This document shows positions 1 through 34,046 of a stretch of DNA of 34,046 bases, piece after piece. The number at the start of each line of letters is the position of its first letter. Within the stretch, counting starts at the first letter, position 1. The position numbers and the translations under genes were made by a program. Source of the DNA: Spirochaetes bacterium GWB1_27_13. GTDB taxonomy: Bacteria; Spirochaetota; GWE2-31-10; MWDO01. Under the pieces are notes generated by a model. That model worked only from the letters and a program-made list of their open reading frames with translations, ran no database searches and was not told the DNA's origin. The stretch lies in NCBI GenBank assembly GCA_001829125.1, contig MIAN01000172.1, forward strand, positions 6,634 through 40,679, read 5' to 3'.

Positions 1-183
1 TGCCAATTTTTTAAAGGTGGAGTTCATTGTTCTTATGAAGAATTATTAACTTTCCCAGAAGAAATAAGAAAAAAAATGTACCTAACTCATTACGGAGATA
101 ATTTTGCCAATTTCAATCCTATAAAAGATAGTTTTTTAGGTTTTGCAGAACAAGGCAAATTTTATAATTTAATCGCCAAATGA
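1..183 (+). CDS. MBL-fold metallohydrolase, C-terminal fragment (5' end outside window)
   Basis: Frame 1 is open from base 1 to TGA at 181-183: CQFFKGGVHCSYEELLTFPEEIRKKMYLTHYGDNFANFNPIKDSFLGFAEQGKFYNLIAK. Closely matches the C-terminus of the MBL ORF at 3747-4592. Confidence 0.8.
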   Translation, partial: CQFFKGGVHCSYEELLTFPEEIRKKMYLTHYGDNFANFNPIKDSFLGFAEQGKFYNLIAK

Positions 184-983
184 GCAATTATAAACTTGTA
201 GCTTTTGATCTTGACGGCACTTTACTAAATTCAGATATGACTCTTGCAAAAAAGACAATTGATAATTTACATAGAATAATCGATAAAAATATCAAGTGTG
301 CAATAATCTCTGGTAGAAATTTATCCGATATTCTTTCGTTAATAAATGACTTAGATTTTTGCTATCTTTCGTCTTTAAGTGGTGCATTGATTTATAATAA
401 TTCAACTTCAGAAATAGAATATTTAAGATCAATACAAAAAGAATCTTCTATTAAATTAATTGATTTCTTAATCAAAAATGATCTTATAACGAATATTTTT
501 ACAACAAATAATATATATATTTCAAAGTATTCGTCATTATATTTTAGTAAACTTTATCAGGCATCACTAAAACCAAAAATGATTGACTCTTTAAATTTAG
601 ACGAAAATATTCTATCTATACAAATTTTATTAAAAAACGATAAAGAACTTGACATTATAAAGGAAGATATAAAAAATAAATTTAATAATTTAGAAATTTT
701 TAATGCAGGTTACAGTTGCCTCCAAATTAATCAAAAAGAAGCAAATAAAGGAGCTGCATTAAAATTTATTGCGGATAAGCTAAATATTCAACTAACTCAA
801 ACAATAGCTGTTGGCGATAGCGAAATGGACTTACCTATGCTTAATATAGCTGGAATGGGTATTGGCATGAAAAATTCAAAAAATCATCTTTTAGATAAAG
901 TAAAATTTATTACTAAAAAAGATAATAATAACAATGGTGCAACAAATTTTATTTTAAATATTTTGGAGAATAATTATGATTGA
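180..983 (+). CDS. HAD-superfamily (Cof-type, subclass IIB) hydrolase
   Basis: N-terminal FDLDGTLLNSD, IISGRN, and C-terminal K-ANKGAAL...AVGDSEMDLPML motifs; ATGA overlap with the upstream gene. Confidence 0.93.
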   Translation: MSNYKLVAFDLDGTLLNSDMTLAKKTIDNLHRIIDKNIKCAIISGRNLSDILSLINDLDFCYLSSLSGALIYNNSTSEIEYLRSIQKESSIKLIDFLIKNDLITNIFTTNNIYISKYSSLYFSKLYQASLKPKMIDSLNLDENILSIQILLKNDKELDIIKEDIKNKFNNLEIFNAGYSCLQINQKEANKGAALKFIADKLNIQLTQTIAVGDSEMDLPMLNIAGMGIGMKNSKNHLLDKVKFITKKDNNNNGATNFILNILENNYD

Positions 984-2040
984 TATAGAGAAATTTAAAG
1001 ACTCATTTAAAAATCAACTCTTTCATATCCTTGATGGAATAAAAGATAATGAGATGCAATCTTATTCTCTTTTTGTACTTGCATTATCAAATATAAGTCT
1101 AATGGATCAATTACGAAATGATTATGAGTTAAAAAATATATTATTTGATAAATATAACTTATTATCAGAGCATATTACAACTTATTTAGATAATGCAGAA
1201 GATTTTGATATATTTAAAAAAATAGTTACTTTCCAAAAGGATAATAAATTTGATAATAACACACTTTTAAATAATTTATCAAGAAAAAGAAAAGTATCAG
1301 ATTTTAATTTAAAATTTAATAAGATTAGAGAATTTAGACCAGAAAGAGAGTCAAAAGAAAAGTTTTTGGCAAATTTTAAAGATTTTGATGAAATAAAATT
1401 TAATTTTAATAAAAAATTCTTAAAAAAAGAAATAATTTTTGATGATAATTTTTTTATTGATAAAGAATTTAAGGATAGATTTACCTTTTTTTATAACAAA
1501 TTTCCTTTTGTAGAATATCACACTGTTATTGTTCCAGATAAGGATAAAAACAATCCCCAGTTTCTTAGTAGTGAATACCATAATTTAATCTGTGATTTTA
1601 TGAAGAATATAAAAGTTAAAAACAAAAAAGAAATAGTTGGAATTGGCTTTAGTGCTTATGGAGCATTCGCATCTGTTAATCATTTACACTTTCAGTTTTT
1701 TATAGAAGATTTACCTATTCTTGATGAAAAATGGATTCATAATGGAGGAAACTGTCAATATCCTGCTAAAATTTACAAATTTAACGATTTTTATTCAAGT
1801 TGGCAACAAATTGACTATTTTAATAAAAATAATATTACATACAATGTTTGTTACACAGCAGATTCTATTTTTTGCCTCCCAAGACAATTTCAATCAGAAT
1901 ATCCAAAACAAAATTGGTCAAAAGGTTTTGGTTGGTACGAAATGACAGGAGGTTTCATTTCATTCACTTATGATGATTTTAATAAGATAACAGAAAAAGA
2001 AATCGACCAAGATTTTGTAAATATTTCTTGTAAAACTTGA
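976..2040 (+). CDS. HIT-like / DUF4922-type nucleotidyltransferase (ATP adenylyltransferase or GDP-sugar phosphorylase-like)
   Basis: FVEYHTVIVPDKDKNNPQ and ASVNHLHFQFFIEDLP (HxHxQ-type HIT motif); start overlaps the HAD gene end. Confidence 0.55.
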   Translation: MIDIEKFKDSFKNQLFHILDGIKDNEMQSYSLFVLALSNISLMDQLRNDYELKNILFDKYNLLSEHITTYLDNAEDFDIFKKIVTFQKDNKFDNNTLLNNLSRKRKVSDFNLKFNKIREFRPERESKEKFLANFKDFDEIKFNFNKKFLKKEIIFDDNFFIDKEFKDRFTFFYNKFPFVEYHTVIVPDKDKNNPQFLSSEYHNLICDFMKNIKVKNKKEIVGIGFSAYGAFASVNHLHFQFFIEDLPILDEKWIHNGGNCQYPAKIYKFNDFYSSWQQIDYFNKNNITYNVCYTADSIFCLPRQFQSEYPKQNWSKGFGWYEMTGGFISFTYDDFNKITEKEIDQDFVNISCKT

Positions 2041-2107
2041 TTTTCTACTAAAAAGGTATAATATTTTTATTAATGTATTATTTTAAATTTATTAAGGAGA
2101 AATTTTT

Positions 2108-3520
2108 ATGTTAAAAAAGATTTTATTACTAACAAGTATCGTATCTATTATTTTTGGGCTTTTTACTGTGGCAACAGGATGTCAGATGCCATCCACTACT
2201 ACTACTACCACTACTACTATATCAAGTAGCATAGCAAATAAAGTAATAATAGATATACCAACATCACTCACAACAGAGACCACAACAAAAACATCTTCTA
2301 TTATAGAAAAAACTTTTGTTGTAAGTCCAGACCAACAATTATTAAAAACAACTGTTTCTGGCTATTACTCTCTTGTTAGAACTCAACTAAGGCTCGCATC
2401 AGATCTTTCAAAAATAATTAAAACAACTCTTTCAAACCTTGAGACTGTAAATATAAATAACATTCCTCTTTTTAAACTAACAACAACTGTTAGTTACACA
2501 GAGGATTCTACTCAAAACAAACTAAAATTTACATCAAAAGGAAACGACCAATATCTTTTAGAATACTGGAGAAAACAAACATCTGGTTCTTATGAAAAGT
2601 TTTTTGAAATGCCTTTTACTTATTTAACAAGTGGAGGAACAGTAGAAGTTAGAGGTTATGTGACAATTGATACAACATCTGACAAATCAATAAAATCAGA
2701 AAATGGAGACAAAAAACCAGAACTTGTTAGAATAGATTTTGATTCAAATCTTAATAGCACTGGTAAACAATATATGAAAGTTTCTCTTTACAAGTTTAGG
2801 TTTCATAGAGACTTAGATCAAAATGCTAGTGATCAAAATGGTATTGTTGAACTAACAAAAAATACAGACGGTTCAATAGAAATAACTGGAAATATAATGG
2901 TTCCTGGCTCTCGATGGTTTGTGTGGAATGGTTATAAATACGATAACACAGTAGATACAACTTCAGCATCAGAAACAAGATACTATGTTTTTACTGGTAA
3001 GGCAACAACAGACAATAAAGCAACTGTAAATCTTGGACTTGCTGAATCTACATACACAGATGCTACTGTTTTTACAGATTATTCAATTGGTACAGTCATA
3101 AAAAGATTATACACAGATAGATTAAATAACAATTATGCTTTTGAAAGTAGCCAAAATAGTTATGGAAAAACAATAATAACGATTCTTAATACATTTAATA
3201 CTGGCTATCCTCAATATCAGCTTGATACAACAAATTATAACAATAATACTCCAGAAAAAGTTTATGCTGCTATAAAAAATGGGGTAGAAAGGGCATCAAT
3301 TCTTAGTCAAAGTAATTATATGGTTAATTATCTTTTGGCTTTAATGGAAGTAGAAAATCCAGCTTATTTTGTTCAAAATGATTATAGTGGCTATGGCAGT
3401 ACAGCACCAACTGGTTTTATTACAAAAGCAGAAATTGATACAATTAATGTAATCCCTAAAGCAACAGTAACAAATCTTACTGTAAGTTTTGATAACGCAT
3501 CAGATGATGCAGGATTTTAA
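2108..3520 (+). CDS. putative lipoprotein with Thr-rich linker
   Basis: Signal peptide with lipobox-like VATGC, followed by QMPSTTTTTTTT; SD aaggagaaattttt upstream. Confidence 0.75.
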   Translation: MLKKILLLTSIVSIIFGLFTVATGCQMPSTTTTTTTTISSSIANKVIIDIPTSLTTETTTKTSSIIEKTFVVSPDQQLLKTTVSGYYSLVRTQLRLASDLSKIIKTTLSNLETVNINNIPLFKLTTTVSYTEDSTQNKLKFTSKGNDQYLLEYWRKQTSGSYEKFFEMPFTYLTSGGTVEVRGYVTIDTTSDKSIKSENGDKKPELVRIDFDSNLNSTGKQYMKVSLYKFRFHRDLDQNASDQNGIVELTKNTDGSIEITGNIMVPGSRWFVWNGYKYDNTVDTTSASETRYYVFTGKATTDNKATVNLGLAESTYTDATVFTDYSIGTVIKRLYTDRLNNNYAFESSQNSYGKTIITILNTFNTGYPQYQLDTTNYNNNTPEKVYAAIKNGVERASILSQSNYMVNYLLALMEVENPAYFVQNDYSGYGSTAPTGFITKAEIDTINVIPKATVTNLTVSFDNASDDAGF

Positions 3521-3540
3521 TTTTTAGACATATTTTTGTT

Positions 3541-3662
3541 AGAGGTTGTCTGGTAAGATTGCATACATTTTATTGTCTACTACTACTAATACCGTAGTTT
3601 CCTGTTTAAAGTAGTGTCCAACAAAAGAGTGCAAATCTTACTACCGTATTTAGACAACCTCT
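3541..3662. repeat. long imperfect inverted repeat; possible structured terminator, ncRNA or MITE remnant
   Basis: AGAGGTTGTCT (3541-3551) pairs with AGACAACCTCT (3652-3662); inner arm GTAAGATTGCA pairs with TGCAAATCTTAC (3630-3641, one bulge); T-run follows the right arm. Confidence 0.65.
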
Positions 3663-3699
3663 TTTTTTATTAATTTTTATTTAATTTTTCTAACTCCTA

Positions 3700-3727
3700 T
3701 TGACAAATTTATAAATAATTTTATTAT
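3700..3727 (+). promoter_or_regulatory. putative sigma70-type promoter for MBL gene
   Basis: TTGACA - 16 nt - TATTAT, about 20 nt upstream of ATG 3747. Confidence 0.5.
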
Positions 3728-3746
3728 ATAATATAGGGAAAAAATT

Positions 3747-4592
3747 ATGAAAATTGAAAAATTAAATGGTTCTCTTTCGTTGACTAACGATAATTTTTTA
3801 TCTTTATTTTTTGTTGGGGTAGGTAGTGCATTCTCAAAAAAACATAACCAAACCAATTTATTGGCAATCAAAGGTCAAGATCACATCTTAATTGACTGCG
3901 GGACAAAATGTGGGCAGGCTCTATATAATTATGGGTCGGCATTGGCTAATATAAAAAATTATCTTGTTACACACACACATGCAGACCATATCGGTAGCCT
4001 CGAAGAAGCAGCTTTAATGAGTCGCTATGTTGCAAAAAAAAAGCCAAAGATGATAATAACAGAGACGTTCCAGCATATACTTTGGGATATGTGTCTAAGA
4101 GGTGGTTCTGCTTACGGTGAAGAAACTATGGGACAAATGCTAACTTTTGAAGCATTTTGGGAAATAGAACGACCAAAAATTCTTATTGAATTTGAAAGAG
4201 AAACATATCAGAGTAATATAGGAAATTTAGATATAAAAATTGTAAGAACAATGCACATTCCAGACAAATCTGTAAGTTATAAGGACTCTTTTTGGAGTTG
4301 TGGGCTAATTTTTGATAATAAGGTTTTATTTACAGGAGATACAAGATTTGACTTAGATTTAATTATGAGTTATGATAAAAAATTTAATTTTCAAGCAATT
4401 TTTCATGATTGTCAACTTTTTACAGGTGGAGTTCATTCTTCAATAGAAGAGTTAAATACTTTACCAGCAGAAATTAAAAAGAAAGTTTATCTTGTTCATT
4501 ATGGCGATAATTGGGAGCAATTTGAACCTAAAGTAAAAGAATATGGATTTGGTGGATTTACTCAAGAGGGCGTTTATTATTGTTTCGATTAA
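3747..4592 (+). CDS. MBL-fold metallohydrolase (RNase Z / PhnP-like)
   Basis: THTHADHIGSLEEA metal-binding motif, TGDTRFD, GGVHSS, HYGDN. Confidence 0.88.
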   Translation: MKIEKLNGSLSLTNDNFLSLFFVGVGSAFSKKHNQTNLLAIKGQDHILIDCGTKCGQALYNYGSALANIKNYLVTHTHADHIGSLEEAALMSRYVAKKKPKMIITETFQHILWDMCLRGGSAYGEETMGQMLTFEAFWEIERPKILIEFERETYQSNIGNLDIKIVRTMHIPDKSVSYKDSFWSCGLIFDNKVLFTGDTRFDLDLIMSYDKKFNFQAIFHDCQLFTGGVHSSIEELNTLPAEIKKKVYLVHYGDNWEQFEPKVKEYGFGGFTQEGVYYCFD

Positions 4593-4615
4593 TTGATAAA
4601 TATAAGGAGAAAATT

Positions 4616-5065
4616 ATGGATCAAAATCTTAAAGAAAAACTCGACAAGGCATTAAACAGTGGCAAGGTGGCATTAGAAGATGTACAAACAATCGTAAAAA
4701 ATATCACAAAAGAGGTTGTTGAAAAATCAAAAGCACAAGGAGATGATTTAAAAACAACAACAGGCGACTTTTTTAAAGAAGTAATTAATTCTTTATCAAA
4801 AGTAGGTAAGGGTGGCGTTGAATTTATAAAAGCTGCTGGCGAAGGATTTAAAGAAGGCGTTAAAGAATCAACTGATGGAGATAAAAACCTTATTAAAGAA
4901 ACAGGCGAAGCTTTAGGTGAAGGTCTCAAATCCTTAGCAGAAGTAGGTATTTATGTAACTCATGAAACAGTAAAAAATCTTAGTTCTGTTATAGAAAATT
5001 TATTTAAAACAGAAGATGATAAAAAAGATGATAAAAATGATCAAGATTATAATTCACAAGAATAA
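4616..5065 (+). CDS. small helical phasin-like protein of unknown function
   Basis: SD aaggagaaaatt before ATG 4616; Gly/Lys-rich amphipathic helical sequence (KTTTGDFFKEVINSLSKVGKGGVEFIKAAGEGFKEGVKES). Confidence 0.6.
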   Translation: MDQNLKEKLDKALNSGKVALEDVQTIVKNITKEVVEKSKAQGDDLKTTTGDFFKEVINSLSKVGKGGVEFIKAAGEGFKEGVKESTDGDKNLIKETGEALGEGLKSLAEVGIYVTHETVKNLSSVIENLFKTEDDKKDDKNDQDYNSQE

Positions 5066-5083
5066 ATAGGGTAGTCTAACGCG

Positions 5084-6118
5084 ATGAGAGATATTCAGAA
5101 AGAATTTGATAGCATCTCATTTGAAAGTCTTATTATAAATAAAGTATCAAATGAAGAAGATAAAAAGCTTTTGCAAAATTTTTATCAAAAAGACCCCATT
5201 GATGATAAATACAAATTAAAAGAAAAAATAAAAGAAATTGATATTGATAAACTTGGTAGAATTTTTGACTCTGTTGGTTTTCTTCCTGATGTAAAAAAAG
5301 AAGAACTAAAGAAAAACTACAAAAAAATCGAACGATATTTTCTTTTAAAACAAAAAGCTTTTGAAAATTATAAACATATTCCAGTTGAAGAAATAATAAA
5401 TAACTCGCCTAAATATTATGCGTTTATTAGATTGATTGAACAGTTAAATTCTTTTATTAATAAAGACCCTAACTGGCTTAAAGAATTTGTTGCAAAAAAC
5501 AAAGTTAAATTTGACTGGAATAGTTATTCAAAATGGAAGTCTGGGCAAGATTTTTATAAAATTACTTATAATGATACCTATTCTCCATCAAAATGGATAA
5601 ATTTAGTTCAAGATAAGCTAATTGAAATTATAAAATCTCTCCAAATTTTACTCTATATGGAATTCTACATCGAAGAGAATGTTTTCAAAAAATTCTTAAA
5701 AATGAATGTAGAAGTTGATTACAAGATGAAAGCAAATTATATAAAAAGATCACTCCCATCAGAAGACATTGAAATAATTTTTAATGTAGTTGATTATTTA
5801 TTAAAGTTAAATGTCGAAAACGATTTTACAACAAATCTTGTTATTGATACAACAGTTTGCTTTAAAGCTTATAGGTTTATTGATGAGTCTGGTGTTTTTG
5901 ATTTATTAAAAAGAAAAGAATTTTATGTTAAATATCATCTCGAATTTTTAAATAAAATGCCTACCAAAGAAAGAATCATAATTCCATGCGAACATGATAT
6001 AGTCGCTGTGGCAACTAATTTTTTGGAAGGGCTAAAAGATTTATTCTTTACATATAAAGAATATAAAGATAGACTCATCGAAAAATATAATAAAATAAAA
6101 TCCAAAATAAAATTCTAA
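5084..6118 (+). CDS. hypothetical protein, predicted mostly helical
   Basis: 344-aa ORF on the coding strand immediately after the phasin-like gene; no family recognised. Confidence 0.7.
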   Translation: MRDIQKEFDSISFESLIINKVSNEEDKKLLQNFYQKDPIDDKYKLKEKIKEIDIDKLGRIFDSVGFLPDVKKEELKKNYKKIERYFLLKQKAFENYKHIPVEEIINNSPKYYAFIRLIEQLNSFINKDPNWLKEFVAKNKVKFDWNSYSKWKSGQDFYKITYNDTYSPSKWINLVQDKLIEIIKSLQILLYMEFYIEENVFKKFLKMNVEVDYKMKANYIKRSLPSEDIEIIFNVVDYLLKLNVENDFTTNLVIDTTVCFKAYRFIDESGVFDLLKRKEFYVKYHLEFLNKMPTKERIIIPCEHDIVAVATNFLEGLKDLFFTYKEYKDRLIEKYNKIKSKIKF

Positions 6119-6271
6119 AAAATAATCACTTTTCTATTGCTTTTAATTAAATTTATTTGTACCTTTTAAATATTGGTATTTTTTTAATATTTATAGTTTT
6201 TAGAAAAAAATATCAAAAATTTTAATTTTTTCTTAATTAAATCAAATTTTAATTTGGAAGAGGTAAATAAA

Positions 6272-7264
6272 ATGATAAATAAAGAAGATTTTGATTTTGA
6301 GAAACTAAAAATAATATTTGAAAGTTTGTCAAAAATAAATATTGGCATCTGCGTCATTAGTGCTGATTATAATATTTTATTTGAAAATAACTTTCTTAAA
6401 ACCTCTTTTGGTGAGGTTGTTGGTAAAAAATGTTTTGCCGTTTATAATGAATTTAGTTTTATCTACGAAATCAACTTTCTAAATAAAGCGATTAAAAGCA
6501 AAAATCCTGAAACAAAAGAAATTTTTTATAATAATAAAATTTATAATTTAATCGTCTTACCAATATTCGACTCTAAAGACGAAATTTGTTGTTTATTAGA
6601 ATCAGTTACTGTAAATAATTTACCAATTCATCAAGAGAATATAAATAATAATACAATATCAAATGATTATAATAATACATTAAATGGAATTTTAGCAAGT
6701 ATTTTTGGCAACATAAAACTTGCTAAGTTTGATATTCAAGGTGATATTGACAGAAATGAGGCATTAGCTTATTTAACGTGTGCAGAAAATAGCACTCTTA
6801 AAGCAAGAAATTTAATTCAAAATATTCATTCTGAAAAAGATAATTTGTTACCTCATAAAAAATTATTTAAGAAGAATAATATTCCTTACGGTAAAATACT
6901 TCTTATGGATGACGAAGAAATAGTAAGAGATACAACTGGTAAAATGCTAAATTATCTTGGTTATGAAGTAAAATTTGCTAAAGAGGGAAAAGAAGCTGTA
7001 ACTGTATATAAAAAATATTTTGATACAAAAGAACATTTTGATTTTGTAATACTCGACTTGAGTATTCCTGGTGGAATGGGTGGAGAAGAAACAATAAAAC
7101 TTTTGAAAACGATAAACCCTTTTATAAAAGCAATAGTTTTTAGTGGCTATTATCATAATCCAGTAATATCAAATTATTTAGATTATGGATTTAGTGGGGT
7201 ACTAAAAAAACCTTTTGATTTTTATGAATTAGAAAATATAATTTTAAGAATGTCTAACGAGTAA
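6272..7264 (+). CDS. degenerate hybrid sensor protein: PAS-like + HisKA-like segment without the His + REC receiver (no HATPase domain)
   Basis: NDYNNTLNGILASIFGNIKLAK aligns to typical HDFNN-LL--ILGNI-LAK; receiver has LLMDDEE, FVILDLSIPGGMGG, FSGYY, KKPF. ATG 6272 with SD ggaagaggt. Confidence 0.8.
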   Translation: MINKEDFDFEKLKIIFESLSKINIGICVISADYNILFENNFLKTSFGEVVGKKCFAVYNEFSFIYEINFLNKAIKSKNPETKEIFYNNKIYNLIVLPIFDSKDEICCLLESVTVNNLPIHQENINNNTISNDYNNTLNGILASIFGNIKLAKFDIQGDIDRNEALAYLTCAENSTLKARNLIQNIHSEKDNLLPHKKLFKKNNIPYGKILLMDDEEIVRDTTGKMLNYLGYEVKFAKEGKEAVTVYKKYFDTKEHFDFVILDLSIPGGMGGEETIKLLKTINPFIKAIVFSGYYHNPVISNYLDYGFSGVLKKPFDFYELENIILRMSNE

Positions 7265-7333
7265 AACCTTCTGGCATCAATAATTTTTATTATTCTGCGT
7301 AAAAAACTTTTGGAGTATATTTCTAAATTTAAT

Positions 7334-7361
7334 TTGAAATATTTGTAATTTTAACTATAAT
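7334..7361 (+). promoter_or_regulatory. putative sigma70-type promoter
   Basis: TTGAAA - 16 nt - TATAAT upstream of the histidine kinase at 7397. Confidence 0.5.
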
Positions 7362-7396
7362 TAATATATAACTATTTAAGAGTTTAAAGGTTTTAT

Positions 7397-9574
7397 ATGA
7401 AAATTAACTTTAATGATATAATTATTCCAAGAAAAATAATTTTATTATTTATTTTTTCAATAATAATATTAATAGTCCTAATTACTATTTTTTTAAATAG
7501 AAATTTAAGTGACTTGTTTTTTAAACTGTGGACAAATTATAATCAAGACCTTGCGTTATCTATTTCAAAACATTGCCATAAAGAAATTGATATTGCCCAA
7601 AAACAGCTCGAAATGCTATCAATAGACCCAGATTTCCAAAATCTTTCTAATATTGATAAAATAGACTTAACTATAAATGGACTACCTCAAAATTATGAAC
7701 CTTATAAAAGAAAAATTTTTAGTGAATTATTAAAACGTAATAAAGATTTTTCACTTTTATTTCTATTACTGCCAAACGGAGATAATTATATATCCTATCC
7801 TTTTGAAATTCAAAAGTCTTTAAAAAAAAATAATTTAAGTGATAGAGAATATTTTCAAAAAGTAGTAAAAACTAAAATCCCTTATATTTCTGATTATTTT
7901 ATTGGTGCTGATGGACAACCTTCCATTGTAATAGATGTACCAATACTTGATGAAAATAATAACATAAAATGCCATATTGGAGGAGTTTTTTATCTCGATA
8001 CCCTAAATTTAATATTAAAACAAATAACCCCAGAAGAGGAAACCTATTCAATGCTTATTGATAGAAAAGGAAATTTAATTGCTCATAACAACTCCCTCTT
8101 TTTAGAAAAAAAAGAAAAAAATAATTTAAAAAAACATCCTTTTATAAAAGATTTCTTAGCAAATAAAGACTCTTATAATAAAAGTAAAACATTCTCTTAT
8201 ATCCATCCTGTTGACAACAAAGAGTATATAGGAAGTTTTGTTGCTCTTAGTTTTGGATGGGGTTTTGGATTAAGTTTTAAAAAAGAAATGATATACAAAA
8301 ATATTAATTTACAAACATTAAGTATCCTTCTACTCGTTATTCTCCTTATTATTTTAGTGGATGGAATTGGATTTATTATTTTAAGAAGATACATTAACAC
8401 ATGGATAGAAAAAGAAAATATTCTTTTAGAATCTAATTTAGAAAATGAAAAAAAATATCAAATGTTATTTGATACAATGTTAAATGGTTTTGCTCTACAC
8501 GAAATTATATGTGATAAAGAAGGTACTCCTATTGATTATAGATTTTTAGAAATTAATCCTTCCTTTGAAAGAATTACGGGACTTAGAAAAGACGATTTAG
8601 TAGGAAAAACAGTTTTAGAAGTTTTACCTAAAACAGAATCTTACTGGATTTCTCAATATGGCGAAGTAGCTCTAAAAGGTATAGATAAATTCTTTGAAAA
8701 TTATTCTTCTGATCTAAATAGATATTACGAAGTTTTTGCATACTGTCCAAAAAAAATGCAATTTGCAGTAATAATTTCTGATATTACCCCAAGAAAAATA
8801 TCAGAAATAGAGATGAATAAGCTAAATCAAGAGTTAGTTCTAAAAAATAAAGAACTAGAACAAATAGTTTATGTTTCGTCACACGATTTAAGAAGTCCTT
8901 TGGTTAATATACAAGGATTTAGTAAAGAACTTCAACATTCTGTTAATAGTATAAAAAAATTGTTAGAAACAAAAGAAATTAAGTCAAAACAATTAGAAGA
9001 TATAATAACTGAAGATATAGAAACATTTTTAATGTACATATTAAAAAGCGTAGAAAAAATGGACTCTTTGCTTTCTGGATTATTAAAATTATCAAGAGTT
9101 GGAAGAGCAGCTTTAAATCTAAAAATAATAAATATGAATAAATTAATTAATAATGTAATTAAAAATTTTAGTTTCAAAATTGTAGAAAATTGTATAAAAA
9201 TAAATACAGAAGAACTTCCTGATTGTTTTGGAGATGAAGTTTTAGTAGACCAAGTTTTTTCAAATCTTTTAGAAAATGCAATGAAATACCTTGCTAATAA
9301 TAGACAAGGCATAATAACAATAGGTGGTTTTGTAGAAAAAGATACATCCGTCTATTTTATTGAAGACAATGGGGTAGGTATTGGTCAAGAACATTATGAT
9401 AAAGTATTTGAATTATTTTATAGAGTTTCACCTCGTGAAAGTAAGGGCGAAGGATTAGGACTTACTGTAACAAAAAAAATTCTACACATGTTAAATGGAA
9501 ATATATGGGTAGAATCAGAATTAGGAAAAGGAACAAAATTTTTATTCTCTTTACCAACAAAAAACAAACTCTAA
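7397..9574 (+). CDS. membrane sensor histidine kinase (two TM segments, Cache-like extracytoplasmic domain, PAS, HisKA, HATPase_c)
   Basis: TM segments near residues 10-30 and 305-330; YVSSHDLRSPLVNIQGFSKEL H-box; NLLENAMKY, IEDNGVGIG, GEGLGLTVTKKIL. Confidence 0.93.
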   Translation: MKINFNDIIIPRKIILLFIFSIIILIVLITIFLNRNLSDLFFKLWTNYNQDLALSISKHCHKEIDIAQKQLEMLSIDPDFQNLSNIDKIDLTINGLPQNYEPYKRKIFSELLKRNKDFSLLFLLLPNGDNYISYPFEIQKSLKKNNLSDREYFQKVVKTKIPYISDYFIGADGQPSIVIDVPILDENNNIKCHIGGVFYLDTLNLILKQITPEEETYSMLIDRKGNLIAHNNSLFLEKKEKNNLKKHPFIKDFLANKDSYNKSKTFSYIHPVDNKEYIGSFVALSFGWGFGLSFKKEMIYKNINLQTLSILLLVILLIILVDGIGFIILRRYINTWIEKENILLESNLENEKKYQMLFDTMLNGFALHEIICDKEGTPIDYRFLEINPSFERITGLRKDDLVGKTVLEVLPKTESYWISQYGEVALKGIDKFFENYSSDLNRYYEVFAYCPKKMQFAVIISDITPRKISEIEMNKLNQELVLKNKELEQIVYVSSHDLRSPLVNIQGFSKELQHSVNSIKKLLETKEIKSKQLEDIITEDIETFLMYILKSVEKMDSLLSGLLKLSRVGRAALNLKIINMNKLINNVIKNFSFKIVENCIKINTEELPDCFGDEVLVDQVFSNLLENAMKYLANNRQGIITIGGFVEKDTSVYFIEDNGVGIGQEHYDKVFELFYRVSPRESKGEGLGLTVTKKILHMLNGNIWVESELGKGTKFLFSLPTKNKL

Positions 9575-9589
9575 AATTTAGGAGGGAGT

Positions 9590-10033
9590 ATGAATATGAA
9601 AAAAGAAGTTGTAATATTTCTTGCAGAAGATGATGATGGACATTCTCTTTTAATAAAAAAAAATCTAAAAAGAGCAGGTGTTTTAAATGAAATATTCTAT
9701 TTTAGAGATGGAGAAGAAATTTTAAACTATATAAAAAATAATAGAGAAAAATTAGTAAACTCTAATTTCTCCTATCTTTTTTTAATTGATATTCGTATGC
9801 CAAAAGTCGATGGGGTAGAGGTTTTAAGACAATTAAAAAAAGACAAGGATTTTCATAAAATGCCAGTAATAATGATTACAACAACTGATGATCCAAAAGA
9901 GATTGCCTTATGCCATGAAATAGGTTGCAATAACTATATAACAAAACCAGTTGATTACGATAAATTTGCAAATGCAATTCAACAACTTGGTTTATTTCTA
10001 CTTATAACAGAAATACCAGAGATGATTATATAG
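9590..10033 (+). CDS. single-domain response regulator (Rcp1-like CheY)
   Basis: LAEDDDGHSLLIKKNLKRAG, FLIDIRMPKVDGVEVL, ITTTDDP, YITKPVD; SD ggagg. Confidence 0.93.
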   Translation: MNMKKEVVIFLAEDDDGHSLLIKKNLKRAGVLNEIFYFRDGEEILNYIKNNREKLVNSNFSYLFLIDIRMPKVDGVEVLRQLKKDKDFHKMPVIMITTTDDPKEIALCHEIGCNNYITKPVDYDKFANAIQQLGLFLLITEIPEMII

Positions 10034-10042
10034 GATTTTTTT

Positions 10043-12040
10043 ATGATAGAGAATAATAATGTTGATATAGTAGATGAAAATAATATTTTTTCTCAATATA
10101 AAATATATGTAGTAGAAGATGATCTGGGACTAAGAAGAATAATTCAAATTAAATTAGAAAAAGAAAATTTTAAAGTAGAAACATTCGCACAAGGAAAAGA
10201 ATTTATTGGATTAATTGCAAATGAAGAAATAAAAGATAATCTTATACTTCTTGACTATAATCTTCCTGACACTAACGCAAAAGACCTTTTACAAAATCTA
10301 TTAAGTCAAAGGAAAAATTTAAATTTTATTATTATGACAGGTTATGGTGACGAAAAAATAGCAGTAGAAATGATGAAACTCGGAGTAAAAGATTATCTAG
10401 TCAAAGACATTAATTTTTTAGAATTACTACCTTCATCTGTAAAACAAATAGTTAAGCAAATAGAAATAGAAAAAAAACTCAAAGAAACTAAAAATAGCTT
10501 ATTGGAAAGCGAAGAAAAATATAGATTAATAACAGAAAATAGTAAATCTTTCATTTCTGAGACTGATATTAATGGAGTTATTCTTTATGTAAATAATTAT
10601 TATATAGAAGGACTTGGATACCTTCCAAAAGAAATTATTGGTAAACGAGCAGCAGAACTTTTACATCCAGATGACTTAGCAACAGCAATAAAAAGCTTTG
10701 ACAAAATGCTTAATAGTTCACAACCAAGAAGAGACGAATGGCGATTTAAACATAAAAACGGAACTTGGAAATGGCTTGACTGCACTGCTAATATGTTTAC
10801 AACAAAAAATGGTGAAAAAAGAATTGTTGTTATTGCTTATGATATAACGGATAAAAAAGAAAAAGAAGAAGACTTAAAAAACTCTAAAATAAATGCTGAA
10901 AATGCTAATGAAGCTAAAACTCAATTTTTGGCAAATATGAGTCACGAACTTAGGACTCCTATAAATGGCATACTTGGCATGGTAAATCTTTTATCAAAGA
11001 CTAAACTCGAGGAACAACAAATTAATTATCTTGATATGATAAAAAGTTCTGGGTCTTTACTCTTAAATATAGTAAATGATATTCTCGATATTTCTAAGAT
11101 TGAATCTGGAAAATTTGTACTAAAAGAAGAATCTTTTAATATAATAAATCTAATAAATAAAATTCATAATGAAATGGAAATTATATCGAATTCAAAAAAT
11201 CTAAAATTAAATACTATTATAGAAAATAATATAACTGAATGTATTTTTGGAGATGAAAAAGCATTAACTCAAATACTCATAAATTTACTAACAAATGCTA
11301 TTAAATTCACAGATATAGGTCAGATCGATATAAAATTAGAAGAAATATCAAAAGATAAAAATGAAATAAAATTTAGAATTTCAGTAAGTGATACAGGAAT
11401 TGGCATACAAACAGAAAAATTGAACGAAATTTTTGAACGATTTACTCAAATAGATAGTTCTACAACAAAAAAATATCAAGGAACAGGGCTTGGACTTTCA
11501 ATTGTCAAAAAACTTATAGAAATAATGAAAGGCAAAATAACAGTAGAAAGTTCTCTTGGTAAAGGAACAGTCTTTACTATGGAAATACCATTTAAAAATG
11601 TAAAAGAACACCCTCTACTATATGAAAAAGAAAAAACAAACGATGATATAAATAGCAAAATACAAAACAAAAATATTAATATACTTATTGCAGAAGATAA
11701 TGCTATAAATGCTTTATTTCTTAAAGAACTATTAGAACAAAGTGGTTTTAGTACAGATACTGCACAAAATGGAATAAAGGTACTCGAAAAATTGTCCAAA
11801 AAAAAATACAATCTTGTTTTTATGGATGTTCAAATGCCAGAGATGGACGGTTTTAAAACAACTGAGGTAATAAGAAAGCAAGAAAAAAATAACAAAGACC
11901 ATATTATAATTGTAGCATTAACGGCTTATTCTATGAAAGAAGATAAAGAAAAATGTATAAAAATTGGTATGGACGATTACATATCCAAACCAATCGAAGA
12001 AAGTGAAGTATTTGAAAAAATAGAAAAATATTTTTGTTAG
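10043..12040 (+). CDS. hybrid histidine kinase REC-PAS-HisKA-HATPase-REC
   Basis: N-terminal receiver (VVEDDLGLRR, LILLDYNLPD), PAS, MSHELRTPINGILGM, FGDEKALTQILINLLTNAIKFT, GTGLGLSIVKKL, C-terminal receiver (IAEDNAINALF, VFMDVQMPEMDGF). Confidence 0.95.
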   Translation: MIENNNVDIVDENNIFSQYKIYVVEDDLGLRRIIQIKLEKENFKVETFAQGKEFIGLIANEEIKDNLILLDYNLPDTNAKDLLQNLLSQRKNLNFIIMTGYGDEKIAVEMMKLGVKDYLVKDINFLELLPSSVKQIVKQIEIEKKLKETKNSLLESEEKYRLITENSKSFISETDINGVILYVNNYYIEGLGYLPKEIIGKRAAELLHPDDLATAIKSFDKMLNSSQPRRDEWRFKHKNGTWKWLDCTANMFTTKNGEKRIVVIAYDITDKKEKEEDLKNSKINAENANEAKTQFLANMSHELRTPINGILGMVNLLSKTKLEEQQINYLDMIKSSGSLLLNIVNDILDISKIESGKFVLKEESFNIINLINKIHNEMEIISNSKNLKLNTIIENNITECIFGDEKALTQILINLLTNAIKFTDIGQIDIKLEEISKDKNEIKFRISVSDTGIGIQTEKLNEIFERFTQIDSSTTKKYQGTGLGLSIVKKLIEIMKGKITVESSLGKGTVFTMEIPFKNVKEHPLLYEKEKTNDDINSKIQNKNINILIAEDNAINALFLKELLEQSGFSTDTAQNGIKVLEKLSKKKYNLVFMDVQMPEMDGFKTTEVIRKQEKNNKDHIIIVALTAYSMKEDKEKCIKIGMDDYISKPIEESEVFEKIEKYFC

Positions 12041-12117
12041 AAATACTCAATAAATTTATTGTAAAAAAAATGTATAACTTAAAGATAATATATATAAAAA
12101 TTGTTATACTTTAATTA

Positions 12118-12146
12118 TTGTAAATATAAAAATGCTGTAATATAAT
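12118..12146 (+). promoter_or_regulatory. putative promoter with palindrome overlapping the -10
   Basis: TTGTAA - 17 nt - TATAAT; CTGTA-atataa-TACAG (12135-12150) spans the -10. Confidence 0.5.
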
Positions 12147-12166
12147 ACAGTGTAAAACTAAATTTG

Positions 12167-12889
12167 ATGGATTTTGATATGCAATTTAGAAAAAAGATAT
12201 TAATTATTGATGATGACAAAAAACTTACAGAGATTATAGAAAAATATTTTTCTCAATACGAATTTGATGTTGAGGTAGCTAATGATGGAAATGGCATTGA
12301 TAACATTATAAAACAAAAAAAACCAGATGTTATTTTGCTCGATGTTATGCTCCCTGATAGAAACGGCTTTGACCTTTTAAGAGAAATACAAAAAGAACAT
12401 AGCATTCCTATTATTATGCTTACGGCAAAAGGTGATGAAGTTGATAAGGTTATTGGCTTAGAGCTTGGAGCAAGCGATTATGTAACAAAACCATTTTCCG
12501 TTAGAGAATTAATCGCAAGAATAAGAAGCGTTCTAAGAAGATCAAATTTAAATGCCTATGATCTAAAAGCAAAAAATGAACTCGTTTATGGTACGCTAAA
12601 AATAATTCCAGATAGGCGTTCAATAGAAATTGATGACAAAGAATTAGAACTTACAAAAACAGAGTTTGATTTATTATACTTACTTGCTTCAAATCCAAAT
12701 AAAACTTTTACAAGAGAAGATTTATTAAAAATAGTTTCTGATAGAGATTATGCTATCTTTGATAGATCAATTGACATGCACATAAGTCATTTAAGAAATA
12801 AATTAAAAATGCAAAACCCTCCTTACTGCACAATAAAAACAGTTTGGGGATCAGGATATAGATTTGAAATTAATGAAAAACCAATTTAA
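12167..12889 (+). CDS. OmpR/PhoB-family response regulator
   Basis: ILIIDDDKKL, VILLDVMLPDRNGFDLL, SDYVTKPF; C-terminal winged helix LTKTEFDLLYLLASNPNKTFTREDLL...RSIDMHISHLRNKL...VWGSGYRF. Exact start (12164 TTG, 12167 ATG or 12179 ATG) uncertain. Confidence 0.93.
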   Translation: MDFDMQFRKKILIIDDDKKLTEIIEKYFSQYEFDVEVANDGNGIDNIIKQKKPDVILLDVMLPDRNGFDLLREIQKEHSIPIIMLTAKGDEVDKVIGLELGASDYVTKPFSVRELIARIRSVLRRSNLNAYDLKAKNELVYGTLKIIPDRRSIEIDDKELELTKTEFDLLYLLASNPNKTFTREDLLKIVSDRDYAIFDRSIDMHISHLRNKLKMQNPPYCTIKTVWGSGYRFEINEKPI

Positions 12890-14258
12890 AATCTCTTTAA
12901 CAAAAAAGATTATTTTTTTCTATTTTATTTTAGTTATTCTTTCAGTTGCTTTTACTTCGATATTTTCTTATATCATTTTTCAAAGATTGATGGATAATCA
13001 AATTAATAACATTGATTTAAACACATCAGCAATAAAAATGAAATTAGAAAAACTTTATGAAAAAAAAACTAATCTTATCGAACTTCCAGATTTGAATGAA
13101 AAATTAAAAAATGATACTAAAGAAGAATCAAAAATGCTTCTTCAAACAATTGAACAAAACTTCCCTGGCTACACTCTAAAAATGCCAACAGTAGAAGGAA
13201 CTTTAGAATATAAAGAAAGCCCCAAACTACTTTATGATAATAGAGAAAAAAAATATTTTTTAGAAATAACAAGAGAAATAAAATTCGAACAAAATTTACC
13301 ATTCAAATCATTACAATTATCAATTAAATTAAATTATTATCAAATAATCTTAAGAAGCTTGATAATGGGGACTTTATTAGCAACACTATTTTTAATTCCT
13401 TTTATTATTTTATTTTCAAGAACAATTATTACTCCTATAATAAAAGTTTCAAAGGCATCAAATCAAATTGCCACAGGAGACTTAAATGTTCATATAGATT
13501 TTAAATCAAATGACGAAATAGGAGAACTTGCCAACTCTTTCAATTTTATGTCAAACGAATTGTCAAAAATAAAAAAAATTAGAGATGATTTACTTGCAAC
13601 AATTAGTCATGAACTTCGTTCTCCGCTTGGTAGAATAAAAGGTTACAACGAATTACTATTTGATTTAGAACTCGATAAAAATGAACAAGATAAATATTTT
13701 AAATCAATATTACAAGAGATTGATTTTCTTGACAATATGATTGCAGAAATAATTGAGATTTCGAGGTTAGAATTACAAAAAGAAAAATTCTTTAAAGAAA
13801 AAATGGATTTAGCCTTTTTGCTAGAAATAATTAACGAAGATTTAGAACTCGAAAAATCAATTTTAAAAATAGATTATGAATTCAAATATCATCAAAATTT
13901 ATTTTGCTATATTGATGTTGATAAAATAAGAAGAGTTTTTTTAAATGTATTCCAAAATTCTGTAAAAGCAAAAGCAACAAAAATCATAATGGAAGCAACA
14001 AAAATTGATGATGAAATTGAAATTAAAATAATTGACGATGGGGTAGGTATCCCAGAAGATCAACTCGAAGTCGTTTTTGAAAAATTTTATAGAGTGGATA
14101 AATCAAGAGATAGAAAGACAGGCGGTTTTGGTCTTGGGCTTGCAATTTGCAAAGGCATTATAAAAGAACATAACGGTAAAATATTTTTCGTTAAAAAAGA
14201 TAAAGGTGCTGAGTTACATATACTGTTGCCTGCTTTAGATATTAAAGATAATGTTTAG
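12873..14258 (+). CDS. HAMP-domain sensor histidine kinase
   Basis: Two TM segments, HAMP, ATISHELRSPLGRIKGYNELL, DDGVGIPEDQLEVVFEKFYRVDKSRDRKTGGFGLGLAICKGII; overlaps the 3' end of the OmpR-type gene. Confidence 0.93.
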   Translation: MKNQFKISLTKKIIFFYFILVILSVAFTSIFSYIIFQRLMDNQINNIDLNTSAIKMKLEKLYEKKTNLIELPDLNEKLKNDTKEESKMLLQTIEQNFPGYTLKMPTVEGTLEYKESPKLLYDNREKKYFLEITREIKFEQNLPFKSLQLSIKLNYYQIILRSLIMGTLLATLFLIPFIILFSRTIITPIIKVSKASNQIATGDLNVHIDFKSNDEIGELANSFNFMSNELSKIKKIRDDLLATISHELRSPLGRIKGYNELLFDLELDKNEQDKYFKSILQEIDFLDNMIAEIIEISRLELQKEKFFKEKMDLAFLLEIINEDLELEKSILKIDYEFKYHQNLFCYIDVDKIRRVFLNVFQNSVKAKATKIIMEATKIDDEIEIKIIDDGVGIPEDQLEVVFEKFYRVDKSRDRKTGGFGLGLAICKGIIKEHNGKIFFVKKDKGAELHILLPALDIKDNV

Positions 14259-14829
14259 AACTAATCGCTTTACCAAGTGTCAGACTATCAGAGTATTCAA
14301 GACTTCCACCCATAGGAATCCCAGTTGCAATTCTTGAGCGTTTTATATTAAATTTTGAAAGAATATTATTCAAATACAAAAAAGTAGCTTCACCTTCTAT
14401 TGTTGGATTTGTGGCAATTAATACTTCGCTAAAATTTCCTTTTTTTATCCGCTCAACAAGTTCGTTTATTTTAAGTTTATCAGGGTTTACACCATCCAAT
14501 GGATTTATACTACCCATTAAAATATGATATAAACCCTTATAGCAGCCAGTCTCTTCTATTGCAAGTAAGTCTTTTGGTTCTTCAACAACACAGAGCATCG
14601 ATTGATCCCGCGAATAATCCTCACATATAGAACAAACATCCTTCGTTGTAAAATTTCCACATATAGAACAAAAATTTATATTACTTATAACATCTTCTAT
14701 TATATGAGAAATTTCTAACGCAATATGTTTATTCTTCAAAAGAAAATAAGATAACCGTTGAGCACTTTTTTTACCTACACCGGGTAATTTTGTCAAAATA
14801 GTTATAATATCATTTATTTCATTCATCAA
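14242..14829 (-). CDS. recR: recombination protein RecR
   Basis: LTKLPGVGKKSAQRLSYFLL, CSICGNFTTKDVCSICEDYSRD zinc finger, VVEEPKDLLAIEETGCYKGLYHILMGSINPLDG Toprim. Confidence 0.97.
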   Translation of the reverse strand: MMNEINDIITILTKLPGVGKKSAQRLSYFLLKNKHIALEISHIIEDVISNINFCSICGNFTTKDVCSICEDYSRDQSMLCVVEEPKDLLAIEETGCYKGLYHILMGSINPLDGVNPDKLKINELVERIKKGNFSEVLIATNPTIEGEATFLYLNNILSKFNIKRSRIATGIPMGGSLEYSDSLTLGKAISSKHYL

Positions 14830-15128
14830 AAAAGTCCGGGTATCAAATTAGTTGAAAACTTTCTTTGTATCTCTTGTCTCATTTTTGCAACAGCATCATT
14901 TTGAGCTAATATAATTAAGTCTCTAAAAGTTGGAATATCATTTCTAATAAAATCATTATCTTCATATTCTATCGAAATAATTGTAAACTCCCCATTGATT
15001 GTAACTTTAACAAATCCACTACCAGCTTCGCCAGTAACAGTAATTTCTTTCAATCGTGAAACCATCTCATCACTTTTCTTTTTTAACTCTTCAATATTCA
15101 AATTTTTTAGTAAATCTAAAGGATTCAT
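14826..15128 (-). CDS. ybaB: YbaB/EbfC-family nucleoid-associated protein
   Basis: MNPLDLLKNLNIEELKKKSDEM...VTGEAGSGFVKVTINGEFTIISIEYED...LKNDAVAKM-type pattern; ATG 15128 with SD AAGGAGAAATAAAA; ATGA overlap with recR. Confidence 0.92.
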   Translation of the reverse strand: MNPLDLLKNLNIEELKKKSDEMVSRLKEITVTGEAGSGFVKVTINGEFTIISIEYEDNDFIRNDIPTFRDLIILAQNDAVAKMRQEIQRKFSTNLIPGLF

Positions 15129-15256
15129 TTTTATTTCTCCTTGAAATATCGTTGGAAAAAACATAATCAATAATAAAAATCTTTACGATTATTATTATAA
15201 CAAAAAATAGCATTGTTTTCAAGTATAGATTTATATTTTTGGGGGGAGGGAGGAAA

Positions 15257-18200
15257 TTATAAATCAATATATCTAACATTATTATAAAAAGTAGCCTCTT
15301 TCTTTTTTTGCCACTCTTCTATAATATCATCTTTAACGCCCCATTCTTTTAAAACTTTTGCTATTCTTACCAATTTTTCAAATATATAAGAAATATCATA
15401 GTTTATTAATTCTTCCAAATTTTTATAAGAATTTAAAATTAATTTGTATTCTTCAATAAAATTTTTAATCTCTGGATTATCTTTATGCCTTTCTAATATA
15501 TAACAAAAGTAATCTAAGCCAGCCTCCAATTTCGGTTCTTTTTTGAATATTATTTTATTTATTAGAAGTTTATAATCATTAATATATCTTTTATCAAAAT
15601 CATAAAAACCAAAATTTAACTCATCATAAGCCATAATTACTGTTTTTTCATTATCAGATAATAAACCATTTGTTATATTATCAAAACCAGTAATCTCTTT
15701 ATATATTCTTTTTAGTTCTTCATAAGTTGAAACATAATCGTTTCTTGATTGTAAAAATTCTCTTTCTTCATCTAAAAATCGAAGCATTTCTTGGATTAAA
15801 CTATAATTATGGAATTCAAAATCATCAAGATGGATTTTTTCTAATTTATTTATTTTTTTTATTATATCTAAGAGTTTATCATATATTTTATTAATTTCTT
15901 CATTACTCCATTCTAAACCATTTTGAAAATCTATTGATTTCTTTGTTATTTTATAAGGAAAAATATAGTATACTCCATAATGATAATAGATGCATCTTTT
16001 CGCTTCTTCAGATATATCAAAACCTGTATCCCACAAATCTTTTTCATTTAATAGATTTTCTTTTATTTTATTATGAATATTTTTGTCAGATTTTGAAAAA
16101 TATAGTAAGTAATAGAATATTTCTCTATAATTCTTAGAATTTAATAAATCATTTATTTTTAAATATATTTTTTCTTTTTGGTTTTCATCTAAATATTTAT
16201 AAAATAAATTTATTTTTTTAAAATATATATATGGATTATTTTCTAAATTATCTATAAGGTAATCCAATTTCTTATTTATATCATTTTCTATTAATCTTAT
16301 ATTTTTATTATTTAGAATGTGATTTATAAATTCTGTCTTGACCTCATCATTTTCTTTTAATTTGATAAAGTCCTCTATTAGATTTATTAATAATTCTTTC
16401 TCTTCTATATGTACTAATGATTTTTCTACAAAACTTATTAAATATTTTTTATTATAATTATTATCTTCTGTATATAATTGTACTTCATTATTTTTTATTA
16501 ATTTCCAAAACTCATTAAAGAAATTTTTCCATTCATTATAAGGTAGAGTATTAAATAATGAAGTAATTATTACTATAAAATCTTTTCTTAATTCTTTTTT
16601 TTCATTATAATAATACCAAAAGTTTTTTTCTACAATTTTAAATAAATCCAATAATTGTTTATTATCTTTTTGTATTTTAATTATTTCTTCCATAATTTTT
16701 TCAAATAAATCAAAATCACTAGAATATTGTTTGTAATATTGTAAAGTTAAAAATAAAGATAAATAAAAAAGGTCTTTCTCAAAGTATATATTTTTAAAAT
16801 TGGTAAACCATTCTTCTTCTTTAATATTAATAAGCATATTTGAATTAAAAGGAAAACCAGATTCAAAAGACAATTTAATTAATCTTATTGTATCCATTAA
16901 TCTTTTTGTTTCATCATTTAAACCTAAGTTATGGGAGAATGAAATCAAATGTCGTTTTTTTTCAGATGGTTTAATATCCTCTTTTTTTTCTTCTTTTTTT
17001 AGATTTCCAAACAAATCACTTATTTTTATAAGATTATATTGTCTTAAATGGTTTCTTTTATTAAAATAAATATCTTTCATATTCTCATCATATTTTCTAT
17101 GAAAAAAAGGAACAAATTCATAAAACCATAATTGTTCAGATATAGGTTTATTATCAATATTTTTCTCTAATTCTTCTAATAATTCTAAAGATTTTTTATA
17201 GTATATTGGTATTTTAGTGTAACTCATTAATCCAATTTTTTTTATAACCCAACTAAAATTTAAATCAATATTTTCTTCTGGTTTCCAGTTATCAATACAT
17301 TCTATAAGATTTTTATAGTCAAGATTTATTGCGTAAAATAACAATTTATAGTAAGTTAATTTGTGTTTTTCTTCATTATCGAGATTTTTAGTGTTTAATC
17401 TATCAAAATATAGGCTAAATTTATATTTTTCATTTAATATCAAATTATTATCAAGTAAAACAAATAAAAATGAATGATATTCCTTCTTTTCTTCATTATC
17501 CAACAAATTATAATCTATTGTATCAAATATTTCTGTTAATTTATTAATCTCTTTTTCATCTATTGATAAACAAATTGGTAATAAATTAAAATTTATCAAA
17601 AAAGAAATTAGCCCAAAATATTTTAATTTATATTGACTATCAACAAAATCATATTTTCTTGTCAAATTTGATAATGAATATTTGCAGTAATCTCTTACAT
17701 CACTTCTATAATTTAATCTATTATGATAATATAATTTTTTCAATCTTTCATAATCTTTAATAACATTATCAATAGCAAAAACTTGTTCTTTAGTTTTATT
17801 ATAAATTGATTTCATTAAATTTATAAATTCTTCTTTATTTTCTTCATATAGAAATAAAAATAAATTTTCAAAAGATATTTTTATCTTTTCAGAGTATTGT
17901 ATTTTAGAAGAAATGTTATTTGATGATTTGTTTAAGAAATTAAATATTTCATCCTCTAATAAACAAATTCTTTGTATCCCCATATTTTTATACCACAATC
18001 CCAACTCTTCTGAAATTGGTTTGTTATCTATATCAATAAGATATATTTTAGGCTCTTTATTTTCATTTTTAATTAATATATCTTGTACCCAATTGACCCA
18101 AGACGTAAAATTAGGGTCATTGCCAGAAAAACCAACTAGCATAAATTTTTCTTGTAGTAATGCGATTCTCATCAATTGAGTAAATGCCTCATGTTTTTTT

Positions 18201-18862
18201 GGATATTCTTCATAATCTTCTTTAGAGATAATATACTGAGTATATCTATCATTATCAAATCCATATTCTTCTTTTCTATCTTCTTTTCTAAGAGTTCCAT
18301 GAACTTTTATTATTCTATTTTTATTTCCAATTGAAAGATCAGAAGAATTTAATATAGCATCTTTTTCATATTTGTAATTTATTTCTTCATTTGCCTGTTC
18401 TAATAAGGTATCATAATTTGTCGTATAAACATTATTCCAGTTTAATAAAAGTAATTCTTTATGAATTTTTAATTCTTCTTCATTACATTTATCTATTTTC
18501 TGAAATTTATTTTCTATATAAATACTAATTGCTTCTTTTCTACCTTTTAGTTTTATATATTTGGATACTATTTCTAAATAACCTTCTCTTTGAATAATTT
18601 TCTTTACTGCATTTTCTTCAAATTTTTCCTTACTAATTTCTTCTTCATTATTTTGTTTATTTCTATAATTTAAATATCTAAAATATTTTTCTTCTATTTC
18701 ATCCTCATATAATTCTAAAACCATATCATACAAAAGTTCATCCCATGATGGAAATTCTTTTTTAGCATTTTTACTAAACCCAGCACCAATCATTACAGAC
18801 ATTTTCCCAGATATAAGTTCTTTCTTTAAATTTTCAAGTATTTCTATTTTTTCAGAGGACAT
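15257..18862 (-). CDS. SIR2-domain protein with ~880-aa helical C-terminal region (defence-associated sirtuin-like)
   Basis: SVMIGAGFSKNAKKEFPSWDELL, NVYTTNYDTLLEQA, IIKVHGTL, FMLVGFSGNDPNFTSWVNWV are NAD-binding/catalytic motifs of the bacterial SIR2-like family; SD AAAAGGAGAAATAA before ATG. Confidence 0.88.
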   Translation of the reverse strand: MSSEKIEILENLKKELISGKMSVMIGAGFSKNAKKEFPSWDELLYDMVLELYEDEIEEKYFRYLNYRNKQNNEEEISKEKFEENAVKKIIQREGYLEIVSKYIKLKGRKEAISIYIENKFQKIDKCNEEELKIHKELLLLNWNNVYTTNYDTLLEQANEEINYKYEKDAILNSSDLSIGNKNRIIKVHGTLRKEDRKEEYGFDNDRYTQYIISKEDYEEYPKKHEAFTQLMRIALLQEKFMLVGFSGNDPNFTSWVNWVQDILIKNENKEPKIYLIDIDNKPISEELGLWYKNMGIQRICLLEDEIFNFLNKSSNNISSKIQYSEKIKISFENLFLFLYEENKEEFINLMKSIYNKTKEQVFAIDNVIKDYERLKKLYYHNRLNYRSDVRDYCKYSLSNLTRKYDFVDSQYKLKYFGLISFLINFNLLPICLSIDEKEINKLTEIFDTIDYNLLDNEEKKEYHSFLFVLLDNNLILNEKYKFSLYFDRLNTKNLDNEEKHKLTYYKLLFYAINLDYKNLIECIDNWKPEENIDLNFSWVIKKIGLMSYTKIPIYYKKSLELLEELEKNIDNKPISEQLWFYEFVPFFHRKYDENMKDIYFNKRNHLRQYNLIKISDLFGNLKKEEKKEDIKPSEKKRHLISFSHNLGLNDETKRLMDTIRLIKLSFESGFPFNSNMLINIKEEEWFTNFKNIYFEKDLFYLSLFLTLQYYKQYSSDFDLFEKIMEEIIKIQKDNKQLLDLFKIVEKNFWYYYNEKKELRKDFIVIITSLFNTLPYNEWKNFFNEFWKLIKNNEVQLYTEDNNYNKKYLISFVEKSLVHIEEKELLINLIEDFIKLKENDEVKTEFINHILNNKNIRLIENDINKKLDYLIDNLENNPYIYFKKINLFYKYLDENQKEKIYLKINDLLNSKNYREIFYYLLYFSKSDKNIHNKIKENLLNEKDLWDTGFDISEEAKRCIYYHYGVYYIFPYKITKKSIDFQNGLEWSNEEINKIYDKLLDIIKKINKLEKIHLDDFEFHNYSLIQEMLRFLDEEREFLQSRNDYVSTYEELKRIYKEITGFDNITNGLLSDNEKTVIMAYDELNFGFYDFDKRYINDYKLLINKIIFKKEPKLEAGLDYFCYILERHKDNPEIKNFIEEYKLILNSYKNLEELINYDISYIFEKLVRIAKVLKEWGVKDDIIEEWQKKKEATFYNNVRYIDL

Positions 18863-18994
18863 TTATTTCTCCTTTTAATATAAAGAAAACAATGATTATA
18901 TTTTAATACAAAAAATAAATAAATTCAAATTTGATTTATATTTTCCAGAAGGGCAGGGGTTTACATTTTTTTTAAACAAATAATAAAACAATAA

Positions 18995-20569
18995 TCAATA
19001 CATCTCTTTCCCATTAAATATTTCTTTTACTCTCGAAGCATTTATTTCTCCGACAGTTTTTGGTCTTTGTTGTTTTAATTCGGGTTTGTATTCTACTTTT
19101 ATATTGTATTCTTTGCCTATTATTAAAGAAGCTTCTTTAGTGAGCAAATCATTATATTTTAATGCAGTGTCATAATACATCTGATGACAAAAATATAGTA
19201 TCATTGTATTACCTTGTTCTTCAATAGAAAACACATTATTTAAAGCAGCGATTAATTGAAAATTTGTGTGAGGTATATTATTTTTTATAATTTTTAAAAT
19301 TTCGCTTTTTTCAACATTCACTTTAACATTGACATTTTTTTGTGACGGTTGTTCTTGTTGAATAGGCTGAATATTTTCTTCTTCTATAATCGTTGCAGGA
19401 ATTGACATCGTCATTTTTTGATTAGGATTAATTAATTGATTTCTTATTTTTTCGAGTTCGAGTAGAATTGCTTTTGGTCTAATTAATTCTTTATACTTAA
19501 GCAATTTTAAAAGACATATTTCTATTTCTGTTTGTATATCAATAGAATACCTTGTTTTTTCATAAGTACTAAAAAGTATTTCCAAAATATTCTCTAAGTC
19601 GTCATAAGAAAATGATGAAATGAGTTTATCATCATACACTTGTGAATTAAACCCAAATACTTTATTTGAAGAAAGATTTAATTTTTTTAACATTATGTTT
19701 CTAAAAAACTTTATCATTTCAGATATAATTTGCTCTGGAGAAATTCCTGTTTCTATTAAAGAAAAATATTCTTTTAATAAATCTTCTCTATCTTTGTTTA
19801 CAATAGTTCTTATTAGAATAGAAATTTTTTCTTCACCAACAATTCCAAGTTTTTCTTGAATTCTTTTTAGTGTAATATTAGCATCACAAAAAGAAATAAC
19901 TTGATCAAGTAAAGTATAAGAGTCCCTCATTGACCCTTTGCCTTCAGTGGCTATCCATTTTATCGCATCTTCTTCATATTTTACATTTTGTCTTTCAAGA
20001 ACTTTTATTAAGGACTTCGCAATTAATTCTTGTGGAATAAGTCTTAAATTAAATTGTTGACATCTTGATCTGATCGTCGGTAAAACTTTATTTATTTCTG
20101 TTGTAGCAAAAATAAAAACAACACCTTTTGGCGGTTCTTCAATTGTTTTGAGTAATGCGTTAAATGCACTTTTTGACAACATGTGAACTTCGTCAATTAT
20201 ATAGACTTTATATTTAGAATTTATTGGCGGATAGAGAATTTCTTCCTGAATTACCCTAATATCATTTATACTTGTATTTGATGCTCCATCTATTTCTATA
20301 ACATCAGAGTTACTTCCATTTGTTATAGAAACACAATTTTCACATTTATTACACGGGTTATCTGTCGGTCCATTTATACAATTTAATGCTTTTGCAATAA
20401 TTCTTGCGGTCGATGTTTTACCACACCCACGAGGACCACTTAACAAATAAGCATTAGGAATTCTTTTGTTTTGTATAGAATTTTTTAGTGTAGTAGAAAC
20501 AAATTCCTGTCCAATCACTTCATCAAATGACTGAGGTCTAAATTTAGTTGCTGTAATTTCGTATGACAT
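18995..20569 (-). CDS. dnaX: DNA polymerase III subunit gamma/tau
   Basis: YEITATKFRPQSFDEVIGQEFVSTTLKNSI, GPRGCGKTSTARIIAKALNC, CNKCENC zinc module, VYIIDEVHMLSKSAFNALLKTIEEPP, FIFATTEINKVLPTIRSRCQ. Confidence 0.97.
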   Translation of the reverse strand: MSYEITATKFRPQSFDEVIGQEFVSTTLKNSIQNKRIPNAYLLSGPRGCGKTSTARIIAKALNCINGPTDNPCNKCENCVSITNGSNSDVIEIDGASNTSINDIRVIQEEILYPPINSKYKVYIIDEVHMLSKSAFNALLKTIEEPPKGVVFIFATTEINKVLPTIRSRCQQFNLRLIPQELIAKSLIKVLERQNVKYEEDAIKWIATEGKGSMRDSYTLLDQVISFCDANITLKRIQEKLGIVGEEKISILIRTIVNKDREDLLKEYFSLIETGISPEQIISEMIKFFRNIMLKKLNLSSNKVFGFNSQVYDDKLISSFSYDDLENILEILFSTYEKTRYSIDIQTEIEICLLKLLKYKELIRPKAILLELEKIRNQLINPNQKMTMSIPATIIEEENIQPIQQEQPSQKNVNVKVNVEKSEILKIIKNNIPHTNFQLIAALNNVFSIEEQGNTMILYFCHQMYYDTALKYNDLLTKEASLIIGKEYNIKVEYKPELKQQRPKTVGEINASRVKEIFNGKEMY

Positions 20570-20678
20570 TTTTATCCCTTGTTAGTATATCAAAACTTTT
20601 TAATTTATTATTATTTATTTCTAATATAAGAGAAGATGCTTGAGTTGTTTTTATTTCATTAAATTTTGTTTTTATCAT
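20544..20678 (-). CDS. small ORF (44 aa) overlapping the dnaX start; possible antitoxin-domain remnant or leader peptide
   Basis: AAGG 6 nt before ATG 20678: MIKTKFNEIKTTQASSLILEINNNKLKSFDILTRDKNVIRNYSN; its stop lies 26 nt inside dnaX. Confidence 0.3.
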   Translation of the reverse strand: MIKTKFNEIKTTQASSLILEINNNKLKSFDILTRDKNVIRNYSN

Positions 20679-20862
20679 AGACATCCTTTTTATATATATA
20701 CGATAAAAAGTAATATTAGACAATTTGAACAATCGTTAATATAACATAATATAATTCATTTTATCATAATTTTTACAATTTTAAACAAAATAAATTGTAA
20801 AAATTATTTTCAGAAATTTTAAATAAAAAATTTAATATGATTTTGTGTAAAAGAAAAGAAAA

Positions 20863-20986
20863 CCTCTTTAACTCCCTCTGAGCAGTTTAAGTACGATAAA
20901 CCTATACCTACCGTTGCTACCTTCCGGTCCTGGCGGGATTTGGAAAGTTTTAACTACTTAATACCCAAAGATCACCGCTAAAGAGG
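20863..20986 (-). ncRNA. ffs: signal recognition particle RNA (bacterial small type)
   Basis: Minus strand contains the domain IV apical sequence CCGCCAGGACCGGAAGGTAGCAACGG, upstream GGTGATCTTTGGG, and terminal pairing CCTCTTTA/TAAAGAGG. Confidence 0.93.
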
Positions 20987-20993
20987 CAAATTC

Positions 20994-21078
20994 GGAGAAA
21001 GAGGGATTCGAACCCTCGGTGCTAAATTAGCACAACGGATTTCGAGTCCGTCCGATTAAACCACTCTCGCATCTCTCC
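20994..21078 (-). tRNA. tRNA-Ser(CGA)
   Basis: Acceptor GGAGAGA/TTTCTCC, T-loop GGTTCGAATCCC, loop CTCGAAA gives anticodon CGA, long variable arm. Confidence 0.93.
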
Positions 21079-21091
21079 CCAATTGGCATTT

Positions 21092-21165
21092 TGAGCCTAA
21101 GAGGATTCGAACCTCCGACCCTTAGATCCGCAATCTAATGCTCTATCCAACTGAGCTATAGGCTC
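21092..21165 (-). tRNA. tRNA-Arg(GCG)
   Basis: Acceptor GAGCCTA/TAGGCTC, anticodon stem TTAGA/TCTAA with loop TTGCGGA gives GCG; GGTTCGAATCC T-loop. Confidence 0.92.
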
Positions 21166-21174
21166 AGATTCTTT

Positions 21175-21261
21175 CGGAAAGTGGGGGATTCGAACCCCCG
21201 GTATGCGTTAACATACACACGATTTCCAATCGTGCTCCTTCAACCACTCAGACAACTTTCC
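21175..21261 (-). tRNA. tRNA-Ser(GGA)
   Basis: Acceptor GGAAAGT/ACTTTCC; anticodon loop TTGGAAA; long variable arm. Confidence 0.93.
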
Positions 21262-21289
21262 TCTTTATAATAATATATAAATAAAAAAA

Positions 21290-21378
21290 CGGAGAGGAAG
21301 GGATTCGAACCCTTGGTACCCGTTTAAGAGTACAACTCCTTAGCAGGGAGTCCGATTCGACCACTCTCGCACCTCTCC
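21290..21378 (-). tRNA. tRNA-Ser(GCT)
   Basis: Acceptor GGAGAGG/CCTCTCC; anticodon loop CTGCTAA; long variable arm. Confidence 0.93.
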
Positions 21379-21508
21379 AGTCGTTATCAAAAATACGCCG
21401 AAAACCTTTTAATGAATTTGATTTTATGAATGTATAATTAAATTATTAAAATTGATTATAAAAAATCTTCGGTATATAATGTAAGTAAAACTTGTTGTAT
21501 AAAAAAAT

Positions 21509-21593
21509 CGGAGAGAGAGGGATTCGAACCCCCGGAGGTGTGACCCTCAACGGTTTTCAAGACCGCCTCCATCAACCACTCGGACATCTCTCC
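21509..21593 (-). tRNA. tRNA-Ser(TGA)
   Basis: Acceptor GGAGAGA/TCTCTCC; anticodon loop CTTGAAA; long variable arm. Confidence 0.93.
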
Positions 21594-21667
21594 ATTTATT
21601 TATACTGTTAATATATATGTTCTTTAAAAACTTGTCAAGAAAAAATTAACAGTTTTTTTAAAATTTT

Positions 21668-23494
21668 TTATTCAACTGTTACTGATTTTGCAAGATTTCT
21701 TGGTTTGTCAATATCACAGCCCAAATTTTTTGCTATATAATATGAAAGCAATTGCAATGGAATAATTGTTAATAATGATGAAAATATACTCTCTGTTTCT
21801 GGAATAACAATCACATCATCAGCAATTCCTTTTATTTTTTTTACATTCTTTTCATTACAGATTGATAAGATTATTCCTCCCCTTGCTCTTACCTCTTGCA
21901 TATTGGAGAATGTTTTTTCAAATAAATGATCGTCTGGCATTATAAAAATCACTGGCGTTTTTTTATCAATTAAAGCAATTGGACCATGTTTGATTTCTCC
22001 AGCAGGAACACCCTCTGCATGTAAATAACTAATTTCTTTTAATTTTAAAGCACCTTCCAATGCGACAGGATAACTAAGTCCACGTCCTAAGAATAAAAAA
22101 TTATCAAGTTTTGTATATTTTTCTGCAATATTTTCAATATATTTTGAATTGTTTAATATCTCTTGAACTTTGTTTGGAAGCATCTCTATCTCTGATACAA
22201 GCTCAATTCCTCTAAATTGTCCCAAATCTCTCATTCTACCAATAAGTGTTGCAAATAAATAAAACGCAATCAATTGGGAAGTAAAGGCTTTTGTCGAAGC
22301 AACTGCAACCTCAGGACCAGAATGTACATAAACTCCACCATTACTTTCACGAGGTATTGTACTTCCAACGACATTACATATTCCCAAAACCTTTGCTCCT
22401 TTTCGTTGAATCTCTCTCATTGCAAAAAGTGTATCAATCGTTTCTCCTGATTGGCTTACTGCAAAAGAAATAGTTCCTTTTTCTATGATTGGATTTTTAT
22501 ATCTAAACTCTGATGCGATCTCTACTCTTGTTGCAACGCGAGCAAGTTCTTCTATAACATAAGACCCGACAAGCCCTGCATGGTAACTTGTACCGCAAGC
22601 AATTATATTTACTCTTTCTATATTAAATAATTCTTGAGGTGTTAGATTTAGTCCACCAAGTTTTACTGTTCCAATATTTTGTATAATCCTACCAGCAAAG
22701 GCTCGTCTTATACTCTCAGGTTGTTCAAAAATTTCTTTTAACATGTAATGAGAAAAATCACCTTTGTCTAAAGCAGTCTGATCCCAATCAATTGTATTAA
22801 CTTTTTTTTGAATTGATTCGAGTCTAAAATTTTTTGTTATATATTGTTTCTTTTCTATTTTTGCAATTTCATAATCTTCAAGATAAACAACTTGTTTTGT
22901 ATAACCCAAAAATGCGTTGGCATCACTTGCAACAAACATTTCGTTTTCGCCTATTCCAATAATTAATGGACTTCCTTTTCTTGCAACCATTATATAGTCT
23001 GGTTCGGAAAGACAAATTGCAAGAATACCATAAGCACCTTCAAGTTGTTGAAGTGTCTTATAAAAAGTTTCTTCAAAGTTACCATTATAATTTTTTTCGA
23101 GTAAATAAGCGATGACCTCAGAATCTGTTTCACTTCTAAAAGTATAACCTTCATCAATTAATTTTTTCTTTAATTCTATATAATTTTCAATTATCCCATT
23201 ATGTATTATTGATATTTTACCATTTTGACTTAAATGAGGGTGGGCATTTTTATCACTTACTCCTCCATGAGTTGCCCATCTTGTATGACCAATACCAATT
23301 TTTCCGGACAATTCTTTTGGAAGAATCGCTTCCATATTATAAATTTTACCTTCTTTTTTATATGTCAAAATTTCTTTTTCTTTTATTATAGAAATTCCAG
23401 AAGAATCATAACCTCTATATTCAAGTCTTTTCAAACCTTCTACTATAATTGGCACACAATTATTTTCACCAATATAACCAACTATTCCACACAT
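21668..23494 (-). CDS. glmS: glutamine--fructose-6-phosphate aminotransferase (isomerizing)
   Basis: MCGIVGYIG N-terminal Cys, RLEYRGYDSSG, GHTRWATHGG, SQSGETIDT, C-terminal DKPRNLAKSVTVE. Confidence 0.98.
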   Translation of the reverse strand: MCGIVGYIGENNCVPIIVEGLKRLEYRGYDSSGISIIKEKEILTYKKEGKIYNMEAILPKELSGKIGIGHTRWATHGGVSDKNAHPHLSQNGKISIIHNGIIENYIELKKKLIDEGYTFRSETDSEVIAYLLEKNYNGNFEETFYKTLQQLEGAYGILAICLSEPDYIMVARKGSPLIIGIGENEMFVASDANAFLGYTKQVVYLEDYEIAKIEKKQYITKNFRLESIQKKVNTIDWDQTALDKGDFSHYMLKEIFEQPESIRRAFAGRIIQNIGTVKLGGLNLTPQELFNIERVNIIACGTSYHAGLVGSYVIEELARVATRVEIASEFRYKNPIIEKGTISFAVSQSGETIDTLFAMREIQRKGAKVLGICNVVGSTIPRESNGGVYVHSGPEVAVASTKAFTSQLIAFYLFATLIGRMRDLGQFRGIELVSEIEMLPNKVQEILNNSKYIENIAEKYTKLDNFLFLGRGLSYPVALEGALKLKEISYLHAEGVPAGEIKHGPIALIDKKTPVIFIMPDDHLFEKTFSNMQEVRARGGIILSICNEKNVKKIKGIADDVIVIPETESIFSSLLTIIPLQLLSYYIAKNLGCDIDKPRNLAKSVTVE

Positions 23495-23533
23495 TTATAT
23501 CTCCTTGCCATAATTATCGATTTTTTTTTATTT

Positions 23534-24145
23534 TTATTGAATAAATTTAATTGGAATACTTTTTAATAAATACTTACCTTTTTTATCTATCTCATAAATC
23601 ACAAAGTGTAGGTGAGGGGTAATTACATAACCGGTAAGACCAATTCTACCAAGTAACATTCCTTTTTTTATTAGACTATTAAGTTTTAGGTTAGAAAAGC
23701 GTTCGAGATGTCTATAACAGTAAATCCTATTTTCTTTTTCATTATAAATATACAAGTAGTTATCTTTACCTGCAAATTCTTTGTTATTCCCGCCAGTACT
23801 ACTATCACTTTGTATTGCAGTAACTATACCATCTGAGACAGAGTAAACCTCTGTCCCCACTGGTACATCAAAATCAACAGCATGAGTATCATCAGCATTT
23901 GCCTCTTTAATTTTTGCGTGAGTTGCCATTTTGAATAATGGTCTAAAAAAAATATTCTCTATATTTAAAGGAAGACTATATTTTATTCCTCCACATTCAA
24001 AAGAAAAATTAATTCCAGCATTTTTTAATTTATTTACTTCTTGATCAATCAATAGAAAAAGGGCTTCTGATTTAGATAAATTTTTTGTTTGATAAGAAGC
24101 ACATTTATTAGAAATATCTATTAATTTTTTAAACTCATTTTTCAT
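23534..24145 (-). CDS. M23-family peptidase-like protein (LytM fold)
   Basis: THAVDFDVPVGTEVYSVSDGIV and GYVITPHLHFVIYE (HxxxD/HxH metal ligands); no obvious signal peptide. Confidence 0.85.
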   Translation of the reverse strand: MKNEFKKLIDISNKCASYQTKNLSKSEALFLLIDQEVNKLKNAGINFSFECGGIKYSLPLNIENIFFRPLFKMATHAKIKEANADDTHAVDFDVPVGTEVYSVSDGIVTAIQSDSSTGGNNKEFAGKDNYLYIYNEKENRIYCYRHLERFSNLKLNSLIKKGMLLGRIGLTGYVITPHLHFVIYEIDKKGKYLLKSIPIKFIQ

Positions 24146-24146
24146 A

Positions 24147-25577
24147 TTAATTAATCTCTGGTTCAAACTCTTCAACAATTTTATTTGCAATACCTGTATA
24201 ACTTTGAGGAGTTATTGCAAGTAATCTTTGTTTAGTTTCTTCCTTTATAATTAATTTTTTTGCAAGAGAATGAAAATCATCAATTGTTACTTTTTTCCCT
24301 CTTGTTATTTCTTTTAATAACTCGTAAGGTTTTTCAACGCCTTCCACTCTCAAAATATTTTGATATGCTTCTGCCATTACCTCAGGATTGTTATTTAGAT
24401 AATTTAAAATTGTATCTTTATCAACTTCTATCTTAGATAATCCTTTTTGTAAAGATTGATAAGCTATGAGACTATGAGCAAAAGCAACTCCAATATTCCT
24501 TAAAACTGTACTGTCTGTCAAATCTCTTTGGAGTCTTGATATTGCAAGTTTTTGTGAAAAAAATGTAAACAAAGCATTTGCAACACCAAAATTTCCTTCT
24601 GCATTTTCAAAGTCAATTGGGTTTACTTTATGAGGCATTGCAGAAGAACCAATTTCGCCTTTGACTGGTTTTTGTTTTATCCAATTGTCTGATATATACC
24701 TCCACATATCTTGTGAAAAATCTATCAATATATTGTTAATTCTTTTAACCGAATCAAACAATCTTGCAAGACAATCATGAGGTTCTATCTGAGTTGTTAC
24801 TTTATTAAATTCTAAAATTAGTGGTAATTTCTTACAGTATTTTGGAATTTGAAATTCAACCAAGTTTAATTTATTAATTAATTTTTTTGTGAACTCCTGC
24901 CAATTAATATTTGGAAAAACGACACTGTGAGCATTATAATTTCCTGTCGCTCCATTTAGTTTTGCTAGTAGTGGAATATTAAATACACATTTCATCTCTT
25001 CTTTAAGCCTATTAACAAAAACTAAAATCTCTTTACCAAAGGTCGTTGGTGTTGCAGGTTGACCATGAGTACGAGCAAGCATAGATAAATCTTTGTAATC
25101 AACACTAATTTTATACAACCTATCATAAATATCAATTATTGATGGAAAAATAATTTTATTAAACCCATCTCTAATCATGAGGGCATAAGATATATTATTA
25201 ACATCCTCACTTGTTAATGCAAAATGAACTATTTCTAAAACATCAACTAAAGAAGTTTCTGTAAGTTTAAGTTTTATAAAATATTCGATTGCCTTTACAT
25301 CATGATTTGTTGCAGGTATTTCTTTATAACCTTTGGTTTCAATCTTTTTTATAATTTCTGCTTCTTCATCTGCAATATTATGCAAATTTAAAAGAATATT
25401 TCTTTCGACATCAGTTATCTTTCTAATACCAATATTCTCTTCTGATAGTAATAACAAATAATTAATTTCTGTAAAAATCCTATATTGCATCAAAGCCTTT
25501 TCACTAAAAAAAGGAGACAAATTATTTGTTTTAGAAGAATATCTTCCGTCAATTGGAGAAATTGCTGTAAGCGACAT
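24147..25577 (-). CDS. purB: adenylosuccinate lyase
   Basis: ISPIDGRYSSKTNNLSPFFSE, TSEDVNNISYALM, ARTHGQPATPTTFGKE, GEIGSSAMPHKVNPIDFENAEGN. Confidence 0.97.
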   Translation of the reverse strand: MSLTAISPIDGRYSSKTNNLSPFFSEKALMQYRIFTEINYLLLLSEENIGIRKITDVERNILLNLHNIADEEAEIIKKIETKGYKEIPATNHDVKAIEYFIKLKLTETSLVDVLEIVHFALTSEDVNNISYALMIRDGFNKIIFPSIIDIYDRLYKISVDYKDLSMLARTHGQPATPTTFGKEILVFVNRLKEEMKCVFNIPLLAKLNGATGNYNAHSVVFPNINWQEFTKKLINKLNLVEFQIPKYCKKLPLILEFNKVTTQIEPHDCLARLFDSVKRINNILIDFSQDMWRYISDNWIKQKPVKGEIGSSAMPHKVNPIDFENAEGNFGVANALFTFFSQKLAISRLQRDLTDSTVLRNIGVAFAHSLIAYQSLQKGLSKIEVDKDTILNYLNNNPEVMAEAYQNILRVEGVEKPYELLKEITRGKKVTIDDFHSLAKKLIIKEETKQRLLAITPQSYTGIANKIVEEFEPEIN

Positions 25578-25631
25578 TTTAACCTCTTAATTTGATTTTT
25601 TTATATTATCCCTAACAAGAAGGGTAGGGGA

Positions 25632-26180
25632 TTATTTTTTATTTATTAAACTTTTTACCTCATTCTTTAAGAAAAAAGAATATCCAAAATTAATTTTAAT
25701 TATCTTTCCTTCTTTATCTATAAATACTAGTGCTGGAATAGAAGTAATTTTAAATTTATTTGATAATTCGCCATTATGGTCAATCATTATTGGATATAAA
25801 ATATTTTTTTCGTTTTTTATTTTTTCTATTTGGTTTATATTTTCGCCAGTGTTTATAGCAAAAATTTCGAGTTTGTTTTGTCTAGAATATTTTTTATACA
25901 ACTCATTCAACACAGGAATTTCTTGTCTACAAGGATTACACCACGAAGCCCAAAACACAAGTAAAACTAATTTACCTTTTTGCTCTTTCATAAAATGAGT
26001 TGTATTATCCATACCTGTAAGTTGAAGGTCTTCTATATTTACCTGTTTTAATTTCTGTGAATTAATAAACTGCGGAGCTTTATTAATTAATGCGTAGATT
26101 ATTAATATTGTGATTACAGCATAAAAAATTATATCTGTAACACTAATTTTCTTTTTTTTACTCTCTGAAGGCTTCTGCAT
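25632..26180 (-). CDS. TlpA/ResA-like membrane-anchored thiol-disulfide oxidoreductase
   Basis: N-terminal TM; LVLLVFWASWCNPCRQEIPVLNELYKKY (WCNPC); ITSIPALVFIDKEGKI. ATG 26180 preceded by GTGGAG. Confidence 0.92.
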   Translation of the reverse strand: MQKPSESKKKKISVTDIIFYAVITILIIYALINKAPQFINSQKLKQVNIEDLQLTGMDNTTHFMKEQKGKLVLLVFWASWCNPCRQEIPVLNELYKKYSRQNKLEIFAINTGENINQIEKIKNEKNILYPIMIDHNGELSNKFKITSIPALVFIDKEGKIIKINFGYSFFLKNEVKSLINKK

Positions 26181-26730
26181 GATAAATCTCCACTTCCAAA
26201 TTTCCTTTTTTCCATTCATTAGGAGAAAGCCCAGCTTTAAGACAAAGATGTTCTAAAAACTCTTCTTTATTCGCCAACTCTTCCCAGACCTGAGGTAAAA
26301 AAGTTGCTGAATAAAACCCTTTTTTTATAATAACTCCATCTTCATTTGGTTTTAATTTCTCCAATAAATCTTCTGCTCCTTTATAAACTAATTCTTCTGG
26401 CACAGAAAGAATGCTTATTTCTATGTTAAGATTTTTTATCTCGTCTGATTTTACTTGCGGAAATCTTGGGTCTCCATAAGCTGCGTTATAGGCATTTTCT
26501 ATAACTGTTTGATAAAGTGGAAACATAGGAAGTATATAACCAATACAACCTCTCAATCTTTTATCTTTATGCAGTGTAACAAAACCGCCTCTTTTTTCTT
26601 TTAAAATAGGATTGAGTTTATTTATATCTTCGTCTGAAAGCCATATTTTTTTTTCTTTCTTTTCTATTGTTTTTCTTGCAAGTTGCAAAAGGAAAATTCT
26701 ATCATTTTCTGATATTTGGTTTACTGACAT
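26158..26730 (-). CDS. AMMECR1 / AmmeMemoRadiSam system protein A-like
   Basis: GGFVTLHKDKRLRGCIGYILPMFPLYQTVIENAYNAAYGDPRFPQV and EISILSVPEEL are characteristic AMMECR1 motifs. Confidence 0.93.
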   Translation of the reverse strand: MSVNQISENDRIFLLQLARKTIEKKEKKIWLSDEDINKLNPILKEKRGGFVTLHKDKRLRGCIGYILPMFPLYQTVIENAYNAAYGDPRFPQVKSDEIKNLNIEISILSVPEELVYKGAEDLLEKLKPNEDGVIIKKGFYSATFLPQVWEELANKEEFLEHLCLKAGLSPNEWKKGNLEVEIYHAEAFRE

Positions 26731-26744
26731 TTTAACCCTCCAAA

Positions 26745-27410
26745 TTAATCCTCTAACATTCTTAAGTTATTATCTACAAAAATAGATATATTGTTTTCTG
26801 CTATATTTTTGCTAAGTTTACCTATTTTTCTTATACTCTCTACAATAAAAATTAATTCCATATAGAGCGGTATAAAACCTGCATTTTTTTTCATTATTTC
26901 AATAACAGTTTTTATTATGCGTTCTTTTATTTCCTTGTTTTCTGCTTCTTCATGTATTGTCTCAGTTGCAATATCAATGTTTTTTTCAACCAAAGAGATT
27001 ATTGATTTTGATATTAAATTCTTTACAAATCTACCAAGTATTAATACTTCTTTTATTTCTTTTAACTCGTTATCAACATTTAGAATAGTTTTTAAATGTT
27101 TAACTATATTTAAAGAAAGAGTACCAATCCTTTTTAATAAATTTGCATTCTGAATATAAATAAATATATACTTTGCTTCGTCCTTGGACATTTTATAATT
27201 CTTAATTAAATCGAAACAAAGGTCTTCAACTATTAATTGATCATTATTAATATCTGGTTCGATATTTTCAATTAATTTTAATGAATCTACATTAAGAGTT
27301 TCGAGGCATTCTACAATCAAGTTTACACAAGTAACACTTGCCTGCCCCATTGAGAATATTATATTTTCAAGGTCGGAAAATACTTCAATTCCAATGTTTT
27401 TCTTTTTAAT
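26745..27410 (-). CDS. PhoU-like protein, probable ATT start
   Basis: The frame is open upstream of ATG 27350 and reads IKKKNIGIEVFSDLENIIFSMGQASVTCVNLIVECLETLN (PhoU helix 1); AAGGAG lies 6 nt upstream of ATT at 27410. Confidence 0.7.
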   Translation of the reverse strand: MKKKNIGIEVFSDLENIIFSMGQASVTCVNLIVECLETLNVDSLKLIENIEPDINNDQLIVEDLCFDLIKNYKMSKDEAKYIFIYIQNANLLKRIGTLSLNIVKHLKTILNVDNELKEIKEVLILGRFVKNLISKSIISLVEKNIDIATETIHEEAENKEIKERIIKTVIEIMKKNAGFIPLYMELIFIVESIRKIGKLSKNIAENNISIFVDNNLRMLED

Positions 27411-27564
27411 AGGAGTCTCCTTAAATTTAGTGTAAGTTAAACAATATATTAAATGGTTTATCTTTTATTAATAAAAACATTTTATTGTCATTATAATTCT
27501 ATAACATTTTTTTATTTTTATCAAAACAAAAAATATAATTAATTTACAAATCATTTTATAAAAA

Positions 27565-27580
27565 TGTTTCACGTGAAACA
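27565..27580. promoter_or_regulatory. canonical parS site (ParB/Spo0J binding site)
   Basis: Exact TGTTTCACGTGAAACA, centred in a 38-bp perfect palindrome (27554-27591). Confidence 0.93.
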
Positions 27581-27697
27581 TTTTTATAAAAAATATATTT
27601 TTTATATATAAATATATTTTATTAAATTAATTTGAATTTAACAAATATTTTTCTATAATATAATAAAATATTTTTTTAAAATAAAGAGGAACAATAA

Positions 27698-28033
27698 ATG
27701 AAAAAAAATAATAATGACGAAATTGTCTTTTCTTATACAATGGGAGAACCGTTAAAAAAATTTAATGAAAATTCAAATAAAAATCCAAAATATTTATCCC
27801 CTGATGATTTTGTAAGAATAAGACTTGAAAAAAACAATAGGGGAGGAAAACTTGTTACTACTATTTTTGGTTTTAAAGAAGGCGTAGATATTGAAACTCT
27901 TTGCTCAGATTTGAAAAAAAGATGTGGCAGTGGAGGTACAGTAAAAGAAGACCATATAGAAATACAAGGAGATAAAAAAGACATTATTGAAAAATATTTA
28001 ATCGAAAAAGGATTTAAGGTAAAAAAAATATAA
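27698..28033 (+). CDS. SUI1/eIF1-family translation factor (YciH-like)
   Basis: VTTIFGFKEGVDIETLCSDLKKRCGSGGTVKEDHIEIQGDKKDIIEKYLIEKGFKVKKI. Confidence 0.92.
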   Translation: MKKNNNDEIVFSYTMGEPLKKFNENSNKNPKYLSPDDFVRIRLEKNNRGGKLVTTIFGFKEGVDIETLCSDLKKRCGSGGTVKEDHIEIQGDKKDIIEKYLIEKGFKVKKI

Positions 28034-28077
28034 ATTATTTGTATAAAAAAAATATTTGAAAAAAGATGTCAAGTTAC

Positions 28078-28106
28078 TTGAAATTGATGATAAATTTTAT
28101 TATAAT
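28078..28106 (+). promoter_or_regulatory. putative sigma70-type promoter P1 for clpC
   Basis: TTGAAA - 17 nt - TATAAT. Confidence 0.6.
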
Positions 28107-28183
28107 TACACTTGTTCAAATTATCATTTACAGCTTAACGGTTGCTTTTTAATTCATTTTTTAGAACAAATTTTAATTATCTA

Positions 28184-28212
28184 TTGACCTTTTATAAGTG
28201 TTTAAGTATATT
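28184..28212 (+). promoter_or_regulatory. putative sigma70-type promoter P2 for clpC
   Basis: TTGACC - 17 nt - TATATT. Confidence 0.55.
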
Positions 28213-28247
28213 TAGTTAAAGAAAATTTAGAACGGAGTTGGAAAAAG

Positions 28248-30689
28248 ATGTTTCAAAAATATTTAAGGCTATGTACAGAAAAAGTAATTCATGCAATAAA
28301 CATTGGAACAATGGAGCTTGCAAATTTAAGACAGACTGTTTTTACACCTGAGTTTATTTTACTGGGTATTATCGAACAAGATGAATCTATTGTTTTGCAG
28401 ATATTGGAAGAACTAACAAATGACCCCATAAAATTAATTGATAATATTACAGAAAAAATTTATGCAGTTCAACCAAAAAGTGAGAATTCAAAAGATACAA
28501 TGAATATTACTTTGAGTCCAGATATTGAAAGGTTATTTGAAATCGCTTTGGATGAAAGCAAAAAATTTGAAGATAAATTTATATCAACAGGTACTTTATT
28601 TTTATCTTTTTTTAATCCTTCAATACAACCTGCATCTACTATTCTATATGAAATAGGATTAAAATATCATGAGTGTAGAGATATTCTTTCTAATCAAAAA
28701 AATGGAATGTCGATAGACTCAAGAGACTCTGAAAGTAGAGAAGATGTTTTAAAAATCTACGGTACAGATTTAACAGAACTTGCACAGCAGGGTAGGTTAG
28801 ACCCAGTAATAGGTAGAGAAAAAGATATTGCAAGAATAATAGAAATACTTGCAAGAAGAACTAAAAATAATCCTATAATAATCGGACAACCAGGCGTTGG
28901 TAAAACTGTTTTAATAGAAGGACTTGCTCAGTTAATTATTAACTCAAGAGTACCAGAAACATTATTGAATAAAAAAATTGTTCAAATAGATATTGCACAG
29001 GTAACAGCTGGCGCAAAGTTTAAGGGTGAATTTGAAGAAAGAATGAAAGCCGTTGTTGATAGCCTAATAAATTCTCATGGTAAAATAATCGCTTTTATCG
29101 ATGAAATGCAAACTTTAATTGATGCTAATGGTGGAGGTAGTATTAAAGCTGGAGACATTCTAAAACCAGCATTAACAAGAGGACAAGTTCAAATAATAGG
29201 TACAACATCAACAGAAACTTATAAAAAGACTATTGAGAAAGATAAAGCTTTATCAAGAAGATTTCAAACTGTAAAACTTGATGAGCCAAGTGTGGAAGAA
29301 TCAATTGACATATTAAATGGTTTAAGTACAAAATATGAAGATCATCATAAAGTTAAATATTCTAAAGAGTCAATAGATGCAGCGGCAAGAATGTCAGCAA
29401 GATACATTAATGATAGGTACTTACCAGACAAAAGTGTTGATTTGATGGATGAGGCAGGAGCAAGAAAGCATTTGTATATAATTGCAATTCCACCAGAAAT
29501 ACAACAACTCGAAAAAGAAAAAGCAAATTTAAGAAGAGAACAAACAGATGCTTTTGTGAATAATAAGATTGAAGAAGTAGTTGAGTTTCAACAAAAAATA
29601 AATGAAATAGAAGCAAAACTAAAACAGATTAAAGATGAATGGATGCTAACAAGAAAAGTAGGGGACAACATAATTACAGAGGAAGACATTGCTGATGTTG
29701 TTAGCCAGATTACTGGAATCCCTGTAACAAAAATAGTTGAAACAGAATCAGAAAAACTTAAAACAATGGAAGAAAAATTACATCAGCGGATTATTGGACA
29801 AGACGAAGCTATTAAAGCAGTATCTAATTCGATTAGAAGAAATAGGGCAGGGTTAAAGGATGCAAATAGACCAATAGGATGTTTTTTATTTTTAGGTCCA
29901 ACAGGTGTTGGTAAAACAGAACTTGCTAAAACACTTGCAGAATTTTTGTTTGATGATGAAAATAAAATTATTAGACTTGATATGTCTGAATATATGGAGA
30001 AGCATAGTGTCTCAAAAATGATAGGCTCGCCTCCAGGATATGTTGGTTACGATGAAGGCGGACAATTAACAGAAAGAATTAGAAGGTCTCCATATTCGAT
30101 AGTGTTACTTGATGAAATAGAAAAAGCTCATGAAGATGTATTTAATATTCTATTACAGATATTTGATGAAGGAAGACTTACTGATAGTCAGGGAGTTGAA
30201 GTTAGTTTTAAAAACTGTATAATAATTGGAACTTCAAATCTTGGCTCTTCTCATATTTTTGATATTGAAAAAAGAATTGGTTTTACTCCAACACAAAAAA
30301 AAGGCGAAAACTATGAACTTATTAAAGAAAAAATTATGGAAGAAACAAAAAAATTCTTTAAGCCTGAGTTCTTAAATAGAATAGATGATATGATTGTTTT
30401 CCATCCATTACTAAAAGATCACATAATTTCTATAACAGATTTGTTATTAACAAAGTTGAAAAAGAAAATAGAATCAAATGGTTTTTTTATTAATTTTACA
30501 GATGAAAGCAAAAATAAAATTTCTGAACTCGGATTTTCTCAAGAATTTGGAGCAAGACCATTAAAGAGAGTAATAGAAAATCATGTTGAAAACCCAATAA
30601 GTCTTCAAATAATTTCTGGTACAATAAAAAAAGGTGATGCAATAATTGTTGATATTGAAGATGGCAAAATATTAGTAAAAAAGGGATAA
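28248..30689 (+). CDS. clpC: ATP-dependent Clp protease ATP-binding subunit (ClpC type)
   Basis: Clp_N repeats, GQPGVGKTVLIEGLAQ, GAKFKGEFEERMKAV, GPTGVGKTELAKTLAEFLF, MSEYMEKHSVSKMIGSPPGYVGYDEGGQLTE, KRIGF loop, GARPLKRVIE. Confidence 0.93.
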   Translation: MFQKYLRLCTEKVIHAINIGTMELANLRQTVFTPEFILLGIIEQDESIVLQILEELTNDPIKLIDNITEKIYAVQPKSENSKDTMNITLSPDIERLFEIALDESKKFEDKFISTGTLFLSFFNPSIQPASTILYEIGLKYHECRDILSNQKNGMSIDSRDSESREDVLKIYGTDLTELAQQGRLDPVIGREKDIARIIEILARRTKNNPIIIGQPGVGKTVLIEGLAQLIINSRVPETLLNKKIVQIDIAQVTAGAKFKGEFEERMKAVVDSLINSHGKIIAFIDEMQTLIDANGGGSIKAGDILKPALTRGQVQIIGTTSTETYKKTIEKDKALSRRFQTVKLDEPSVEESIDILNGLSTKYEDHHKVKYSKESIDAAARMSARYINDRYLPDKSVDLMDEAGARKHLYIIAIPPEIQQLEKEKANLRREQTDAFVNNKIEEVVEFQQKINEIEAKLKQIKDEWMLTRKVGDNIITEEDIADVVSQITGIPVTKIVETESEKLKTMEEKLHQRIIGQDEAIKAVSNSIRRNRAGLKDANRPIGCFLFLGPTGVGKTELAKTLAEFLFDDENKIIRLDMSEYMEKHSVSKMIGSPPGYVGYDEGGQLTERIRRSPYSIVLLDEIEKAHEDVFNILLQIFDEGRLTDSQGVEVSFKNCIIIGTSNLGSSHIFDIEKRIGFTPTQKKGENYELIKEKIMEETKKFFKPEFLNRIDDMIVFHPLLKDHIISITDLLLTKLKKKIESNGFFINFTDESKNKISELGFSQEFGARPLKRVIENHVENPISLQIISGTIKKGDAIIVDIEDGKILVKKG

Positions 30690-30700
30690 ATATTTATAAA

Positions 30701-30733
30701 GGATATGTCAGGTTTTAGAAATCTGACATATCT
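30701..30733 (+). promoter_or_regulatory. perfect 10-bp stem hairpin between clpC and acylphosphatase genes
   Basis: GATATGTCAG - GTTTTAGAAAT - CTGACATATC. Confidence 0.7.
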
Positions 30734-30749
30734 AATTTTAGGAGAAGTT

Positions 30750-31028
30750 ATGGTAAAGGCAAAATTCTTTACTGTCATAGGAGATGTACAAGGTGTTGGA
30801 TTTAGATATTTTGTTGTTGAACACGCAACAAAACTTGGACTTCGCGGATATGTAAAAAACTCTTTTATTAATGTAGAAATTTATGCCATTGGAGAAGAAG
30901 AACAAATTGAAAAATTAAAAAAACTCATTTCTAAAGGACCAAGTTTGGCAAGAGTTCATAAAGTTGAAGAACAAGACATCTCTGTATCAGCCGAATATCT
31001 TGAAAAACCTTTTACAGTTGAATATTAA
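30750..31028 (+). CDS. acylphosphatase
   Basis: GDVQGVGFRYFVVEHATKLGLRGYVKNS...VEIYAIGEEEQIEKL; ATG 30750 with SD ggagaag. Confidence 0.95.
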   Translation: MVKAKFFTVIGDVQGVGFRYFVVEHATKLGLRGYVKNSFINVEIYAIGEEEQIEKLKKLISKGPSLARVHKVEEQDISVSAEYLEKPFTVEY

Positions 31029-31045
31029 ATTTAGGAAAAATTACT

Positions 31046-33985
31046 TTGAAAAAAATCTTTATTTTATACTTTTTTGTATTTTCTTTAAATCTTGCTTTTA
31101 CACAATCAGCGTTTACTTCTTTATTAGATGCTGGGGTAGAAGATTATAATAAAGGACAATATTTATTTGCAATAAATAATTTCAAAAAATTTATTCAAAT
31201 TTCTGAAGACAATCAAAACAAAGCAAAGGCTTATTATTTCATAAGTCTTTCATATTACTTTTTAGAAAACTATAAAACTTCACTAAATTATTTTGATGAG
31301 CTATTAACTAAATATAGATTTTCTTCTTACACTTCTTATTCGTATTTTTGGAAAGGATTGATTTATCAAAATCTATCTCAATGGGAAAGTGCAGAAGAAT
31401 TCTTTCAAAAATACACTAAATTATTACCTAATTCTGAGCTAATCGAAAGGGCTTATCTTGCACTTGCCAACTCTCAAATAGAACTCGAAAAATATGATAT
31501 GGCAGAACAAAATTTAAAAATAATTGCTGATAAATATAAGAGGTCTGAAAAGTATGAAGAAGCATCCGTTCTGTATGCTTTTGTGTTGATAAAAAATAAA
31601 AAATTTAATATCGCAGAAAATTTTATAAATACTTGGATTACTAAACTTGGAAAGACAGGTGAAGGTTATACTTATAAAGATAGATTTTGGCTTTATGGTG
31701 CAGAACTTTCTATTCAAAATAAGGATATAGAAAATGCAAAAATTTTACTAAAAAAAATAGATAATTTTGCAAAGGAAAGTCCTTCCTCTGATATTGCTCT
31801 ACTTCATCTTTCAAAAATAGAAAACACTCTTGGTAATAAAAAAGAAGCAAAAGAATATTTACTTAGACTTGCTAATGAATATCCTTATTCAAAATATAAT
31901 ATTGATATTAGTTTGTCTTTTGGTATTGAAGAATACAATAATACAAATTATTCTGATGCTCTGGTATTTTTTAAACAAAGCCTTGATATAATAGAAAAAA
32001 ATCTGTTAAAACAAGATATTCAAAAACAAGAAAAAGAAAGGCTATTAGATTTAAAAAATAGTACGTTGTTTTATATTGGCGAAACTTACTATAAAATCGG
32101 AGACTTAAAACAGGCTATAAATAATTACATTAGAGCAAACGAAAATAATAGAGTATATACAAACGAATCAATTTTAAAATTACTTGAAATTTACATTGAA
32201 ACAAAAGAAACTAATAAGGCATTTGATTTAGTTTCTAAGTCTATAGATTTGTTTAAATCTGACGTTGCCAATAAAGATAAATTTTTTATTCTAAAATCAA
32301 AGGCTGAATATTTGTCGTCACAGTATTCTAACTCACTAAAAACTCTTGAAGATATTATTAATAAAGAAAAGTACAACAGTTTAATCACAAGCATAAAAGT
32401 TAATAATTATATAAAACTATCCAAAATTAAAGATGCTATTTCTTCTATTAAAGATACTTTTAATTTTATTGCTTTTGATAAAAAACCGCATCTCGCACTT
32501 GACTTAATGAACCTATATTTTAATGTGGAAGACTATAATAATGTTGTAGAAACTCATCCTCTAATTTCTACTTATTCTAAAAATTTGGCTGATACTGAAC
32601 AACTTGCTTTAAAGATAAAATCTGATTATATCGCAGGCATTAGTTATATGCAGCTAAGAGAATACGATAAAGGAATTTTACTTTTAAAAACTTTACAGTC
32701 ATATCCAGAAACAAAAAACCTTGAAAAAGCAATTTTACAACTTGTCTACAAATCTTTTTATTATATAGGATGGATGTATTACAAACAATCAAATTATATA
32801 GATGCCTCAAAAAATTTTGGTGCTGCAAGTCTTTTAGATATTGAAGACAATTTAAAAAAAGATTCTTATTATATGGAAGCTTTTAGTTTTTACTCAAAAA
32901 AAGATTATCAAAATGCAAGTCTTAAATTTGAGTCTATTTATAAAAAATATTATCCAGACGAACTTGGTAGTAAATCATATTATCAAATGGGAAAGTGTTT
33001 TGAAAACCTTGGCAGCAAAGAAAAAGCGATAACTGTTTATAAAAAAATATTTGAAGAATTTGTTAATTCGAATTATAAAGATGATGCTTTATTTGAATTA
33101 ATAAAAGATTTACTTGATAAAAAAAAGTTAGAAGAGGCTAACTCTTTGATTAGAATTTTTACTGATAATTACTCAAAAAATTCTTTACTCTACAAAAATA
33201 TTTTAATTATGCAAGCAGAAACGTTTATTGTAATGGAAAGATATTCTGAAGCATTATCCACTTACAATTTTTATCTAAAAAAATTTAAAGACGAAAAAGA
33301 TAATGATGTTGTTTTTTATTGGGCTGGATATTCTGCAAGTAAAATAAAAGACTTTGATTTAGCAAAAGAGTTTTTAGAAAATTTACTTAGCAATTATTCT
33401 TCTTCGAGTTTTTATAAAGATAGTTTGAATATTTTAAAAAATATTTATTTTGAAGAAAAAAATTATGAAAAAGAAAAATATTATTTAATTAAACTTATTG
33501 ATGCTGATAAAAATTCTACACAAATTAATCAGTATAACAAAAGACTAAAAGAAATAGATTTAGTAAAAAATGGTATTAGTGAAGAAGAGGCAAATTTAAT
33601 CATTGAAGTTGAAAAAGGAAATATTTTGGCAAAATTTGAACTTGGGATTCTTTATTACAAAAAAAATAGAATTAAGGCTTTGGAAATTTTAAAAGATTTG
33701 TCTGAGACAAACAATGAAGATATCGGAGGAAAATCAAGTAATCTACTTGGCGATAATGAACTTGAGTTAAATAAATATCAAGATGCTTCAAAATTTTATC
33801 TAAAAACAACTTCTTATAAGGCGAATAATGATACAATTGCAGAAGCATTATATAAAGCATCACTTTGTTATTATAAAATTGATAAACAAAATTTAGCAAA
33901 AAAAATTATAGAAAGATTAAAAACTAATTTTTCTGATTCTATATGGACAAGCAAGGCAAAAGAATTGGAAAAAAGATTTGAATAA
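31046..33985 (+). CDS. secreted or periplasmic tetratricopeptide-repeat protein (TTG start)
   Basis: Signal peptide MKKIFILYFFVFSLNLAFTQS; many TPR-like units (e.g. AKAYYFISLSYYFLENYKTSLNYFDELLTKY); SD aggaaaaa before TTG. Confidence 0.85.
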   Translation: MKKIFILYFFVFSLNLAFTQSAFTSLLDAGVEDYNKGQYLFAINNFKKFIQISEDNQNKAKAYYFISLSYYFLENYKTSLNYFDELLTKYRFSSYTSYSYFWKGLIYQNLSQWESAEEFFQKYTKLLPNSELIERAYLALANSQIELEKYDMAEQNLKIIADKYKRSEKYEEASVLYAFVLIKNKKFNIAENFINTWITKLGKTGEGYTYKDRFWLYGAELSIQNKDIENAKILLKKIDNFAKESPSSDIALLHLSKIENTLGNKKEAKEYLLRLANEYPYSKYNIDISLSFGIEEYNNTNYSDALVFFKQSLDIIEKNLLKQDIQKQEKERLLDLKNSTLFYIGETYYKIGDLKQAINNYIRANENNRVYTNESILKLLEIYIETKETNKAFDLVSKSIDLFKSDVANKDKFFILKSKAEYLSSQYSNSLKTLEDIINKEKYNSLITSIKVNNYIKLSKIKDAISSIKDTFNFIAFDKKPHLALDLMNLYFNVEDYNNVVETHPLISTYSKNLADTEQLALKIKSDYIAGISYMQLREYDKGILLLKTLQSYPETKNLEKAILQLVYKSFYYIGWMYYKQSNYIDASKNFGAASLLDIEDNLKKDSYYMEAFSFYSKKDYQNASLKFESIYKKYYPDELGSKSYYQMGKCFENLGSKEKAITVYKKIFEEFVNSNYKDDALFELIKDLLDKKKLEEANSLIRIFTDNYSKNSLLYKNILIMQAETFIVMERYSEALSTYNFYLKKFKDEKDNDVVFYWAGYSASKIKDFDLAKEFLENLLSNYSSSSFYKDSLNILKNIYFEEKNYEKEKYYLIKLIDADKNSTQINQYNKRLKEIDLVKNGISEEEANLIIEVEKGNILAKFELGILYYKKNRIKALEILKDLSETNNEDIGGKSSNLLGDNELELNKYQDASKFYLKTTSYKANNDTIAEALYKASLCYYKIDKQNLAKKIIERLKTNFSDSIWTSKAKELEKRFE

Positions 33986-34046
33986 TTATGTTATAGCGTC
34001 TGAAAGTCGTTGATTAAATATTTGCTCTGTCCCCAAAATATGAATG

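What the first reader, a model, noticed from the sequence alone, without database searches (positions are those of the whole stretch)
15129..18994. SIR2-domain gene inserted in the conserved ffs-dnaX-ybaB-recR locus
The order on the minus strand is tRNA-Ser cluster, SRP RNA, dnaX, SIR2 gene, ybaB, recR. From established knowledge, dnaX-ybaB-recR is one of the most conserved housekeeping strings in bacteria, often next to scr/ffs and tRNA-Ser. A 3.6-kb SIR2 gene here, co-directional and with its own SD, looks like an accessory gene that entered a core operon. Bacterial SIR2 proteins of this type (DSR1/DSR2, Thoeris ThsA, SIR2-pAgo) are NADases that act in abortive anti-phage defence. No integrase, IS or second defence gene is visible nearby, so it may be a single-gene system expressed partly through the dnaX operon. 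That it is defensive, and that it is recently acquired, is inference.
Basis: partly seen in the sequence, partly recalled or inferred. Interest (0 to 1): 0.75.

Follow-up and report, generated by a model that had tools for sequence, protein, structure and literature searches.

The report
DSR-type defence gene inserted beside dnaX
A spirochaete carries, wedged between two normally adjacent housekeeping genes, an intact gene for a large predicted NAD+-destroying anti-phage protein related to the known DSR2 system but with its own sensing region, which is an unusual address for an otherwise recognisable kind of bacterial immunity gene.

Summary
On the minus strand the order is tRNA-Ser cluster, SRP RNA, dnaX, an intact 1201-aa SIR2 gene (15257-18862), ybaB, recR. 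In all 21 related genomes where dnaX and recR could be measured at one locus, the dnaX stop lies 312-414 nt from recR; here it is 4,165 nt. The gene is absent from every relative of the same family and order that is held, so it is an insertion into a core string. No integrase, transposase or duplicated target site was found.

The protein is a DSR-type NADase: an N-terminal SIR2 domain (catalytic N149/H188 intact; best solved fold DSR2) followed by an ~880-aa helical solenoid. It is not Dsr2 proper: it scores 142 bits against a curated cut-off of 1400, and its solenoid matches a small separate clade (Bacteroidota and four of 393 sampled spirochaete genomes), not the Dsr2 sensor. Relatives sit elsewhere beside restriction-modification genes, caspase-like proteins, a defence-type reverse transcriptase and integrases. 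Defence by NAD+ depletion is therefore likely; the trigger is unknown. The gene has its own promoter-like and Shine-Dalgarno sequences, so expression through the dnaX operon is unnecessary. 'Recent' acquisition cannot be dated without same-genus genomes.

The parts
15257..18862 (-). SIR2-solenoid (DSR-type) gene, 1201 aa, intact
   Evidence: ORF; PF13289; PADLOC Dsr2 E=9e-36; AlphaFold model, whose first 50 PDB hits are all DSR2 chains
17933..18862 (-). SIR2 NADase domain, residues 1-310; N149 and H188 present
   Evidence: alignment to ThsA, family alignment, Foldseek to isolated DSR2 SIR2 parts TMt 0.74-0.80
15257..17899 (-). all-helical C-terminal solenoid, residues 322-1201, presumed sensor
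   Evidence: clade-specific profile match E=3e-43 while the Dsr2-group profile gives no match to this part alone
18869..18874 (-). Shine-Dalgarno AAGGAG of the SIR2 gene
   Evidence: sequence
18900..18928 (-). promoter-like TTGAAT-17-TAAAAT upstream of SIR2; the stretch recurs at other own-genome places of promoter-like make-up (TTGA..TATTTTTTG..TATAAT)
   Evidence: consensus match only
15194..15222 (-). promoter-like TTGAAA-17-TATAAT between SIR2 and ybaB, facing ybaB-recR
   Evidence: 11 of 12, one of the two best in 7 kb; consensus match only
15170..15198 (-). degenerate copy of hairpin 1 of a dispersed two-hairpin repeat of this genome
   Evidence: 4 mismatches in 25 to the consensus (0 of 300 shuffles reach this); 20 bits, E=0.15 with model R1
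14826..15128 (-). ybaB/ebfC
   Evidence: PF02575
14242..14829 (-). recR
18995..20569 (-). dnaX
20873..20970 (-). bacterial small SRP RNA (ffs)
   Evidence: RF00169
20993..21594 (-). tRNA cluster Ser(cga)-Arg(gcg)-Ser(gga)-Ser(gct)-Ser(tga)

Best explanation
The gene is a single-gene, DSR-type anti-phage effector that was inserted between dnaX and ybaB in this spirochaete lineage. In uninfected cells the SIR2 domain would be held inactive by its place in an oligomer and by the C-terminal alpha-solenoid (inferred from DSR2). During infection a phage product, not identified here, would bind the solenoid, release the SIR2 NADase, and deplete NAD+ so that the infected cell stops or dies before phage release. 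Shown here: the gene, its intact catalytic residues, its architecture, the empty site in relatives, its separate clade and the defence context of its relatives. Inferred: NADase activity, oligomeric gating, phage trigger and abortive outcome.
For: SIR2_2 domain. N149/H188 match the ThsA motif, whose N113/H153 correspond to DSR2 N133/H171 (PMC11087589), and mutating those DSR2 residues lowers NADase activity (PMC10981675). The first 50 PDB fold hits are all DSR2 chains. PADLOC Dsr2 E=9e-36. Empty site in 21 of 21 measurable relatives and no full-length homolog in the family or order. Clade members lie beside type I R-M hsdS (L048, L051), two caspase-domain proteins and an integrase (L057), a Drt4/Drt3b-like RT (L105) and RloB/AAA_21 (L103). 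True Dsr2 genes of the same phylum directly follow MmeI or IIG R-M genes.
Against: No activity data. The solenoid is not detectably homologous to the Dsr2 sensor, and modelled alone it matches generic HEAT-type solenoids rather than DSR2 (modest model, pLDDT 68). Here the gene has no defence neighbour. One relative (L060) has lost the catalytic His, so not every member need be an NADase.
Confidence: 0.75

Rival explanations
1. The gene belongs to a restriction-modification-coupled sub-type that acts as a second line when restriction is inhibited, and in this genome it works at a distance or has lost its partner.
For: In two other spirochaetes the clade's gene directly follows type I hsdS (4-nt overlap in L048, 3-nt gap in L051), and two Dsr2 genes directly follow MmeI or IIG enzymes. 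The genome has N6-methylase genes on other contigs.
Against: The closest clade members (L057, L103, L105) are not next to R-M genes, and neither is this copy. B. subtilis DSR2 is described as sensing phage tail tube protein directly, and no partner is mentioned (PMC10981675).
Confidence: 0.12
2. The gene is a passenger without function in this host.
For: Related copies are broken in other spirochaetes (stops in L051, split in L052). The gene has the lowest GC of the 23 window genes measured (20.2%).
Against: An uninterrupted 1201-codon ORF with intact catalytic residues, SD and promoter-like sequence, and native-like codon usage.
Confidence: 0.1
3. The gene is an ancestral core gene of this string that was lost in relatives.
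For: Other Spirochaetota carry clade members (4 of 393 sampled genomes, counting this one).
Against: The others lie at other loci. The family and order relatives lack the gene. Its nearest tree neighbours are Bacteroidota (98% SH-aLRT). It would need many independent losses with clean re-closure to gaps of about 10-75 nt.
Confidence: 0.03
4. The position is an assembly artefact.
For: Draft assembly of 273 contigs; reads cannot be checked.
Against: One 40.7-kb contig with core genes on both sides, native-like codon usage, and spacers that share sequence features with the rest of the genome.
Confidence: 0.03

Closest known systems
DSR2 / Dsr2 (defence-associated sirtuin 2; B. subtilis DSR2, PDB 8wy8 and others; NCBIfam NF041819, PADLOC PDLC02184)
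   Same: N-terminal SIR2 NADase domain with catalytic Asn/His, then a long helical C-terminal region in one polypeptide; best PDB fold match; PADLOC Dsr2 E=9e-36
   Different: 1201 aa against 1005 aa for B. subtilis DSR2; NCBIfam 142 bits against a cut-off of 1400; solenoid of a different clade; no evidence that it recognises tail tube protein; stand-alone between dnaX and ybaB
Thoeris ThsA
   Same: Related SIR2 NADase domain (PDB 8wc0, E=5e-8)
   Different: No SLOG domain found and no ThsB/TIR gene recognised nearby
SIR2-HerA (Nezha)
   Same: SIR2-type NADase used against phage
   Different: No HerA partner recognised; a long solenoid in the same polypeptide instead
Uncurated SIR2-solenoid clade: L057 Sphingobacterium MAG, L103 Bacteroidales, L105 Alistipes, L047 and L060 spirochaetes
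   Same: Homologous over the full length, including the solenoid (E=1e-131 to the clade profile)
   Different: Only 20-28% identical; other genomic sites; the three Bacteroidota members carry an insert of about 100 aa in the SIR2 domain

Membership tests
DSR2 | N-terminal SIR2 domain with catalytic Asn and His | tested here: met
   PF13289; N149/H188; DSR2 SIR2 fold TMt 0.74-0.80
DSR2 | Single polypeptide with a long helical C-terminal region | tested here: met
   model pLDDT 74, helices from residue 322 to 1196
DSR2 | Passes the curated Dsr2 equivalog model NF041819 | tested here: not met
   142 bits against a cut-off of 1400; L050 passes with 1462, L071 scores 1249
DSR2 | C-terminal sensor homologous to that of Dsr2 | tested here: not met
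   No profile match of residues 331-1201 to the Dsr2-group profile even at E<=1000, while the own clade gives E=3e-43; sensor model alone gives no DSR2 among the first 50 fold hits
DSR2 | Activation by phage tail tube protein, NAD+ hydrolysis, tetramer | not testable with these tools
   needs biochemistry
Thoeris (ThsA) | SIR2 plus SLOG domain, with a ThsB TIR gene nearby | tested here: not met
   Only SIR2_2 in Pfam; no TIR domain in the neighbours scanned
SIR2-HerA (Nezha) | Adjacent HerA ATPase | tested here: not met
   Neighbours are dnaX and ybaB
SIR2-APAZ/pAgo (SPARSA) | APAZ domain and pAgo partner | tested here: not met
   No such hit in the protein or its neighbours
Avs5 | STAND NTPase domain in the same protein | tested here: not met
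   No NTPase family hit

The most novel reading that the evidence does not exclude
The solenoid clade is a separate DSR type with a trigger other than tail tube protein, and in this spirochaete it has become a stand-alone cassette in the dnaX-recR replication/repair string, so that its level or sensing is tied to the state of replication or recombination (for example, guarding the DnaX/RecR machinery against phage takeover).
Probability: 0.07. Interest if true: 0.7.

Novelty: new variant of a known kind. Interest (0 to 1): 0.42.

Why it matters
It marks a SIR2-solenoid clade that the curated Dsr2 equivalog model does not cover, and whose sensing region differs from the one structural work on DSR2 explains, so its trigger is open and testable. 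It also shows a defence gene alone inside one of the most conserved housekeeping strings, without an integrase or island around it, the sort of site that island-based searches would miss.

Tried and rejected
Target-site duplication at the junctions: the shared 10-12 nt words are at chance level for this AT-rich DNA. Foreign codon usage: not seen, although GC is the lowest of the genes measured. Carriage on phages or plasmids: only SIR2-domain matches covering at most 23% of the protein; viral contigs gave one weak SIR2-only match. One genome-contig scan with the single protein found nothing; the alignment scan found 50 relatives. Fold search against viral models: nothing meaningful. Literature on defence genes in dnaX-ybaB-recR: no paper holding all the search words in the held library.

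Full report
Observation. The window is part of a 40.7-kb contig of a 4.4-Mb draft genome. Homologs found in genomes that the tool calls 'same phylum' lie on contigs named Treponema zioleckii, Spirochaetaceae bacterium and uncultured Spirochaetes bacterium, so the window belongs to Spirochaetota (inference from names). On the minus strand the order is tRNA-Ser/Arg/Ser/Ser/Ser, SRP RNA, dnaX, a 1201-codon SIR2 ORF, ybaB, recR. The SIR2 ORF is at 15257-18862. The spacers are 132 and 128 nt.

Empty site. recR was used to pull the locus from relatives. In 21 loci where dnaX was also found, the dnaX stop lies 312-414 nt from the recR start, against 4,165 nt here. In the nearest relatives with the string intact (G001, G004, G006, G007, G008) dnaX and ybaB are separated by roughly 10-75 nt. 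In one family member (G002) ybaB-recR is detached from dnaX and has no SIR2 gene. In another (G003) the contig ends inside recR. The SIR2 protein has no full-length match in 59 other relatives. No same-genus genome is held, so the insertion cannot be dated more closely than 'since the split from the other genera of the family'.

Junctions. No target-site duplication beyond chance, and no transposase or integrase among the neighbours with a Pfam hit. Both spacers contain promoter-like sequences: TTGAAT-17-TAAAAT before SIR2 and TTGAAA-17-TATAAT before ybaB. The stretch before SIR2 recurs at other own-genome places of the same promoter-like make-up. SIR2 therefore probably has its own promoter, and ybaB-recR has one downstream of the insertion; this is consensus matching, not evidence of transcription. 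The spacer before ybaB also carries a degenerate half copy of a dispersed two-hairpin repeat. Whether the repeat helped the insertion is not known.

Protein. Pfam finds only SIR2_2. PADLOC gives Dsr2 E=9e-36, but the NCBIfam Dsr2 equivalog scores 142 bits against a cut-off of 1400. phmmer aligns the SIR2 part with ThsA through TTNYD and HG. The catalytic Asn is N149 and the His H188; both are conserved in the family except for an H-to-N change in L060. In DSR2 the corresponding N133 and H171 are needed for NADase activity (PMC10981675; correspondence with ThsA in PMC11087589). The AlphaFold model (mean pLDDT 74) shows a Rossmann SIR2 domain to about residue 310, then helices to the end. The first 50 PDB matches are all DSR2 chains: TM-scores of the full-length alignments are low (0.2-0.3), those to isolated DSR2 SIR2 parts are 0.74-0.80 of target. 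Residues 331-1201 modelled alone (pLDDT 68) match generic HEAT-type solenoids and no DSR2 among the first 50. So the effector is DSR2-like, while the sensor is only architecturally similar.

Family. A tree of 42 long homologs puts the window protein with Bacteroidota proteins (Sphingobacterium, Bacteroidales, Alistipes; 98% SH-aLRT), then with two spirochaete proteins (100%), apart from Dsr2 and the Bacillota and Pseudomonadota groups. The solenoid part alone matches the clade profile at E=3e-43 and gives no match to the profiles of the other groups. Deep branches and skewed composition make the exact neighbours uncertain. In 393 Spirochaetota genomes the solenoid clade occurs in four, this one included.

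Context of relatives. L048 and L051: directly after type I hsdS in hsdR-hsdM-hsdS loci. L057: beside two caspase-domain proteins, with an integrase 3 kb away. L105: beside a reverse transcriptase that resembles Drt4/Drt3b below cut-off, near an SF1 helicase. L103: near RloB/AAA_21 genes. The true Dsr2 genes L049 and L050 directly follow MmeI and IIG enzymes. These are selected examples, not a statistical enrichment test, but the pattern is what a defence family shows.

Mechanism. Most likely a one-protein sensor-NADase that depletes NAD+ on phage infection, by analogy with DSR2. The trigger cannot be inferred, because the sensor differs. A role coupled to restriction-modification, as suggested by operon position in relatives, is a live rival. 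A housekeeping role is unlikely given the absence in relatives.

Verdict.

Noticed in passing
own genome, e.g. G000:C155:8346-8475 (L168), G000:C9:3672-3801 (L172); half copy at window 15170-15198: A dispersed repeat of about 126-130 bp folding into two hairpins (TATAATGATAATCGTNCAGATTGTCATTATATACCTGAAATG...AAACATTTCAGTATATA; fold z = -4.5), with inverted-repeat-like ends, about 66 places at E<0.01; MITE- or REP-like. Not searched for in relatives.
   Followed up: partly
window 3747-4592 (+): Metallo-beta-lactamase-fold protein scoring 114.6 bits against Pfam Anti-Pycsar_Apyc1 (cut-off 50), on the chromosome, not in a recognised phage.
   Followed up: no
L060 7875-11468 (= L048), uncultured spirochaete: Otherwise full-length clade member with the catalytic SIR2 His replaced by Asn, directly after type I hsdS and before a KAP NTPase.
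   Followed up: no
L051 9163-12753 (Treponema zioleckii) and L052 4224-7885: Broken copies: the L051 clade member has four in-frame stops, and the L052 SIR2-solenoid gene is split into three ORFs, suggesting repeated decay of such genes.
   Followed up: no
L054 (G002, same family): ybaB-recR is detached from dnaX in one family member; the string is rearranged there without any SIR2 gene.
   Followed up: no
L057, L103, L105: The Bacteroidota members carry an insert of roughly 100 aa within the SIR2 domain, shown by the profile alignment; absent from the window protein.
   Followed up: no
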